Shown here one piece after another: positions 1 to 64,000 of a stretch of 64,000 nt of DNA. The stretch is taken from contig NZ_BKZV01000001.1 of NCBI RefSeq assembly GCF_008974285.1, positions 977,319 through 1,041,318 of the forward strand, given 5' to 3'. Source of the stretch: Thermogemmatispora aurantia (GTDB taxonomy: Bacteria; Chloroflexota; Ktedonobacteria; Ktedonobacterales; Ktedonobacteraceae). How positions within the stretch are numbered: position 1 is the stretch's first letter; each line of letters opens with the position of its first letter. Below the pieces are notes generated by a model, which was given only the letters and a program-made list of their open reading frames with translations, was not told the origin of the DNA and ran no database searches. Both the position numbers and the translations under genes were made by a program.

Positions 1-858
1 GTAGTAATAGCAAGCAACTTCGTCAGGTTCAGCATGCAGCGCCAGCTGGAAGAGCTGCGGTAGCTCCTGCTGGCCTTCTTCGTCCAGATCGAAGTTCTGC
101 AACCAGAGCAGGCTACGCTTCTGATGCTGGCGCGCCCGATCAACAATCTCCCGCTCGCTACGATCATAACTGCCAGTCACAACCTCAGTAGCTTGAGGCT
201 GCTGGCGGGGTCGACGCTGCAAGTGGAGGCCCAACATGTCCAGGTCCGGTAAGAGGGCAAGGTCCTCGATCAGGCTGGCATCGTAGGAGGGGAGTACAAT
301 AACGGTCCGAACATGCTTGTCCAGACCTTTAATATAGGCGCAGAGATCGCTCAAGAAGGTCACCCAGGAGCGGCGACGAAAGCCCGCCAGGTCGGTCACA
401 TCGGGACAAAGCGCCCGACACACCGAGCAGAAGCAGGTAATTTCTCCGTAGTCTGGTTCATCGAGCAGAATCCCATTAATGGGATAGGTGTTTAAATAAA
501 AAGCGATCTCTTGAAAGAGCCAGCGACGAAACGGCTCATGGTTGAAGCAGGTCAGATCGTGATAACGACCGTGGCGGTCCAATACACGTGACTCAGGGTG
601 ATGGAAGGTATACCAGCTTGGGGCCGGCGAAGGGGTGGCGAAAAGATTACCATGCTGGCCCGGACTCAGGTAGACTTTGAGACCCACGTCTTGCGCGAGG
701 AGCAGGCCACGCTCCAGATCACGAGGCCAGTAGTGGCGCTCTTCATCTAGAATGCTGTAAACGATGCTGCTGGCGCCCGCGGCGCGGATCTGCTCAAAGT
801 CCCGTTTGACGAGGTCGGGATGAAAGAGCGAGTGGAAATAGGCAACGGTAATGTCCAT
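1..858 (-). CDS. Partial TIM-barrel, glycoside-hydrolase-like protein (C-terminus beyond window)
   Basis: An open frame runs without a stop from an ATG at 858 to the window edge (286 codons seen). The protein opens MDITVAYFHSLFHPDLVKRD and reads like a TIM-barrel carbohydrate enzyme: early strand-helix pattern, then a probable active-site segment PINGILLDEPDYGEITCF around residues 125-143. That segment is followed by a cluster of cysteines (CFCSVC, then another Cys three residues later). A DEP motif followed by CxxC-like cysteines is seen in uncharacterised glycosidase-like proteins; the cysteines could bind metal. There is no signal peptide, so it is probably cytoplasmic. It diverges from ispE across about 220 bp. 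The substrate cannot be assigned. Confidence 0.7.
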   Translation of the reverse strand, partial: MDITVAYFHSLFHPDLVKRDFEQIRAAGASSIVYSILDEERHYWPRDLERGLLLAQDVGLKVYLSPGQHGNLFATPSPAPSWYTFHHPESRVLDRHGRYHDLTCFNHEPFRRWLFQEIAFYLNTYPINGILLDEPDYGEITCFCSVCRALCPDVTDLAGFRRRSWVTFLSDLCAYIKGLDKHVRTVIVLPSYDASLIEDLALLPDLDMLGLHLQRRPRQQPQATEVVTGSYDRSEREIVDRARQHQKRSLLWLQNFDLDEEGQQELPQLFQLALHAEPDEVACYYY

Positions 859-1076
859 GACGCTCACCAGGCAAGCGGTCCAGGATAGGTGGTGCGGAGA
901 CCGATTCTTCACTCGTACTGAGCAAGCAGCTGGGCTATATTGGGAAATAGCTCGCTGGTAGTATACCACAGGTGGGACAGAATAGTTCTCCCACGAGCGA
1001 AAAAGGACTAACTTCCTTCTCTGGGGCCGCATTCTTGACAGCCTGGTCACGAAGCGGCACAATCCAGACGAATGGA

Positions 1077-2015
1077 ATGGCTATGGCTATGCAATGGCAA
1101 TGGTTACAACCGGGTAGCAGCTGCACGGTACGCGCCTACGCCAAGATCAATCTGACACTTGACGTCCTTGGCCGTCGCGGCGATGGCTATCATGCGCTGG
1201 CGACGGTGATGCAGACGATCGATCTCTACGACACACTCTCATTGACGCTGCGCGAGGATGGGCTAGTGCACCTGGTTTGCACGCAGCCCGAGCTGAGTAC
1301 GGAGACGAATCTGGCGCTACGCGCGGCGATGCTGCTCAGAGCACATACTGGCGAGCGACGTGGCGTGCTGATTGAACTACAGAAGCGCATCCCGAGCGCT
1401 GCCGGCCTGGGTGGAGGAAGTAGCGACGCCGCGGCGGCTCTGTTGGCTCTGACACGCCTGTGGCAGCTGCGACTGACTGCAACGGAATTAATGGAGCTGG
1501 CGGCCTCGCTCGGCTCGGATGTGCCTTTCTTCCTCTATGGCGGATTGGCACTCTGCGAGGGCCGGGGCGAGCTGGTAACCCCTTTGCCTCCCTGCTGGCC
1601 CGCCGAGCTGCGCTGGCTGGTGCTGCTGAAGCCAGCGATCAGTGTGGCAACCGCCGGGGTCTTTGGGGCGTTGACGGCGCACGACTATAGCGATGGTTCG
1701 CACACGCAGGCGGTCTGCGCGGCTTTGCAGGCGCAGCGGATGCCTGCCCTGTCTCATCTCCACAATGGTCTTGAGCGCGGGGTCCTGGAGCGCTATGCCG
1801 AGGTGGCCGTCGGACGGGCCGCGCTTCTGGAGGCCGGGGCACCTTTCGTCCGTCTCTCAGGCAGCGGTCCGACGCTCTTTACGGCTCTGGCCGATCTTGA
1901 GGAGGCTCACCGCCTCTGGCTCCGCCTCCAGGAGCAGGGCTACGAGGTCTACCTGACCCAGGTGGTCTATCCCTCAGCAGAATCCCTGACTCTTGCGTCT
2001 GTCGCCGCTCACTAA
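1077..2015 (+). CDS. ispE: 4-diphosphocytidyl-2-C-methyl-D-erythritol kinase (IspE)
   Basis: GHMP-family kinase of the non-mevalonate (MEP) isoprenoid pathway, phosphorylating CDP-methylerythritol with ATP in the cytoplasm. Visible signatures are the N-terminal AYAKINLTLDV segment (residues 20-30), the ATP-binding PSAAGLGGGSSDAAAAL loop (about 106-122) and a C-terminal RLSGSGPTLFT glycine loop. The frame stays open back to 972, but homologues begin only about 15-20 residues before AKINL. One of the closely spaced ATGs at 1077, 1083 or 1089 is therefore preferred; no ribosome site clearly decides between them. The length of about 310 residues fits the family. It is followed, after about 235 bp with no evident gene, by a run of glycosyltransferases in the same direction. 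Confidence 0.93.
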   Translation: MAMAMQWQWLQPGSSCTVRAYAKINLTLDVLGRRGDGYHALATVMQTIDLYDTLSLTLREDGLVHLVCTQPELSTETNLALRAAMLLRAHTGERRGVLIELQKRIPSAAGLGGGSSDAAAALLALTRLWQLRLTATELMELAASLGSDVPFFLYGGLALCEGRGELVTPLPPCWPAELRWLVLLKPAISVATAGVFGALTAHDYSDGSHTQAVCAALQAQRMPALSHLHNGLERGVLERYAEVAVGRAALLEAGAPFVRLSGSGPTLFTALADLEEAHRLWLRLQEQGYEVYLTQVVYPSAESLTLASVAAH

Positions 2016-2251
2016 ACTGCTTCGGGCCGCAGCGAGCTAGCTCGTACACTAGATTCGCTGCCAAAGTGCCTTTTGCTATAACAGCGTCAAATTCCTGCGC
2101 CCTGCCATGCAGCATGGAGAGAGCAGGTATACGTCCAAAGCTTGTTATATGTTTTTTGCCTGCTACTCTGCCGGCCTGGTCGGAGCCGGGCCGGCAGGTG
2201 CGACTGTGCTGGCTGAGGCGCGCTTTGTTGAGGATGAGGGAGCAGTAGACG

Positions 2252-3466
2252 ATGCCACTGGCAGTCTTGCGCCAGCATGTGGTGAGCTTGCTCTGCTACA
2301 TGCTGCGCCTTCCTTTCGTCTGTTTCAATTTTGTCGAGCGCTGGCTCCGGCGACGCGCCTGGCGCGAACCGCGCCGGATTGTGCTGATTAAGCCCTGTTG
2401 CCTGGGCGACCTGCTAATGACAACGCCGCTGCTCGCGGTCGTGCGGGCGGCTTATCCCCAGGCCCAGATTACGTATGTGGCCAGCAGCTGGTCGAAAGTG
2501 GTGCCGGAGCATCATCCCGCCGTGGATGCAGTCCTGGATTGTGGTACGGTCGGTATCCCTGGGCGCTACCGCTTGTCAGAGTATTTGCGCTTTGCTCGCT
2601 TTTTACGCAGGCAGCGTTTCGATCTGGCCTTTGTTCTGGATCGATCTCCTATGCTGACCCTGCTCCCCTGGCTGGCGGGTATTCCCCGCCGCGTGGGGCC
2701 GGACAGCCTGGGACGCGGCTTCGCGCTGACTGACCGTGTGCCTGCCCCTGCTACTCTGTCCGACCTGCGTCATCAGGCTGAGCTGTACCTGGACCTGGCA
2801 CGTGCCCTGGACTTGCCGCTGAAATGGGCCGACATGCGCTTTGTGCCTACCAGTGAGGAGCGCCAGCGCGCCCGGACCTTGCTCTCTCGTGACGCCGGTC
2901 GGGATGGCGAGCCACGCCTGCAGGTCGCGCTCTTGCCCGGCGGCGGCTCTAACCCAGGGATGACTTTGACGGCCAAGCGCTGGCCAGTAGCACGCTATCG
3001 CGAGCTGGTGCAGCGCCTGCTAAGCGAGCTAGAGGCTCGCGTGTTGCTGGTTGGAGGTCCAGAGGACCGCGCCGTCAACGAGGAGGTGCTGGCCGGTCTG
3101 GCCGTCCCACCAGGCCGCGTGCTCAATCTGGCAGGCGAGACTAGCTTTGGCGAGCTGGCGGCCATTTTTGAGCAGTGTGCTCTCTTCATCGGCAACGATA
3201 GTAGTCCGATGCATCTGGCCACCGCTGTGGGCATTCCAGTGATCGCCCTTTTCGGTCCGACCAGTCCACAGGAGTATGGTCCCTATCCCCTGGACGAGCC
3301 GCACCACGTGGCTCTCTGGCAGCATCCGCGCGGGGAGCCTTGCTTTTTCCTGGGTCGCATGCGCGCCTGCCAGGAATGCACCTGTATGCAGGCGCTCAGT
3401 GTCGATCTGGTCTGGCAGGCCGTGCGGCAACTGCTGCCCAGCCCTGAGCGGGGGGGAATTCGATGA
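2252..3466 (+). CDS. GT9 family glycosyltransferase (ADP-heptose:LPS heptosyltransferase-like), copy 1
   Basis: First of four consecutive GT9 (GT-B fold) glycosyltransferases. The N-terminal motif RIVLIKPCCLGDLLMTTP (residues 43-60) and the C-terminal donor-site region FIGNDSSPMHLATAVGIPV (about 310-330), followed by ALFGPTSP, are characteristic. The C-terminus carries several cysteines (CFFLGRMRACQECTCM), as is common in this family. A GAGGGAG ribosome site precedes the ATG. The stop overlaps the start of the next gene, so the two are likely co-transcribed and translationally coupled. GT9 enzymes normally transfer heptose in LPS core synthesis. In a probable monoderm they more likely build a cell-surface glycan; donor and acceptor are unknown. 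Confidence 0.9.
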   Translation: MPLAVLRQHVVSLLCYMLRLPFVCFNFVERWLRRRAWREPRRIVLIKPCCLGDLLMTTPLLAVVRAAYPQAQITYVASSWSKVVPEHHPAVDAVLDCGTVGIPGRYRLSEYLRFARFLRRQRFDLAFVLDRSPMLTLLPWLAGIPRRVGPDSLGRGFALTDRVPAPATLSDLRHQAELYLDLARALDLPLKWADMRFVPTSEERQRARTLLSRDAGRDGEPRLQVALLPGGGSNPGMTLTAKRWPVARYRELVQRLLSELEARVLLVGGPEDRAVNEEVLAGLAVPPGRVLNLAGETSFGELAAIFEQCALFIGNDSSPMHLATAVGIPVIALFGPTSPQEYGPYPLDEPHHVALWQHPRGEPCFFLGRMRACQECTCMQALSVDLVWQAVRQLLPSPERGGIR

Positions 3467-4698
3467 TGCGAGAACGGCTACGTGGGGCACTTCTGCTGCT
3501 GATCTACCTCTGTGGCCTGCCGGGGGCATGGCTGGCACAGCGACGCGCCCGACGTCCCCCCTCATCTGCCCAGGCCCCTCGCCTGCTGCTCCTACGCCCG
3601 GACCACCTGGGGGACCTGGTCCTGACTACCCCGGCGCTGACGGCGCTTAAGGAGCGCTGCCCGACAGCCCAGGTGACACTCTTTGTGGGACCCTGGTCAC
3701 AGGCGATTGTGATGGGCCATCCAGCAGCGGAACGGGTCTTGACCTGCGCCTTCCCTGGCTTCCGGCGGGCGGCCCAGGGAGCCTTGGGACCCTATTGGCT
3801 GCTGCTACGCCTGGCCTGGCAACTGCGGCGCGAACGCTACGATTTGGCGATCAACCTGCGCCCCGATTTCTGGTGGGGGGCAGCCTTGCTCTACCTGGCA
3901 GGCATCCCGCAGCGCGTCGGCTATGCGCTCGCCCCGGGTAGGCGTTTCCTGACGCATGCCTTGCCTTTCTCCGAAGGAGAGCATAGCACCTGCTCCAGCC
4001 TGCGTCTGGTCAGCGCTGCACTCCAATTGCTGGGTCAGGCCCCTCTCGCGGAGCCATTTACGCCCGAACGCTACCCGCTCCTTTTCAGGCCAACGGCCCA
4101 GGAAGAAGAACGGGCCACCGCCCTGCTCGCTGAGGCCAGTCTGACAGGTGAGGTGCCTTTCGCGGTCATCCATCCTGGCAGTGGGGCCGCCGTCAAGCTC
4201 TGGCGTCCAGAGGGCTGGGCTACCTGCGCCGTGTCCTTGCTGCGCCGCTATGGCCTGCGTCTCGTTTTAACAGGTACCCAGCAAGAGCAAGCCCTGCTTG
4301 AGGAGATTGCGACTCTGGTCCATCAGCAGCTCAGGGCCCACGAGGCGCCGCCCGTCTTGCTCTCCGCCTTGAGTGTTGGAGAGCTGGCCGCCGTTCTACG
4401 CCGCGCGCGGCTGGTGCTCGGTGTCGATAGCGGTCCGCTGCATGTGGCTGTCTCCCAGGGGACTCCAACCGTGGCGCTCTACGGGCCTGCCGATCCACAC
4501 ATCTTCGGTCCCTGGGGCAACCCCAGACGCCACGTGGTCATTCTGGCAAGCGAACGCTGTCCTGCCTGTCCAAAACTCCCCTGCGGGCGTCTCGATATTC
4601 CTCCGCAGGCCGTGCCTTTGCATCCCTGCGTACGCCTGATTCCAGAGGAGCGTGTCCTTGCAGCGGTGGAGCAACTCTTGCCAGCACGCATGTTGTAG
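3463..4698 (+). CDS. GT9 family glycosyltransferase, copy 2
   Basis: A 411-residue GT9 protein whose ATGATG start overlaps the stop of copy 1. It opens with a hydrophobic stretch (LRGALLLLIYLCGLPGAWLA) that could tether it to the membrane. The family motif LLLRPDHLGDLVLTTPAL lies around residues 41-58. The C-terminal domain shows VLGVDSGPLHVAVSQGTPTV followed by ALYGPADP, and a cysteine-bearing tail (CPACPKLPC). It shares the four-gene direction and spacing of its neighbours, so it likely acts in the same surface glycan pathway. Sugar specificity cannot be read from sequence. Confidence 0.9.
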   Translation: MMRERLRGALLLLIYLCGLPGAWLAQRRARRPPSSAQAPRLLLLRPDHLGDLVLTTPALTALKERCPTAQVTLFVGPWSQAIVMGHPAAERVLTCAFPGFRRAAQGALGPYWLLLRLAWQLRRERYDLAINLRPDFWWGAALLYLAGIPQRVGYALAPGRRFLTHALPFSEGEHSTCSSLRLVSAALQLLGQAPLAEPFTPERYPLLFRPTAQEEERATALLAEASLTGEVPFAVIHPGSGAAVKLWRPEGWATCAVSLLRRYGLRLVLTGTQQEQALLEEIATLVHQQLRAHEAPPVLLSALSVGELAAVLRRARLVLGVDSGPLHVAVSQGTPTVALYGPADPHIFGPWGNPRRHVVILASERCPACPKLPCGRLDIPPQAVPLHPCVRLIPEERVLAAVEQLLPARML

Positions 4699-4721
4699 AA
4701 TAAGGATGGCACGCAAGAGCT

Positions 4722-6122
4722 ATGGCAGAAAGAGAAGAACTCGATGAATACGGCTACCCACTTCGCCCGCCAGCTCGGCGCCGCCTGCGCAAGCTGTTGA
4801 TCCAGATCAGTAAACGCACGCTGCTGACGACCATCTACCTGGCGCTGAGCAGCTACGGCTTGCTCTTGCGCTGCGCTCGCCTGGCACGACGCCACGAGCC
4901 GCTCGATCCGCAGCGCTTCAGGCCGCGGCGCATCCTGGTTATTCGCCTGGACCTGATCGGTGATCTGGTCCTCTCGCTCACGCTGGTGCACGCCCTCAAG
5001 CGGACCTATCCCGAGGCGGAGATCGATCTGCTGGCGATGCCTTCGACAGCGCCAATCGCCGGCGCCGATCCCGATCTGGCCCAGATCATCACGTACGATC
5101 CGAACATTTGGCGTCGGCCTCAAGCGCTCGTACGGGGCCGGAATTGGCGCGAGGCCGCGGCGCTGCTCAGCCGGCTACGGACCAGGCACTATGATCTGGC
5201 CGTGAGCGTCTTCGGCCCCTGGGCGGCGCTATTGTCCCTGTTGAGCGGCGCCCGACGACGGGTAGGCTTCGCCGGTGAGGGTTATGCAGGCTTTATGACC
5301 GATCCGGTGCCAGGCCGCCATTGGCAGCCTGGTGATCGCCGTCACGAGGTTGATTATTGTCTGGAGCTGGCGCGCGCAGCAGGCGTTAGCCTCCAACCAG
5401 AAGATCGCTTCCCGCGCCTCCATGTCGATCCAGAGGCCCGCCTTGAGGTTGAGAGGCTCCTCAAGCGTCTTGATCCTGCGATCGACCTGGACGACGAGCA
5501 GGAACACGTTGCCGGGTCACGCGCGAGACCACTGGTGGTCTGTCACGTGGCCTCACATAACGGCTACGCCAAGCGCTGGCCTATTCCCTACTGGGCACGT
5601 TTGCTGACAGGTCTGGCTCGGGAGGCTCAGGCCCACCTGGTTCTCACCGGTGCCAGGGGCGACTTGCCTCTCATTCTGGCCATCCTCCAGCGTCTGGAAG
5701 GCTCCACTTCAGTGCTCAACCTGGCCGGTCAGACGAATCTGCCTCAGCTGGCAGCGCTGATGCAGATGGCTGACCTGGTGATTAGCGGAGACAGCGGCCC
5801 AATGCATATAGCGGCGGCCACCGGGACTCCCCTGATCGCTATCCACGGTCCGACCGATCCGGCCCTTAGTGGACCAGTCAGCCCGCAGGCCACAATCGTA
5901 CGTAGCGGTATCTGGTGTAGTCCTTGTTACGATGCCCGTAGTCCAGCCGACTGTCGCTTCCATACCGTCCAGTGCATGAAGGAGGTCTCGCCGGAGCAGG
6001 TGCTGACCCTGGCCCTGCGCCGCCTCCAGAAACGGCAGCCAGCCCCATCCGCGGCGGCTCGTCCCGCTATGCCGCCACCCTCTAATCCCGCCAACCCCGA
6101 ACAGCCGGGCCAGAGTCACTAG
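4722..6122 (+). CDS. GT9 family glycosyltransferase, copy 3
   Basis: A 466-residue GT9 protein, the longest of the four. It has an N-terminal basic and hydrophobic leader of about 70 residues before the family motif ILVIRLDLIGDLVLSLTL. The C-terminal donor-binding region reads VISGDSGPMHIAAATGTPLI and then AIHGPTDP. Cysteines (CSPCYDARSPADC) follow, and the tail is rich in Pro, Ala and Ser. It begins 23 bp after copy 2 and is followed 8 bp later by copy 4, which supports a single operon. The proline-rich tail is not part of the catalytic fold and may be a low-complexity extension. Confidence 0.9.
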   Translation: MAEREELDEYGYPLRPPARRRLRKLLIQISKRTLLTTIYLALSSYGLLLRCARLARRHEPLDPQRFRPRRILVIRLDLIGDLVLSLTLVHALKRTYPEAEIDLLAMPSTAPIAGADPDLAQIITYDPNIWRRPQALVRGRNWREAAALLSRLRTRHYDLAVSVFGPWAALLSLLSGARRRVGFAGEGYAGFMTDPVPGRHWQPGDRRHEVDYCLELARAAGVSLQPEDRFPRLHVDPEARLEVERLLKRLDPAIDLDDEQEHVAGSRARPLVVCHVASHNGYAKRWPIPYWARLLTGLAREAQAHLVLTGARGDLPLILAILQRLEGSTSVLNLAGQTNLPQLAALMQMADLVISGDSGPMHIAAATGTPLIAIHGPTDPALSGPVSPQATIVRSGIWCSPCYDARSPADCRFHTVQCMKEVSPEQVLTLALRRLQKRQPAPSAAARPAMPPPSNPANPEQPGQSH

Positions 6123-6130
6123 TCCTATGT

Positions 6131-7417
6131 ATGACCTTTGCAGAGGAGGCAGTTACAGTAGTGCAGCAGCAACGCGCGTCCTTGAGAACACCTTCAGCAG
6201 AGCCGGATCAGCAGCAGTCAATCCGCTTGCCAGCGGAGGCGCGTCTCCTCGTGATCAAGCTGGCTTCAATCGGCGACCTCTTGCTGGCTACGCCAGCCCT
6301 GCACGCTTTGCGCGAGACCTATCCGCAGGCGCGCATCGACCTGCTCGTGACGCCCGGTTCCGCGGATTTGTTGGCCGGCTGGGAGATCATCGACGAAATC
6401 ATTGTTCTTGATAAATACCTGTTTGATTCGCCCAAGCAGGTCTTGACCGATCCGCTGCGGCTCAGACGCCTTTTCCCACTCTGGCAGCGCCTGCGCAGCG
6501 CCCATTACGATGCTGTGCTGCTCTTGCACCACCTGACTTTGCCCTTCGGTCGCTTGAAACATCAGCTTCTGGTGCGTGCTACAGGGGCACGCTGGCGAGT
6601 TGGCTTGGATAACGGGCACGGTTGGTTTCTGAATGTACGCGTCAAAGATGAGGGCTTCGGAGCCATGCACGAAGCAGACTACAACCTGGCCATCGCCGCA
6701 GCCGTCGGCGCTCACACCAGCGACCGTCGTTTGATCGTCCCCCTGAGCGAGGCGGAGCGGGAGCAGGCCCGCTACCTGCTGTATATGGATGAGGCCCCTG
6801 ATCCCTTCATGCGCCCGATTATCGCCATGCATCCGGGCAGCGGCAGCTATAGCACTGCCCGCCGCTGGGCTCCCGAGCGCTTTGCCGCCCTGGCAGACAC
6901 CCTCTACCGCGAGGTGGGGGGACAACTGGTACTGCTCGGGGGTCCAGAAGAGCGGGAGCTGCATCAACATATCCTGAGCCTGCTGCGCTCGGGTGTGCCA
7001 GCGCGCAGCTTCGCTGGCAAAGGGAGCGTCAAAGTCACAACAGCCGTCCTGGAACAGGTCGATCTCTTTATCGGCAATGACGCGGGCGTCATGCATCTGG
7101 CCGCTGCCGCCGGCACCCCCACCGTCGCTATCTTTGGTCTCTCCAACCATCGCGCCTGGGGTCCCTATACCGGCGGCGTGCCTGGACGACAGGCAGTCGT
7201 CGTACGCCTCGACCTGCCTTGCATGCCCTGCTTCTATCGCGGTCATGAGCTGGGCACTCCCGAGGGCTGCGCCACCCGCGACTGCCTGGCCCAACTTGGC
7301 GTCGATCCGGTCGCTACCGCAGCGCGCAGCCTTTTACTTCAGGCTGGCTATCGGCCCGCCTCGCCCCTTCACACCTCTCAGCCTTCCCAAGCGGGCACGC
7401 CCAATGAGGACCACTGA
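6131..7417 (+). CDS. GT9 family glycosyltransferase, copy 4
   Basis: Fourth tandem GT9 protein (up to 428 residues). The motif LLVIKLASIGDLLLATPALH lies near residue 40-60. The donor-site segment is LFIGNDAGVMHLAAAAGTPT followed by AIFGLSNHRAWGP, and the usual cysteines follow (CMPCFYRG, CATRDC). The start is uncertain: ATG at 6131 lies 8 bp after copy 3, but a GTG at 6161 has a better ribosome site (GAGGAGG at 6143-6149) and would remove ten poorly conserved residues. It closes the co-directional block; the next gene is convergent. Confidence 0.88.
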   Translation: MTFAEEAVTVVQQQRASLRTPSAEPDQQQSIRLPAEARLLVIKLASIGDLLLATPALHALRETYPQARIDLLVTPGSADLLAGWEIIDEIIVLDKYLFDSPKQVLTDPLRLRRLFPLWQRLRSAHYDAVLLLHHLTLPFGRLKHQLLVRATGARWRVGLDNGHGWFLNVRVKDEGFGAMHEADYNLAIAAAVGAHTSDRRLIVPLSEAEREQARYLLYMDEAPDPFMRPIIAMHPGSGSYSTARRWAPERFAALADTLYREVGGQLVLLGGPEERELHQHILSLLRSGVPARSFAGKGSVKVTTAVLEQVDLFIGNDAGVMHLAAAAGTPTVAIFGLSNHRAWGPYTGGVPGRQAVVVRLDLPCMPCFYRGHELGTPEGCATRDCLAQLGVDPVATAARSLLLQAGYRPASPLHTSQPSQAGTPNEDH

Positions 7418-7482
7418 AGACGAGCCGCGGCTTTGAGGCGTGGCGTGCAGCCAGGGGTGAGCCAGCCGCGCTCTCTCGCTCG

Positions 7483-8778
7483 CTAAACCCTGGCGCCAGC
7501 CTCGGCCCGGTTGCCAGCGGGCTGACCGGTACAACGCTTGACGGGACGCGAGAAATTGCCAATCTCAACCTCGGGCAGCTCCTGACGCAGAATCTCAATC
7601 AGGGCGCGCATGCCCAGGGCCTTACCGAGCGAATCGAGAGCTGGGAGACGCGGCAAGAGGACCTCGGGATCGATGTTCAGATTACGGAGCTGGATCAGGC
7701 GCAGGCCCGTCTCACGCACAAAGGCCAGGAGCGCCTCCACCTCGCGCTCGCGATCGATCAGACCAGGGAAGCAAAGTAGATTGATAGAGGCATAGACGCC
7801 AGCATCGCGAGCGCGCTTGAGCGACTCTTTCACATCAGCCAGCGTATACCCAATCGGACGATAATAGGCTGTATAGGTTTCTTCGCGGCCAGAGATGGTG
7901 CTGGCCCGCAGCATATCGAGGCCGGCATCATAGAGGCGCTGTAGCCAGCGCGGATTACTCGCATTGGTATTGATATTAATGACGCCGCGATCCGTCCGCC
8001 GGCGGATCTCACGGATGGCCTGCTCGATACGGCGCCACTGCAGCAACGGCTCGCCCTCGCACCCCTGACCAAAGCTCACAATCGCCTCCTCAGCCAGCTC
8101 CAGATGGGGGACGGCCACCTCCACAATCTCCTCCACCGTTGGCACAAAGGTCAGGCGATCCTGGGGTGAAATCAACTGCTCCTCTTCTTGCTTCGAGATG
8201 CAGCCTACACAGCGAGCATTGCAGCCAGGAGAAACCGCAATAGCCATCTCCCAGCGGCCAAAAAACAGATTACTGGCCGTCGGACAATAGTAGTCTAGTG
8301 CACAATGGGCATGCTGCTTCAGCACGCGATTGTGAGGATAGGCTGCCAGCTTCTCCTGGATAAGACGCTCCAGCGTACGGCGCGGGAAGGCTCGTGGATG
8401 CCACTTGTGCGGATCATCGGTTCGCAGTGCTGCCACAAAGAGCCGTCCCTTCAGGCCGGCCACAGCACAGTAGCCAAAAAAGGGGAGCGGACCACTCTCA
8501 GGGTCTTTGCTATAAGCTGGCAGATGAGTGCGTGTATAGCCGATCGGCAGCAGCGCCGCCAGGGCCCAGGCTCCCCGGCGCTGTAACGTGCGACGCTGAC
8601 CAGCCGCGTCCAGTCCCACAGGCAGGCGACCAGGGAGCATCGAGAGCGTCGCCCCATCGGGGAGAGGAATCAGCTCCTCAGCCCGGAGCGGACTTCCATC
8701 AAAGGCCAGTGCGCGCAGACTTCGCTCTTCACGAACCTCCCCACGCGCCGTCGAATAAACAAGATACGGTTCCTTCAT
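7483..8778 (-). CDS. Radical SAM protein
   Basis: A 431-residue radical SAM enzyme. The SAM and 4Fe-4S binding motif CNARCVGC gives cysteines at about residues 186, 190 and 193. It is preceded by an unusual N-terminal domain of about 180 residues and by two further cysteines (HCALDYYCP), which might bind a second cluster. After the motif come FGQGCEGEPLLQ and ININTNASNPRWL, typical barrel elements of the superfamily. The start at 8778 is chosen over an upstream ATG because AGAGGTG lies just before it. It is convergent with the GT9 block. No adjacent precursor peptide or maturation partner is seen, so the substrate is unknown. Confidence 0.85.
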   Translation of the reverse strand: MKEPYLVYSTARGEVREERSLRALAFDGSPLRAEELIPLPDGATLSMLPGRLPVGLDAAGQRRTLQRRGAWALAALLPIGYTRTHLPAYSKDPESGPLPFFGYCAVAGLKGRLFVAALRTDDPHKWHPRAFPRRTLERLIQEKLAAYPHNRVLKQHAHCALDYYCPTASNLFFGRWEMAIAVSPGCNARCVGCISKQEEEQLISPQDRLTFVPTVEEIVEVAVPHLELAEEAIVSFGQGCEGEPLLQWRRIEQAIREIRRRTDRGVININTNASNPRWLQRLYDAGLDMLRASTISGREETYTAYYRPIGYTLADVKESLKRARDAGVYASINLLCFPGLIDREREVEALLAFVRETGLRLIQLRNLNIDPEVLLPRLPALDSLGKALGMRALIEILRQELPEVEIGNFSRPVKRCTGQPAGNRAEAGARV

Positions 8779-9064
8779 AGCACCTCTTGCGCTCCGCTCA
8801 TCAATCAGCAAGAACAAGACGAGCGCCTGATCCTGGATGCTCTCCACCTGCCGCAGTCGTTGCCCAAGGATGCCCACAAGAGAACGAAGTCAGCCAGCAA
8901 GCAGGCGAAAAAGGTAAAGAACAACCCAGCAGAAGACAGGCACACCTCACCTGCCTGCTGCACTTGATTTGCCCGCAACGCAGGCACAGCAAGGCGGCAG
9001 CGGCGACTGAGAGCGTGCGTTGTCTGCGAGGGGATGAACGCCCCTGTGCGGGAAGCCGAGTTGC

Positions 9065-9367
9065 TCAGTGGACGACCGGCGGTATGACCGGCAGCTGCGG
9101 ATTGGTTGGAGGCCCTTCGGAACACTCGTCTTCTAAGAACCTGGAGTGAGTGCTACCGGCCTGGGTCTGAGCCTGGGCAGGCAAACGCTGCTCCAACTCC
9201 GACATCTCCTCATAGACAAAGCTTAGCAGAATATGATTGTTCAGCACGCTCTGGCAGACATGACGGATGCGGGGGCGCTCGGCCTCCATCCAGGCATTGA
9301 TGGCCGCCTCAAGGGCGGAGATGCTATCGCCGCACTGGGCACTATCAAAGCCTTTGTATCGATACAC
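9065..9367 (-). CDS. Small conserved-looking hypothetical protein
   Basis: 100 residues from a GTG at 9367 preceded by GAAAGGA at suitable distance. The first 60 residues look like a folded alpha/beta domain (ALEAAINAWMEAERPRIRHV, then LLSFVYEEMSEL). The tail is Gln-, Thr- and Pro-rich. No family was recognised. It lies between aroA and the radical SAM gene, on the same strand as both, and could share their transcript. Codon use resembles the neighbouring real genes, which argues against a chance frame. Confidence 0.5.
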   Translation of the reverse strand: MYRYKGFDSAQCGDSISALEAAINAWMEAERPRIRHVCQSVLNNHILLSFVYEEMSELEQRLPAQAQTQAGSTHSRFLEDECSEGPPTNPQLPVIPPVVH

Positions 9368-9445
9368 CCCTCTGTCCTTTCCCTGCTAGAACAGTCAGGC
9401 AGACTCAGGTACACAACGCTTTCTATCACCCATCTGGACAAGAGT

Positions 9446-10813
9446 TTACCACGAAAGCGCAGGACTGACCACTGCCCCCAGGCGCTGTAGCTCAGAGAAG
9501 AAGTGCGGGAAGCTCTTGGCAATATGCTCCACCCCACGCAGTGACAGCCCGCGACGGCTGCGCATCCCCACGATTGTCAGAGCCTGCAGCAGGCGATGGT
9601 CACTATGGCCATCGACCCAGACCCCTCCCTCGACGCCCTCCGGCTGCCCCTCGACCACAATGGCGTCCGGCAAAGGAGTCACGCGACAGCCAGCACGCTG
9701 CAGCTCGGCGCAGAGATCGTTAATGCGATCCGACTCCTTATAGTGGAGATTCTCCACGTTATAGAAGACACTGCGCCCCTCGGCAAAGCAGGCCAGAGCC
9801 ACCAGCACCGGGATACAGTCGATGATCCTGCTACCATCCAGCTCCAGCCCATGCAGGGGCCGCCCACCACGCACACACAAGGTCTCGCCTTCGCGCTGGA
9901 GGTCACAGCCCATCGCTAGCAGAGCCGCCACCAACGCCTCGCCATCCTCCTCACCTGCCGGCAAGCGTCCAAGCCGTAGCTCGCTGGCAGGATCGGCCAT
10001 CGCCGCACAGGCCGCCAGCAGCGCTGCCGCCGAAGGATAATCACCAGGCACCACATAGGCACCCGCGCGGTAGGCTTGCGGGGCCGGCACCCGGAAGCGC
10101 CGGAGAGCAGCATCGTGTTCAATGACAATCCCTGCCTGACGCAGGACTTTGAGCGTCAACTCCACCATCACCTGAGAGGTTAAGCTGTCAACAACCTCGA
10201 TCGTCAGCGGTTCAGCAAGCAAAGGGGCCAGAAAGAGCAAAGCGCTCACATATTGGGAACTGCGCGCTCCCGAGACCACCACCCGACCGCCATGCGGCTG
10301 GCCTCCATAGAGCGTAATCGGCAGATAGCCCTCCGGTCCCTGAGCCTCGACTCGCACGCCCAGAGACTCCAGCGCCTGCAGCAGCTCGCGATTTGGCCTG
10401 CGCCCCAGCGACTGCGGCTGATCAGTCACAAAAGTCACTTGGGGCAGCCAGGCGGAGACGCCGAGCAAGAGGCGCAGTACTGCTCCTGCATTGCCGACGT
10501 TGATCAGAACCGCTCCCGCAGCCCGGGGCCGCCCGACACCTCTCACCTGCAAGCGCTCGCCCGGTTCTCCTAGCCAGTCGAGTTGCGCCCCTAAGGCACG
10601 ACAGCCCCGAAAAAGCGCTTCGCTATCCTCACTAAGAGCGGGGAAGAGAATCTGGCTCTCTCCCTCCGCCAGGGTTGCCGCTAACAGGTAACGCAAGGTA
10701 TAGTACTTGGAAGAGGGAAACGACGGTTCCCCCCGCAGCAACGTTGTCGGCGCAATCGAGAGATTGCGTCCTGGTTTGCCCGCCGCTGTGGTTCTCGCGT
10801 CTCGTTGTTCCAT
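9446..10813 (-). CDS. aroA: 3-phosphoshikimate 1-carboxyvinyltransferase (EPSP synthase), divergent
   Basis: EPSP synthase of the shikimate pathway, joining PEP to shikimate-3-phosphate. The family body is clear: SSQYVSALL (S3P binding, about 185-193), LHYKESDRI, DGHSDHRLLQAL and AKSFPHFF near the end. The core motifs deviate. The usual PGSKSxTxRA reads PSSKYYTLRY (residues 33-42, with the Lys and Arg retained). The PEP-site loop GNAGTxxR reads GNAGAVLRL (107-115), so the Thr that corresponds to E. coli Thr97 is Ala. The length (455) is normal. It may be the housekeeping enzyme with altered inhibitor sensitivity or an EPSP-synthase paralogue in another pathway; no other aro gene is in the window. 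Confidence 0.85.
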   Translation of the reverse strand: MEQRDARTTAAGKPGRNLSIAPTTLLRGEPSFPSSKYYTLRYLLAATLAEGESQILFPALSEDSEALFRGCRALGAQLDWLGEPGERLQVRGVGRPRAAGAVLINVGNAGAVLRLLLGVSAWLPQVTFVTDQPQSLGRRPNRELLQALESLGVRVEAQGPEGYLPITLYGGQPHGGRVVVSGARSSQYVSALLFLAPLLAEPLTIEVVDSLTSQVMVELTLKVLRQAGIVIEHDAALRRFRVPAPQAYRAGAYVVPGDYPSAAALLAACAAMADPASELRLGRLPAGEEDGEALVAALLAMGCDLQREGETLCVRGGRPLHGLELDGSRIIDCIPVLVALACFAEGRSVFYNVENLHYKESDRINDLCAELQRAGCRVTPLPDAIVVEGQPEGVEGGVWVDGHSDHRLLQALTIVGMRSRRGLSLRGVEHIAKSFPHFFSELQRLGAVVSPALSW

Positions 10814-11168
10814 CTCTCATTAGCCTGGCTCATGCTCGAACATCTCACATCACATCCGGCTGCCTTGTCAAGAAGCAGCACGCCGCCTTGTAGTGCGCAG
10901 CAGAGCCATATTCATCTTGCGCAACAGCCCCGCCAGCAGGTCGGAGCTTGTCTTCAAGATAGTATCACGCCGGTGCGCTCTCTCTCAAGAGGCGAAAGAA
11001 AGAGATGAATGACATGCAAGCCAGCCGATGCAACCTTGTGGTCAGTAGCCAGGGCAACATATGTCTCTTGCTCGCCTTACAAAAGGATTACACTGTACAT
11101 ACAAGTCACGCTACACTTTATAGTGCATCATTTTACCTTTTCAACAAGGGAAAAGTCATAGCTATCAA

Positions 11169-11197
11169 TTGACTAAAAATGTATATTCTGCTATACT
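11169..11197 (+). promoter_or_regulatory. Sigma70-type promoter for the flavoenzyme gene
   Basis: TTGACT (11169-11174) and TATACT (11192-11197) are separated by exactly 17 bp, a near-consensus housekeeping promoter. The predicted start near 11204 gives a 36-nt leader before the GTG at 11240. The stretch 10814-11168 upstream holds no credible gene. Confidence 0.7.
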
Positions 11198-11217
11198 AGG
11201 ATTCCATATAGCAGAAT
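11185..11217. promoter_or_regulatory. Perfect 11-bp inverted repeat overlapping the -10 element
   Basis: ATTCTGCTATA at 11185-11195 and its exact complement TATAGCAGAAT at 11207-11217 flank an 11-bp centre. The left arm covers most of the -10 box and the right arm ends just before the AGGAGG ribosome site at 11222. It fits a repressor operator; as RNA only the right arm would be inside the transcript, so a leader hairpin is less likely. No regulator gene is adjacent. Confidence 0.6.
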
Positions 11218-11239
11218 TTCTAGGAGGCGCCAGACGATC

Positions 11240-12451
11240 GTGAAACAAGACCATTTTGTCATCGTGGGAGCGGGGATCGTGGGACTGGCGACGGCCTATG
11301 CGCTGCTGGCCCGAGGCATAGAGCGCGTCACCGTACTGGAGCAGGAAGTTGTCGACCATCCGCGCTCTACCTCTCACGGAGCCTCGCGTCTATTACGCTT
11401 TGAATACGGAGCTAATGCCCTCTACTCGCAAATGGTTATACTCAGTCTAAGTCGCTGGGCGGCATTGGAGCAGCTGACAAAGCGAACACTCTATCTACGC
11501 ACAGGGTTGCTCTTGCTCGGGCGTGAGGACGACGGGTTCACCCTGGAAAGCTATCGTACGCTGCGAGCTTTGGGCTTGCCGACAGAGCGGCTAGCCGAGC
11601 AACAATGTCGCCGACGTTTTCCTCAATTTGAGACCCATGCCTTTGATCTGCTAACCTATAATCTGGAAGCTGGTATTCTCCATGCCTCGACCGCTCTACG
11701 CGCTCTCAAAGCACTCGTGAGCGAGATGGGAGGAACAATTTGTGAGAGAACGCGCGTCTGCGCCCTCGACGCCAGCAGCCGGCAGCGGCCTCTTCGTCTG
11801 CGGCTAGCCGATGGAGCCACCATCAGCGCCGATCGTGTTGTCCTGGCCACCGGGCCTTGGGTTCACCGTCTGCTTGGCGAGCTGCATCTGCCCGTTCAGA
11901 CAACCCGCCAATATCTGCTCTATTTTGGTGGTCTGCCGCTCTCGAGCTTTGGCGTCCATAATTTCCCGGCCTTTATGGCCAACGATCTCTATGGGCTTCC
12001 CATTCACAGCACCTACAGCGCTAATGGCGAGGGGCTGCCCTGGCTCAAAGTCGCCTCTCACGCCACCGGCCCGGTGATCGATCCCGACGAGACCGAGCAT
12101 CCTGCACGAAGCCAGGAGCTTGTGCGTCAGGCCATCCACGATTTAGAGGAGCTGATCCCGGCTCTGCGACGGGCCTATCTGGCCCACGTTGGCAAATGCA
12201 TCTACGACATGAGCCCCGACGGCGATTTCATTATCGACCTCCTGCCCGATGAGCCGCGCGTTGCCTTTGCGACGGGCCTCTCGGGCCACGGCTTCAAATT
12301 TGGCCCCTTGCTCGGTGAGCTACTCAGCAGCTTAGTCTGTGGCGAGGAACCACTGGTATCGCTGACCCCTTTCCGCCTGGCACGCTTCCATGAGCGCGAT
12401 GCCCTGAGCCGCCGCCAGCCCGGGCCTATTGATCAGCGGGCACCCAGGTAA
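11240..12451 (+). CDS. FAD-dependent oxidase, monomeric sarcosine oxidase / N-methyltryptophan oxidase family
   Basis: A 403-residue flavoprotein that oxidises secondary or N-methylated amines, releasing H2O2 and aldehyde. The Rossmann motif FVIVGAGIVGLATA lies at residues 6-19. The sequence STSHGASRLLRFEYG (43-57) matches the conserved FAD and substrate region of the family. Cys320 in GKCIYDMSPDGDFIID aligns with the cysteine that attaches FAD covalently in monomeric sarcosine oxidase. GLSGHGFKFGP closes the FAD site. The start is a GTG with AGGAGG 12 bp upstream. It is cytoplasmic. The true substrate (sarcosine, N-methyltryptophan, pipecolate or another amine) cannot be decided. Its 3' end overlaps the convergent next gene by 26 bp. 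Confidence 0.88.
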   Translation: MKQDHFVIVGAGIVGLATAYALLARGIERVTVLEQEVVDHPRSTSHGASRLLRFEYGANALYSQMVILSLSRWAALEQLTKRTLYLRTGLLLLGREDDGFTLESYRTLRALGLPTERLAEQQCRRRFPQFETHAFDLLTYNLEAGILHASTALRALKALVSEMGGTICERTRVCALDASSRQRPLRLRLADGATISADRVVLATGPWVHRLLGELHLPVQTTRQYLLYFGGLPLSSFGVHNFPAFMANDLYGLPIHSTYSANGEGLPWLKVASHATGPVIDPDETEHPARSQELVRQAIHDLEELIPALRRAYLAHVGKCIYDMSPDGDFIIDLLPDEPRVAFATGLSGHGFKFGPLLGELLSSLVCGEEPLVSLTPFRLARFHERDALSRRQPGPIDQRAPR

Positions 12452-12869
12452 GCAGTGACCCATCGCCCGCGTCGAAGAGCAAGTAGAGGCGCGAGGCGAT
12501 GGGTGCCACCCGCCCCAGAGGGCGCAGTGGATCATGGATTTGAAACGGTCCCTGCAGCTCGACCAGGCAGATCTGCCCTCGTCCAGCGAGCTGGGAGGCC
12601 AGGGTCTGCTCCGTCCGCCACCTGGCCAGCCGTGAGACCGCCTCAGCAACGGAAAGAAAGCACACACTGCCAACCACAGGCACACTGCCGAACATGGTAG
12701 AGAGCGGAGGGTGCTCAGCGAGATAGGTGCGCACATCCTCTTCAGTGAAGGCCGGCAAGCCCTGTCGGGAACAGGGGATCGCTAGCCTCCCCTGCCTTCG
12801 CTCCTGCCTCTCTTCTCCATTGGAGTCCGAGCCTGCTCCGAAAGTCAACCGGCTAGACATACTGCTCAC
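12426..12869 (-). CDS. Hypothetical protein, 147 residues
   Basis: Unrecognised protein with good coding character. After a polar, probably disordered leader of about 35 residues it shows AFTEEDVRTYLAEHPPLST and VVGSVCFLSVAEAVSRLARW, then a beta-rich C-terminal half (ICLVELQGPFQI, RLYLLFDAGDGSLLTW). The opening FTEEDVxxYL pattern is what one expects of small uncharacterised proteins in this group of bacteria. It overlaps the 3' end of the flavoenzyme gene tail to tail, a common arrangement for genuine genes. No function is proposed. Confidence 0.6.
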   Translation of the reverse strand: MSSMSSRLTFGAGSDSNGEERQERRQGRLAIPCSRQGLPAFTEEDVRTYLAEHPPLSTMFGSVPVVGSVCFLSVAEAVSRLARWRTEQTLASQLAGRGQICLVELQGPFQIHDPLRPLGRVAPIASRLYLLFDAGDGSLLTWVPADQ

Positions 12870-13010
12870 CTCTCTGGTGACGATCGCCCATAGTCAGATT
12901 CTCGCTCTCGGTCAGGACATATTACCCGCATTATTTCAAGCGAGCATCATCATTATATAAGGGAGGAGCGTAGGGAAGCTGACAACAGCAGGCCCCGCAT
13001 CGTCCTGCAT

Positions 13011-13048
13011 AGCCCTGTCTCGCCAGGCAGGCAAGGCTAGACAGGGCT
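13011..13048. repeat. 10-bp perfect hairpin in intergenic region 12870-13225
   Basis: AGCCCTGTCT (13011-13020) and AGACAGGGCT (13039-13048) form a perfect stem around an 18-nt loop. No T-run follows, so it is not a standard terminator. It lies upstream of the small HTH gene and may be a protein-binding site or an RNA structure. Apart from the promoter at 13116 nothing else is seen in this gap. Confidence 0.45.
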
Positions 13049-13115
13049 GCGACAGCCAGGCAGGGCACTCGCGAAGCAGCTCCTCCGGCGGACTACTGCG
13101 CGGCATGGCGTCAGC

Positions 13116-13144
13116 TTGCAGACGTCCTCTTTGTGTACTACAGT
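13116..13144 (+). promoter_or_regulatory. Candidate promoter for the small HTH gene
   Basis: TTGCAG (13116-13121), a 17-bp spacer and TACAGT (13139-13144) lie about 80 bp before the ATG at 13226. A second possible -10, TATGCT, overlaps just downstream. Confidence 0.45.
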
Positions 13145-13225
13145 ATGCTAGTTGTAAGACGGAGGCTGCTCCGTTCTAGGAATACCGCAGGTGCTTTTTT
13201 GGAATTCAGGAGGAAGGAGAGACAT

Positions 13226-13471
13226 ATGGCACGAACACGCACACATCATGAGGAGACAACAGATCGTGAGATGGAACCTCCCACCGAGTTGCTCACCGTG
13301 AGCGAGGTCGCCCAGCGGCTCCGCGTCGACGACACCACCGTGCGGCGCTGGATCAAGTCGGGCGCCCTGGAGGCCATCCTGCTCCCCCACCGTGGCAAAC
13401 GGCAGGGCTACCGGGTCAAGAAGAGTACGCTCGACGCCCTGATCCATGGTACCACAGCGGTCAGCGTCTAG
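13226..13471 (+). CDS. Small helix-turn-helix (excisionase/MerR-like) DNA-binding protein
   Basis: 81-residue protein whose C-terminal 55 residues form a winged-HTH domain of the excisionase/MerR type: LLTVSEVAQRLRVDDTTVRR followed by WIKSGALEAI, then a GKRQGYRVKKSTLDALI strand-helix tail. ATG 13226 is chosen because AGGAGGAAGGAGAG lies directly upstream; the frame also stays open further 5'. In phages and integrative elements such proteins direct excision, but in these bacteria many are stand-alone regulators. No integrase sits next to it. The N-terminus is charged and probably flexible. Confidence 0.8.
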   Translation: MARTRTHHEETTDREMEPPTELLTVSEVAQRLRVDDTTVRRWIKSGALEAILLPHRGKRQGYRVKKSTLDALIHGTTAVSV

Positions 13472-14012
13472 ATGAAGGCTACAGAGAGCCTGGTCTAGCG
13501 CAGCCTGGTCAGGGAGAGCGACGCGGCACGGCACAGCCAGGAGCTGGTTGCTGGTCAGACTGAAGGGCAAGCAGACAAGGAGGAGAAAGGTATGAATGCT
13601 GAGCCGAGGTGGAGCACTTCACCCTCTGCCGACCCCGCACCAGGCTCACTCAGCCAGCGAAACATCGTGGAATAGGTACGTGGTGGAACAGAGTCTCAGG
13701 CCGGCCCACCTTCAGCCAGCCCAGGCCTCGCTCGGCTCTCACTTAGCGAGCGCTAAGGTCCGAGGTGCGTAATAAGAGCGGTGAGCCGGCTTTTTTCCCC
13801 TTGCACTAAAGCCACTCTCAGGCGCAAGGTAAGGGCAGAAAAGCAACACACCGCACTACCACGGCTCAGGTAACAGCCCGCTATCTTCCTCCCCTTCCCC
13901 AGGCAGCAGGTTCCGTTCCATCCTAACCTGGCGTATGGCCGTGTTTGTATGCTATGCTATTAGAAAAGACTAGCAAGGGATCTGCTTTACTGATAGCACA
14001 AAGGTGAAGGGA
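13472..14012. other. Intergenic region without recognisable gene
   Basis: About 540 bp. A palindromic AGCCGGCT followed by six T (near 13787-13797) could be a weak terminator for the HTH gene. A TATGCT box around 13950 may serve the TetR gene downstream. No coding frame has convincing composition. Confidence 0.4.
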
Positions 14013-14603
14013 ATGGCAGCAAATCGAGGCAATCGCGAAGCACGCAAGGCCGAATTGCTCAGGATCTCGCGCGAGGTCTTCGCCGAGAAAGGATTCGAAG
14101 CAACGACCATCTCCGAGATCGTGGCCCGCGCCGGCGTGGCCCAGGGAACCTTCTACTGGTACTTCCCATCCAAGGCCTCGGTCTTGACAACGCTCGCCCG
14201 CGAGATGCAAGAGCGCATCGAGACCGCGCTCCGACGCGCCTACGATGAGGCCCACAATCTGCAGGAGATGATCGAGCGTAGCGTGGCCGAAACGTTCCAG
14301 ATCATGTCGGAGTACCGCGATATCCTGGCAATCGTGCACTTCAATACCTGCTGGACCGAGCACCCCGCCGAACGCCAGCATATCTTCGCCCCTTACTACG
14401 GGCTGATCGCTGAGATCATCCGCCAGGAGCAGCAACATGGCACCCTTAGCCCAACAATCAACCCCGAGGTGACGGCGATCCTTATCGTCGGTACAGTCTA
14501 CTACGCCGCCGAAGAATGCTATATCTATAACTCGCCCGTCTCCCCCGAGGTCTTCATCGCCGAATGCTCTAGCTTCATTCGCCACGCACTCGGCATTGCT
14601 TAA
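14013..14603 (+). CDS. TetR family transcriptional regulator
   Basis: 196-residue TetR-type repressor. The N-terminal HTH is complete: AELLRISREVFAEKGFEATT, then ISEIVARAGVAQGTFYWYFP at about residues 30-50. The ligand-binding half is helical and includes YRDILAIVHFNTCW. The ATG at 14013 is preferred over the GTG at 14004 because AAGGTG then falls at proper spacing. It sits directly upstream of the R2lox gene in the same direction. The gap between them contains a strong promoter and a perfect palindrome of the size TetR dimers bind, so repression of the R2lox gene is likely. The ligand may be a lipid or fatty acyl compound; that is inference. Confidence 0.9.
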   Translation: MAANRGNREARKAELLRISREVFAEKGFEATTISEIVARAGVAQGTFYWYFPSKASVLTTLAREMQERIETALRRAYDEAHNLQEMIERSVAETFQIMSEYRDILAIVHFNTCWTEHPAERQHIFAPYYGLIAEIIRQEQQHGTLSPTINPEVTAILIVGTVYYAAEECYIYNSPVSPEVFIAECSSFIRHALGIA

Positions 14604-14692
14604 CGCCGATTCGCGCCGGTCGCTCGCTCTCGCTCCCGGTATCCTGTCCGGTTGCAGAAACTACCCTAATTTACCAGGCGACCGTGTTCCCC

Positions 14693-14721
14693 TTGACAAT
14701 CACCTGATTGCCGGCTATAGT
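14693..14721 (+). promoter_or_regulatory. Promoter of the R2lox gene
   Basis: TTGACA (14693-14698) and TATAGT (14716-14721) are spaced by 17 bp. Transcription would start near 14728, giving a leader of about 140 nt that contains the palindrome at 14737. Confidence 0.7.
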
Positions 14722-14736
14722 CATATACAACAACGG

Positions 14737-14755
14737 TTGACTGACTGTCAGTCAA
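14737..14755. promoter_or_regulatory. Probable TetR operator (perfect 9+1+9 palindrome)
   Basis: TTGACTGACTGTCAGTCAA: two perfect 9-bp arms around a single central T. It lies about 10 bp downstream of the predicted transcription start of the R2lox gene, where a bound dimer would block transcription. TGACTGACTGTCAGTCA-type palindromes are typical TetR-family operators. A related site (16 of 19 identical) occurs at 44231-44249. Confidence 0.7.
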
Positions 14756-14866
14756 TTTAGTCGATGGTTCAGGATCTGGCGAGGGCCAGCCGGTCCCGAC
14801 GCGGCTTTGTCGGGGCGGCGCCTCCCTCACAGGCAGGCAGGTACCAGGAACAGGGGGAAATAACCC

Positions 14867-16177
14867 ATGACCACCGAACCGGCCCAACAGGAAGGCTTCA
14901 TCGATGTCGATTCTGAACAGACGCCACCGGTTGAGAAAGATCGACTCTATCGCCTGTGGGAGGAAGGGAACTGGTCAGCAAAGGCGCTGGACTTTAGCCA
15001 GGATGCGCTGGATTGGAGAGAAAAGCACGGTGAGCGAGAGCGGGCGGCGATTCTCTGGAATTGTTCGATGTTCCTCGATGGCGAGGAATCTGTAACGCTG
15101 ACGCTGGCCCCCTTCGTGGAGCCGGCTCCGCGGCCAGAGGATAAAATCTTTCTCGCAACGCAGATCGCTGACGAGGCCCGTCACCATGTCTTCTTCGACC
15201 GCTTTATCCGCGAAGTCTGCCAGCTCGGCCAGGACATCAGTACGACGCTGAGCGCGGTTCGTCCTCATCTGAGCTGGGGCTTTGTGCAGGTCTTCACAGA
15301 GCTAGATCGCGCCGCAGAGCGGCTGCGCCGCAATCCCCACAGCTTGCCGCTGCTGGCCCAGGGTGTCGTCCTCTACCACATCGTGATTGAGGGCATGTTG
15401 GCCCATACAGGACAGCATTTTCTCCGCGAATACACCACCCGCACTGGCCTTCTTCCAGCTCTGGGGCGCGGCATCTTCTTTGTCTCCCGCGATGAGTCGC
15501 GGCATATCGCCTTTGGCATCCAGTTGTTGCGCGAGCTGGTGAGCAAGGATCGACGTTGCAAGGAGGCAGCGATTACCATGCTCAATCGTATCCTGGCTTG
15601 GACAGCGGGCGTGCTTGCTCCCCCCAATCACGACTGGTCGTACATTACCTGCCTCGGCTTTACCCCCCAGGAGATGTTCGCTTTTGGTCTGCGTTCGCTT
15701 CATACGAAGTTGCGCCGTGCGGGCATCGATCCCCATGAGGTAAGCGAGCTGGCCAAACTGGGCCTTGATGATCCTTTCGAGGTGCAGGCTGAGCGCATCA
15801 TCAAGTTCATCGAAGGCGGGGTCCTGGGAACTGGGGACGCCCCCCATGTGACCGAGGAGACAATGGAGACTATCTTTACTTCGATGCGCCTGGTAGCCTC
15901 CTGGTCGCAGCAGCGCTCCAAGCCCATCCGCGCCTCTATCCAGTGGCTCTTTGATGACATGCAGCCTCGCTACCTGAAATTAGAGCCGGGCGCACCACCA
16001 GTCACCGGCGTGGGGCGTGTGGAGAATCCGCGGCTGACGCTGCGCTGCTCGGCCAGTGATTGGGCCCGCCTCTCCAGCCGTCGTCTCAATCAGCGCCAGG
16101 CTGTACTCTCACGCCGCCTCCGCATCAGCGGTGACTGGCGGCTGGCACTGGAGCTGCCGCGCCTGCTCGCTGTTTAG
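14867..16177 (+). CDS. R2-like ligand-binding oxidase (R2lox) with C-terminal SCP2-like domain
   Basis: Ferritin-like di-metal protein of 436 residues. All six metal ligands are visible: Glu73 (in DGEESVT), Glu103 and His106 (DEARHH), Glu175 (YHIVIEG), Glu210 and His213 (DESRHIAFG). Val76 and Tyr170 occupy the positions of the Val-Tyr ether crosslink of R2lox, and spacing fits R2lox better than the ribonucleotide reductase R2 subunit. R2lox enzymes assemble a Mn/Fe centre and bind a long-chain fatty acid. Known members are about 310 residues. Here an extra C-terminal segment (about 375-436; LTLRCSASDWARLSSRRLNQ then LRISGDWRLALELPRLL) resembles the end of an SCP2 lipid-carrier domain. The gene follows a TetR regulator and its operator. 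The reaction is unknown. Confidence 0.85.
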   Translation: MTTEPAQQEGFIDVDSEQTPPVEKDRLYRLWEEGNWSAKALDFSQDALDWREKHGERERAAILWNCSMFLDGEESVTLTLAPFVEPAPRPEDKIFLATQIADEARHHVFFDRFIREVCQLGQDISTTLSAVRPHLSWGFVQVFTELDRAAERLRRNPHSLPLLAQGVVLYHIVIEGMLAHTGQHFLREYTTRTGLLPALGRGIFFVSRDESRHIAFGIQLLRELVSKDRRCKEAAITMLNRILAWTAGVLAPPNHDWSYITCLGFTPQEMFAFGLRSLHTKLRRAGIDPHEVSELAKLGLDDPFEVQAERIIKFIEGGVLGTGDAPHVTEETMETIFTSMRLVASWSQQRSKPIRASIQWLFDDMQPRYLKLEPGAPPVTGVGRVENPRLTLRCSASDWARLSSRRLNQRQAVLSRRLRISGDWRLALELPRLLAV

Positions 16178-16390
16178 GAGACGGAGCGTCAGCTTCTGCA
16201 CGCCAGGGTGGCGCAGGGCCACGCAGCTGGTTAAGAGGGCTATGCTGCAATCCTCAAGCGCTCTTGATCCAGCTGCGCCCACGCTCCCTATTCGCTTAGC
16301 TCGTTGAGCAATGTTCGCTTCGCTGGTTTGGCCGGGGCTGTTTACCGGCAGGTCGCTTCACCGTAGAGGCGTGGAAAAGGAGTTTCTACA

Positions 16391-16993
16391 ATGGCGATGT
16401 CTCAAGAACCACAGGCGGAAGGTACCGCGCAAAGCAGCAGTAGCCAGAGCCAACAAGTGATCGTTGTCGACCTCTCCAGTCGCTCCAGCCGCAATAAGCT
16501 GGCAGGACTGCGCCAACGCTTCAGTGCCTGGCGTACTTACCGACGCCTGCGCACCGCTGACAAAGAGGCACGGCTGGTCCAACAGTGGCAGCGCTGGGGC
16601 CGCTTCCGCCGCTGGCGCCGCTCCCGACCCTTTGCCGGCTCCATTCTTCTGATCCTCTCCGGCCTGCTGGTCCTCTGGGGTCCAGCTATGTTAATCAGGT
16701 TGGCCATGCTCCCTGGTAGCACGATTTGGGCCGGCATACTTGTTGGCGCCTTGCTGGTCATTATGGGCGTCATCCAGCTGCTCGTCCCTGCCTACTCGCT
16801 CATCACAGGGGCTATTGGCGTGGTGCTCGCCCTGACTTCGCTGATCGCTTCCTCTTTCGGCGGCTTCGGCATTGGTATGCTACTTGGCATCATCGGCGGG
16901 GCCTTGGGTGTGGCCTGGCGCCCCGTCGCCGCCGGCAAACGGAGCCGTGTGCCACGCCCGTCTCTTCGTACTCGCGCAACGACCCGTCCGTGA
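16391..16993 (+). CDS. DUF6114-like membrane protein
   Basis: 200-residue protein with a polar, basic N-terminal half and four closely packed hydrophobic segments from about residue 82: RPFAGSILLILSGLLVLWGP, then WAGILVGALLVIMGVIQLLV, ITGAIGVVLALTSLIASSFG and GFGIGMLLGIIGGALGVAWR. The pattern RPFxGxxLLxLxGLxxL followed by SFGGFxxGMLLGxxGGALxxAW is that of the DUF6114 family known from actinobacteria. There it is usually coded beside DUF6230 proteins; the next gene here resembles DUF6230. AAAAGGAG precedes the ATG. Function is unknown; it is presumably an integral membrane partner of the exported proteins that follow. Confidence 0.8.
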   Translation: MAMSQEPQAEGTAQSSSSQSQQVIVVDLSSRSSRNKLAGLRQRFSAWRTYRRLRTADKEARLVQQWQRWGRFRRWRRSRPFAGSILLILSGLLVLWGPAMLIRLAMLPGSTIWAGILVGALLVIMGVIQLLVPAYSLITGAIGVVLALTSLIASSFGGFGIGMLLGIIGGALGVAWRPVAAGKRSRVPRPSLRTRATTRP

Positions 16994-17172
16994 ATCCGTT
17001 GCCCTAGAGTTCTAGTCTGGAGTTCTTAGCTCGCAAGGATCGCCAATCAGTCTATCTTCTGAGATCGTTATCCCATGTGCGCCCCTATCCATTCGTCTGT
17101 AATCCCGCTCGTCGGGATTGCATATACATAAATATATATCTGTCATGTAGTACCTAAAAAGGAGAGCGTCTC

Positions 17173-17859
17173 ATGGAAAAAGAGCACGACACCGGAATGA
17201 CCCGGGAGCCAGAGCGCGAAGAAACTAGCCTGCCCATTCACCTGCCGCCTTTCGATGAGGAAAGCATTGACGTCAGCCGGGTGGAGACTATCGAGACCCG
17301 AGCGGTTGCCGACGAGGACGAGGAGCTACCGCCGGTGGGGCGTACTAACCGGACCGTTTTCTGGTCGGTGATGCTGCTCGCGGCCCTGGTGCTCTTTGGC
17401 ATGCTCGGAGCGGTTGAGAACGGGGCCATAGCCCTGGCGGCAGCGGCGCCGGTGCCAGTCACGGTGCAGGCCAAGGTCCTGCAGGCCACAAACTTCCATC
17501 TCTATCCGGGCATCTCGCCCGCCGATAATAGCACGCCGGTGGCAGTCAACCAGCTTGATGGGACCATCACTGACCTGGTGATCAGCAAGAGCATCAGCCT
17601 GGGACCCCTGGGTACAGTGACCGTCAAGCTGGAGGCCGGCCAGAACACACCTGTGTCGGTGACGGGGCTGACGAACGACGCCACGGGGTTGCAGGCCGAC
17701 GAGGGCCAGTTCCAGAACCTCGTGCTCAGCACTGGCCCCAATCCTTTTGATCAGACGGCCACCAGCGCGACGCTGACCAATCTGACCATTAATTCCCCAT
17801 ACCAGGCTGCAAACAGCATCACGCTGCCCGGTCTGACGCTGAGCATCACCCATAGCTAA
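17173..17859 (+). CDS. DUF6230-like membrane-anchored protein
   Basis: 228 residues: an acidic cytoplasmic N-terminus of about 57 residues, one transmembrane helix (FWSVMLLAALVLFGMLGAV), and a beta-rich extracytoplasmic domain. That domain has evenly spaced hydrophobic strands such as LDGTITDLVISKSISLGPLG and a C-terminal LPGLTLSITHS strand. The layout (single anchor, then a Thr/Asn-rich repetitive beta domain with TNLTI elements) matches DUF6230. AAAAAGGAGAG precedes the start. It lies between the DUF6114-like gene and a related exported protein, forming a three-gene surface cluster. No catalytic residues are apparent. Confidence 0.7.
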   Translation: MEKEHDTGMTREPEREETSLPIHLPPFDEESIDVSRVETIETRAVADEDEELPPVGRTNRTVFWSVMLLAALVLFGMLGAVENGAIALAAAAPVPVTVQAKVLQATNFHLYPGISPADNSTPVAVNQLDGTITDLVISKSISLGPLGTVTVKLEAGQNTPVSVTGLTNDATGLQADEGQFQNLVLSTGPNPFDQTATSATLTNLTINSPYQAANSITLPGLTLSITHS

Positions 17860-18061
17860 TAAAAGCTGGCGAGAGACAGGTCGCCTCCTGTAAGACCCGT
17901 CCATCGTCACCGCGCGGGTGCAGCGGTGCTCCCAGGGTCGGCTGCACTCGCGCTCTCTCCCCGTCTGGTACTCCAGTAGTACTACTGCCATCTGACGGTA
18001 TTTTTCTTCCTATCCTCTCAAGCTCAGCGGACGAGTAAATGAATAAAGGTCAGGCCAAGCT

Positions 18062-18865
18062 ATGAAGAAGAAGCGTTCTCTAGCAGTGCTGGCATTCTGG
18101 GGGAAAGTCGGCGCACTCTGTTCTTTTCTGGTGCTCTTGATTCCAGCCTTTGTTGCGGGGGGCCAGGTGGCCTTCGCCGCTGGTCCAGCGACGGCACCGC
18201 AGGCCGGGCCGGTGTTCTGTCTGCCGCCGCTGATTCCGTGTCATTATCGGACGCCGACCCCGACACCAACTGTCGATCCACCAACCCCAACGCCGACACC
18301 GTCACCGACACCTTCGCCGACGCCTCCGCTACGGGCAACACCAACGCCGGGCGAAACAGCCACGGCAACCCCGGCGCCGAGCGCGGTCCCATCGGTCACT
18401 GTGACGCCTGGGGCAACGGCGACAGTGACGGTGACTCCCCCCCCAACCCCTACGGCTACGCCGAAGCCGACGATTCTCACGGCCCCCAACTCGATTGTGT
18501 TGCGGGCAAGCGAGATTATTGGTACCAATGCTCACCTGAGTCTTCTGCCCGACCCGCTGCATCCCGTGCTGACCTTCAGTTCAACCACCATGTCGGGGCT
18601 GCAGATCTCACGTGACCTCGGCAGTGTGACTATTACTATCACAGCCTCGGGCACAGCGGTGGCAACTGGTGTTTCAATCAAGACTTCAATCTTGCAGGAT
18701 ATTGTTACTGGCCTGAGCAGTTTCGCCAATAAGGCTGATCTGCTGATCCTGGCTGCTGGGGGCACGGTACCCCGTCTTGTGATGACCAATGTGGTACTCT
18801 ATATCGACCGCTCGCTCAGCAGCGCCTCTCTCCAGGCTGGCGGGCTGCAGGTCTCTTTCTCCTGA
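18062..18865 (+). CDS. Secreted or surface protein with Pro/Thr linker
   Basis: 267 residues. A lysine-rich start and a hydrophobic helix (ALCSFLVLLIPAFVAGGQVA) ending AFA-AG form a probable signal peptide. A low-complexity Pro-Thr stalk (TPTPTPSPTPSPTPP type, about residues 60-130) follows. The C-terminal domain of about 120 residues (SIVLRASEIIGTNAHLSLLP ... ASLQAGGLQVSFS) resembles the beta domain of the upstream DUF6230-like protein. The stalk suggests display beyond the cell wall. The first frame-shifted copies of the Pro/Thr tract on the other strand are shadows. It is probably last in the cluster, since a hairpin follows. Confidence 0.7.
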   Translation: MKKKRSLAVLAFWGKVGALCSFLVLLIPAFVAGGQVAFAAGPATAPQAGPVFCLPPLIPCHYRTPTPTPTVDPPTPTPTPSPTPSPTPPLRATPTPGETATATPAPSAVPSVTVTPGATATVTVTPPPTPTATPKPTILTAPNSIVLRASEIIGTNAHLSLLPDPLHPVLTFSSTTMSGLQISRDLGSVTITITASGTAVATGVSIKTSILQDIVTGLSSFANKADLLILAAGGTVPRLVMTNVVLYIDRSLSSASLQAGGLQVSFS

Positions 18866-18913
18866 TCCTTTTGCTGGTACTGCCCTGCGCAGCCCAACGC
18901 CAAGCAAAAAGAA

Positions 18914-18937
18914 GGGGGACGCACTGGCGCGTCTCCC
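18914..18937 (+). terminator. Probable terminator of the surface-protein cluster
   Basis: GGGGGACGC (18914-18922) pairs with GCGTCTCCC (18929-18937) around a 6-nt loop, with one G-U pair. A pyrimidine-rich TCTTGCTTCTTTC tract follows. It lies about 50 bp after the stop at 18865. Confidence 0.55.
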
Positions 18938-19062
18938 TCTTGCTTCTTTCTGCTTACAGAGGGCTTCACCACCGGCTGGCTGCCCTGGCCTGAACTTGAG
19001 CGGATCTCCTCTTCCGCTATCCCAGGCTGCCAGCCGGAGCATAGGCCCAAGCGTCTGGGCAT

Positions 19063-19104
19063 ACCTGGCAGGTCTCGAACCTACCAACACTTGATCCGAA
19101 GTCA
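19063..19104 (-). repeat. tRNA-Arg 3'-half remnant (candidate attachment site, left end of island)
   Basis: A 42-bp stretch matches the 3' half of the tRNA-Arg gene at 48885-48926 in the same orientation: 37 of 42 positions agree without gaps. The anticodon-side 17 bp (cacttgatccgaagtca) are identical, and similarity stops exactly in the anticodon arm. No 5' half follows, so this is not a working tRNA. Integrative elements that insert in tRNA genes leave this arrangement: intact tRNA at one end, 3'-half copy at the other. The remaining stretches of 18938-19668 hold no credible gene. Confidence 0.65.
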
Positions 19105-19668
19105 GGTTTTCCCTCGAACGGCCACCTGGCTTCGGAAGCCGCTCTCCAGGCGGCCTGGCGGGAACCGCTTCTTTAGTGCCGCACGCTTGGCAAAAGTTGT
19201 CACAGGCTCCTTACTCTCTGACTCTCTGCCTTCTCCAGAAAAGGACAACCTGTCCTTCGCCTGATTTTAGACAAAAGTGTTCTCCAGGCAGAAGGCTGCA
19301 CTACGATAACTATACGCTCCCCTTTCAACAAAGACAAGAGTGTCAAGTGTTCATCTATGTGTTCCTGACACCTGATGGCTCTTCACAGCGAGCACCATTT
19401 CTGCAGGAACCTTCAGGCTGGGCACTCCCCAGAGCGCGCCCCCTTGGGCCGTTCATCTGCAGGAAGCAATCTCCTGCATCCAGCCTGCTCTTTTCTTCAG
19501 CACTCCAATCGCCAGGTCCCACCAGGTCCGGTCAGGTACTCTTCCCTTTTCGAAGGTTGACCCGTTTCTCCCCCTCTCCCATTCATTCCTGGTTCCTCTC
19601 CCCGGCAGGCAGAAGCCACCTATCCCCCCACTGCTCAGCAGAGGGAAAGGCAGGACAGGCGGCTTCTC

Positions 19669-19965
19669 TTAGCTCACCAGCGCCTCCAGCCAGGCAGCAA
19701 GGTCCACCAGACGCAATTGCCGTGGCCGCTCGCTGCGATCAAAGGGATCGCTGACGATCATCTCCTGCAAGGCTTTCGGGGAGGTGATATGGCTATAGAG
19801 ACCGTAGAGGAGGTCCAGAAAGCACTCCAGGTCCTCGATGGTGTAGCCTGCTGGGGCTGGCCCATAGGCCTTGAGCAGGCGCTTGCGTCGCGCAGGTGAG
19901 AGCGTTGGCCCCCCCTGCTGTATGACTCGATGCCGATCCTGATCACCAGACATGACACGTGACAT
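19669..19965 (-). CDS. Small hypothetical protein, 98 residues
   Basis: Mostly helical protein (LSPARRKRLLKAYGPAPAGY, IEDLECFLDLLYGLYSHI, LVDLAAWLEALVS) with a strong AAAGGAGG site 13 bp before the ATG. No family was recognised. It has no signal peptide and no membrane segment. It is the first intact-looking gene inside the left end of the proposed island. Confidence 0.55.
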   Translation of the reverse strand: MSRVMSGDQDRHRVIQQGGPTLSPARRKRLLKAYGPAPAGYTIEDLECFLDLLYGLYSHITSPKALQEMIVSDPFDRSERPRQLRLVDLAAWLEALVS

Positions 19966-20981
19966 CGGAACGAGTGGCCTCCTTTCTTCCGCTGACTATC
20001 TGAGAGGGGAGGACGAGGAGCATGCAGGCAGATGCGTTGGCCCAGACTGGAGCACGCATAGGAACCAGGAGGAAAGCCGGCTGGGCTGACACCCAGCAGC
20101 AAGCAGACAGGTATATCGCTGACTCAGGCTTCCCTGCTCCTGGGAGCAAGAGCATGGGATGGATAAGGCAGCCAGACCATTCGCTCCACCGCTGCGCTTC
20201 CCTGCTCGGGGATGGAACCCCTTCCCTCTGCGTTCCCGTTCCCTTCCCAGGGTGTTCCCCTCTCGTTCCCGAGTGGCTCTCGGGTCGAGCGGGTCTGCTT
20301 GCGAGCAGTGTAAACGTGCTGCGGCCTCGGGAAAGCGAAGCGCTGCCGCCGGTGCTTCCCCCTGATCCCAAGAGCACCCCCCACCGAGGGCAGGAACAGG
20401 CGACGCCCATGGCGCTGTGCCTGACCTGACCTGGCCCGCAAGGACGACAACCCTCTGGAGCGCCGTCCCATTCTGACCCAGACAGCAGCGACCTGCCTGC
20501 GCTGGTTGAACCCCGCTGCGCTCCCGCCAGGTCGCTGTCCTGCTCGTTCGTCCGCTTGCTGTTCAGGGATGTCAGGAAGGGAAGGCATCCCTCCGCTCCC
20601 CACAGACGGCTTCCACGCGGTCGAAACAGAGCGACAAGAGAACGGGGGACTCGTCTCTCCCCGCTCGCTGTTCAGAAGGGAAAGAAGCCATGCTGTTCCC
20701 CTTTCTGCGTTGGTGGACCGCTCTCTCACTGGCTGATCACTCGTGGTGATCGTGACCTCCCCACCAACGACTGTTTTCCCGAACCCTGTCACCTCTGCCT
20801 TCTCATCCCGAGCCATCGCCGTCACCCCTTGCCGAGGCGAGGCGGTCCCTCTTGCTGCCGCTGTTGCCGCTCCTGCTGTTCGCTTCGAGCATCTCGGCAC
20901 CCGGCGTTCCACGCAGCGATGCTCGAAGGGCCTCACAAGCCACCGCAGGGCCACAGGGGATGGCATCATGGCCGTACAAAT
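19966..20981. other. About 1 kb without recognisable gene
   Basis: Several long open frames cross this stretch on both strands (one of 281 codons on the minus strand) but have arginine- and proline-rich, low-hydrophobicity translations typical of chance frames in GC-rich DNA. I see no motif, signal or ribosome site that supports a gene. It is likely decayed island DNA. Confidence 0.4.
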
Positions 20982-21005
20982 GCGGTCTGTAGTGACCGCT
21001 TTTTT
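20982..21005 (+). terminator. Rho-independent terminator upstream of the CRISPR array
   Basis: GCGGTC (20982-20987) and GACCGC (20994-20999) form a 6-bp stem with a 6-nt loop, followed by six T. It stands about 60 bp before the first CRISPR repeat and may close a lost upstream transcript. Confidence 0.55.
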
Positions 21006-21063
21006 GGGATGCTCGAAACGACTTGACGGAGGCCGCTCCTGATGCTACCCTAGAGAGGGGGCT

Positions 21064-21390
21064 GTCAGAAGGCCGCTTCAGCCCGATTTGGGATTGAAAC
21101 CCGCTGAGTTCTTCTCATTTCCTCCCCATCCTCCGTCAGAAGGCCGCTTCAGCCCGATTTGGGATTGAAACCAAATGGCATGATATGCTCTGAATATTCA
21201 TAATACGGTCAGAAGGCCGCTTCAGCCCGATTTGGGATTGAAACTGCCCGCTCCGGCTGCCCAGCCTGGGCCGCGGCCCAGGTCAGAAGGCCCCTTCAGC
21301 CCGATTTGGGATCGAAACCGGGCTTCCCCAACCTGCAGGACACGGGCTACGAGGTCAGCATGCCTGTGGCGCCCGCTCTCTGGGATTAAA
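21064..21390 (+). CRISPR. Short orphan CRISPR array (four repeats plus a decayed fifth)
   Basis: A 37-bp repeat starts GTCAGAAGGCCGCTTCAGCC and ends GATTTGGGATTGAAAC. Three identical copies lie at 21064-21100, 21135-21171 and 21208-21244. A fourth at 21282-21318 has two changes. Spacers are 34, 36 and 37 bp. A strongly degenerate fifth repeat (about 21354-21390) follows a 35-bp fourth spacer. Decay at the right end marks the leader-distal side, so the leader should be on the left and transcription on the plus strand. The ATTGAAAC end is typical of type I and type III repeats. No cas gene is present in the window, so processing would depend on genes elsewhere. Confidence 0.93.
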
Positions 21391-22087
21391 ATCCGATGGC
21401 GTCGACAGGGCGTGTGCTCGCAGTGGGGTCGGCGACAGGGGTCGCTCCCCATGTTGATCGGTCTGGTGCAATGGGCCAGAGGACGGCCCTGCAGAAGCGC
21501 CAGGTGGCTCGCCTGTCATCAGATAGTTCTCCTTTTCTTGCTGGCTTACTTGACAGTGGAGGAGCAGCTTTTCAGCCTGCCCGTCAGAAGGACCAGCGCA
21601 GACTCCTTGCCGCAGGTGGCTTCCTCCCCACAGTGGCAGCCTTCCCCCTCTCCATCTCATCGGTGAGGCTGGGCATCGGAGGGCCAGTCACGCTCATGGA
21701 GCAGTCTAGCGCACTGGACCCCCAGGACAACGGGAGTGCCCCTGGGAATCCCCTGGGAGCCAGACGGGAAGGATCAGGCAGAGGCCACAGCACGGGGTCC
21801 TGGTGATGAACCAGGTGGGGTCGAGAGCGGACGTCGGCAAGCAGGTGTAGCACAAGAGGTCAGGAGCACGAAGACACAGCGATCACCAGCCAGCCTGGCT
21901 GTGCTTGCCCATCAGCACGGCGCACGTGCTGCCATGCGCGGTGATATCCTTCTTCAGAGCAACTCGCAGGGAAAAAGGGGCAAGCAACTATGGGGATAAA
22001 AACCCTGCATGATTTGAGATATGGGCGCTTTTCAGGACGTGCACGTACTGAAACCTCCCCAGAGCGCTTCTACGCTATTACCCTCTA

Positions 22088-22663
22088 CTACCATCTCTGG
22101 CGGCTGCACTGTACAAGAGGTAGCTGGCAAGCCTCTTGGAGACCACCGCTGATGCTCATCAGCGGTCCCTGTGAAGATCGCACGGAAGTAGAGAGCGCAG
22201 GGCGGGCCGTGCTGACGAAACACTGCCGCGGGCTGTCTGGCGAGGCTGAGAAGAAGAGGAAAGAGGCAAGCTGTTCTCCAGTGGTCAGCGCTGACCACTG
22301 CTGGCTGTCGGAAGCCTCGAGCGGAGCAATGTCTGCAGGACGGCGGGTCTCGTCGAGACAAAGGAACGCTCGCTCCACCAGCTGCTGGAAGAGCAGGTGC
22401 GCGCTGCAGCGCTGATGCGATGCCCTGAGCAAGGGCAGCGCTGCCTCAAGAGCGCGGTACGTCGAGAGATCTGTCAGATGAATACCCCCAGCAGCTGGCT
22501 GGTCCAGCAGAAGTGGTACCCCCGGATTCTGGGGAAGCCAGGGTGGAGCAGTGGAAAGGTCCGGCTCAGGCAACGGAAGATCAGCTGCTGGTGCCTGCGC
22601 TCCTCCAAGGACAGCGAAGAGGCGCTCTTGTTCTTCGGCTGCGAGCTGGGAGACCCAACACAT
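22088..22663 (-). CDS. Unrecognised open frame near the CRISPR array
   Basis: 191 codons with plausible helical segments (SQLAAEEQERLFAVLGGAQ, THLLFQQLVERAFLCLDE-like) but no clear ribosome site and a Ser/Gln-rich, unstructured C-terminal third. It may be the remnant of a gene or a chance frame. The rest of 21400-22087 and 22664-23023 shows nothing supportable. Confidence 0.25.
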   Translation of the reverse strand: MCWVSQLAAEEQERLFAVLGGAQAPAADLPLPEPDLSTAPPWLPQNPGVPLLLDQPAAGGIHLTDLSTYRALEAALPLLRASHQRCSAHLLFQQLVERAFLCLDETRRPADIAPLEASDSQQWSALTTGEQLASFLFFSASPDSPRQCFVSTARPALSTSVRSSQGPLMSISGGLQEACQLPLVQCSRQRW

Positions 22664-23023
22664 GCTCTTGATTGGTAGTGACTATGGCTGGGATACGATT
22701 ACCTCCCTGACCTCCCCTGGCGACCACCCGGAGAGAGAACAACCATAGGCGGCCCTGCCGAGATTCAGCAGAAGCAGGCCCATATCGCCCGCTGCCCACT
22801 CTCCTACCCGGCTTGCTGGCAAGAGCTTCAGGCCATACTTCGCCTGCGCTGTCATCGGCTCTCAGGAGTAGGGAATGGTCGCTGTCTCGTCCGATTCCGA
22901 CTGTTCTTCCTGCTCCTTTCCATCTCGTCTTCTGCTCTGTTCGACCTGAGAGGAGATCTCCGCCCGTCAGTCGCAAGGCGGAGATCTGCCTTCGGGCCTC
23001 TCTCGCCACCGGCCCTGGCCCGG

Positions 23024-23642
23024 CTACCACAGGCCGGCACGCACCCAGTACCAGATGATCCAGAGTCCCACCCCCATCAGCAGCAGGGCCATCCCAGCGG
23101 CATAGCTCACCAGCACCAGGGCCGCCTCGGCCAGGCTCCCGCGCGTCAGGGCGGTCCCTACCATCAGCAAGAAGATTGGAACGGCACAGCCCAGCGAGGC
23201 CAGGCCATACCCCAGGCCGAAGAGCCAGGCCGTCCGCAGTCCTTCCGCTCGACGCTGCCGATCGCTCGGATCGCTCGCGCTGCGCGGTGTCAGCTGGCCC
23301 AGGCCCGGCAGCTCCAGCGCTCGCCCACTCCACAGCGACCAGGCTCCTCCCAGGATGAAGCTAGCTCCCACCAGCAGGGCCAGCCCTATGCCGGCGAGCA
23401 GGAAGCTCACCAGATAGTCTCCTGTCAGCGGCAGCGCGAGCAGGCTACCCTGCAGCGTCGCGCTGGCTGGGCCGCACCGCCTGGCGGCTGACCAGCCCAG
23501 CCACCAGGGCGGGCAGCAGCGCCAACCCGCAGGGATTGAGCGGCGAGAGCAGCCCGGCCCCAAAAGCCAGCGAGAGCGCCACGGCCAGAGAATCCCCCGC
23601 TGGTAAGGGTATCAGGGCTTGCCAGAGCAAGACCGCCTTCAT
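23024..23642 (-). pseudogene. CcdA/DsbD-type thiol-disulfide transporter, frameshifted
   Basis: Two overlapping frames together give a CcdA-type membrane protein that passes reducing equivalents across the membrane. The first (from ATG 23642) has the signature GAGLLSPLNPCGLALLPALV and ends early at 23445. The second frame then carries the remaining helices: LVSFLLAGIGLALLVGASFI, LASLGCAVPIFLLMVG (second redox cysteine region) and a final YAAGMALLLMGVGLWIIWYW. The frame change lies around 23450-23480. The start overlaps the stop of the redoxin gene by 4 bp (ATGA), so the pair formed one operon. It is either a real frameshift mutation or an assembly error. Confidence 0.75.
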
Positions 23643-24448
23643 ACGAGTTGCCTCACCACCTGCAGCAGCTGAGCCGCCGGCACCGGGCCATGACTGCGAA
23701 ACGCGATCTGGCCGGCACGATCGATAACGATCGTCGTTTCCAGCTCCTGGACCCCGTAGGCCTGGCCAATGGCCCCAGTCGTCTCAATGCCCCATTGCAC
23801 GGAGGTGTCTGCCGGCAGACCCAGCGAGGCGACGAAGGCTTGCAAGTCCTGGGGACGATCCAGGCCATTCAGATCGATGGCCAGCGCCGTCACGCCACGC
23901 AGATGGGCAGTCGCCAGCGCCCGCCCCAGGTCTGTACTGCCCGGCTCACAGCCAGCACAGCCTGTGGCCATGAAATAGAGAATGACCACCTGTCCACGCT
24001 GGGCCGCCAGGTGAAAGGTCGTTCCTGCCAGCGTGGGAACCACCAGGTCCGGCGCGACTGGCCCCGAACCGGGGGTGGAACCTCCCCGAGACGGTGCGGG
24101 TTGCCGGGCTGCAGCAGCGCTGGTCGTGGCGGCGGATGCAGGGGCGAGCGCCGGGCTGGCCGGGCTGGTGGCAGTGGGGAGCAGCCCCCGACTGGCCACT
24201 ACCAGACTCAGCAGGATGCCCAGGACCAGGCCCCCCAGGAGCAGCGGTCCGAGCAGCCGTCTGCGCGCTGGCTGATCGCTGTCCTCCAGCGGGAAGCGGG
24301 CAGGCGCGGGCGCCAGGGGAAACCGCCCCCCACAGCCGGCGCAGTAGTCCAGCAGAGCCTGCTCCTCTTTTCCTCTGTCTTGCCCATGTTCACCATGCAC
24401 TGGTTCACGAGTCTTCTGTCCAGGGGTCATCCCTTCGCGGCTGTTCAT
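23639..24448 (-). CDS. Membrane-anchored thioredoxin-like (TlpA/redoxin) protein
   Basis: 269 residues. A cytoplasmic N-terminus has a CAGC pair (YCAGCGGRFPL). One membrane helix follows (LLGPLLLGGLVLGILLSLVV), then an Ala/Pro/Ser-rich linker and a C-terminal redoxin domain facing outward. That domain has VAPDLVVPTLAGTTFHLAAQ, then the active site FMATGCAGCEPGS (CxxC) and YGVQELETTIVIDRAG, the cis-Pro region being altered. The ATG at 24448 has GGGAGGAAC directly upstream. It lies upstream of and overlaps the broken ccdA gene and follows a second, broken redoxin. The three together were likely an extracytoplasmic thiol-disulfide system, for example for cytochrome c maturation or protein disulfide repair. 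Confidence 0.82.
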   Translation of the reverse strand: MNSREGMTPGQKTREPVHGEHGQDRGKEEQALLDYCAGCGGRFPLAPAPARFPLEDSDQPARRRLLGPLLLGGLVLGILLSLVVASRGLLPTATSPASPALAPASAATTSAAAARQPAPSRGGSTPGSGPVAPDLVVPTLAGTTFHLAAQRGQVVILYFMATGCAGCEPGSTDLGRALATAHLRGVTALAIDLNGLDRPQDLQAFVASLGLPADTSVQWGIETTGAIGQAYGVQELETTIVIDRAGQIAFRSHGPVPAAQLLQVVRQLV

Positions 24449-24474
24449 TGTTCCTCCCGTGTGAAAGAAGAAGC

Positions 24475-25029
24475 TCACGGCTGAGCGTCTCTTGCACTTG
24501 CCCCCGCGCTGGCCTGCTGCAGGAGCGCTGTCAGCTGCGCCGGCGAGAGCGGCGTGGCACTGACCGTGAAGACCTGGCCACTGGCGCTGATCACGACCAT
24601 CGATTCCAGCGTCTGGATGCCGTAGGCGCTCACGATGCCGCCACTGGGATCGATTCCCCACCGCAGCGTCGAGGCCGCTGGCTGGCCCACAGCGCGGACA
24701 AACGCCTCCAGATCCGCTGGACGGTCCCAGCTATTCACATCGATCGCCAGGGCGATGGCCCCAGTCGTCCTGGCCGCCTGGATCACACGTGCCAGTGGCT
24801 GGCTGCCCTGAGCACAGGTGGCACAGGTCGGGGCCAGAAAGTAGAGCACGACGGGATGCCCACGCGCCTGGGACAGCGAAAATGTCGTCCCATTCAGTCA
24901 GGGTAGCGAGAAATCCGGAGCAGGCTGCCCCGTCTGGCCTCGGACGCTGGCTGGAGCGCCACCCTGCACTCCAGCCAGCCTGGTTCCCAGCCCCAGGCAG
25001 CAGAGGGCCAGCAAAAGGACAGTGTTCAT
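24475..25029 (-). pseudogene. Exported redoxin with premature TGA stop
   Basis: From ATG 25029 the frame encodes a signal peptide (MNTVLLLALCCLGLGTRLA) and a redoxin start (GQPAPDFSLP). It then meets a TGA at 24898-24900 (codon 44). The same frame continues LNGTTFSLSQARGHPVVLYF, the active site LAPTCATCAQGS and a complete redoxin domain to 24475. The stop falls in the loop before the first core strand, not at a redox residue, so selenocysteine recoding is unlikely. It is a paralogue of the neighbouring intact redoxin (shared AxALAIDxNxxDRPxDLxAFV). Confidence 0.8.
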
Positions 25030-25107
25030 TGCGCTTTCATCCCGGTCCTGGGCATAGGCCCGGGCCGAGGAAGCTTGCTAGATGAGCAGAGGAAGGGCCC
25101 TCGCTGG

Positions 25108-25540
25108 TCACTCTTCCTGCGAGGTGGGCCCCTCTGGATGCAGCTCGCGCCAGGCCTGGTGCACGCGCCGTACACTTGCGTAGGAGACGCCATAGCGCCT
25201 TGCGACCTGGCACAGGGAGGTTCCTTTCCGACAGATCTTGCGAGGCAGCTGTGCTGCGGCCTGCTGGATCGTTTCCCAGCTGCTGACCCTAGCCCGGAAA
25301 GGCTGCTCGAGCTGATAGAGCCCCAGTTCGACAGCCGCCATCTCCACCTGAAAGTCGCGCTCACTCAGGTAGCCCTCGGAATAAAGCTTGACCAGCCGTC
25401 CCCGCTTCTGCAGCAGCCGCTCTTTTTCTTGTCCTGGCTCCCGTTCCAGCTCAGCCTTTTTCCAGGAGAGGACTTTCACCTGCTCCCGGACCTCCTCCTG
25501 GGCGGCTGGCAGCGGGAGCACCTTATAGCGCAATGCGCCA
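25108..25540 (-). pseudogene. C-terminal fragment of a probable large serine recombinase
   Basis: The frame encodes a coiled-coil stretch (EEVREQVKVLSWKKAELERE then QKRGRLVKLYSEGYLSERDF) of the kind found in the C-terminal region of large serine recombinases. A helix-turn-helix-like segment follows (GTSLCQVARRYGVSYASVRR). The catalytic N-terminus is missing: at about 25540 the sequence changes into an IS3 transposase tail on the opposite strand, which forms the apparent N-terminus of this frame. It could be the remnant of the island's own integrase. The assignment rests on pattern only. Confidence 0.4.
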
Positions 25541-25731
25541 TCTTTGAGTACATCGCGTGTTTTTGCAATCGAGTTCGCAGGCATGCCACGCTCGGCTACC
25601 TGAGTCCGATTGCCTTACGAGCAGCACATGAGGAGATCCCCAACTTTCTTGCCTCCGGAAAAGGCAGGCAGCCCACAACTACACCACGGCCCAACAGGAA
25701 CGCAGTGACGCTGAGTCTCTTTGATAAATGA
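25541..25731 (+). mobile_element. IS3-family transposase C-terminal fragment
   Basis: The frame ending at 25731 carries FEYIACFCNRVRRHATLGYL followed by SPIALRAAHEEIPNF. This is the standard end of IS3-family OrfB integrase-type transposases (YNRxRRHxxLGYLSP). Sequence upstream in the same frame has no transposase similarity, so only the last 60 or so codons remain, joined to the recombinase fragment on the other strand. Confidence 0.75.
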
Positions 25732-25778
25732 AATGAGCGCTGGATGAATCACTATGATATATTCCTCTGCTCTGGGTA

Positions 25779-26495
25779 CTAGCGGTTCTTGGGTGCCGAT
25801 TCCTCTTCTTTCCTGAGCTTGAGCATGGCAAAGGCAGCCGGAATGCTGCCAAGCAAGAACAGCCCATACGAAACGGGGTCGGTGATGGACGAGTTGAGAT
25901 GAGCTGGAAAGGCGATGATCGGGAGCAGGCGGCTGAGAACAATAGCTGCGGCCGCCCAGAGAGGAATCGCCCGTGCCCGGCCAAGCGCGATGCCAAGCAA
26001 GAGGGGACCACCCACAAAGCCGATAATGAAAAGGATTAAGCAGGCTGTCATAAACGTATCACTATTGAAGCGATTCCATAAAGCAATAAACTGCGGGCTG
26101 CTCCCCAACTGCGCCATGTCGTAGGTCATGTCGCTCTGGGCGGCGAAGGCAATGGTCGTCATCATCCCGATGAGCGAGAGGACGCCGCCGATACTCGCCA
26201 GCCAGGGCGAGCGCGACATGGCCAGAGATACCATGCCCAGGAATCCAAACGGGAGCAGGAAGAGGCCGATGGTCACGAGAGCTAAGTCAAGGAAAGGTGG
26301 GAGAGACATGCTTGCTACATTGGCAATCGCAATGTTCCCATTTGCAGGGTTGAGATTCCCCGCCGTCACGAAACCCACGATCAGGAGCGGGAATGGTAAC
26401 ACCATACAAATGGCGAAGAAAATGCGTTGTACCTTTAAAAACACAGGCACTCGGAGGTCTGATCCCAGGTGAGGTGGATTACCGGCTGACTGCAT
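25779..26495 (-). CDS. Polytopic membrane protein, paralogue A
   Basis: 238 residues with about six hydrophobic helices (IFFAICMVLPFPLLIVGFVT, FLDLALVTIGLFLLPFGFLG, ASIGGVLSLIGMMTTIAFAA, MTACLILFIIGFVGGPLLLG and others). It shares with the next gene a common architecture and the ending GSIPAAFAMLKLRK / GSIPAAFAMLKVRES, plus LLGIALGRARAIPLWAAA / LLGIALARARIVPLWAAA. The ATG at 26495 is chosen because AAGGAG lies 10 bp upstream. No family was recognised. The two tandem paralogues are followed upstream by a broken TetR gene that may once have controlled them. Confidence 0.75.
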   Translation of the reverse strand: MQSAGNPPHLGSDLRVPVFLKVQRIFFAICMVLPFPLLIVGFVTAGNLNPANGNIAIANVASMSLPPFLDLALVTIGLFLLPFGFLGMVSLAMSRSPWLASIGGVLSLIGMMTTIAFAAQSDMTYDMAQLGSSPQFIALWNRFNSDTFMTACLILFIIGFVGGPLLLGIALGRARAIPLWAAAAIVLSRLLPIIAFPAHLNSSITDPVSYGLFLLGSIPAAFAMLKLRKEEESAPKNR

Positions 26496-26582
26496 GTTGC
26501 TCTTTCTCCTTGGAAAAGGATGCATTCGGGTGTGCAGAACGGTCCCTTTGTATCCCACGTTGGCGGCATGGGCTGCCCACCC

Positions 26583-27296
26583 TTATGACTCTCGAACTTT
26601 GAGCATGGCAAAGGCAGCAGGAATACTGCCAGCAAATACCATGACGTAACCGAGAATTTGAAGGATTCCTAGACCCGTCCCGTAAGCCAGCGGCCCCATG
26701 ACAGGTGCGCTGACAATGATGAGTGCAGCAGCCCAGAGAGGAACAATGCGCGCTCGTGCCAGCGCGATCCCCAATAGCACATAGGCAAGCTGATGGCCGA
26801 TCACCCAACCGCCGAAGATGACAAATGTTTCCCAGCTGGTGGAGTATCCTGCCTCCAGCAGGGCAAACAATGGGTTGTAGCCTAAATGCGCCATGGTGTT
26901 GATGGAAAACACCTGGTCTGCCACGAGGCCCCAGGGGATGCTTCCTACAAATCCGCAGGCAATGCCGATGGTTGAAAGCCAGGGAGCACGTTTCATGGAG
27001 AGGAGGCCCAGGCCAATGTAACTGAGAGGATAGAGATAGGGGATCACAACGTTGATGACTAAGAAGATCTGGATCAGGAGCGGATTTGCCGCTCTGTAAG
27101 CGACCAGAACGCCGAGGAGATTGTTCCCGACGGTGAGACAGGCCGGATTGCCGTATTGAGGACAGAGGCTGAACCAGAAAGAGAGGATCAATGGGGCCAG
27201 CACAATGCACAGTGCAAAGAACGCGCGGTGGAGCTTGCGGTAGAAAGGCTCGGCTCCTGCCGATTGTTGATTGAGCCGTGTTTGAGCGAGAGCCAT
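26583..27296 (-). CDS. Polytopic membrane protein, paralogue B
   Basis: 237 residues, homologous to the downstream neighbour over its length (same helix spacing, same C-terminal motif GSIPAAFAMLKVRES). The N-terminal helix reads AFFALCIVLAPLILSFWFSL. Start at ATG 27296, preceded by AAGGAAGGAA. It is probably co-transcribed with paralogue A 87 bp downstream. No catalytic or transport signature is visible; it may form a membrane complex with its paralogue. Confidence 0.75.
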   Translation of the reverse strand: MALAQTRLNQQSAGAEPFYRKLHRAFFALCIVLAPLILSFWFSLCPQYGNPACLTVGNNLLGVLVAYRAANPLLIQIFLVINVVIPYLYPLSYIGLGLLSMKRAPWLSTIGIACGFVGSIPWGLVADQVFSINTMAHLGYNPLFALLEAGYSTSWETFVIFGGWVIGHQLAYVLLGIALARARIVPLWAAALIIVSAPVMGPLAYGTGLGILQILGYVMVFAGSIPAAFAMLKVRES

Positions 27297-27341
27297 CTTA
27301 AAGTTCCTTCCTTTCGACCCATCTCGCCTGAAAGACATCCC

Positions 27342-27930
27342 TTAGCGGGAAGCAAGTAGCTGCTTAATCAGCAACTGCGCCAGCCAGGTTTCATAGCGTT
27401 CGGGCTGTCAACCCTGCTCCACCACCAGCATGCGATAGAGAGCATAGCTGGTCAGCGCCCACGACACGTCAGTTGCTTCCTCAAACGACAGGCCAGCACG
27501 TAATACTTCCCGTTCGAGCAGAGAGGCTATCAACCGGACCTGGTTTTGACGCCGTCTTGCTTCGATCTGCTGCCAGTTCAGGAGCCAGAGTCCCGGCAAC
27601 ACTCAGCCATTCGAGTGAGCTTGCCAGCAGCTCATAGGCCCGGCGGGCGATCTGAGCCACCAGCAGAGTCGCCGTGGTGGGGCTTCGGTCAATGCAACTC
27701 TTCGATAAGCTGCTGAATGGGCGCGCTGAACGCTTCGGGATTGATGACTTCCTCCAGTAGCGCGCGCTTGGAGCCAAACATGGCGGTAATTGTTCTGGGC
27801 GAGTCCTCAGCGGTCTCGGCAATGGCCTCTAGCGTCGCCGCTGCATAGCTTTGGTTCTCGAAGAGTGAGCGTGCTGCCGTCAGGATACGTCGCTGCGTCT
27901 CCTCGGCCTAGCGGTGGCGTACGTGTGAAT
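27342..27930 (-). pseudogene. TetR family regulator, multiply broken
   Basis: Reading the minus strand in three frames restores a TetR protein. An HTH segment (RRILTAARSLFENQSYAAAT, then LEAIAETAEDSPRTITAMFG) is preceded in frame by TAG at 27908-27910. The frame is lost at TGA 27689-27691. A middle part follows (LVAQIARRAYELLASSLEWL), and a C-terminal part in another frame (ATDVSWALTSYALYRMLVVE) is interrupted by TGA at 27408-27410 before its end at 27342. With at least two stops and two frame changes it cannot be functional. It is oriented with the two membrane genes downstream. Confidence 0.8.
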
Positions 27931-28479
27931 GATAGAGGCGCTTTTCTTCCCCAGATTGAGATATGTGTTCCATGAGAGGAGTATACCATATTCAATAGGC
28001 CAAATGCTAGTCAATAGATACTTCCCTATAGAAACATTTCTGTCACTAACGAAGCCGTTAGAGCCGCTGGCACAATGCCGAATGGGTATCAGACGAAACA
28101 CTCTTGAGCAACGTGCAAACTGCCTGGTCGAGCCACCAGGCTTTCCTCTGGTCGATCGCCATGACGCGGCGAGCAGTCTGACGCAGCAGGTCTAGGAGCT
28201 CGCGCGAGGTCCATTGTCGGGGCCTGGTGAGCAGTCGAGGGAGCAAGATCGTTCCTGCTTTCCTGGCGGATGGTCCCAGAGGCAACAGCAGACCGGGCAT
28301 CTTATGAAGCAGGGAGAGCTTTGCCTGGCATCAGTACCTTCCAGAAACTTCCTGATGACGGTCTGGTGAAAGCACAAGCTAGAGTGCAGCAGTAGACGAG
28401 GGATGGATTGGAGAACGAGCAAGCAGACAGGCTGCTTGCAGGAGCATTGGCTGAACAAGACGTAGGTCTGTGGAGGGAG

Positions 28480-28730
28480 GCAAGGGATGGCTGGTCCAAG
28501 GGTATCGGCTGCCGGCAAGCGGTTCTCTGGGTTGATGCTGAGGCAGCGCTCCAGCTGCTCCAGCAGGCGGAAGCGTGTCGGCGGTGCGGCGACGGTGCCG
28601 CCGCTGAGCGGCTGCTGGAGGAAGTGGTACGCTGTTGGCAGCGAGGAACGTTCCTGGAGGGGGAAGAAGGCGACTGGGTCCTGGCCCGCCGGGCTGAAGT
28701 CGGGAGGCTGAGCGTGATCCGCTTCTCCGT
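28480..28730 (+). pseudogene. Fragment of a BTAD/SARP-type transcriptional activator
   Basis: The plus-strand frame encodes a helical repeat segment: ALQLLQQAEACRRCGDGAAA, then ERLLEEVVRCWQRGTFLEGE and a final helix beginning GDWVLARRAEVG. This closely resembles the bacterial transcriptional activator domain (TPR-like helices, RGxFLEGExxxW) of AfsR/SARP and large LuxR-type ATPase regulators. Neither the DNA-binding domain nor the ATPase is present on either side, so only a relic remains. Flanks 27940-28479 and 28731-29356 hold no convincing gene. Confidence 0.45.
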
Positions 28731-29356
28731 TGTGCCCCCTCAGCGCCCGCCGGCGACGTCTGGCGAAGAAGATGCTCAGCAGCAGTGTGCACGCTCGTAG
28801 TGGTCTTGACAACAGGGCGTGCTTTAGATCATGATATGATCAGACCGGGCAGTAGCGATAGTTCTCCGTTGATGATTTCACGTTTCTATGGAGGCGTAAT
28901 TATTGCGATATGACCGGAGAGACATAGATGCTGGCTCTGGCAGATGAAAACCAGGCCCTTGTACTGCTATCCGCTGCCACATGCAAGTTGGGCGCTCTTT
29001 GCTTTACCGGGCAACGTCTGATAGCTGGCAACACTTGCTTCTGTTACGTGCACGCGATCATCCCCTCCGGCAGAAGATTGCCCGTTGCATCCAGTCATGA
29101 ATCGACTGCATGTTTGCACGTGGGCCCTGCTCGTGTCTGGTTCTCCCTCATCCTCGATCAATCCATCTTCACGCTGCCACTTCCAGGCTTTTTCTCCTGT
29201 TGCATCTCGCAAGGAGGGCGCAGAGCGGTCGGGTCACTGTGACGAAAGGTGACCTGGCTTGCTGGTCTACCCGGTCCTCGCCAGGAGCTCCTGAGGCTGC
29301 GGGATTCTGCTGCATGCCTTCGGGCTGGACGTAGCTGTACTCTAGAGGAGCGATGT

Positions 29357-30367
29357 ATGTCTGTCATCAACAAGGGTTCACCGCAGGGTATCCTTCTGAA
29401 TCCGGACAATCGCATCTTCGCGCTGGCGCGCCGGGCCAGGTGGCTTCCACCGTGGTATCTCGCCATCGTGGTAGCCACGATCATTACGCTTGGTTCCGGC
29501 TTTGCTCTGCAGTTTCTCTTTGCCGTGCCGCCTCTGGTGAACTGGGTCCCGATCTCCGCTCTCACCAAAAGTGCGGATCCACGGCTATCGGCTCTGGGCC
29601 AGCTGCTGGCCCTGGTGATCACCTATGCCACCAGAATCCTGCTGCTGTTGGCCTGGATTAAGTGGCTGGAGAAGCGCCCCTTCTGGACGGTCGGCCTGGA
29701 GCGCAAAGGGGCGCTCATCAAGTATCTGCGCGGCTTCGTGCTGGGCATGGCCATGTATGGGTTAGCCGTTGGTATCCTTGCCCTGACAGGGTCTGTTTCC
29801 ATCACGCCTGGCCTGCCGCAGCAGGCAGGGGTAGGGGCGCTCCTCGGCACTGTCATCGTCCTTCCTGGCTGGCTGGTACAGGGAGCCAGCGAAGAACTCG
29901 TGACACGTGGCTGGCTTTTGCCAGCGATGGGTGCGCGCTATCGGCCGTGGATCGGCGTGCTGATCGCTACTGTGATGTTCGCCTTTTTTCATGGGCCTGT
30001 GCTCCTGGCTGGAGGGTTGAATGTCCTTCCGCTCATGAGTCTCGTTGCCGTCTGCCTGTTCCTGGCCGCCTATGTCCTCTACGAACAGAGTCTGTGGGGT
30101 GTGCTGGGCTGGCACGCTGCCTGGAACTGGACGGAGGGAAACGTCCTTGCTTCGTTCGTCAGCGGGCACAGTATTGCTGGTGGCACGCTGTTCAAGTTAG
30201 TGTCCGTTGGCCCGGTCTGGATGACGGGCGGGATCATCGGGCCGGAGGCAGGGATTCCGGTGATTGCGGTGGTGGCAGTGGGCCTGCTCGCGATCATTCT
30301 CCTGGCGCTTCGTCGCAGTCGCAGGGCGGTTGATGTCGAGCAGGAAGGCCTGGTCACATCTGGTTAG
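29357..30367 (+). CDS. CPBP family intramembrane metalloprotease (CAAX protease-like)
   Basis: 336-residue polytopic membrane protein of the CAAX-processing/bacteriocin-immunity (CPBP, Abi) family. The catalytic signature is complete: Glu179-Glu180 and Arg184 in ASEELVTRGWLLPAMG, His212 in FAFFHGP, and His253 with Asn257 in GWHAAWNWTEG. About eight hydrophobic segments surround it. ATG 29357 follows GAGGAG at 6 bp; the frame is open further upstream but without a better start. Family members cleave prenylated proteins or confer self-immunity. No bacteriocin gene is seen next to it, so its role is undefined. Confidence 0.87.
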   Translation: MSVINKGSPQGILLNPDNRIFALARRARWLPPWYLAIVVATIITLGSGFALQFLFAVPPLVNWVPISALTKSADPRLSALGQLLALVITYATRILLLLAWIKWLEKRPFWTVGLERKGALIKYLRGFVLGMAMYGLAVGILALTGSVSITPGLPQQAGVGALLGTVIVLPGWLVQGASEELVTRGWLLPAMGARYRPWIGVLIATVMFAFFHGPVLLAGGLNVLPLMSLVAVCLFLAAYVLYEQSLWGVLGWHAAWNWTEGNVLASFVSGHSIAGGTLFKLVSVGPVWMTGGIIGPEAGIPVIAVVAVGLLAIILLALRRSRRAVDVEQEGLVTSG

Positions 30368-30831
30368 CAAAGGTGTGGCGCCGGCTGGACCCGGAGAGCG
30401 CCATTGCGCTTCCCCTGGTCCCTCAGCGCCCGCCGGTGAAGCGCTCCAGCCAACTGACATGCTCTTTTCCCACCTGGTGCTCCTGGTTGTCGGTCAGGCC
30501 CGTCAACAGTACTGACAACCCGCGCGCCATCTGCTGACGGCTGAGCATGGTGCGGTGAGAGAGGCGCGTGATCGTCCATGATCCGGCCAGCGTGCCGCTC
30601 GCCTTGCGCTGGCAGAAGCAGGTGATTCTCCTGCTATCGAGCTCAGACGATCGCCACGCTCTCCAACGCGGGAGCCTGCGGCCTGTGCGCGGAGCGCATC
30701 AGCGCTCTGGCTCACCTTGCCGCCCGGCAATCAATCAAGAAGGGCAGGGAGGACGATGGAACAGCCGCCGGTGCAGGGGATGCTCGTGGTGCGGCGCTAC
30801 TGAATAGGCGAGGGAAAGCCTCCCCTGGGTT

Positions 30832-31242
30832 ATGCTACCTATAAATAAATACTCTTTACATCTCTGGCTGATCGGAAGCAGACTGCTCACTGTGCCTGCT
30901 GTGGCCTTCTGGATCCTGCAAGCGATCCCACTGGCTGCGCTCTCCCTGGTCTTCTTGACGATCTTCGGCCTCATCCTCACGACCCTGGATCAAGTGCTGC
31001 TGCTGCTGGCCCCCTATGGGTTGCAGGTCGTATCAGTGACATGTCTGCTGGGGACGGAGAGGACCCGGCAGGCGCAGGAGGTGCCCCATGACCTGCTCTG
31101 CCAGCTCCAGCCCGCTGCCGGCACCGGCCCCCAGGCTCACGGCCCATCAGCAGCGCAGGCTGGCACGGCTGCTCCCGACCGACTGGCTCGTGTTACTGCT
31201 ACGCCAGCAGGGCTGGCGGGTCGGCGCGATATTATACTTTGA
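30832..31242 (+). other. Possible membrane-protein remnant
   Basis: The first 60 codons are strongly hydrophobic (AVAFWILQAIPLAALSLVFL then TIFGLILTTLDQVLLLLAPY). After about residue 70 the translation loses character, while another frame (31088-31309) offers a polar continuation (AHQQRRLARLLPTDWLVLLL). This suggests a frameshifted small membrane protein. No family or ribosome site was recognised. Confidence 0.25.
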
Positions 31243-31251
31243 ACAGACCGC

Positions 31252-31419
31252 ATGGAACAGCAGCGTGACGAATTACGCCGCCAGGTATTGGCGGAAATCG
31301 AACGGTTAAAAGCCCTGGAAGCGCAGAATCCCAAAGAGACATACCGCTACTGGCATGCCCAGGCGGTCCAGCGTGAATTAGCTAGGCACACGAGCGGGGC
31401 CACCAGACCATTGGCGTGA
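31252..31419 (+). CDS. Short charged helical ORF, 55 residues
   Basis: ATG 31252 opens a frame of 55 codons with a strongly amphipathic, charged helix (QQRDELRRQVLAEIERLKAL) and a tail YRYWHAQAVQRELARHT. Composition is protein-like, but there is no clear ribosome site. It may be a small protein or the tail of a lost gene. Confidence 0.25.
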   Translation: MEQQRDELRRQVLAEIERLKALEAQNPKETYRYWHAQAVQRELARHTSGATRPLA

Positions 31420-31920
31420 TCGAGGGGATCGTCGCAGCGCAAGGTCGTATTCAGCGGCGGTGCCTGGCTGCAGTTGTAGTTGGTACCGTAGCTGATGACA
31501 GAGGGCGCGCTGCTGAAAGGGGCACGGTAGTAGAAGTCGATCGTGCCGGCAGCACTGGAGGCATCGCCGTAGACGATCTGGCGCGGCGCCGCGCTGCGCA
31601 CCCCATGCGAGGTTTTATCTTGAAAATAACTAATGCTGATACAGCGCCCTTCCGTCCCAGACCCTTCGTTCCCCAGGGAGACCCGATCCAGACCCCACTC
31701 GTAGTTCTGGCGCGTCCCATCGCTTTCAATGACATATTGCAATGAGTCGCCGCTCGTTGGTACTCTCGCTGTAGTAGACCAGGGCTGGTGTCGTGCCCGG
31801 CGGACCGGCGACGACCGAGGGCGGATAGCCAGTAGGAGAACCGCCCGGAGTTGCCTTGTACACCATCTAGCAGCGGGGTAGAAGGTGCCCCATTCACGGC
31901 GGCTCCTCTGATAGTCAGTG
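31347..31920 (-). pseudogene. Fragment of a large secreted or repeat protein
   Basis: Two minus-strand frames give protein-like sequence. One (31347-31742) reads QYVIESDGTRQNYEWGLDRV, APRQIVYGDASSAAGTIDFY and VISYGTNYNCSQAPPLNTTL. The other, immediately upstream (31743-31900), reads VVAGPPGTTPALVYYSESTN. The Tyr/Asn/Gly-rich beta strands recall RHS/YD-type or other large extracellular repeat proteins. No start, signal peptide or complete domain remains. The exact family is not certain. Confidence 0.4.
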
Positions 31921-32048
31921 TGCCACTGGCTAGCGTGGCGATCTAAGCAGAGAGGGTATGTGTCTGCGGATCGTTTTCATCAGAGAGGCCCGCGCTGGTG
32001 GTCAGGGAAGAGCGCAGCGTCATGAGCATAGTCCCTACAGATGCACGA

Positions 32049-32222
32049 TCAGACGCACATCCGCTCTCGGGAGAGTTCCACACAGAGATCTGAAGGCTCA
32101 GAAGTCGCTTTCAGCCTTTTTGCCATGAAGTAGGCGATCACTTTGATCAGGAGCAGAAGAGCCGTCGCCACATCTATAGCGATCAGAAAGGTTCTCACGC
32201 CTATAAAGAGAGGCTTGCTATC
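32049..32222 (-). pseudogene. Remnant paralogue of the small membrane protein at 32729
   Basis: The frame reads GVRTFLIAIDVATALLLLIK then VIAYFMAKRLKATSEPSDL. It matches the end of the 32729-33091 protein (GAFMIAMVVDVALMATVHVI then AYAMARRAEDIY) over about 30 residues. Only the last membrane helix and tail survive. Confidence 0.5.
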
Positions 32223-32379
32223 TGAGAGGACGGTCGCTAGCGGCTTCCTGGGAAGGGAGAAGCCACAGCTGTGGGGCGCCGCTGGCGCTGGAGCAGCCTC
32301 TGTGCAAGCAGCGCCCGGACGGGTGGCGACTGCCCATATGCGCCGCTATCCGGCTCCCGTTTCGACTGCGTGGCCCGCG

Positions 32380-32517
32380 GTGCGAGCGATCAGCCATCAG
32401 GCTCAGAATCTCCAGCTCGCGCTTGCTCAGCGGCTCCTCCAGTGCGTGAGTCTGGTCCAGGGTGGCGTATATGCACTGGATTCCCGAAACGGCAGGCTCT
32501 GCTGGCATACCCTTCAT
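32380..32517 (-). pseudogene. LuxR-type HTH fragment
   Basis: The segment EEPLSKRELEILSLMADR is the start of a LuxR-type C-terminal HTH (consensus LSxRELEVLxLMAxG). The following helices are lost to a frame change. It is most likely the relic of a MalT-like LuxR regulator such as those common in related genomes. Confidence 0.5.
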
Positions 32518-32728
32518 GATATCTGCCCGACTGGGCCGGTCATGGGATAAAAGCTTCTGCGAACGGCATCGGAGAAAAGGGCCTTAAGGCAGCTTACCAC
32601 AACAATCGATGCCCAGCGCGTCAATAAGACCTCCAGCAAAGTCCCCGGTTGGGCGTGGCAGCCTATGCCAAACCGCAGGCGGCCCCCCTTCGGGCTGCGG
32701 CCAGACTTTCTGCAATAGAACTATTAAA

Positions 32729-33091
32729 TTAATAGATATCTTCAGCTCTTCTAGCCATCGCATAGGCGATCACGTGAACCGTTGCCATCAGGGCCACATC
32801 CACCACCATAGCGATCATAAAGGCTCCCGAACCTATCAGATGACCGTTGAAGGCCACAAAAAAGGCGAAGAGAACAATAAGTCCAATGAGATCAGCCAGG
32901 CAGACGCCTGCGGCATATTGATCCTGCTTCTCCTTGACCTGCGCCCTTCGCTGGAGCCATAATGATCTTTCGCTCATCTGCTGGCTTTGCGAGGATGGAG
33001 CCACATCAGCCTGATCATATGGAGAAAGCCCCTCTGGCCGATCGCCCCTGGCAGAGCGATTGAGTTGAGGTTGCCAGTCGTCCTCACTCAT
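32729..33091 (-). CDS. Small membrane protein with two helices
   Basis: 120 residues: a polar N-terminus of about 60 residues rich in Ser, Gln and Arg, then two hydrophobic helices (GVCLADLIGLIVLFAFFVAF and GAFMIAMVVDVALMATVHVI). The ribosome site is weak. A degenerate second copy of its C-terminus lies at 32049-32222, which supports this being a real, duplicated gene. Function unknown. Confidence 0.5.
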   Translation of the reverse strand: MSEDDWQPQLNRSARGDRPEGLSPYDQADVAPSSQSQQMSERSLWLQRRAQVKEKQDQYAAGVCLADLIGLIVLFAFFVAFNGHLIGSGAFMIAMVVDVALMATVHVIAYAMARRAEDIY

Positions 33092-33606
33092 GATGTCATA
33101 CCTGCGGTGCTCGGAGAAAACGCTTACAAGCTGCTCCAGCTTCCCAGAGAGAGCAGCCCTGGCCCGAAGATCTGCGGAATATCTGAGTGAGCTATCTGAG
33201 CAGCGCCAGAGGCCCCAGACCGGCCCCCCGTGCCGCTTTCAGAGTGTCCTGACACGTCATTCTTGCGTGGCTTCACGCCAGCCACCTAGATAAGACTACC
33301 TCCATTGTATATTGCATCTTCTGCCCTGTCAATCTTTCGGCATACGCACGTCGAATCATCACGACCAGCTCCAGATCGACAGGGGCTGGGCCGCCTGCAA
33401 CGAGTGAGCAGGTAGACTCGCGGCGGCCCAGCCCGCTGCCCTAGAAGCCGGTAGAGGCGGCACCGGCGCGATAGGGACAGCGCCAGCGGTGGCTGCCGCA
33501 GCCTACTTCGGCAGAGGGCTGATCGCTGGCTGCTTTGAGACCGGATATAGCCATTCTCGCCAACCCCTTTCATCGGCCTGCACCGCCGGGCTAGCTCGAA
33601 TCTAGC

Positions 33607-34259
33607 CTTTGATCGCTTCCAAGACAGGCTTGGCATGCTTCACCATGCGGTGCAGCACCTCCACCATCTCGCCCGTGCTGATCTGGCATCCATACAGGAC
33701 TCGGAGCAGCGCCAGAATTTGCCCTACCGGCAAGCGCATGACCGTGCGCAACAGGCTATCAAGCTACTCAAGCGCACCCCGGACCCGTCCCTGCCCCAGG
33801 GCTTGCTCATGCAGATCCAGCGGGGCCTCGTGCCACTTCTGACACTGCGAGCACCAGCCTTTGAAAAGGCGATGATGGATCACCTCGACCGGCTGAGGTT
33901 CCGGCAGTTCGGTCACTTATCGCACCCGTGCCAGGCTGATGCCTCCTAGCCGCAAATGACACTGGGGACAGCAAAGGATGCGGTGCTCCACGATCGGCGT
34001 TGGCACCGCACACATGCGGCCTCGATTATGCTTGCCCTCCCGTTTCTCTCGCGGGGAGTTTCTCTTCTGCTGGGCGCTTCTTCACGTTCCCTTTCACAAA
34101 TTCGGGCGGCTCGCGCGGCTTTTCCAGTTCCTCAATGCGAGCCAGCGCCACACGTAAGGCTTCCTTCACCCGGCTCAGTTCTTCCTGCACCAGGTGAAGG
34201 GCTTCCCGCAGTTCGTGATTTTCTCCTCGGAGGCGCTCGCTTTCTTCCTGCTGGTTCAT
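33607..34259 (-). mobile_element. IS66-family transposase pseudogene
   Basis: The minus strand encodes the N-terminal half of an IS66-type transposase in two frames. A coiled-coil leader (34026-34259, ALRVALARIEELEKPREPPE) comes first. Then a zinc-ribbon-like region follows, IVEHRILCCPQCHLRLGGIS with a second pair GWCSQCQKWHEAP, and the helical part MRLPVGQILALLRVLYGCQI. In-frame TAA and TAG codons and a frame change interrupt it. Degraded sequence continuing to about 33300 still shows ENGYIRS, reminiscent of the WxxNGYIW catalytic-domain start. It is inactive. Confidence 0.7.
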
Positions 34260-34809
34260 AGCTTTTAGTTTACAAAGAGGTCAAGCCTGAACACTTACCG
34301 AGCATCTCCCAAAAAAGACTGCTGAAGGCCCTGTTTGGGCACGATCGCAGCGCGAAGAGAGGGCTTTGTGCTCCTGGAGAGCCATTCGAGGATCGCTGCG
34401 TGAAAACCCGGGAGCCGAGAGCCTCGAAGTCAACGGCATTAGCAGCAAAAGATGTGTATCCTGGATTACCATCATCCTCAGCAGCCAGTGCTCTTGATGC
34501 AAAGATGGACTACTGTGAGCCAGAGTGTCTGGAGGCTTGATTGACACGTCGCTGCGTGATACGCGCATTAAAGATGAGCGGGGTGTATGAAAACGCTCGC
34601 CGCCCTTCCTGTTGAGCACAGTGGAATAAGGATACGCCAGTGTAGGCAAAGACCACCGTCATAGTAGCCATCAGGCCTTGCCCCTCTTCCACAAGTGTGA
34701 CCCTGCTGCCTCGAACAGGGCGGACTGTGCGTAAAGGCACAGCCTCGCGTAGAGGACCCGTCTGGGAAGGAACTTCACCCCGTAGAGGTGATCTTTCGCT
34801 GAGCTGGCA

Positions 34810-34855
34810 TTGACAAAGCGCATGCCAGCAATTATTATTTAATCAGATAACTAAT
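34810..34855 (+). promoter_or_regulatory. TetR-gene promoter with overlapping operator
   Basis: TTGACA (34810-34815), 17 bp, TATTAT (34833-34838). The -10 box is overlapped by ATTATTTA-N6-TAACTAAT (34834-34855), 7 of 8 positions of a perfect palindrome. The same palindrome, complete, occurs at 35581-35602 before the exporter genes, so the TetR protein probably controls both transcripts. Confidence 0.65.
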
Positions 34856-34879
34856 AAAGTGTGAGGAAGGCGATGGGCC

Positions 34880-35539
34880 ATGCCGCGCAAGCCAGCAATG
34901 CCGGGGATTGATCGGCGTCAGAAGATCCTGGAGGCGGCCCTGGAGATTTTCGCCGAGCAAGGATTTGAGGCGGCGACTAATAAGGCCATTGCCGAACGCG
35001 CCGGTGTAAATCAGGGGTTGATCTACTTCTACTTTGCCAGTAAGGCCGATGTCTACTTTGCCACTGCCGCCTATTATACTGACCAGGTGATCGCTCAGCT
35101 TGATGCTATTTTTGCGCAGGTAGATGAAGCCGACTTGGCCAGTGGCCTGACTCAGCTACTGAAAGAGACTGTGCGACTTTTGTCGACCCCTCCTGCCAGC
35201 CATCTACTCCGCGTCATGTATCAAGTCGCCGGCAGTCGCGTCCCTGATGGAGAGTTGAGCAATGAGGAGGAGCGGCGAGCCGTTAGTGGCCTGGCCAGAC
35301 ACCTGGCACAGCGATTTCGTGAATACCTGGAGAGGCAAATAGCGCAGAGGCAGATGAATACTATCAATCCTGCGCTCGTATCGTATATTCTGACGCGCAC
35401 CCTGATCGCGACAGTCAGCATGCGCGGACCCGGTAATACGCTGTCGTCCAGCCTGGAGAGCTTAGCCGAAGCGCTGGTCGGGCTCTACGTCTATGGCCTG
35501 CTGCCTCGCCAAAACACACCTGGCCAGAGTAGTACCTGA
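34880..35539 (+). CDS. TetR family regulator of an ABC exporter operon
   Basis: 219 residues. The HTH is canonical: ILEAALEIFAEQGFEAATNK then AIAERAGVNQGLIYFYFASK (residues 17-56). The C-terminal ligand domain is helical with a conserved-looking LYVYGLLPR end. It starts at ATG 34880. It is followed by a small membrane protein, an ABC ATPase and an ABC-2 permease in the same direction. Matching palindromes in its own promoter and before the exporter genes indicate auto-repression and repression of the exporter, relieved by an unknown, probably toxic or lipophilic, compound. Confidence 0.9.
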   Translation: MPRKPAMPGIDRRQKILEAALEIFAEQGFEAATNKAIAERAGVNQGLIYFYFASKADVYFATAAYYTDQVIAQLDAIFAQVDEADLASGLTQLLKETVRLLSTPPASHLLRVMYQVAGSRVPDGELSNEEERRAVSGLARHLAQRFREYLERQIAQRQMNTINPALVSYILTRTLIATVSMRGPGNTLSSSLESLAEALVGLYVYGLLPRQNTPGQSST

Positions 35540-35580
35540 AAGGTTGTGGCAGTCCAGACGGATGCATATTTTTGCACAGT

Positions 35581-35602
35581 ATTAGTTAGCTAAATAACTA
35601 AT
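35581..35602. promoter_or_regulatory. Probable TetR operator before the exporter genes
   Basis: ATTAGTTA (35581-35588) and TAACTAAT (35595-35602) are perfect complements separated by 6 bp. A TTGCAC (35572-35577) to TAACTA (35595-35600) promoter with 17-bp spacing coincides with it, so binding would occlude RNA polymerase. Confidence 0.65.
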
Positions 35603-35619
35603 TAAGAGGTACACTCTGC

Positions 35620-35820
35620 ATGACAGGTCTCCTACGCTTACCTCCACTGCTCTCAATGGGCATAACCGTGGCCCTTGCGGCTTACCTGGTGTATCGCCTT
35701 GTGCATGCTGGCACACTTCAACCACTGACGATCATCTTGCTCGCTCTTCTGGCTTTCATCTTCGTGCGGCTTCTCTTCAGGATGAGGAGTCGAAGAAATG
35801 AGAGCGAGAGCAATGACTAA
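35620..35820 (+). CDS. Small two-helix membrane protein
   Basis: 66 residues with two hydrophobic helices (LSMGITVALAAYLVYRLVHA and LTIILLALLAFIFVRLLF) and a basic, then acidic tail. It is the first gene of the exporter transcript, 18 bp after the operator. Its end overlaps the earliest possible start of the ATPase gene. It could be a small accessory subunit of the ABC exporter; this is inferred from position. Confidence 0.6.
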   Translation: MTGLLRLPPLLSMGITVALAAYLVYRLVHAGTLQPLTIILLALLAFIFVRLLFRMRSRRNESESND

Positions 35821-36808
35821 CCTGAGCTTACAAAGAGGCGCCCGAGAGGTACTCACTATGCTCACTTCAGCCACTCATAGAGCGCAAACAGTCGAAGAGG
35901 TCTCCCAGAGGCTAGCTATTGAGCTGGAAGATGTCTCACGGTCTTTCGGCACGGTGGAAGCGTTGCGACATGTCAGCTTTGCCATTCCTCAAGGCCAGGC
36001 TGTGGCACTACTTGGGCCTAACGGTGCAGGAAAGACCACTGCCATCGGCCTGATGCTTGGCCTGCGTCGCCCCTCTCACGGTCAGGTACGCTTGTTTGGC
36101 CTTGATCCCCGCGACCGCCGGGCACGGAGTCGCTGCGGGTGCATGTTGCAAGAATCTGGCGTGCCTCTCAACCTCACGGTGCGCGAAATCATTTCGCTTT
36201 TTCGCAGCTATTATCCCCATCCTTTGCCTCTGGCTCAGGTGCTTGAAATAGCTGGTCTACAGAAGAAGGCCATGACTCACGTGGGATCATTATCCGGTGG
36301 GCAGCGCCAGCGGCTCTACTTCGCACTGGCTATCTGCGGTGATCCTGATGTCCTTTTTCTAGATGAACCCACAACTGGGCTGGATGTAGAGGCCCGCCGC
36401 CATTTCTGGGAGCAGCTTCGCGCCTTTCGTCAGCAGGGGAAGACCATCGTGCTGACCACTCACTACCTGGAAGAAGCAGATACTCTGGCCGACCGTATCA
36501 TTCTTCTTGATCATGGCCGGGTGCGTGCCGATGCCCCTCCAGCCCTCCTGAAAGCGCAGGTTACGAACAGGCGTATCGCTTTCGAGGTGAGCGAGCCGCT
36601 GCCAGCCGGGTTCTTTGACCAGCTCCCGGTCTCCCAACTTGAAATACAGGGGCATCGTGTGAGTTTGCTGACGCCGCAGCTGGAAACGGTGCTGCGAGCT
36701 CTATTCACCCAGCCTGCTGAGATCACGAATCTCACGATCACTGAGGCAAGCCTGGAGGAGGCCTTTCTCCAGCTCACCCGTGCTGAATCTGAAGCGAAAG
36801 GAGGTTGA
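35798..36808 (+). CDS. ABC transporter ATP-binding protein (drug-exporter type)
   Basis: ATPase of the DrrA/CcmA class: Walker A LLGPNGAGKTTAIGL, Q-loop CMLQESG, signature LSGGQRQRLYFAL, Walker B VLFLDEPTTGLD and switch His in VLTTHYLEEAD. A C-terminal domain of about 90 residues follows (typical of drug and lipid exporters), ending TEASLEEAFLQLT. The start is uncertain: ATG 35798 overlaps the previous gene, while ATG 35858 has a better ribosome site (GAGAGGT). The partner permease begins 3 bp after its stop. It powers export of an unknown compound at the cytoplasmic face of the membrane. Confidence 0.92.
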   Translation: MRARAMTNLSLQRGAREVLTMLTSATHRAQTVEEVSQRLAIELEDVSRSFGTVEALRHVSFAIPQGQAVALLGPNGAGKTTAIGLMLGLRRPSHGQVRLFGLDPRDRRARSRCGCMLQESGVPLNLTVREIISLFRSYYPHPLPLAQVLEIAGLQKKAMTHVGSLSGGQRQRLYFALAICGDPDVLFLDEPTTGLDVEARRHFWEQLRAFRQQGKTIVLTTHYLEEADTLADRIILLDHGRVRADAPPALLKAQVTNRRIAFEVSEPLPAGFFDQLPVSQLEIQGHRVSLLTPQLETVLRALFTQPAEITNLTITEASLEEAFLQLTRAESEAKGG

Positions 36809-36811
36809 AGT

Positions 36812-37618
36812 ATGCCCGCCAGAGTAACGCCAGGGTCCTCTACCCGCAGACTCGTTGCGCCTTTGCGGGCAATGCTCTGGCCGCAGGTGCAGGCGGAGGT
36901 ATTGCGCCTGTGGCGCACCCCCAGTTTTCTGGTACCCGGCTTGCTGCTTCCGCTTGTCCTCTACAGCCTGCTGGGGGGATTGGGCAAAGCAAACAGCCTG
37001 GAGGGCGGGATCAGTCGGCATGCCTATGCTCTTGCCTCTGTTGCCACCTATAGTATCATCAGTGTAATGCTCTATTCCTTTGGGGTGAGCATTGCCAATG
37101 AGCGAGGGCAGCGCTTGAATGTCCTAATGCGAGCTACTCCTTTGCCTGCTTCGATCTACCTGCTGGCCAAAGTGGTGACAGCTCTGCTCTCTGCTCTGAT
37201 CATCTTACTTGTCCTCTGTGGCTTTGCTCTGATAGTGGGCGGTGTGCAGCTCAGTGCTCTCTCGTGGGTCACATTGATCGCTTCTCTGCTGCTGGGTGTG
37301 CTGCCCTTTATCCTGCTCGGCTTTGCTATTGGCAATCTTGTCAACCCGGCGGGCGCGACCCCCATTATCAACCTATCATTTTTCATCCTGGCGTTTGCCT
37401 CGGGGGTGTTTGTCCCGCTAACGCAGCTTCCCGCCGCCTTACAAAACATAGCCCCCTACTCGCCATTCTATCTCCTGGCCCTCCTGGCCTGGAATGCGGT
37501 CGGTGTGCACATCGGCACGATCGGTAATACTGTATGGCTGCTTGTCCTTTACAGCGTGATCTTCTTGAGTCTGGCAGTCTGGGCCTATCGCCGTGAAGAG
37601 CGGTACTCTTTTGGATAA
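36812..37618 (+). CDS. ABC-2 type permease
   Basis: 268-residue membrane protein with six predicted helices in the ABC-2 layout: an N-terminal cytoplasmic stretch and first helix (PGLLLPLVLYSLLGGLGKAN), a conserved central segment (ISVMLYSFGVSIANERGQRL), and C-terminal helices with FILAFASGVFVPLTQLPAAL, the typical extracytoplasmic re-entrant region. AAAGGAGG directly precedes ATG 36812. It forms the channel half of the exporter with the ATPase just upstream. In the 340 bp after it lies one short hydrophobic open frame (about 37633-37833, LGLPGFLIAAAVAICLLLGL) without a start codon, possibly a relic. Confidence 0.9.
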   Translation: MPARVTPGSSTRRLVAPLRAMLWPQVQAEVLRLWRTPSFLVPGLLLPLVLYSLLGGLGKANSLEGGISRHAYALASVATYSIISVMLYSFGVSIANERGQRLNVLMRATPLPASIYLLAKVVTALLSALIILLVLCGFALIVGGVQLSALSWVTLIASLLLGVLPFILLGFAIGNLVNPAGATPIINLSFFILAFASGVFVPLTQLPAALQNIAPYSPFYLLALLAWNAVGVHIGTIGNTVWLLVLYSVIFLSLAVWAYRREERYSFG

Positions 37619-37958
37619 ACGCTCCTGAAACCCCTTTCTTCCATCGATGCCTGCTCAGTCTGCTCGGCCTGCCAGGTTTCCTCATCGCCGCCGCGGTGGC
37701 AATCTGCCTCTTGCTCGGACTAAGCTGGGGAGGAGAGACCTGCCCCTGGGCCTCTGTTCAGGTGGCAGAGTCGCTGATGGCCAGGTCCTGCTCTTTACGC
37801 AAGCTACGCCTGGTAGGCCTCCCTCAGCTCTAGTGCTGCCTCATTCATCTCGCTCTTGTTGGAGGTGACCGTGAGCTTGATCGCCGATTGCCTGCTGGTC
37901 TCCAAGCCCAGGCGCTATCGCATCGCCTCGCTGGCAGGAGCACTGATGCTGCTGGCGG

Positions 37959-38915
37959 CTAGGGAGCAGCTTGGCCGGGCGGCTTCCCCAGCTGGGTCTC
38001 CTTGATTGCCAGCAGTACACTGACATTGGTCACAGTAGGCACATCCCAGCGTATGCACGTCTGGTCACGTTTTTCTATCACGACGCAATAGTGGTCGGTC
38101 GGTCTGGAAGCCAGCGGCTCATCCACAAAAGTAGAGAGTCCAAGGCGGCTTCTCCTGATCTTGATCTTGAGATCGCCTATATCTGACCACGGCACCGTGG
38201 CTGAAGCCTTGCCGCCCAGCTCCGGCCTCAGGAGGCTCACACCGTTCTGATTCACCTGGAGGTCGCCGAAATCCAGGGCTTCGCCCGCATTGAGCGCGTT
38301 GAGCGCGCGAGGCAGGAGACGGGCGCTGATCTGGCGATCCAGGAACGCGAAGAGCTCCCCGAAATGGCTCCACAGGTGGGGTTCCAAGACCACCTGTCTT
38401 CCACCGGCTCCCCGGATGTGCACGTCACAGGTATCCGGTCGCTGCCAGAGGACGAGGATGCCATGCCGTAAGAGGTCGTGCTCTGCAGGCTTCTGCCAGA
38501 GCGCATCGATCTGCTCCCAACGGAAGGCGTTGACTCGGCCTTTCTTGACGAGCAGTCCCTCAGTGCAGACATAGATTCGCCACGAATGAATCCTTCCCTT
38601 GATGATTAGAGCCATCAAGATCAGGAGGAGGAGCAACAGGAAAGCAATGAGAAGGGCACTTCCTCCCAGGATCAACTCGATGGAGAGCCATTCCAGCCAT
38701 TCCTCGCGGACTCGCTCCCAGGCCCCGGTCACGAGGAAGACACCCAGTTGTACGATCGCAAACATTCCTCCGAGGGAGAGTCCGCCTAGCACTAGGCAGC
38801 TGAGGATGCCAAGCCAGGCGCGTCCGACCAGCTGGGGGAACGAGCGAGTCCTATACTCGCGGAGGATGGGGCCCAGCTGGTAGCGCGTTACCAGAGCGGA
38901 AGCATCTTGAGACAT
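37959..38915 (-). CDS. DUF6585-like membrane protein
   Basis: 318 residues. The N-terminal cytoplasmic stretch (LVTRYQLGPILREYRTRSFP) is followed by two membrane helices (GILSCLVLGGLSLGGMFAIV and ILGGSALLIAFLLLLLLILM). A large soluble domain with PH-like strands comes next: IYVCTEGLLVKKGRVNAFRW, EQIDALWQKP and ATVPWSDIGDLKIK. This order matches DUF6585 proteins. ATG 38915 is preferred because GGAGGT stands just upstream, removing 53 residues of open but poor frame. It is convergent with the ABC operon. Function unknown. Confidence 0.7.
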   Translation of the reverse strand: MSQDASALVTRYQLGPILREYRTRSFPQLVGRAWLGILSCLVLGGLSLGGMFAIVQLGVFLVTGAWERVREEWLEWLSIELILGGSALLIAFLLLLLLILMALIIKGRIHSWRIYVCTEGLLVKKGRVNAFRWEQIDALWQKPAEHDLLRHGILVLWQRPDTCDVHIRGAGGRQVVLEPHLWSHFGELFAFLDRQISARLLPRALNALNAGEALDFGDLQVNQNGVSLLRPELGGKASATVPWSDIGDLKIKIRRSRLGLSTFVDEPLASRPTDHYCVVIEKRDQTCIRWDVPTVTNVSVLLAIKETQLGKPPGQAAP

Positions 38916-39954
38916 GGTGCGCGACCTCCACATGCAGCAAGGCAAACAGCGGCTGCTCTCGTTTCCGCCTCGGGCCTGGAGACGCCGCAAGGTGGACTGG
39001 TCTTTAGCTACGCCGGAGCCAATGTGGAAGCGTTTCCCCTCCTGGGGAAATGGCAACGAGAGGCGCCTGAGCACCTCTGATCGCTCTGTACCGGCTGAAG
39101 CTGGATAGGTGATCTCGTTTCTGAAGCATCCTCTGGTTCAGTTCGCGCCCTGCCCACCCGGTCGGCCACTGCCCGCAATAGGGGATGCTCCTCGCCTTGC
39201 TCGACGAAGCAATCGTGTGCCTCAGATACTGTGGCATACTTACCTCCCTGTATCCAGAACATCGGTGTAGGGTGCTTGAGGCGGCTCAGCGTGGCCGCTC
39301 TGATAGGCGTTTCGGAAACGGAGAGGTCATCATCCCGGTCGCTCACTGGCTCCAGGGAGTGGAGCAGGAAGGAAAGGAGGAATCGTGAGGAATCGTTCAT
39401 CAGAGGTGACAGAGGTGAGTCGATCATTTGCTTGTGCTCCAGCCAGACGAGCGCCTGGCATCAGGAGAACACCTGAGCCTGAGCCGGGACAGGGGCTGGT
39501 CGACCGCCAGCCTGTCCCTGCGTGTAGAATCATCTAAGAGAAAACAGGCATGCATGATGAGTATAGCTACACCTGACTTTTCTGTCAAGAGATGTCTCTT
39601 AAAGAAAGAAAGCAAGCGGATGGCGCCCGACGAGATCCCTTCGACACCTCTGGCTGACAGTCGAGGCAGAAGGCAAGAGAGGCGCGCCGTTCCCTCTGCT
39701 ACTTGGACGCCTGGATGGGGCAGCGAGATCTGTGGCGCTGTCTCCTCTTCCTTCTAATTGAGTGAAAGGGAGTTGCATGAGCCTTTCTCTCATCTGGCCT
39801 CTGACTGGCCCTGCTGCCGCCCGCGATGTGCCGCTGCGATCGCGGCACGCAGGCTGAGGGGAGCAACGGCACTCAGAAAGACTATGAATGCAATCAAGAA
39901 GCGACCACATGATGGTGAATCAGACCCCTTGAGCCATGACATGAGCAGCGCCTA
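38916..39954. other. About 1 kb without recognisable gene
   Basis: Open frames of 80-140 codons on both strands have arginine- and serine-rich translations without motifs. No ribosome site, promoter or RNA structure stands out. It is probably decayed island DNA between the DUF6585-like gene and the nucleotidyltransferase pseudogene. Confidence 0.4.
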
Positions 39955-40724
39955 GTGATCGTAGCACAGCTGCGCGATCGCCTGCTGGCTCGCTATGGTG
40001 AGCAAGTCAAGGCCATTGGCCTCTACGGCTCCCTGGCACGCGGTGATGATGGCCGTTCTCGGATATCGAGCTGCTCTGCGTCCTCACCTGCCAGCCTGAG
40101 CGATCGGTCTACGAATGGTGGAGCGGAACCTGGAAGGCCGAGGTCGAACTCACCACTGTGGAGGCCGTCCAGGAGAAGGCGCGCGCCGTCAAAGGCAACT
40201 GGGCGCTGACGCACAGTGCCTATCTCCAGAAGCAACCAGTGTACGATCCCGAGGCCTTCCTGGCGAGGTTGAAGCCGCTGGTCTTCTCGGGATCGCCCGA
40301 AAGCTTTCATGCGGCGATCAAAGAGGTGCTGGTGGGAGACATCTATGAACTCATTGGTAAGATGCGCAATGCCTGTGCGGCCCAGGTGACGAGCTATCTC
40401 CCCAAGTGTGCGGTCGATCTGGCCTGGTATCTGGCGCTGGTCGTGGGCCTGGCACAGCGCCATTGCTACACGAAGCGCTCGCTGGTGCTGCCAGAAGCCC
40501 TAAGCCTGCCCGATCTACCGCAGGGCTTCGCTCCTCTCTGTGAGCTGGTGATGCAAGGAGACTTGCGCGACTATCGGCTGGTCGTTGCGGCCTGGCAGGG
40601 GATCTAGGCCTGGGCGCTGGCGCAGGGCATTGCGCTGATTGAGCCGCAGACGATTCCATTCTCGTCGCAGTGCGCGATGTCTTGCCTGGTCCTCGCTGGG
40701 GAGAGGGAATCAGTCGCTCACTGA
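39955..40724 (+). pseudogene. Kanamycin/aminoglycoside 4'-nucleotidyltransferase (ANT(4')-like), two lesions
   Basis: Two frames joined give a near-complete homologue of ANT(4')-I (KNTase). The first reads ARYGEQVKAIGLYGSLARGD; the second, from about 40058, DIELLCVLTCQPERSVYEWW, SGTWKAEVELTTVEA, NWALTHSAYLQKQPVYD and the C-terminal helical domain LPQGFAPLCELVMQGDLRDY. The catalytic GS...(Y/S)SDIE motif is split by an apparent one-base deletion near 40057 (a TxC codon reduced to TC). A TAG at 40605-40607 then replaces the Gln expected in GIQxW, before a tail to 40724. The start is a GTG at 39955. The intact enzyme adenylylates aminoglycosides; this copy should be inactive. Confidence 0.78.
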
Positions 40725-40824
40725 GGCTCGCCTCGGCCTGCTGAGCGAGGCGAGCCTGGCAGCTAGCGTACGACCACCCAGCCAGTTCGTGGAGGAAGAA
40801 GAGCAGCCAGGTGGGCTGTCAGCA

Positions 40825-43002
40825 TCAGCTCCGCCCTTCGCCTTTGATGGCCTGCTGGACCTCGTTCAGCGCCTGTTGGAGCGCCGGATTGGTAGGATCG
40901 AGGCGCAGGGCCGCGGTGAAGTCGGCGAGGGCCTGGGAGAGGTTGCCCTGCTTCCGGTGGAGGCGACCGCGGTTGTAGTAGGCGGCGAAGGAGGTGGGAT
41001 CGAGGTGGAGGGGATCAAGGCGGAGGATGGCGCTGTAGTCGGCAAGGGCGCGCTCAACGTCGCCCTGCTTCTCGTAGAGGGCCCCACGGTTGTTATAGGC
41101 AGCGGTGAAAGTGGGATCGAGGCGGATAGCCTCGCTGTAGTCGGCGAGAGCGCGCTCACTGTCGCCCTGGCGGTAGTAGATGTTGCCGCGGTTGTAGTAG
41201 GCAAGGACGGAGGTGGGATTGACCCGGATGGCCTCGCTGTAGTCGGCGAGAGCGCGCTCAACGTCGCCCTGCCGCTCATAGAGCGTGCCGCGATTGTAGT
41301 AGGCGACGGCATAGGCAGGATCAAGGCGGATGGCCTCCTTATAGTCGGCGAGGGCGCGCTCAACGTCCCCCAGCCTGGCATAGAGAGTGGCGCGGTTGTT
41401 GTAGATGTGGGCAGAGGAAGGATCGAGGCGGATAGCCTCGCTGTAGTCGGCGAAGGCCTGCTCGACGTCCCCCAGCCTGGCATAGAGGATGCCGCGGTTG
41501 GTATAAGCGGCGGCGTAGGTAGGATCGAGGCGGATGGCCTCCTTATAGTCGGCAAGGGCGCGCTCAAACTTACCCAGGTAGTAATGAACCAGACCACGGT
41601 TGGTATAAGCGACGGCCAGAGTGGGATCGAGGCGGATGGCCTCAGTATAGTCGGCAAGGGCGCGCTCGAAGCTACCTTGCTTGACGCCGAGATCGGCGCG
41701 GCTGACATAGGCGACGGCATAGGAGGGATCGAGGCGGATGGCCTCGGTGAAGTCGGCGAGGGCACGCTCGAGATCGCCCTGCTCAGCGTAGAGGAGGCCG
41801 CGCTTGCGGTAAGCGAGGGCGGAGGAGGGATCGAGACGGATGGCCTCAGTATAGTCGGCAAGGGCGCGCTCGACGTCCCCCCGCTGTTTATAGAGGAGGC
41901 CACGGTTATAGTAGGCGGTGCCATCGGTGGGATCAAGGCGGATGGCCTCGGTGAAGTCGGCGAGGGCCTGTTCGAAGTTGCCCTGCTCAGCGTAGAGGAG
42001 GCCGCGATTGTTGTAAGCGATGGCATCAGTGGGATTGAGACGAAGGACTTCGTTGAAGTCGGCGAGGGCGCGCTCGACGTCGCCCTGCTGCTCGTAAAGA
42101 GCGCCACGGTGGCGATAGGCGACGGCATCAGAGGCAGAGATGGCTTGCGGCAGGTCAACGCTTTGCTGGCGAGCGGCAGCCTGCTTGAGGGCGGTAGCAA
42201 AGGCCTCGACGGAGGGAAAGCGCTCCGCAGGCTGCTTGGCCAGAGCGCGCAAGATGACCGCTTCCACCGCCGGGGGCAGCTCCGGGGCGCGCTCGCGCAG
42301 GGGCGGCGGCGACGTGTGCTGATGTTGCACAGCCAGCTCGGGGTAGGTTCCGCGGAACGGAGGAGTCCCACAGAGCCATTCATAGACCATGACGGCCAGC
42401 GCATACTGATCGCTGGCGCGCTGCGGCTGCCCCACGAACTGCTCTGGCGCCATGTAGACGGCGCTGCCTTCTGCTCCCGCGTCGGGCGTGAGAGAGGTGG
42501 CGAAGCTGGTGGTCAGCAGCCCAATGCCGAAGTCGCTGAGCAGGAGGCGGCCCGCCGCATCGAGCAGGACATTGGCGGGCTTGAGATCGCCGTGGATGAC
42601 CCCGGCCTGGTGGGCGTACTGCAGCGCCGAGGCGAGCTGGCTGACGGCGCTCAGGACGGTGGACAAGAGCAGACGTGAGCCGCGGGGAAGGTGCTGGCGC
42701 AGGGAGCCGCCGGGGGCGTAGGCCATCACCAGGAAAGGAAGCGAACGCTTGCGCTCAAAACCGAGATCGAGCAAGGGCAGGATATGAGCATGGCGCAGGC
42801 GCAGCAGGGTGCGGGCCTCGTTGAGGAAGGTCTGCAAGTCGGCCGGGGTGAGCGGGCAGGAAGTGAGGAGCTTGAGGGCCACGGGGGCGGAAGAGGGCTG
42901 GCGCCGATCCTCGGCAAGGTAGACCTGGCCGAAGCCGCCAGCGCCGAGCAAATGGACGAGCTGATAGCGATCGAGAGGCTGACCGGAGAGATCCGGGAGC
43001 AT
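40825..43002 (-). CDS. Ser/Thr protein kinase with C-terminal TPR array
   Basis: 725 residues. An N-terminal Hanks-type kinase domain (about 13-285) shows the glycine loop LLGAGGFGQVYLAED, Lys44 in VALKLL, the catalytic loop HGDLKPANVLL (137-147; Gly replaces the usual Arg of HRD), DFG 157-159 and VYMAPEQF. There is no membrane helix; the linker is short. From residue 294 to 706 stand twelve tetratricopeptide repeats of 34 residues (the eleventh has a 5-residue insertion), so the protein probably docks partners through a TPR superhelix and phosphorylates them in the cytoplasm. ATG 43002. Targets are unknown; no phosphatase or sensor lies nearby. Confidence 0.93.
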   Translation of the reverse strand: MLPDLSGQPLDRYQLVHLLGAGGFGQVYLAEDRRQPSSAPVALKLLTSCPLTPADLQTFLNEARTLLRLRHAHILPLLDLGFERKRSLPFLVMAYAPGGSLRQHLPRGSRLLLSTVLSAVSQLASALQYAHQAGVIHGDLKPANVLLDAAGRLLLSDFGIGLLTTSFATSLTPDAGAEGSAVYMAPEQFVGQPQRASDQYALAVMVYEWLCGTPPFRGTYPELAVQHQHTSPPPLRERAPELPPAVEAVILRALAKQPAERFPSVEAFATALKQAAARQQSVDLPQAISASDAVAYRHRGALYEQQGDVERALADFNEVLRLNPTDAIAYNNRGLLYAEQGNFEQALADFTEAIRLDPTDGTAYYNRGLLYKQRGDVERALADYTEAIRLDPSSALAYRKRGLLYAEQGDLERALADFTEAIRLDPSYAVAYVSRADLGVKQGSFERALADYTEAIRLDPTLAVAYTNRGLVHYYLGKFERALADYKEAIRLDPTYAAAYTNRGILYARLGDVEQAFADYSEAIRLDPSSAHIYNNRATLYARLGDVERALADYKEAIRLDPAYAVAYYNRGTLYERQGDVERALADYSEAIRVNPTSVLAYYNRGNIYYRQGDSERALADYSEAIRLDPTFTAAYNNRGALYEKQGDVERALADYSAILRLDPLHLDPTSFAAYYNRGRLHRKQGNLSQALADFTAALRLDPTNPALQQALNEVQQAIKGEGRS
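40885..42123 (-). repeat. Twelve tandem 102-bp TPR-coding repeats
   Basis: The TPR part of the kinase gene is a direct-repeat array at DNA level: units of 102 bp with strongly conserved ERALADYxEAIRLDP coding segments (one unit 117 bp). Such arrays can change copy number by slippage or recombination. They also create long antisense open frames, which are not genes. Confidence 0.85.
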
Positions 43003-43275
43003 CAGGCAGCACTCCTTTCAAGCAACAGAGGCCGTACTGTTCGAGTGAGGAAGCTAGTCGCAGGCTGTGGTGTCGACATGATGGAAGCAGTATAGCACAG
43101 AGCGGGGAAAACATGCAAGGCATGGAGGAGAGAGTTAGCCATTTGTCAGGAATACGAGTGCAGCACATGCTCCTTGAGCAATCAGAGCGGCTGTGCTTGC
43201 AGCAAATCTGATCAAGATCCTTATCTGCAGGAGCCGCACGCCGGGCGCGTTCCCCTCTGTGGCTGGACCGATGCG

Positions 43276-44199
43276 CTAGAGAATCCCCTCGGCAATGACG
43301 GATGCGACCTCTTGCGGGGCATCTTCTTGCACATAGTGGCTGGCGCTTGCGATCCGCACCACGCTGGCTCGCGGCAGGAACTCGATCCAGGAGTCCAGGG
43401 TCGTGGCATCAAACAAGTAATCCTTCATCCCCCAGAGCAGCAGGGACGGGACAGCGTCCAGTGTCTCGCGCAGTTCCCTGGCCACCTCTGCACTGTGCTG
43501 AGCGATCGGCTCGCTGGTCGTGCGTGGTATTTGCAGCGGGAAGGCGAGTACGCCGGCCCGATCTTCGGCATGCAGATGAGGGGCCCGGTAGGCGGTGCGC
43601 ACCTGCGCCGTCAGGGCCGTATGATGAGCCGTTCCGCCTCCAAAGAGGAAGTCGCGCAGCATCAGATGGCGCCGCCGGTACAGGTAGTCGGCCACGAAGC
43701 GGGAGCGACTGACAAAGCGCGCCAGCTTGAGCGCAGGGGTCTGACCCAGCCGGCCCGGGAGCACCGGGCTAAAGGTGTTGCAGACCACCAGTCGTCGCAG
43801 CGGGACATGTGAAGCTGAGAGCCACCACAGACCAAGCGGCCCTCCCCAGTCATGGACGACCAGCGACACCTGCTGAGCGCCCAGCGTCTGCCAGAGCGCC
43901 AGTAGACGAGCGACATGGCGCTCAAGTGTATAGGCGTCCAGCCTGTTCGGCTTGTCAGAGCGCCCGAATCCCAGCAGATCGGGGGCGATCACCCGCTGCC
44001 CTGCGCTGATCAGGGCGGCAATGGCATGCCGCCAGAGAAACGACCAGGTTGGGTTACCGTGGAGCAGCAATACCGCGTGAGTCGACCTGGGTCCCTCATC
44101 GATGTAGGCACAGCGTCCCTCTGGCGTGGCAAAGTAGCGCGGTTGATAGGGCCAGAGTCCGTCGAAGGTCCAATCGACCTGAACTGGTGAGTGAGCCAT
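43276..44199 (-). CDS. Alpha/beta hydrolase, haloalkane-dehalogenase-like
   Basis: 307-residue alpha/beta hydrolase of the haloalkane dehalogenase/epoxide hydrolase group. The oxyanion segment LLHGNPTWSFLWR, the nucleophile motif VVHDWGGPLG (Asp nucleophile), a probable acid in LLWGMKDYLFD and the catalytic His in ASASHYVQEDAP are visible. HGNPTWSFLWR and HDWGG together are those of dehalogenases, but whether the second halide-binding residue is present is not certain. Related proteins without dehalogenase activity exist. GGAGAG precedes ATG 44199. An operator-like palindrome lies about 30 bp upstream. Confidence 0.82.
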   Translation of the reverse strand: MAHSPVQVDWTFDGLWPYQPRYFATPEGRCAYIDEGPRSTHAVLLLHGNPTWSFLWRHAIAALISAGQRVIAPDLLGFGRSDKPNRLDAYTLERHVARLLALWQTLGAQQVSLVVHDWGGPLGLWWLSASHVPLRRLVVCNTFSPVLPGRLGQTPALKLARFVSRSRFVADYLYRRRHLMLRDFLFGGGTAHHTALTAQVRTAYRAPHLHAEDRAGVLAFPLQIPRTTSEPIAQHSAEVARELRETLDAVPSLLLWGMKDYLFDATTLDSWIEFLPRASVVRIASASHYVQEDAPQEVASVIAEGIL

Positions 44200-44230
44200 G
44201 ACATCTCTCCACAGGCATTCCTGCCTGTTG

Positions 44231-44249
44231 TTGACTTGCTGTCAGTCAT
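44231..44249. promoter_or_regulatory. Operator-like palindrome, similar to the R2lox operator
   Basis: TTGACTTGCTGTCAGTCAT differs from the perfect palindrome at 14737-14755 at three of 19 positions. It stands 31 bp before the start codon of the dehalogenase-like gene and overlaps a TACAAT box on the minus strand (44246-44251), where a repressor would act. Confidence 0.45.
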
Positions 44250-44253
44250 TGTA

Positions 44254-44817
44254 TCATCTGGCGACAACGCCGCCGGTTGAAAAGCCCAGGATGCCGATGC
44301 GCTCCGGCGCAACTCCCCATGCAGCGGCCCGCTGGCGGACGACTCTGATGGCCTGTCGCCCGTCTGCAACCGCCAGCGGCTCGATCTGCAGCATCAGCTC
44401 CACCAGCCTCATGAGGTTAGCAAAACGCGCCAGCAACTGCGTGATGAAGTCCTCATCGCGCGCGGCGGTCTGGGACACGCGATACTTCAACACAAAGGCA
44501 GCAATCCCGTGAGCACACAGCCAGCGAGCCACAGCCTTCCCTTCGTCCTCGATAGAGAGGAATTGGAAAGTCCCGCCTGGGCAGACGATGACCGCCGTTC
44601 CGGTCGCGACGGAAGGATCGGGCAGATAGGGCAGAAGGCCTGGCTGCATCACATTGCGCGCGATCGTGATACCAAACGGCAGGGGGAGCATGGTCTGAGG
44701 AACCTCGGATGGCAGGGGCAGCACGGTCTCCTGCTCAGGAAGTGCAGCCGCTTCCGGCCGGGGAGCCTTCTCCGGCCAGAGCGGGATGACTGTTGATGGG
44801 TCGCTGAAATCAGCCAT
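44254..44817 (-). pseudogene. Esterase (alpha/beta hydrolase), C-terminally truncated
   Basis: From ATG 44817 (GAAAGGA upstream) the frame encodes the front of an acetyl-xylan-esterase-like hydrolase: AVIVCPGGTFQFLSIEDEGK, ARWLCAHGIAAFVLKYRVSQ, DGRQAIRVVRQRAAAWGVAP, and the nucleophile elbow ERIGILGFSTGG. It stops three residues later (VAR, stop at 44254). The acid and His of the triad, which should follow over about 90 residues, are absent. The dehalogenase-like gene begins directly downstream, so a deletion probably fused its upstream region to the truncated esterase. Confidence 0.72.
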
Positions 44818-44912
44818 AGAACAACGGTCCTTTCTCATAAGAGAGGTGCCCCAGGTGAGGCCAGAATTGCTGCCTGTCTGCCTGCCTTCCTGGAGCAGCA
44901 ATCCTAGCAGGA

Positions 44913-46544
44913 TCAGCCTGGGAGCATTGGTTCAAGCGTTTCCTTTGCGCTTCCGACGCCCTGGCCCTCCTGTTGGGGAGCCGGTGGCCTCTGTTTCCGC
45001 ATGCGTATGAAGCAGGCGGCGATGATCGACGCGATCATCACGAAGAGCACCAGCCGGAAAGCGTCCTGGATCGCCAGCAGGTAGCCTTGCTGCTGTACCA
45101 GCCGGGCGATCTCCTGAAGTGCGGCGGCTCTGGCATGGGCCGTGCTGACTCCATGTCGCATCAGGAGCGCCTGGAGGCGAGCGGCCAGCTGGCCGAGAGG
45201 GGAGGCTGCGGTCACCTGCCCGGCCAGGTCACCAGCGTGAATCTGGGCCTGCGTTTGCACCAGGGTCGCCAGTACGGCGATGCCCAGCGAGGTCGAGACG
45301 AAGCGCATGACGGTGTAGAGCGTGGAGGCGTGTGCGAATTTGCGAGGGTGTAGATCCGACACCGCTGAAACGCTGAGCGGCTGGATGACCACTCCCAGCC
45401 CAAGGCCGCGGATGACGAAGAGCATCTGCAGCCACCTGTAGGACGTCGAGAGGGTCAGGAAGCTCAGCTGCCACGTCGCGAAAGCCAGGCAGATCAGTCC
45501 CGGCACGACCACCACGCGCACACCGAAGCGATCCACGACTCGCCCGGCGATCAAGGCTGTTATGAGCGAGGCGAAGGCCTGCGGGAGCAGGAGCAGACCG
45601 GCATTGAAGGCATTCAGCCCACGCAGATTTTGCAGGTAGACCGGAAAGAGGAAGAGTCCTCCGAAGAAGGCGAACGTGATCAGGATATTGACGATATTAC
45701 TTGACAGGAATGGCCCGTTGGCGAAGAGGCGCAGGTCCAGCAACGACTGCCTGTTGCGCCTTGCACGGTCCAGCTCGACGAGCACAAAGCAGCCGAGCAA
45801 AAAGAGTCCACCAAGAAGGAAGCCGAGCACTTTTCCTGATCCCCAGCCGTCAATGCTGGCATCCGAGAGGGCGTAGAGCACAGCTGCCAGACCGGTGGAG
45901 GCCAGCACGAAGCCCGGGACGTCAAACGGTGTTCGTGTCTCTGGCCGCACTTCGCGCAGGAGTAAAGCGGCCAGCAGCAGCCCAATGATGCCGATGGGAA
46001 CGTTGACAAAGAAGATCAAGCGCCAGTCCACGTAGGTGACAAAGTAACCACCAAGCGTCGGGCCGACGGCGGGTGCCAGCAATGCGGCAATGCCCAGCAG
46101 GCCACTGGCCAGCCCTCTCTGGTGGGGAGGGAACTCGCGGTACAGGAGCGTCACCGCCAGTGGAAAAAGTGCAGCTCCTCCTATCCCCTGCGCAACGCGA
46201 AAAAGGATGAGGACGGGCAGGCTCCAGGCCAGGCCGCAGAGAGCCGAGCCGGCGGTAAAGATGGCGAGCGCCAGCATGTAGAAGCGTTTGGTGCCCAGAC
46301 GATCGGCGAAGAAGGCGGTGGTTGGTGTGACGACGCCCTGCGTGAGAATATAGGCGGTGAGCACCCATTGGACGCTATCCAGGTCAGCGCCAAAGGCGTG
46401 TTGCAGGCGTGGAAGTGCGATGTTGACGATGGTCTGATCCAGGATGCTCATAAAGGCTCCGAAGATCACCACCAGGGTGACCATCCATTTGTAGGAGAAA
46501 CGCGCGCCTCCTGGCTGCGGCGCGGCGGTCGTCAGGTCGTGCAT
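44913..46544 (-). CDS. MFS multidrug exporter, DHA2 (EmrB/QacA) family
   Basis: 543 residues with 14 predicted helices, the DHA2 size. Family marks: helix 1 IFGAFMSILDQTIVNIALPR (the acidic D1-type motif LDxTIVNIALP), motif A FFADRLGTKRFYML, and motif C ALLAPAVGPTLGGYFV. These proton antiporters expel drugs, dyes or lipids. AAGGAGCC precedes ATG 46544. A TetR gene lies immediately upstream on the same strand, and a palindrome matching that in the TetR promoter sits inside this gene's promoter, so repression by that TetR is likely. Confidence 0.93.
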   Translation of the reverse strand: MHDLTTAAPQPGGARFSYKWMVTLVVIFGAFMSILDQTIVNIALPRLQHAFGADLDSVQWVLTAYILTQGVVTPTTAFFADRLGTKRFYMLALAIFTAGSALCGLAWSLPVLILFRVAQGIGGAALFPLAVTLLYREFPPHQRGLASGLLGIAALLAPAVGPTLGGYFVTYVDWRLIFFVNVPIGIIGLLLAALLLREVRPETRTPFDVPGFVLASTGLAAVLYALSDASIDGWGSGKVLGFLLGGLFLLGCFVLVELDRARRNRQSLLDLRLFANGPFLSSNIVNILITFAFFGGLFLFPVYLQNLRGLNAFNAGLLLLPQAFASLITALIAGRVVDRFGVRVVVVPGLICLAFATWQLSFLTLSTSYRWLQMLFVIRGLGLGVVIQPLSVSAVSDLHPRKFAHASTLYTVMRFVSTSLGIAVLATLVQTQAQIHAGDLAGQVTAASPLGQLAARLQALLMRHGVSTAHARAAALQEIARLVQQQGYLLAIQDAFRLVLFVMIASIIAACFIRMRKQRPPAPQQEGQGVGSAKETLEPMLPG

Positions 46545-46570
46545 GCATGGCTCCTTGTCGCTGACACCCT

Positions 46571-46594
46571 ATTATAGAGTTAGCGTTCACTAAC
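46571..46594 (-). promoter_or_regulatory. -10 box and TetR operator before the DHA2 exporter gene
   Basis: On the minus strand a perfect TATAAT lies at 46576-46571. The adjoining upstream sequence contains GTTAG-N6-CTAAC (46579-46594), the same half-sites and spacing as in the TetR promoter at 47281. The -35 is not clear. Confidence 0.6.
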
Positions 46595-46611
46595 ATACGA
46601 GGACAAAAAAA

Positions 46612-47256
46612 TTACGAAGCCGGAGCGCGTAGGCCGCGCAGCCAGAGACGGCTCATCTCCTGCTGGACCTCGGCCACCTCTCCAGAGAGGCCCAGCATCA
46701 AGCCATACTGGAAGGTGAGTATCATGCTCATATAGCCCCAGGCGGCGGCATCCGGGTTGACCGCAGCATCGAGGTCGCCACGCTCCAGGGCGCGTGCGAT
46801 CAGCTGATGGAGGAACGCATAGATCTTGCGATTGTGCTCGCGGATGCACTGCGCGATCTCGGGATCACTGGATTCGGCAACAGCCTGGAAGAGGACGCGC
46901 TGGGTTTCAGGATCGGCCTGGATCGCGGCACGGTAGTCGTCGACGAAGTGGGCGAGCGCGTCAAGAATATCCTCCTCCGCTCTGCGCGAAACACGTTCCT
47001 GCAGCGTTTCGAGGAACTGCGCGCCGAACTCGCCGAGCACCGCCAGAAAGAGGCCCTTCTTGCTCCCGAAATGCTTGTAGAGCACCGGCTCAGTCACCTC
47101 GCTCTCGCGTGCCAGTTCCCCGGTGCTGGCCTCCGCATAGGGAGAGCGGGCAAAGACCTGTTTGGCCCGACGTAGGATCAACGCTCGTCGCTCCTCGCCC
47201 GAAAGTCGTTTGCGAGGGGTGCGCTGGTACTGTGGTTCCTGTGGTGTGCCTGCCAT
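46612..47256 (-). CDS. TetR family regulator of the DHA2 exporter
   Basis: 214 residues from ATG 47256; a longer open frame upstream is discarded because the promoter and operator fall within it. The HTH is clear: ILRRAKQVFARSPYAEASTG then ELARESEVTEPVLYKHFGSK. The C-terminal domain includes EDILDALAHFVDDYRAAIQA and a Trp/Tyr-rich helix (AAWGYMSMILTFQYGLML) able to line a drug pocket. It is 67 bp upstream of the exporter gene on the same strand and carries its own promoter with a matching palindrome, so both auto-repression and exporter repression are expected. Confidence 0.92.
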   Translation of the reverse strand: MAGTPQEPQYQRTPRKRLSGEERRALILRRAKQVFARSPYAEASTGELARESEVTEPVLYKHFGSKKGLFLAVLGEFGAQFLETLQERVSRRAEEDILDALAHFVDDYRAAIQADPETQRVLFQAVAESSDPEIAQCIREHNRKIYAFLHQLIARALERGDLDAAVNPDAAAWGYMSMILTFQYGLMLGLSGEVAEVQQEMSRLWLRGLRAPAS

Positions 47257-47279
47257 CGAATGTGCTCTCAGCGAATAAT

Positions 47280-47336
47280 AGTTAGCGATAACTAACTTAT
47301 CAGAGAAGTATACCTGACACTGGACCCGAATGTCAA
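47280..47336 (-). promoter_or_regulatory. TetR-gene promoter with operator at the start site
   Basis: On the minus strand: TTGACA (47336-47331), 18 bp, TATACT (47312-47307). Just downstream, around the expected start, lies AGTTAG-N6-CTAACT (47280-47297), a perfect 6-bp-arm palindrome that shares GTTAG/CTAAC half-sites with the exporter promoter. The stretch 47340-47699 holds no gene. Confidence 0.65.
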
Positions 47337-47699
47337 GAGGGTCTTCGCTCACCGCGCAACGCTGCCTCACCGAAACGATGAGAGTCCCCATTTCCAGAGA
47401 GCCCCCGGGGGGTCGAACGTCACAGTAGTCGGCTCGACATCCAGGAAAAGCACGTGTGCTCTCACGGCCCGGACAGCCACGGTCGCTGGCTTCCGGCTGG
47501 CGACAGGCTCCCTGCCTTCCGGGCCGGGTAGCCTCGCTGCCCGGGCCACGATGATCCCGGTCCAGTGGCACTCTGGTGCCTTCCCCAATTGTGAGCGACC
47601 TCATTGCACATCCATCATCATTGGCATACACTGTCTGGTAGCGGTGACACCACTTGCAACCATTCTTGCTGGCTCCCCAGCTCACAACAGGAGTGCATC

Positions 47700-48251
47700 A
47701 TGAACCCACTCCCTGACTTTGACACCAGATACGCGCGCGAGTATCCCAAATACGATGACAAGACCCCTCTGGAACAGAGGCGCGTGCGCTCCGGTTGCCT
47801 CCTGTCACGCTTCCTCCAGCTGAAAGCCCTGGCCGCGGCAGCCCTGGCGCTCCTCCTCATCTGATCCTTTGTCGCGAACCAGGCCTCTCCCACGCTTCAC
47901 AACGGCCTGCTCCTCAACACGGGGGGCTTTCTTGCTGGTCTCCTGCTGACAGCAGCAGGCAGCATCTGGTCGAAGGTGCGGAACAAGGCCGACCCGCAGC
48001 TCACCTGGAAGAACCTGATCGTGGCCGTGATGATCTTGAGCCTCTTGTTTTTCCTCTCACATCTCCTCTGGAACAACAGCGTCTTTCTCAGCTGTTGTGA
48101 TGGGGGGGCTGCTGGTGTGCTGATAGCCATCGCCATTCTCGCCTCCCGGTTATGCATTTTATGCTCATGCCTCCAGCATGGCAGAGCGCCGCTACCCCAC
48201 TACGACAAATGGCAGACAGGGCTGGAGGCAGCTCCTTCGCAAGACAAATGA
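47700..48251 (+). pseudogene. Small membrane protein interrupted by TGA
   Basis: ATG 47700 has AGGAG upstream and begins MNPLPDFDTRYAREYPKYDD, then enters a membrane helix. It is stopped by TGA at 47862-47864 in the middle of that helix (AAAALALLLI stop SFVANQA). The same frame continues with two more helices (TGGFLAGLLLTAAGSIWSKV and WKNLIVAVMILSLLFFLSHL) to 48251. A TGG to TGA change is the simplest explanation. No family was recognised. The gap 48252-48427 has nothing else. Confidence 0.6.
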
Positions 48252-48427
48252 TCGCCTCTCCAGGCTCCTGCTCGCCGGGCAGCTCAGCGTGCCGTACACG
48301 CCAGCGCCTGGGAGAGGCCCCTCATCGCCGCTGTCATCCAATCTGCTGTCTGCCTGCTGTGATGGCGAGGAGAGATGCGAAGGGACTAGCCCTGCTCACT
48401 GTTATGGAAAAGAGGGATATCATATGA

Positions 48428-48542
48428 ATGGGTTTGTTTCTCGTGCGCTTGTCGAGTGCGCTGGCCTGTGGCCTAGCCATTGGCCTCGAACGTCAATATC
48501 GGCAACGGGCCGCTGGACTACGTACCAGTGCTCTCGTCCAAG
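48428..48542 (+). pseudogene. MgtC-family N-terminal fragment
   Basis: ATG 48428 opens MGLFLVRLSSALACGLAIGL followed by ERQYRQRAAGLRTSALVQ. This matches the start of MgtC/SapB membrane proteins (LxGLERxxRxxPAGLRTxxLV). After that point the translation has no membrane character and no further MgtC similarity. The gene is cut about 340 bp before the tRNA-Arg, perhaps by the recombination that formed the island edge. 48543-48881 shows nothing else. Confidence 0.6.
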
Positions 48543-48881
48543 CTCGTGGGCAGGAGTCTGCCAGGGACAACCATAGCAGAGCAGGGGGGGCCGCCCCCAG
48601 AACGGGGGAGGAATCCGGGCAGGAGCATCGGGGAACAATGCGGGAACCAGGTGGGAAGCTGAGCGTGCTTCCCCTGGAGACAGGTGGTTGCCAGTTGAGG
48701 CAGACAGGCGGTCCCAGCCGCCAGAGAAAGGGAACACTTGTGTCCGCCACCGCTGAGCGAGGCAGGTGGTCGTTGCAGGGGAAGAAGGCGGTCCCAAGAC
48801 CGCCGTCTCGACAGCCCGGCTTCCCCGTGTGGCGCCGTGAGGCTTGAGAAGCGGCTGGAGACGGTGGCCAGTGTGGGAGAG

Positions 48882-48955
48882 CGCACCTGGCAGGACTCGA
48901 ACCCGCAACCACTTGATCCGAAGTCAAGCGCTCTATCCAATTGAGCTACAGGTGC
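48882..48955 (-). tRNA. tRNA-Arg (anticodon TCG)
   Basis: The minus strand folds as a complete cloverleaf: acceptor GCACCTG/CAGGTGC, D-arm GCTC/GAGC, anticodon stem CTTGA/TCAAG with loop CTTCGGA (anticodon TCG, reading CGA), and T-arm GCGGG/CCTGC with loop TTCGAGT. The CCA end is not encoded. Its 3' half is copied at 19063-19104, suggesting that it served as the attachment site of an integrated element lying to its left. Confidence 0.95.
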
Positions 48956-49457
48956 AGCGCTTTCATGATAGCATAGTCCCCCACCAATGTTCAAGTCCCT
49001 CTCTTTCTCTCGCTCGCAGATAAATGACCCGGGCAGAAAGAGAGGCCAGTTGTTCCCTACCCCCTTCCCAGAAAGGGTTTTCTGCTCTATGCTAGTCACA
49101 AGCAGGTACACCGACATAGGGGTCAGTAAGTGGGCTCCCGCTCACTTGCCCCCTTCCCATCCTGAGTGGCTTGAACTTCTGAGCTGTCGCTGGTCAGCAC
49201 CTGATCCTCTCCTCCCCAGATGAGAGGGCAAAAGGTAGAATGGGAAGAGAGATAGGACATCTTTCACAAGAAGAGTGCGCAGACTCAGAGTGCCGGTCCG
49301 CATGATGATGGTATGCTTTACAGAGAGAAAGGGTGTCGCGGTTAAATGTCGCGATCATGTCACCTATCCATAGGAATAACCGTTAGACTACAATGTAGTT
49401 ATCGGAGATTCTTTCTCTCTCCATTGAGCTGACAGAGACAAAGGGAAGGAGTACACA
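48956..49457. other. Intergenic region with a small palindrome before the response regulator
   Basis: About 500 bp without a gene. ACTACA-A-TGTAGT (49387-49399) is a perfect 6+1+6 palindrome about 60 bp before the response regulator start and contains a TACAAT-like -10. Two TGTCGCG direct repeats lie near 49330 and 49347. Their roles are unknown. Confidence 0.4.
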
Positions 49458-49961
49458 ATGTCAGGGCTTGTCTTTCCGCCGGCAGCCCAACGCCCACGCA
49501 GTGCTATTATCTTGATTGTCGAGGACGATGCCGACTTCGGCAAGTTTCTGGAGGAGGTTATTAACAGTGAAACCCCCTACCAGGCGGCTCTTGCCGATAA
49601 TGGCTCCTGCGCCCTGGAGAAGGCCAAGCGCCTCCGTCCCTGCCTTCTACTCCTCGACTATAAGCTCCCGGACATCAACGGCTTAGAGGTCTTTGATCGC
49701 TTGCAGGAGATGGAGGAGACGCGCGGTACCCCAGCCATCATGATGAGTGCTGACCTGCCCTATGAGGAGCTGCAGCAGCGCGGTATCCATCCCCTGCGCA
49801 AGCCTATGGACATCCGGCGCGTGATCCGTGTGATCACCCATGCCCTGGCTACAAGCGAAGAGCAACAGCTGGCCCGTGCTCAGCAGCCATTTCAGCCACT
49901 CCAGTCGCCTCAACCGTCCCAGCAGCAATCACGACAGCAATTGGTGCGTGCCCAACCCTGA
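49458..49961 (+). CDS. Single-domain response regulator
   Basis: 167 residues with a receiver domain and no output domain. The acidic pair is in LIVEDDADFG, the phospho-acceptor Asp in LLLLDYKLPDINGLEVF, the switch Ser in AIMMSADLP and the Lys in PLRKPMD. The C-terminal 35 residues are a Gln/Pro/Ser-rich tail (QPFQPLQSPQPSQQQSRQQL). AAGGGAAGGAG precedes the ATG. No histidine kinase is adjacent. Such stand-alone receivers act in phosphorelays or through protein contact. Confidence 0.88.
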   Translation: MSGLVFPPAAQRPRSAIILIVEDDADFGKFLEEVINSETPYQAALADNGSCALEKAKRLRPCLLLLDYKLPDINGLEVFDRLQEMEETRGTPAIMMSADLPYEELQQRGIHPLRKPMDIRRVIRVITHALATSEEQQLARAQQPFQPLQSPQPSQQQSRQQLVRAQP

Positions 49962-50118
49962 GTAGCGCTGCAGTGGCAATCAGGTCATATATTGATTGAC
50001 CTGCCCCCTCCGCAGAGGCGCCAGGCAGTTTCTCGTTACCCTCATAAGGGCTGACACACTCCTTGCACAGGGATAGCAGGGACAGGGACGTAGGGACGAG
50101 CCAAGAGGCCCAAGGCAG

Positions 50119-50175
50119 AGCGAGCTGAGGGACAGAAGAGGTAGGAGCTGCCCTTCTTTTGTCCCTCAGCTCGCT
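50119..50175. terminator. Long-stem terminator after the response regulator
   Basis: AGCGAGCTGAGGGACA (50119-50134) and its perfect complement (50160-50175) form a 16-bp stem with a partly paired 25-nt loop, followed by TTTCCTTTCTTT. It can end transcription from the left. The surrounding 49962-50376 shows no gene. Confidence 0.7.
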
Positions 50176-50376
50176 TTTCCTTTCTTTCGTCCCTCTCTTA
50201 TCGAGTCCAGGGCTTTCACCTCGATCCGCCTGCCTTGTCTGGTTTGAGTAGCCTGCAGAATTTGGCTCGCGGGTAGCCGGGACAAAGGGGTCTTTTCACT
50301 CTCCGTTTTACGTACCGCCAGTGCTCTCCGTAATATCTGATAGGGAGGGTTCGCATTTTGAAGAAGAAGGAACGTC

Positions 50377-50405
50377 TTGCCATCCCTTGACACACTTGCT
50401 ACAAT
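50377..50405 (+). promoter_or_regulatory. Candidate ftsZ promoter
   Basis: TTGCCA (50377-50382), 17 bp, TACAAT (50400-50405). An overlapping TTGACA (50387-50392) could use a TAGAAC box at 50411. Either gives a leader of about 90 nt before ATG 50501. Confidence 0.45.
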
Positions 50406-50500
50406 GCGCTTAGAACGCCTTTCGGCAACATACTACCTGCTCATCGCAGCACCCAGATAAGGGCTGCTCGCTCACAGAGAGAAGAGAAACGGGGGTCCGC

Positions 50501-52006
50501 ATGCAGTCGATATTTCATGGCGATCGATACGAGAGAGGGAGGCCCTGGGACCGCCAGGGGCAGGCGGCGAACGAAGGGTCAGACTTCTACGATGAGCAGG
50601 CGAACCGCTGGGCCGTACTCCGACATGAGGTAGAGGTGGGAGAGGATATGCGGGAGGAGCACACCCTGGCCGGCTGGGAGCAGCGGGATACGGAAGAGGA
50701 GATGATTGCTACTGAGGCGCCTGCCGACGCCGAGGAGCGCTGCGATGAGCCGCGCCATGTTGATATTGTGGTGGCCGGTGTAGGCGGCGGAGGTACCAAC
50801 GCGGTGAATCGCATGATTGATATGAATGTCAGGGGCGTGCGTTTCATCGCGATGAATACGGATGCGCAGGTGCTGGAGCTGTCACAGGCCCCACTGCGGA
50901 TTAGCCTGGGCCACCATTATACTAAGGGTTTAGGAGCGGGCGGTAACGCGGCTGTAGGCATGCGCGCCGCAACGGAGAGCGCGGCGGAGATTCGCGCCGC
51001 GCTCAAGGATGCTGACCTGGTCTTTATCACCGCCGGTTTGGGAGGCGGTACCGGCACGGGAGCGGCCCCGGTGGTGGCTTCGATTGCTCGCAAGCTGGGC
51101 GCCCTGACAATCGGCATTGTGACGCTTCCGTTCAGCTTTGAAGGCTCCCGCCGCCGCCGCGTGGCTCAGGAGGGTCTGGCCGAGCTGAGCAAAGAGGTCG
51201 ATGCTTTAATCACCGTTCCCAACGATCGGCTGCTGATGTCGAGCACACGCGATCGCAGTCTGGCAGAAGCCTTCAAGGTCGCCGATGATGTGCTGCGCCA
51301 GGGAGTGCAGGGAATCGCCGAGGTCATTAACGTGCCTGGGTTGGTCAACGTTGATTTCGCCGACGTGCGGAATGTCTTGCGCGATGCCGGCAGTGCTCTC
51401 ATGAGTATCGGCGAGGGAAAGGGCCGCAATCGCGCTCAGATTGCTGCTCAGCAGGCTATTGCCGGCGGCTTTCTGAATGTGACGATCAAGGGGGCGCACC
51501 GCGTGCTGTTCAATATCAGTGGCGGCGAAGATCTGACGCTCTTCGAGGTCAATGAGGTGGCGGAGTGCATCCGTAGTGTGGTCGATGAGGCAGCAGACAT
51601 TACCTTCGGAGCAGTCATCGATCCAACGTTGCAGGACAGCCTGCGTGTGACACTGATCGCTGCTGGTATGGGAGAGCCACTCACAGCTCAGACACCAGCG
51701 CTGATTTCAGGGGCGCCGCGTCCGGCTCAGCTGCAGGCACCAGCCCAGGCCAGCAACGGCGCAGGGACGCCCGAGCCGGCTCGGGCGTCTCACCAGATGA
51801 TTCCTATGCCACCTTTGACGCCTCGTCCCTCCCTGTCTCAGGGGACGCCAGCCGCCTCGGCCACACCCCTGCGTCCACCGGCTCTGCCACGCCCGCAGCG
51901 CAGCCTGGAAGATCTCCGTGGCCTGCGAAGCCTGGCGCGCCGCTACCAGGAGCGGCTGGAGCAGGAGAGAGAGATTAGCGCGCCCCCCTTTTTGCGCCGT
52001 CGCTAG
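50501..52006 (+). CDS. ftsZ: Cell division protein FtsZ with N-terminal extension
   Basis: Tubulin-like GTPase that forms the division ring. Family marks: HVDIVVAGVGGGGTNAVNRM (start of the GTPase fold, about residue 87), the GTP-binding loop LGGGTGTGAAPVVA, VPNDRLL and the synergy region NVTIKGAHRVLFNISGGEDL. The C-terminus has a Pro/Ala/Ser linker and a basic, conserved-looking end (ISAPPFLRRR) suited to membrane-anchor binding. An acidic extension of about 86 residues precedes the fold, far longer than usual. The internal ATG at 50648 has a strong GGGAGAGG site, so a shorter form may be the real or an additional start. It stands alone, without ftsA or other dcw genes. Confidence 0.95.
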   Translation: MQSIFHGDRYERGRPWDRQGQAANEGSDFYDEQANRWAVLRHEVEVGEDMREEHTLAGWEQRDTEEEMIATEAPADAEERCDEPRHVDIVVAGVGGGGTNAVNRMIDMNVRGVRFIAMNTDAQVLELSQAPLRISLGHHYTKGLGAGGNAAVGMRAATESAAEIRAALKDADLVFITAGLGGGTGTGAAPVVASIARKLGALTIGIVTLPFSFEGSRRRRVAQEGLAELSKEVDALITVPNDRLLMSSTRDRSLAEAFKVADDVLRQGVQGIAEVINVPGLVNVDFADVRNVLRDAGSALMSIGEGKGRNRAQIAAQQAIAGGFLNVTIKGAHRVLFNISGGEDLTLFEVNEVAECIRSVVDEAADITFGAVIDPTLQDSLRVTLIAAGMGEPLTAQTPALISGAPRPAQLQAPAQASNGAGTPEPARASHQMIPMPPLTPRPSLSQGTPAASATPLRPPALPRPQRSLEDLRGLRSLARRYQERLEQEREISAPPFLRRR

Positions 52007-52381
52007 GACGGCGAGGAAAGCCTCCAGACCGGCGAGAGAGCGGCCTCTCTCTCATCCGGGCATTTGATGGAGCCGTTCAGGACAGCCTTGTCTGTTCATG
52101 AAAGTCAGCAGAGGCAGAGCGCAGCTGAGTGAAGTAAGTCCATCAAACAGAACGCATCCTTCTCAACGACCACAAGGCGGCCATTGGGATGAGTTCAGAG
52201 GAGCTGGCCAGCCCCCTCGCAGGCCAGCTCTTCCCATCCGTCAGCCTCTCCGTCGGCAGGCTTGCCGAACGCCTCAAGCGTCTACACTCTTCATCTCACG
52301 TCCGCCTGACACGGCGAGAGCGGACAAGCCACTTTCTCTCTGAGGTGCCCGGCAGGCAAAACCAGCCATGCCAAGCTAAGG

Positions 52382-52690
52382 CTAAGGGTTGGCGCTGCTC
52401 TCGTCCTGGGTCTGAGCTGGAGCAGCGGCGGAGCTAGCAGCACGTCCCCGCTCACCGCCCTTCTTGCCAATGCGCGAGTAGAAAGCCGAGCCTTGCTGAC
52501 GCTTCGTCGACTCTCCGCCCTTCTTACCGATCTCAGAATAGAATTGAGGGCCGCGTTTCTGCTTGACTGCTTCGCCTCCCTTCTTACCAATTCTTGCGTA
52601 GAATTCCGTACCATACTTCTCGCGCACAGCCTGACCGCCATGCTTGGCCTTCTGCGATCCGGGTTCCGGTCCGCGTTTATTGTTCGCCAT
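52382..52690 (-). CDS. KGG-repeat stress protein (GsiB-like)
   Basis: 102 residues, extremely hydrophilic, made of three or four copies of a roughly 20-residue KGG motif (KHGGQAVREKYGTEFYARIG, KKGGEAVKQKRGPQFYSEIG, KKGGESTKRQQGSAFYSRIG, KKGGERG). This is the GsiB/LEA-like family of general-stress, desiccation-related proteins, probably disordered and cytoplasmic. ATG 52690 is chosen so that the protein begins MANNKRGPEPGSQKAKHGG; the upstream ATG would add nine residues. The 375 bp between ftsZ and this gene show nothing. Confidence 0.88.
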   Translation of the reverse strand: MANNKRGPEPGSQKAKHGGQAVREKYGTEFYARIGKKGGEAVKQKRGPQFYSEIGKKGGESTKRQQGSAFYSRIGKKGGERGRAASSAAAPAQTQDESSANP

Positions 52691-52794
52691 AGAAGGTCCC
52701 GCCTCTCTTTCACTCAAACTCCACGTTTACCCAACAACGCGGCGAGACAGTCTCTGCTCCCAGCGAGAGAGACAGAAATCTCGCAGCCTTCTAG

Positions 52795-53607
52795 CTAGCG
52801 CAAGGGATGCTTGCGAGCCTGAGCCACACGGTTGGCGATCAGGGCCGCGGTGACGCCCGCACCGATGCCGTTATCGATATTGACGACGGCGAGGCCCGGC
52901 GCACACGTCTGCAGCATTGACAGCAGGGCGGCCATGCCCTTGCCGCCCAGGCCATAGCCAACCGAAGTGGGCAAGCCAATGACAGGGACAGGAACCAGTC
53001 CTGCCACGACCGAAGGGAGCGCCCCATCCATGCCAGCGGCCACCACGATCGCATCTACGTCGTTCGAGAGCAGGTCACGCAGTGGGCCAACCAGACGGTG
53101 CAGCCCTGCCACCCCCACGTCATAGATACAGGTCACGCGGCAGCCCATTTCCTCGGCAACGAGGGCCGCCTCCTCCGCTACTGGGACATCGGAGGTGCCT
53201 GCCGTGATGATGCCAACGTGCCCCCCCGTGTCGGGACGCACAAAATCGGGCCTGGAGATGACCATCGCTCTGGCGGCTTCGCGCAGACGAATGGTGTAGT
53301 CACGAAAGACGTCGAGGAGTGCCTCCTTCGTCTCTGAGCGCATGCGGCTGATAATCGCTCGCCCTGAACCAGCCAGCAACGCCTGGGCCATGGCAATCAC
53401 CTGCGCCGTCTCTTTGGTCTCCCCAAAGACGACTTCCGGCGCTCCTTTCCTGCGCTCGCGACCAGGATCAGGACGGATCGTGACCGGCTCGGACTGCGCA
53501 CTCGACGGCCCTGGCTTCGATACCTCTCGCGTGCGCGCCTCCGGCCCCTCGCTCAGCTGCTCCAGCTCCGCGAACAGCTCCCACTGTTCGTCAGACCGAT
53601 GACTCAT
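52795..53607 (-). CDS. larB: Pyridinium-3,5-biscarboxylate mononucleotide synthase (LarB)
   Basis: LarB carboxylates and hydrolyses NaAD in the first step of nickel-pincer nucleotide cofactor synthesis. The C-terminal PurE-like domain is clear: VGIITAGTSDVPVAEEAALV, VAAGMDGALPSVVAGLV, VIGLPTSVGYGLGGKGMAAL and NIDNGIGAGVTAALIA. The preceding segment EVVFGETKETAQVIAMAQAL and RMRSETKEALLDVF belongs to the N-terminal part of the family. ATG 53607 is preferred over the upstream GTG, since CAGGAG then sits 11 bp away. LarC and LarE, needed to finish the cofactor, are not in the window. Confidence 0.93.
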   Translation of the reverse strand: MSHRSDEQWELFAELEQLSEGPEARTREVSKPGPSSAQSEPVTIRPDPGRERRKGAPEVVFGETKETAQVIAMAQALLAGSGRAIISRMRSETKEALLDVFRDYTIRLREAARAMVISRPDFVRPDTGGHVGIITAGTSDVPVAEEAALVAEEMGCRVTCIYDVGVAGLHRLVGPLRDLLSNDVDAIVVAAGMDGALPSVVAGLVPVPVIGLPTSVGYGLGGKGMAALLSMLQTCAPGLAVVNIDNGIGAGVTAALIANRVAQARKHPLR

Positions 53608-54371
53608 GGAAATGTACACTCCTGATTGAGCAAAATAATTGTCTTCCTATCCAGGAATTCTCCAACGCCCAGTAGTGTAACACATCTCGATAGAAAGAAC
53701 AAGGCAATTATGCCAGCACCAGAACCGCCAGGGCCACCAGGACCTTTGGACAAGCATGTCTCCTAGGAGAACCTTCGCCCCTCAACCACCACAGACCTGG
53801 CCAGTCGCCAGACGAGACAGTGGCTCAGAACGCCAGATGGACAGTAGCCAGGCGGACTCTATCAAGAGGATCAACTTGCTCTTGCTCTCCTCCACTTTCC
53901 ATCAAGCGTCCCCTCGCTTCAGCGTCTGCCGGCCAAGCCGGCTGGGCGCAAGCTCTCCTATACTACCTGTCTATGATATAATGTACTCGCACCTCCAAAT
54001 GTGGTCTATTTCTAACAGGTGCTATGGAGTCGCGCCAGCAACTGCTACTCCGGGCCGGAGGATGCTTTATACTTCTACACGAAGTATCTTTCTTCTCATT
54101 TTTTGTAGGACATCAGCAATTCACCATCTATCACTCGCTGGGCGTCTCCTGCCTGCCCGGGGGAGAGAGTCGGGTCAGCCCCTCAGCAATGGGCTTGCCA
54201 GATCCCCATTTCAGATGTATCCTGCCTGTCAGCATCAAGTGAACATCGCAGGACCGTTGAGCGAGCAGCGCAGGATCGCTCAGATCCGCGCTTCGCCGCT
54301 TTGCTGGATTCCGCCCGGGCCGGAGGGACAACCACGATGCCTTGTGAGAGAGGTTCAGGGTGACAACCTGT
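53608..54371. other. Long intergenic region with extended -10 and small hairpin
   Basis: About 760 bp without a supportable gene. TGATATAAT (53974-53982) is an extended -10 element on the plus strand. Downstream, ATACTTC/GAAGTAT (54069-54087, 5-nt loop) forms a hairpin followed by T-rich sequence. This could be a long leader for the lipoprotein gene or a small RNA. Confidence 0.35.
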
Positions 54372-54857
54372 ATGAGCAGATCTGGATATAAGCGCATGGG
54401 CGCCTTGCTCTCGGGGTGGGCTATGCTCTGGCTGCTCCTGCTGAGCGCTTGCGGCCCAACGGCCAACCAGCTTTCTCCGGCGGCGACGGTGACCATTAAT
54501 CCCGCTTTCCAGGCAAGCACTTCGCCCTTGCCTACAGTGCCGCCCTATCGCTGCGGCGCTTGGGCCTCCAATAACGCTCCGTCACCAACCGCGGTGATTA
54601 CTATCTATGCCCGCCTGACGAAAAATCTACAAGGCGTGTCAGGAGCTACAGCAACAGCAGTAGTCCATTTTAGCAGTGGAGACGTGCCTTTGACGCAACA
54701 GCCTACGAGCGATCAGGGCGGCTACGTCCGCTTCACGCTCTCCCTGGCTGGACGGCAGCCGCGCAACGTTCCAGCGACGGTCGATGTGACCTTTACCAAT
54801 ATCCCGGGCGGGCCTGCTAGCTTGCGCTGCAGCCCGGCTTTCTTTACACCTCAGTAA
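54372..54857 (+). CDS. Small lipoprotein
   Basis: 161 residues from ATG 54372. A basic start and hydrophobic helix end in the lipobox LLLLSACG, so the protein should be processed by signal peptidase II and anchored outside the membrane. The mature part has a Ser/Pro/Thr linker, then a single beta domain (TAVITIYARLTKNLQGVSGA, TSDQGGYVRFTLSLAG, ATVDVTFTNIPGG). This recalls immunoglobulin-like folds that decorate surface proteins. A Cys at each end of the domain (RCGAW, LRCSP) could form a disulfide. Its end overlaps the convergent fpg gene by 14 bp. Confidence 0.75.
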   Translation: MSRSGYKRMGALLSGWAMLWLLLLSACGPTANQLSPAATVTINPAFQASTSPLPTVPPYRCGAWASNNAPSPTAVITIYARLTKNLQGVSGATATAVVHFSSGDVPLTQQPTSDQGGYVRFTLSLAGRQPRNVPATVDVTFTNIPGGPASLRCSPAFFTPQ

Positions 54858-55869
54858 TGCGCCTGCTGACCACGCTGGGCTGGTTACAGGACTCAGAACT
54901 AGCTGATTGGCTGATTGGCTGGCAGTGCGGGCAGAAATGGGTACTACGCTGGGCGATGCTCATGCGCTGGATCGCTGTACCACAGCGTCGACAGGGCTGG
55001 CCGGTACGCTGGTAGACCTGCATATGGGCATAGTTGTTGCCGGCTTCTCCCCAGAGGCCACGATAGTCGTTGAAGGAGGTTCCTCCATGTTCGATACCGA
55101 GCTGGAGCACCGCGACGATAGCCTGGCGTAGGGCGACCACTTCATCGAAACTGAGCGTGTCGGCACGGCGCAGCGGATGGATGGCCGCCGCAAAGAGGGC
55201 TTCATCGGCGTAGATGTTCCCCAGGCCAGCGATCAGGGTTTGTTCTAGTAGTACCTGCTTGATAGGTCGTTTCTTTCCTTGTAGCAGCATGGCCAGCCGT
55301 TCGCTGGTGAAGTCCGGGTCGAGCGGTTCAAGGCCCAGGCCCGCCAGAGCCTCAGCCTCCTGGGTACGAGGCCAGAGAGCCAGCTTACCAAATTTGCGCA
55401 GGTCGTTGTAGAGGAGGAGCCTCCCATCGGCTAAGGTGAAGCAGACACGACAGTAGAACGGCTGATCATGTAGCAGACAGAGGGTTTCCTCCTGCTCCCC
55501 TCGCTGCTTCTCCAGGCAACGGCACTGATAGCCCTCATTCACAAAGGCTGGCCCCAAGCGGTCCCACGACGCCCGGTCCTGCTGCAGGAGCTGACAGTCG
55601 AGGCGCCAGCCGGGAGATAGGACAAGCAGGTTACCAGTCATACGCCGGTGGATAGTCAACAGATAGTCGCCACTGAGATCCAGCAGAAGCAGTTTGCCGC
55701 GACGACGCACACCCTCAATGCGTCGTCCGGCGACTTCCTGACGGAAGGTGTCCGGATCGGGCCGCGCAATGCTCCGCCCCCAGAAAACCTGTGCTTCAGC
55801 GATGCTGGCTCCGACAAGGACAGCGCGAACCTGACGCGCCGTATATTCAACTTCAGGTAGTTCTGGCAT
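54844..55869 (-). CDS. mutM: Formamidopyrimidine-DNA glycosylase (Fpg/MutM)
   Basis: Bifunctional base-excision enzyme that removes oxidised purines and nicks the abasic site. The catalytic N-terminus MPELPEVE is intact (Pro2, Glu3). The Lys of RRRGKLLLLDL, the H2TH region VLLEQTLIAGLGNIYADEAL and a C-terminal zinc finger (CRRCGTAIQRMSIAQRSTHF, then CPHC) are all visible. At 341 residues it is about 65 longer than usual. The excess comes from an insertion of roughly 45 residues (about 86-135, Cys- and Gln-rich) and a Ser-rich tail after the zinc finger. Confidence 0.93.
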   Translation of the reverse strand: MPELPEVEYTARQVRAVLVGASIAEAQVFWGRSIARPDPDTFRQEVAGRRIEGVRRRGKLLLLDLSGDYLLTIHRRMTGNLLVLSPGWRLDCQLLQQDRASWDRLGPAFVNEGYQCRCLEKQRGEQEETLCLLHDQPFYCRVCFTLADGRLLLYNDLRKFGKLALWPRTQEAEALAGLGLEPLDPDFTSERLAMLLQGKKRPIKQVLLEQTLIAGLGNIYADEALFAAAIHPLRRADTLSFDEVVALRQAIVAVLQLGIEHGGTSFNDYRGLWGEAGNNYAHMQVYQRTGQPCRRCGTAIQRMSIAQRSTHFCPHCQPISQSASSESCNQPSVVSRRITEV

Positions 55870-55982
55870 GATTGCTACTCACTCGTCTGGTGCATAAGTT
55901 GCCGGGAGCAAAGTCGCTCGGGCGGGACAGACAGCCACCGGCTTCGTGTCCGCCACTCCTTGCTCCCGCAGGATAGTATGCC

Positions 55983-56657
55983 TCAGTCTGCCTGGATCAT
56001 GGAGTCGAGGTCGGGCAGAAGAGGGAAAATTTCCCATACTCGGAAGCCCGCTTCTGTATCTTCAACGCAAAGGTGGGACGGATAACGCAAGAGCAACCAG
56101 ACCGCCAGCAAGTCGCCGGCACAGCCGGAGAGATGTCCAGCCCCAGCCAGGACCAGGTAAGGAGCTACCGCCGGCCAGCAGAACATCAGCAGAGCCAGGA
56201 GAAGGGAGAGGACCAGACAGGGGGCCAGCCCCACAACAAGATACTGGTTGCGCCGGAAGAGCTGGTCACGCGCTCCACAATAGAGGGCCACAGGGAAGCG
56301 CACTCCATAATAGGGTTGTCCTCCCCAGAAACGGAAGGCCAGCCCATGCAGCAGCTCATGGAAGGGCAACAGGAGCAGGTAAACGACGCCGCTGATCCCC
56401 AGCCAGATGAGCAGGTGCAGAAGATCAGCACTCCCTACAGACCAGCCGTGGAGAGGCCGCCAGACGAGCGCCAGTATAGCCAGGGCGCCAAAGCCCACCA
56501 ACCCGATGAGAAGGAGCAGAAAACTTAGCAAGGTCAGAGGGTAGAGCAACGGTGGCTCCAGCAGAGAAGCCTCCCCTCGCAGGAGCGCCAGGCCTGCGTC
56601 GAGAGCAGCTTGAAGCTCGTAACGTCGTTGAGGATGGAAGCGATCAATAACTCTCAC
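55983..56657 (-). CDS. DUF3267-like membrane metalloprotease-type protein
   Basis: 224 residues from a GTG at 56657 (the frame is open to 56885, but that part looks non-coding and would overlap the divergent gene). Four or so membrane helices (LLYPLTLLSFLLLLIGLVGF, LLHLLIWLGISGVVYLLLLP and others) surround FHELLHGLAFRFWGGQPYYG. This is the HExxH zinc motif and following segment of DUF3267 putative zincins. The order HExxH, G-rich turn, ALYCG fits that family. The catalytic role is unproven. Confidence 0.72.
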   Translation of the reverse strand: MRVIDRFHPQRRYELQAALDAGLALLRGEASLLEPPLLYPLTLLSFLLLLIGLVGFGALAILALVWRPLHGWSVGSADLLHLLIWLGISGVVYLLLLPFHELLHGLAFRFWGGQPYYGVRFPVALYCGARDQLFRRNQYLVVGLAPCLVLSLLLALLMFCWPAVAPYLVLAGAGHLSGCAGDLLAVWLLLRYPSHLCVEDTEAGFRVWEIFPLLPDLDSMIQAD

Positions 56658-56932
56658 GGCTGCGCCCGCCTGCTCTTTGCAATTTTTTTGTTTGCTGGCC
56701 AGGCCCCTGATCCTGCCCGAGACCAGGCTTCTGCTGATTGATGATATCACAGCTATTGGTCCAGAGCCAGAAAGAAGATAGAGGAGGTCGCCAGACAAGG
56801 AGAGAGAATCTCCTGCTGACCTCAGTTTCTCTCCTCTTGCCTCGGCTGCGGCGCGGACTGCTGCCATGCCGGTTGCAAAGGCCATCCGGGCGTGCTACCA
56901 TACGAGGGAAATGGCGTGAAAGGATGCAACCT

Positions 56933-57115
56933 ATGCGGCGAATTCCTGCCCTCGCCTATTTGGCAGGTGCCTTGCTCGTCTTCTGGCTCTTGCTGGCCAC
57001 GGTGATGATCATCTCTGGCTTCCCTTTCATTGTGGTGACTCTCAGCCTCAGCAGTGATCTGATGATCTCTCTTTTCATCCTCGGGCTGGCTTGGGCCTAC
57101 CAGAAAAATCTGTAA
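56933..57115 (+). CDS. Small two-helix membrane protein
   Basis: 60 residues with two hydrophobic helices (LAYLAGALLVFWLLLATVMI and FIVVTLSLSSDLMISLFILG) and a short basic end. ATG 56933 has AAAGGA 8 bp upstream. It ends 13 bp before RNase Z and is probably co-transcribed with it. No family was recognised. Confidence 0.6.
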   Translation: MRRIPALAYLAGALLVFWLLLATVMIISGFPFIVVTLSLSSDLMISLFILGLAWAYQKNL

Positions 57116-57128
57116 ATGCGAGCGGACG

Positions 57129-58085
57129 ATGATTGACATCTGCATGCTGGGAACAGGCGGCATGATGCCATTACCGGGACGCTGGCTTTCGTGCGTTTTG
57201 GTGCGCTGCGGCGCTTCGCTCACGCTGCTGGACTGCGGTGAAGGGACGCAGATCCCCTGGAAGAGCCTGGGCTGGGGCTTTCGTCAGCTCGGGGCCATCT
57301 GCCTGACACATATGCACGCCGACCACGTGGCAGGGCTGCCAGGAGTACTCTTTATGGTGGCCCATGCTGGACGTACGGAGCCGCTGCAGCTCTATGGGCC
57401 ACCGGGTACGGCCTATGTAGTAGAAGGCTTGCTGCGCATTGCGGGAGACCTTCCTTTCCCGCTGCATGTGCAGGAGCTGCAGGGCGGTGAGAGGCTGATC
57501 CTGCCAGGAGGACTGCAAGGCTCCTGCGCCCCCGCTCAGCATGGCATACCTTGTCTGGCTTATCGCCTGGAGCTGCCACGCCGTCCCCAGTTTCAGGTGG
57601 AGCGCGCTCAAGCTCTGGGCCTGCCTGTCCAGTACTGGTCTCGCTTACAGCACGGCGAGAGCGTGGAGTACGAGGGACGGCTCATCACCCCGGATCAGGT
57701 ACTTGGTCCTCCACGGCGCGGCATCTCCCTGGCTTTTATCACTGATACGCGCCCGACGACGAGGCTGAGCGCCTTCGCCCACGACGTTGACCTGCTGATC
57801 TGTGAGAGCATGTATGACGATCCGGCGGATCTTCCCCTGGCCCGCGCTCACGCGCATATGCTGGCGGAGGAGGCGGCACGCCTGGCCAGGGAGGCCGGCG
57901 CCCATGCACTGCTGTTGACTCACTTCAGCCCTAAGATCAGTGATCCCTCCAGCGCAGAAAAAGCGGCCCGGCGCATTTTTCGCGCGACGCGGGCCGCCCG
58001 AGATGGAGAGATTCTGACTTTGAGCTATCCGCCCGCCCCCGGCGAGCAACAGGAGCGCTCGCAGTCAGCTGAACCTGCTGACTAA
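57129..58085 (+). CDS. rnz: Ribonuclease Z
   Basis: 318-residue metallo-beta-lactamase-fold nuclease that removes tRNA 3' trailers. The zinc motif LTHMHADHVAGLPG is preceded by LLDCGEGTQIPW. Later ligands are in ISLAFITDTRPT (Asp), ICESMYDD, AHAHMLAEEAA and LLTHFSPKI (His). The order and spacing are those of the short RNase Z form. ATG 57129. Its stop abuts the stop of the convergent alpha/beta hydrolase gene. Confidence 0.93.
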   Translation: MIDICMLGTGGMMPLPGRWLSCVLVRCGASLTLLDCGEGTQIPWKSLGWGFRQLGAICLTHMHADHVAGLPGVLFMVAHAGRTEPLQLYGPPGTAYVVEGLLRIAGDLPFPLHVQELQGGERLILPGGLQGSCAPAQHGIPCLAYRLELPRRPQFQVERAQALGLPVQYWSRLQHGESVEYEGRLITPDQVLGPPRRGISLAFITDTRPTTRLSAFAHDVDLLICESMYDDPADLPLARAHAHMLAEEAARLAREAGAHALLLTHFSPKISDPSSAEKAARRIFRATRAARDGEILTLSYPPAPGEQQERSQSAEPAD

Positions 58086-59126
58086 TTAGCTGGCCTCCGA
58101 GAGGCCAGTGATTTCCTCCGCGCGCTCAGCAGGCCGTGGCAGCATCGCTCCTGTTCCTTCCCCCTCGACGAGCTGCAGGCGAGGGCGTGATTTCTTTAAA
58201 TGCTCCTCGAAGAAGGAGAGCACTCTGCTGACGTAGGCGCGCCGGTCGGCAAAGTAGGCACCGCAGTGGTCGGCTTCGGGCACGATCCACAGCTCTTTCG
58301 GTTCGCCGGCTGCCTCGTAAAGGAGTGGAGCATCGCGCGGGTCAACCAGCGAATCTTTGCCACCGTGGATGATGAGAATGGGACGCGGCGCGATCTTGCC
58401 AATATCACGCAGCGGCGCCACCTGGTCAAAACGATAGCCCGCGCGCCACCAGAGGAGGTAATCGGCCACCCAGGTAAAAGGGGCAGCCGGCAAGTGAAGC
58501 ACACGGTGAACGTTATAGTCGATGACGCTCCAGTGAGTGGCAAACGAGCTGTCAGCGACAATTGCCTCTACATCCTGACAGTGGGCGCTGCACATGATGG
58601 CCACAGCAGCCCCCATCGAATAGGCAATGACCCCCAGGCGAGCATGAGGAGCACGCTCCTTGGCATAGGCCACCGCTCCCATGAAATCATTAATCTCACG
58701 GTAGCCGAGGGTGACTGGCTTGCCAACCTCTTGTCCATGCCCGTAATACTCAAAGACGAGGACATTATGGCCGGCTTTCCAGAGGTGGGCACACATGCCA
58801 AGCACGTCGGCCATCCCCGAGCGGTAGCCGGGACAGACTAGAATAGTCGTAGTGGCCCCGGGATAGGGAATGTACCAGCCATTGACCATGTGGTCGCTGT
58901 TGGACGCCGGGAAGGTCACCGCCTCGGCAGGCAGCTCAAGCTCAAACGGGGAGATTTTGTAGAGGTCTGCAAAACTGACGATTTTCTTGGGACGGATCAG
59001 GGTTTCAACAACATAGACTGCTACTGTGACGATGAATCCTGCCACTCCGATGACGCTCCCCAGGCCGCCAACCAAAAGCTGCTTCAAAGAAGGCTTGCCT
59101 ACACGAATCTTGCTTAACTCTAGCAC
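58086..59126 (-). CDS. Membrane-anchored alpha/beta hydrolase
   Basis: About 346 residues from a GTG at 59126 (GAAAGG upstream; a TTG at 59138 is less likely). One N-terminal helix (LGSVIGVAGFIVTVAVYVVE) anchors a hydrolase domain: TTILVCPGYRSGM, FEYYGHGQEVGKPV, the nucleophile elbow IAYSMGAAVAIM, the probable acid in IIHGGKDSLVDP and the His in PEADHCGAYFAD. This layout is close to bacterial lysophospholipase/acylpeptidase-like esterases with GxSxG and HGxxD. The substrate is unknown. The gap 59127-59546 has AT-rich stretches but no gene. Confidence 0.85.
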   Translation of the reverse strand: MLELSKIRVGKPSLKQLLVGGLGSVIGVAGFIVTVAVYVVETLIRPKKIVSFADLYKISPFELELPAEAVTFPASNSDHMVNGWYIPYPGATTTILVCPGYRSGMADVLGMCAHLWKAGHNVLVFEYYGHGQEVGKPVTLGYREINDFMGAVAYAKERAPHARLGVIAYSMGAAVAIMCSAHCQDVEAIVADSSFATHWSVIDYNVHRVLHLPAAPFTWVADYLLWWRAGYRFDQVAPLRDIGKIAPRPILIIHGGKDSLVDPRDAPLLYEAAGEPKELWIVPEADHCGAYFADRRAYVSRVLSFFEEHLKKSRPRLQLVEGEGTGAMLPRPAERAEEITGLSEAS

Positions 59127-59546
59127 AGAGGCCGCCAACCTTTCTACTCGCTAGCTGATTGGCCCAGAGGGACAAGATCACGTCTGCCCAGAGGGACAGC
59201 TGAGCTAACTAGCATACCTTCACTATAACGCTGCGACTCGCATCCCTGGCCGCAGGCTCATCGGCCCCTCGTTTGTTCAGGTGAGCCGGTGCTCCCCTCG
59301 CAGCCGGGTATACCTAAGCCATGCAAAAGGCGAAAAAAGCACCTTGCACTAGCCAGGCGTACGCGAGCGCGTCGGTGCACGCTTTCTTTCGTAGATGAAC
59401 CCCCGCCATAGCCGCCCCACCCCAGAGAGAAATAGAGGCAGCGGCGAGCTGTCTGGTGTCATTGGCCTGCCGCTGCAATAAATCGGGCAGTTTGAGGTTG
59501 CTCTTGCAATCCTGCTTACTTCTAAATTAGCTCATTAGCTATGATA

Positions 59547-61049
59547 CTATATCGAGAACGGGCTTGCAAGGGGCGCCCCAGCACCAATAAGCGGGCGGCC
59601 TACCAGCTGCGCAGGGACAGGAATATTGAGCGCCTCCAGAATGGTCGGGACGATGTCATAGGCAGACACGGGCCTGAGTACGGACCGCTGGAGGCCCGCC
59701 CCATAGAGGCAGAGCAGTCCGTCTGGATGATGCATACCACAGCATGGCTCGCCCGCGCTCCAGAGCCGCCGCTGCCCTGTGGCCAGCGAGAGCATGATCC
59801 CATCGTGGGCCAGGAGTATGAGACGTCGTGTTGGCTTTCCGGATAGCGTCGGCTCCGGCTCCGCGGCTGGCACGTGACTTCCCGGGTAGGTTTCGTCACG
59901 GTAAAGGTCTCCAATGGCTGGATAGGCCGTCGCAGGATCGACCTGGGCCTGCAGATCAGCCATGAACTCCTCGATCTGCTTCTCCGTGAGGTGATCGGCA
60001 AGAGCAATAGCTGCATAGCCCCCCAGCGGTGATGAGGTCGGGAGCAATAGGAGAGAGCTACCAGCCAGAGGCGGCGCGCCCCCTCCTGTAGGAAATGCCG
60101 CTCGTCGCCAGATTCGCCAACGCCGCTGCGCAGGAAGGTGAGGCAGCAACCCTAGTTTCCAGCGGCGAGCAGGCCAGTCGACTCTCTGCCGAACTAGTGT
60201 ATCTTGGACAGGCAGATTCAGCGTATAGCGTCTCAGATATTCCTGAAGATAGAAGGTGCGTCTGATGCTCTGGAAGCTATAAGGCGAGAGGAGGATCAGG
60301 AGATCGGCAGACCGTAAGACGCTCAGCGCTTGCCCAAGTAGCTCATCCAGAAGGCGATAGCAAGCGATTACTTCGCGGCGGAGATCGAGCACGCGGTCCC
60401 AGTAGAGATGTTGTAGCAGATCAATCTCATGGAGCACAAAAAGACAGCAATCCCAATCTTCGCGCAGAAGCAAGTCCAGCAGAGCCAAGCGCTTTTCCAA
60501 GAGGCGGCGGATCTCCGTCAGAGGTTCTTCGAGCCAGACCGCCAGTCCTCGCCAGGTAGGGGTGAGCTGATAGTTCGGGATGACTTCCAGCAGCCTGGAG
60601 GCGAAGTCGGGCGGATAGGCAAGGCCGGCATAGAATGGTGGCGCCGGCGGACCGCTGAGCATGATACCATTGAGGGGACGAGGCGGATAGGTCGCGGGGA
60701 CATTAGCGACTAAGACACGCCTCCCCCAGGCGCTGAGGAGGCTCCAGAGCGCCTTGTCTTCTTGCCCCAGCTCGTGCAAGGTCCCTGAAGCCGACTGAGG
60801 CTCAGTAACTGTCTCAAGGAGACAGCGATCGTACTCTCCGTCACCAGGAGTCAGGCCCTGCCGCTGCGGTGGAAGACCAGTCAGGATGGCTTGCCAACGC
60901 GTGGTTGCCGCTGGCGGTAGCGGCGCCCGTAACAAGGCGTGCACTCCCCCCTCGTAGATCTGCCGCAGATGGGGAAGCAATCCTTGCGCCATCAGCGGTT
61001 TGACAATGCGCAACGTCAGGCCATCCACCCCAAGAAGCAAGACCCGCAT
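59547..61049 (-). CDS. Alkaline-phosphatase-superfamily phosphodiesterase/phosphatase-like protein
   Basis: 500 residues of the type I phosphodiesterase/nucleotide pyrophosphatase group. Recognisable are the opening metal Asp (VLLLGVDGLTLRIVKPLMAQ), the nucleophile region PPAATTRWQAILTG (Thr), a second metal pair in LHEIDLLQHLYWD and a late His in CCGMHHPDGLL, plus PVSAYDIVPTILEALNI, typical of the family. The usual SDHGF element reads LLSPYSFQS, so two metal ligands appear to be missing. The enzyme may have altered metal use or be inactive. ATG 61049 with GAGGGG just upstream is chosen over an upstream TTG. Confidence 0.8.
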   Translation of the reverse strand: MRVLLLGVDGLTLRIVKPLMAQGLLPHLRQIYEGGVHALLRAPLPPAATTRWQAILTGLPPQRQGLTPGDGEYDRCLLETVTEPQSASGTLHELGQEDKALWSLLSAWGRRVLVANVPATYPPRPLNGIMLSGPPAPPFYAGLAYPPDFASRLLEVIPNYQLTPTWRGLAVWLEEPLTEIRRLLEKRLALLDLLLREDWDCCLFVLHEIDLLQHLYWDRVLDLRREVIACYRLLDELLGQALSVLRSADLLILLSPYSFQSIRRTFYLQEYLRRYTLNLPVQDTLVRQRVDWPARRWKLGLLPHLPAQRRWRIWRRAAFPTGGGAPPLAGSSLLLLPTSSPLGGYAAIALADHLTEKQIEEFMADLQAQVDPATAYPAIGDLYRDETYPGSHVPAAEPEPTLSGKPTRRLILLAHDGIMLSLATGQRRLWSAGEPCCGMHHPDGLLCLYGAGLQRSVLRPVSAYDIVPTILEALNIPVPAQLVGRPLIGAGAPLASPFSI

Positions 61050-61355
61050 GATCCCCCTCAAATTACTGCCTAGTATTATATACCGCAGGTGTTGCCGCTA
61101 GATAGCGAAGATTTGTCAAGATCTGGTTAATGCCAGGCACAACTGATAAAGGTTTCTCCATAGGCGGCCTTGGACTGACAGAGACAGCTATCGCAGGGAA
61201 GAGGAGAGATAGCATTGTCCTCGGTCCGGGCGCTGTGATAGGGTGTAGGGAAAGCAAGGATGAACAGACCGGGGTCTGACGGCAAACGCTCCGTGTCTTA
61301 CTCGTTCTCGCTTCTCTACGAGTTGCAGCTTGTGCAGCAAGGAGCAGCAACGGTC

Positions 61356-62624
61356 ATGCAAGATCATCAGAGCGGTCACCAGCGTCTTACGCTGAGCGAT
61401 GTCCAGAGGCCAGAATATCTGGCCAACCCCTACCCTCTCTATCACCGTCTGCGCGAGCACGACCCCATCTATTGGGACGAGGAGATGCACGCCTGGGTGC
61501 TGACGCGCTACACTGATGTCGTAGCTGTGCTGCGTGATCCGCGCTTCTCATCGGCCTGGGGTCCAGTCGAGACGGCCTGGATGCCAGAGGACCTGCGTCC
61601 TCAGCTAGAGCCTGCTCTGCGGGCCGTCTCGCGCCAGATGCTCTTTCTCGATCCTCCCGATCATTCGCGTCTCCGCGGCCTGGTGGCGCGGGCCTTTACG
61701 CCGCGCATGGTCGAGAGCCTGCGCCCACGTGTGCAGCGTCTTGTCGACGAGCTGCTCGATGCGGTACAGGACCAGGGCGAGATGGAATTCGTCGCCGATT
61801 TTGCCTATCCGCTGCCAGCAATCGTGATCGCCGAGATGCTCGGTGTGCCGCCCGAGGACCGCAGCCAGTTCATTGTCTGGACACAGGACTTTGGCCGGCT
61901 GCTGGACGGTGGCAATCTAAGCTTCGAGGAGTTGCTGACCACCCTGAGCGGCATCGCAGATTTTCTAGCCTACTTCAGGCGCCAGATCGCGCAGCGGCGC
62001 ACGGCTCCGCGCGATGACCTTTTGCAGGCGCTGATCCTGGCAGAGGAGCAGGGCGATCGCCTTAACGAGGAGGAGCTACTCGGGAACTGTGTCCTGCTGC
62101 TCGCCGCCGGTCATGGTACTACAACTCACCTGCTTGGCAATGGCCTCTATGCCCTCTTGCAGCATCCCGAGCAGCTTCAGTTACTGCGGGAGAATCCCAG
62201 TCTGGCGCCGACGGCAGTGATGGAACTCTTACGCTACGATAGTCCGGTGCAGCTGACTTCACGTCGCCCCACAGCTGACGTCGACTGGGCAGGGAGACGT
62301 TTCAAAGCCGGCGAGGAAGTGCTGACTGTGTTGGGAGCGGCCAATCGCGACCCCGAGCAGTTCCCTGACCCTGACCGACTCGACCTCCGTCGCACTGACA
62401 ATCGCCATGTGGCCTTTGGCCACGGTCCCCACTTCTGCCTTGGGGCCCCGCTGGCTCGCCTGGAGGCGGAGGTTGCCTTTACGACCTTACTTCGACGCCT
62501 GCCACAGTTGTGCCTGGCGACAGAGCAGATTGAGCACCTGCCGTCTCTGGTCTTCCGCGGTATCAAGGCCCTGCCAGTGACGTTTGCGTCGGTCTTGCCA
62601 GCAACAGGAGCAGCAGCAGACTAA
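61356..62624 (+). CDS. Cytochrome P450 (bacterial class I type)
   Basis: 422-residue soluble P450 monooxygenase. The heme-binding loop FGHGPHFCLGAPLAR has the axial Cys at about residue 361. The K-helix ExxR is in MELLRYDSPVQ (290-293). The I-helix reads AAGHGTTTH (about 251-257), where the acidic residue that normally precedes the Thr is Gly. ANPYPLYHRLREHDPIYWDE at the start is typical. ATG 61356 has AAGGAG 11 bp upstream; the frame stays open to 61260. No ferredoxin or reductase gene is adjacent, so electrons must come from elsewhere. It ends directly against the convergent GNAT gene. Confidence 0.92.
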   Translation: MQDHQSGHQRLTLSDVQRPEYLANPYPLYHRLREHDPIYWDEEMHAWVLTRYTDVVAVLRDPRFSSAWGPVETAWMPEDLRPQLEPALRAVSRQMLFLDPPDHSRLRGLVARAFTPRMVESLRPRVQRLVDELLDAVQDQGEMEFVADFAYPLPAIVIAEMLGVPPEDRSQFIVWTQDFGRLLDGGNLSFEELLTTLSGIADFLAYFRRQIAQRRTAPRDDLLQALILAEEQGDRLNEEELLGNCVLLLAAGHGTTTHLLGNGLYALLQHPEQLQLLRENPSLAPTAVMELLRYDSPVQLTSRRPTADVDWAGRRFKAGEEVLTVLGAANRDPEQFPDPDRLDLRRTDNRHVAFGHGPHFCLGAPLARLEAEVAFTTLLRRLPQLCLATEQIEHLPSLVFRGIKALPVTFASVLPATGAAAD

Positions 62625-63272
62625 CTACAGGTCACGTGCAGCAGCGGCGGAGAGCACCGTTCGCAGCGATAGAGCGATCTCTTTGGCATAGATGACCACA
62701 GGCCGGCATGGCCGCATTGGCAGGGGCAGAAGAGCCAGCAAGTCAGGATTACCCGCACCCGCTTCTGCCTCTGTCTGCGGCCAGTGTCGGCAGCCAAAGG
62801 CCAGAGGAGCATAGCCCTCACGCTCTAAGAAGAGCAGCGCCCCCTGTTGGTCCCGTCCCAGCAGTATCGGCGTCCAGAGCAGGAGCGGGACATAGGTGAC
62901 GCCCCTCGACTGAGGGAAGAGAGCAAGGGCCAGCCGGCTAGCCTGCTCCTCCACCAGCCGTAGTAAGAGCGTACCCAGACCCCGACGGCGATAGTCAGGA
63001 TGGACGAGAAGGCGCAGCAGACAGGCCAGACCGGCAGAGCCTGCAATCTCTTGATTGACTCTCTGGCTGCGGAGATCAGCGTAGGCAATCGGCTCTCCCC
63101 CACAAGTTTTGACCAGCCAGCTCTCTTCCGCAGTGAGCAGCAGCTCGCTTCCATAGTCACCATAGTCAGGATCGCAGAGACCATAGCCGCAGACCGCGAA
63201 GAGCTGTCGCAGTTCTTGGCGGTCCGCCAGACCAGGGGAGGCCAGTCTCAGACCATGCAATAGGGCCTTCAT
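62625..63272 (-). CDS. GNAT family N-acetyltransferase
   Basis: 215 residues. The acetyl-CoA binding motif LLRLLVHPDYRRRGLGTLLL (R-x-x-G-x-G) lies near the middle, after a strand segment PIAYADLRSQRV and before a C-terminal extension of about 60 residues (TYVPLLLWTPILLGRDQQGA, LFLEREGYAPLAF). The acceptor cannot be predicted. ATG 63272. It is followed upstream, on the same strand, by a methyltransferase gene 44 bp away, possibly the same transcript. Confidence 0.85.
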   Translation of the reverse strand: MKALLHGLRLASPGLADRQELRQLFAVCGYGLCDPDYGDYGSELLLTAEESWLVKTCGGEPIAYADLRSQRVNQEIAGSAGLACLLRLLVHPDYRRRGLGTLLLRLVEEQASRLALALFPQSRGVTYVPLLLWTPILLGRDQQGALLFLEREGYAPLAFGCRHWPQTEAEAGAGNPDLLALLPLPMRPCRPVVIYAKEIALSLRTVLSAAAARDL

Positions 63273-63316
63273 GGCAATGGCTCCTCCTCACTCCTCGCAA
63301 TCTTCTTCAGCCAGTC

Positions 63317-64000
63317 TCAAGCAAGCGTATCTCCCTGCGCTTCAGATGCCGTCGCAGCAGCCTCGCCCTCTCCCGAGGCTGGCAGCCTGCGAACCAGCAG
63401 CATACGCAGTGGAGGAAAGACGCGCCATGAGGGGCGTCCAAGGACGAGCTGACCAGCATCCAGAGCCTGCAGATCGCGAGCATATTCCTTCACATGGGCA
63501 AAATCGAGAACAGCCATCTTTCCACCCGGCTTGAGTACCCGCAGCATTTCGCGCAAGGCTCGACGGCGCTCCTCCCGTCCGTGGATATTGTGCAGGGCGA
63601 GACAGGAGACGACGACGTCGAAGCGCTCTGACGGAAAAGGCAGCTGCCGGGCGTCCGCAGTGATCACGCTGATACGCTCCGCCACTCCGGCCAGACGTGC
63701 GTTCTCCTGGGTCGCCAAAGGACTGTTGCCGCTCTGATCGCGCGCGCTCCAGACATCAATGCCAGTGGCGTGCCCACTGCCCAGGCGACGGGCCGCTTCG
63801 ATGAGCAACATTCCTCGCCCACAGCCGACGTCAAGCACCTCTTCATCGCCGCAGAGCACGAGACAATCAAGCATACGTCGAATTTCCCAGAGCTTCCCAA
63901 CACGCGAAGTCCAGAGCATGGCCAAAGCCTCCCCCAGACAGACGCAGGCCCACACAATACACCAGATGGCCAGCCAGATCAGATGTAGAGCGATCAGCAG
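63317..64000 (-). CDS. Membrane-anchored class I SAM-dependent methyltransferase (5' end beyond window)
   Basis: The frame remains open past the last base of the window, so the start is not seen. The first visible residues form one or two hydrophobic helices (LLIALHLIWLAIWCIVWACV), then a Rossmann-fold methyltransferase: motif I EVLDVGCGRGMLLIEAA, acidic end of strand 2 HATGIDVWSA, ITADARQLPFPSERFDVVVS, and motif LRVLKPGGKMAVLDF. A tail with a Pro/Arg-rich stretch ends at 63317. The fold resembles the UbiE/ubiquinone-type group, but the membrane anchor is unusual. The substrate is unknown, perhaps a lipid or quinone. Confidence 0.85.
   Translation of the reverse strand: MLIALHLIWLAIWCIVWACVCLGEALAMLWTSRVGKLWEIRRMLDCLVLCGDEEVLDVGCGRGMLLIEAARRLGSGHATGIDVWSARDQSGNSPLATQENARLAGVAERISVITADARQLPFPSERFDVVVSCLALHNIHGREERRRALREMLRVLKPGGKMAVLDFAHVKEYARDLQALDAGQLVLGRPSWRVFPPLRMLLVRRLPASGEGEAAATASEAQGDTLA

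Follow-up and report, generated by a model that had tools for sequence, protein, structure and literature searches.

R2lox, the R2-like ligand-binding oxidase, is characterized by a Mn/Fe cofactor and a bound long-chain fatty acid; the cofactor is well studied, but the substrate is not settled. The 64,000-nucleotide stretch of Thermogemmatispora aurantia DNA analyzed here (the window) holds a gene for which a sequence-only reading had proposed an R2lox fused to an SCP2-like lipid carrier, a combination taken to point to a lipid substrate delivered in cis. This raises the questions of whether the fusion is genuine, how its oxidase part relates to R2lox and what the carrier would do.

Domain composition of the fusion protein

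An R2lox-type domain and an SCP2 domain are joined in one 436-residue chain (Table 1). As the sequence-only reading had claimed, all six di-metal ligands, four Glu and two His (E73, E103, H106, E175, E210, and H213), were present in an alignment with the Geobacillus kaustophilus (Gk) protein, where they correspond to E69, E102, H105, E167, E202, and H205. V76 and Y170 aligned with V72 and Y162 of that protein, a pair that could form an ether cross-link; the Gk residues are those listed in the available part of PMC10867098. The V/Y pair is not diagnostic of R2lox on its own, because an NrdB-type R2 in the home genome (L005:1300-2397) also has both residues in the cross-link columns. The predicted fold of the domain was nearer to R2lox than to ribonucleotide reductase R2.

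The unusual length of the protein was confirmed, since R2lox chains of known structure have 316 to 330 aa. Compared with R2lox of G. kaustophilus (4hr0), M. tuberculosis (3ee4), and S. erythraea (7qbp), the fusion protein adds a C-terminal SCP2 domain of about 105 residues. The Pfam search gave a significant match of the tail to PF02036 (SCP2) at residues 345 to 434 (E 4.1e-9; 37.1 bits versus a gathering cut-off of 21.3), spanning profile positions 10 to 100 of 101. The home genome has two SCP2 matches, the fusion protein and a stand-alone protein of 107 residues. The latter matched the tail at E 9.2e-9 and matched none of 2,000 shuffled tails at E 10 or better. The tail was modeled by itself because a full-length fold search returned R2 proteins and was uninformative on the tail. 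The resulting model had a predicted SCP2 fold, and its top matches were SCP2 domains of alkylsulfatases such as Pisa1. Residues 360 to 436, proposed earlier as the tail, do contain SCP2, but the domain is larger than that, with its first helix already at residues 330 to 348 of the predicted model.

Table 1. Positions of the fusion gene, its parts and its neighbors in the window, and of related genes with a degraded metal site
Feature	Coordinates	Strand	Size or residues	Basis or remark
TetR-type regulator	14004..14603	+		PF00440, PF17934; 263 bases upstream of fusion gene
R2lox-type/SCP2 fusion gene	14867..16177	+	436 aa	ORF list and translation
R2lox-type di-metal domain	14924..15730	+	20-288	
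Metal-site-1 glutamate (Gk E69)	15083..15085	+	E73	Alignment
Cross-link valine position (Gk V72)	15092..15094	+	V76	Alignment
Metal ligands (Gk E102, H105)	15173..15184	+	E103xxH106	Alignment
Cross-link tyrosine position and ligand (Gk Y162, E167)	15374..15391	+	Y170, E175	Alignment
Metal ligands (Gk E202, H205)	15494..15505	+	E210xxH213	Alignment
Linker	15731..15853	+	289-329; helices 293-296 and 304-316	Predicted model
SCP2 domain	15854..16168	+	330-434	Pfam and predicted fold
DUF6114 and DUF6230 genes, downstream of fusion gene	16391..17859	+		Pfam
Degraded fused gene	L108:7395-8672			
Degraded fused gene	L109:5347-6663			
Degraded fused gene	L110:2410-3678			
Degraded fused gene	L111:1932-3251			
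Degraded fused gene	L112:7588-8856			

Distribution and relationship to R2lox

A search for the same fusion in other genomes uncovered a conserved clade in Chloroflexota and Actinomycetota. Four named Thermogemmatispora records hold full-length copies at 97 to 99% identity (99% for the Thermogemmatispora tikiterensis protein). Both Pfam domains were found in 115 of the best 120 of 772 protein matches; four of the other five seem cut or frameshifted, and the fifth, P0072, ends within the tail. P0072 (731 aa) has an alpha/beta-hydrolase, an R2lox-type domain and the cut SCP2 domain in one frame, which could be a gene-call merger. With up to five candidates scored per genome, a full-length fused gene was found in at least 15 of 301 Chloroflexota genomes, and one more copy was broken at a contig end; among the matches listed, all fused copies of this phylum fell within the window's own order. 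The gene was intact in all six genomes of the window's genus searched, and a search of 19 further genomes in the family gave no fused gene at E 1e-60. In one class of Actinomycetota, 10 of 24 genomes had a fused gene that matched at E 1e-70 or below. A frameshifted copy was also present in G313, and G314 had copies broken at contig ends, with a further partial copy that includes the tail on contig C124. The "Proteobacteria" labels of the metagenome-assembled genomes holding L011 and L017 look wrong; matching contigs occur among genomes of the window's order.

A tree of the R2lox-type domain with 65 rows placed the 33 that carry SCP2 in one clade with a support of 89/93, a value under the starred level of the tree program, and the fusion state changed once. 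The first tree held long-branch haloarchaeal rows and P0066; L031, L032, L033, and P0066 were removed for the second. P0061, P0062, P0064, and P0083, which are damaged or cut, were left out of both. The sister clade comprised the unfused L002 type, the L003 type and family f20, with R2lox proper outside and NrdB farther out. The NrdB proteins (L005, L034, and L035) separated at 100/100, so that the fusion protein did not group with them.

At the second-shell position where Gk has Y175, the fusion protein has Gln (Q183). Since Y175 holds the metal-bound water in the Gk protein, according to the available text of PMC6060897, the chemistry may differ. The best NCBIfam R2lox score was 136.1 bits, below the cut-off of 194, and the protein was under the cut-off in all five NCBIfam R2lox models that matched; a paralogue in the home genome (L004) passed three of the five. 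These scores led us to file it as a sister subfamily of R2lox. The sister clade of the tree shares the Gln, and with R2lox proper lying outside, we therefore class the fusion protein as a Gln-type subfamily, sister to R2lox, that has a carrier fused to it. Among the unfused Gln-type relatives, the same eight R2lox-type residues (the six ligands and the V/Y pair) and Gln183 were found in L002, L003, and 13 of 14 others measured, the exception being L067, which has R at the last His. They lack SCP2, their C termini ending 3 to 13 residues past position 288 (14 measured), and no SCP2 was found among the ORFs called around 12 unfused f20 loci (8 to 19 kb each). Nor do all R2lox-type relatives in the lineage carry an extension. 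The three further R2lox-type proteins of the home genome (L002, L003, and L004) are without SCP2.

Conservation was examined in 97 aligned fused proteins, namely the query and 96 of the best 120 of 772 matches; of the 24 left out, 5 had no Pfam SCP2 call and 19 were dropped just to shorten the list. They are 44 to 97% identical to the query. All eight R2lox-type residues were intact in 95 of the 97, and Q183 was nearly invariant. In the tail, G383 and A412 were invariant, and W360, F362, P367, D398, W399, R416, L418, G422, and L430 were nearly so. The Actinomycetota tails have 28 to 36% identity to that of the window. A tail-only search, whose reach was short, returned eight proteins, all R2lox-SCP2, and no other enzyme with this tail.

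Gene neighborhoods and a branch with a degraded metal site

Nothing lipid-specific was found among the neighbors of the fusion gene in the window, where an FAD oxidase gene and aroA lie farther upstream. DUF6114 and DUF6230 are encoded by two genes in the window and by a single ORF near the fusion gene in L011 (5519-6667). The acyl-CoA genes probed were found beside none of 11 Chloroflexota loci (the window and ten more).

In the Actinomycetota class, 15 loci were examined, with the SCP2 tail in view in 14 (L026 breaks off at residue 157). At least one of two acyl-CoA dehydrogenase genes adjoined the fusion gene in 11 of the 15 (L018, L019, L021, L022, L025, L026, and L108 to L112), or 10 of the 14 with the tail in view, but not in L015, L016, L020, and L023. 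These genes lay divergently upstream, co-directionally downstream, or both. The downstream gap was 10 bases in L021 and 67 in L018; in L022 (0.9 kb) and L025 (2.2 kb) the downstream gene was farther off. In L015, an enoyl-CoA hydratase gene starts 13 bases downstream of the fusion gene. Carboxyltransferase, enoyl-CoA hydratase (ECH), HMG-CoA lyase, and biotin carboxylase genes, as a whole or partial block of a type that serves to break down leucine or isoprenoids, were found upstream in 8 of the 15 loci. Chance adjacency should be rare, since four of these genomes had 13 to 23 acyl-CoA dehydrogenase matches each. However, the loci have a common, inherited gene order and do not count as independent cases.

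For the unfused sister clade, 16 loci were examined. In three of them, all of the L003 type (L084, by Pfam; L082 and L083, by BLAST cluster), the R2lox gene is touched or overlapped by an acyl-CoA-synthetase-type gene. In the home genome (L084:6990-10059), this gene overlaps the start of the unfused L003, and a MaoC-like gene lies just upstream. At L002, an acyl-CoA dehydrogenase and a synthetase gene are about 5 and 7 kb off. The 12 f20 loci of the 16 sit among housekeeping genes: one has a glyoxalase gene, a gene of the methionyl-tRNA formyltransferase type, smpB, priA, coaBC, and gmk, with no lipid genes, and the clusters of most of these neighbors recur at other f20 loci.

Five fused Actinomycetota loci, L108 to L112, have a degraded metal site (Table 1). 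They have V or I instead of E73 and C or T instead of Y170, and H106 is also lost in three of them. They form one clade (support of 100/99), which lies outside the 97 aligned proteins, and keep both the SCP2 tail (145 to 162 bits with our tail profile) and the acyl-CoA dehydrogenase neighbors. At least once, therefore, the fusion partner and the neighborhood persisted after the metal site ceased to be complete. With L025 (frameshifted) and L026 (cut) left out, 13 Actinomycetota copies can be read; the degraded ones make up 5 of these, and 5 of the 9 among them that lie beside acyl-CoA dehydrogenase genes. Of the eight intact copies (L015, L016, and L018 to L023), four have such neighbors (L018, L019, L021, and L022) and four do not. 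The context evidence is therefore weakest where the metal site is best, and delivery to an oxidase cannot by itself account for every member. G309 and G311 each hold an intact and a degraded fused copy. The proposal of a lipid substrate was accordingly upheld in part: the fusion is genuine, its clade is conserved, and acyl-CoA genes surround the Actinomycetota branch, whereas the neighbors in the window are uninformative about lipids and 5 of the 13 readable Actinomycetota copies are degraded.

Candidate roles of the SCP2 domain

The R2lox-SCP2 fusion is real and conserved, and its function is inferred. We tentatively favor, as nearly an even bet, a role in which the SCP2 domain captures a fatty substrate, be it a free acid, an acyl-CoA, or an alkyl compound, and delivers it for oxidation to the site predicted to hold Mn/Fe or Fe/Fe. 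The SCP2 pocket would bind the acyl chain and would meet the hydrophobic channel of the R2lox-type domain, such a channel being known in R2lox. The di-metal site would activate O2 to hydroxylate or desaturate the chain, and the product would pass to beta-oxidation-type enzymes. Recruitment by an SCP2 domain in the same chain is suggested by analogy with the alkylsulfatases and by the fatty acid found in R2lox (available text of PMC6060897). The alkylsulfatases SdsA1, SdsAP, and Pisa1 also combine an enzyme with a C-terminal SCP2-like domain and act on alkyl chains, according to the parts of the sources available, which describe the domain and assign it no role; their catalytic domain has a metallo-beta-lactamase fold unrelated to R2lox. 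Stand-alone and fused SCP2 proteins such as human MFE-2 SCP-2L (1ikt) and the mosquito protein 1pz4, which contains a C16 fatty acid, have no di-metal carboxylate partner. In the available part of PMC10867098, degradation of C10-C22 alkanes by GkR2loxI is reported on the basis of crude lysate, and a ligand mutant is described with a modest, partial loss of activity.

The nearness of many Actinomycetota copies to the carboxylase/HMG-CoA lyase block leads to the guess that the substrate may be a methyl-branched acyl chain. The fatty acids of one Thermogemmatispora species are more than 90% branched and none is unsaturated, according to the available text of PMC3367263. In agreement with this lack, the home genome (G000) lacks a soluble acyl-ACP desaturase (PF03405), and its match to the membrane desaturases (PF00487) is below the cut-off; this is not evidence on the fusion protein, and the idea of a desaturase drawn from it was set aside.

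A somewhat unlikely alternative, though the strongest of the rivals, is that SCP2 is a docking or scaffold domain for the membrane or for a partner such as acyl-CoA dehydrogenase, the R2lox-type domain sometimes being purely structural. The degraded branch, with its tail and neighbors retained, fits this. The complete residue set in 95 of 97 aligned members, a set that excludes that branch, would be hard to explain for a useless metal site, and the intact copies alongside degraded ones in G309 and G311 also speak against it. In an unlikely elaboration, R2lox-SCP2 would be a Mn/Fe oxidase that loads itself with methyl-branched acyl chains, and in one Actinomycetota branch it would have become metal-poor and present lipid to acyl-CoA dehydrogenase, an oxidase turning into a carrier subunit.

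It is quite improbable that SCP2 carries off or shields the oxidized product rather than bringing the substrate. The close, co-directional dehydrogenase genes downstream in several Actinomycetota loci, such as L021 and L018, are what a hand-off needs; sequence, however, does not separate the two directions. We give slightly less weight still to the idea that the tail is vestigial, a structural cap that binds no lipid: the low identity of the Actinomycetota tails means that the pocket may not be conserved, but the invariant and nearly invariant tail residues argue against such a cap. A chance pattern, a frameshift or an assembly artefact has practically no chance of being the explanation. Relatives do show such faults, namely a frameshift in L025 and damage to a few database copies, but none was found in the window's gene, and intact copies across the genus, in other families and in another phylum refute this explanation.

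If the favored role of substrate capture and oxidation holds, a natural lipid-carrier fusion with acyl-CoA genes around some relatives would narrow the search for the R2lox substrate to fatty-acyl compounds, and the protein's own SCP2 domain could be used to fish for the ligand. The degraded branch would let a carrier role be told apart from an oxidase role.

No paper pairing R2lox with SCP2 or sterol carrier protein was found in a literature set that lacks most subscription journals. The architecture is already visible in databases, where two JGI names read "Ribonucleotide reductase, small chain/SCP-2 sterol transfer family." Other R2lox-type genes (L029, L030, L031, and L036) lie on Rhodococcus and haloarchaeal plasmids and adjoin ferredoxin, alcohol dehydrogenase, or aldehyde dehydrogenase genes, the kind of neighbors expected in a pathway with an oxidase.
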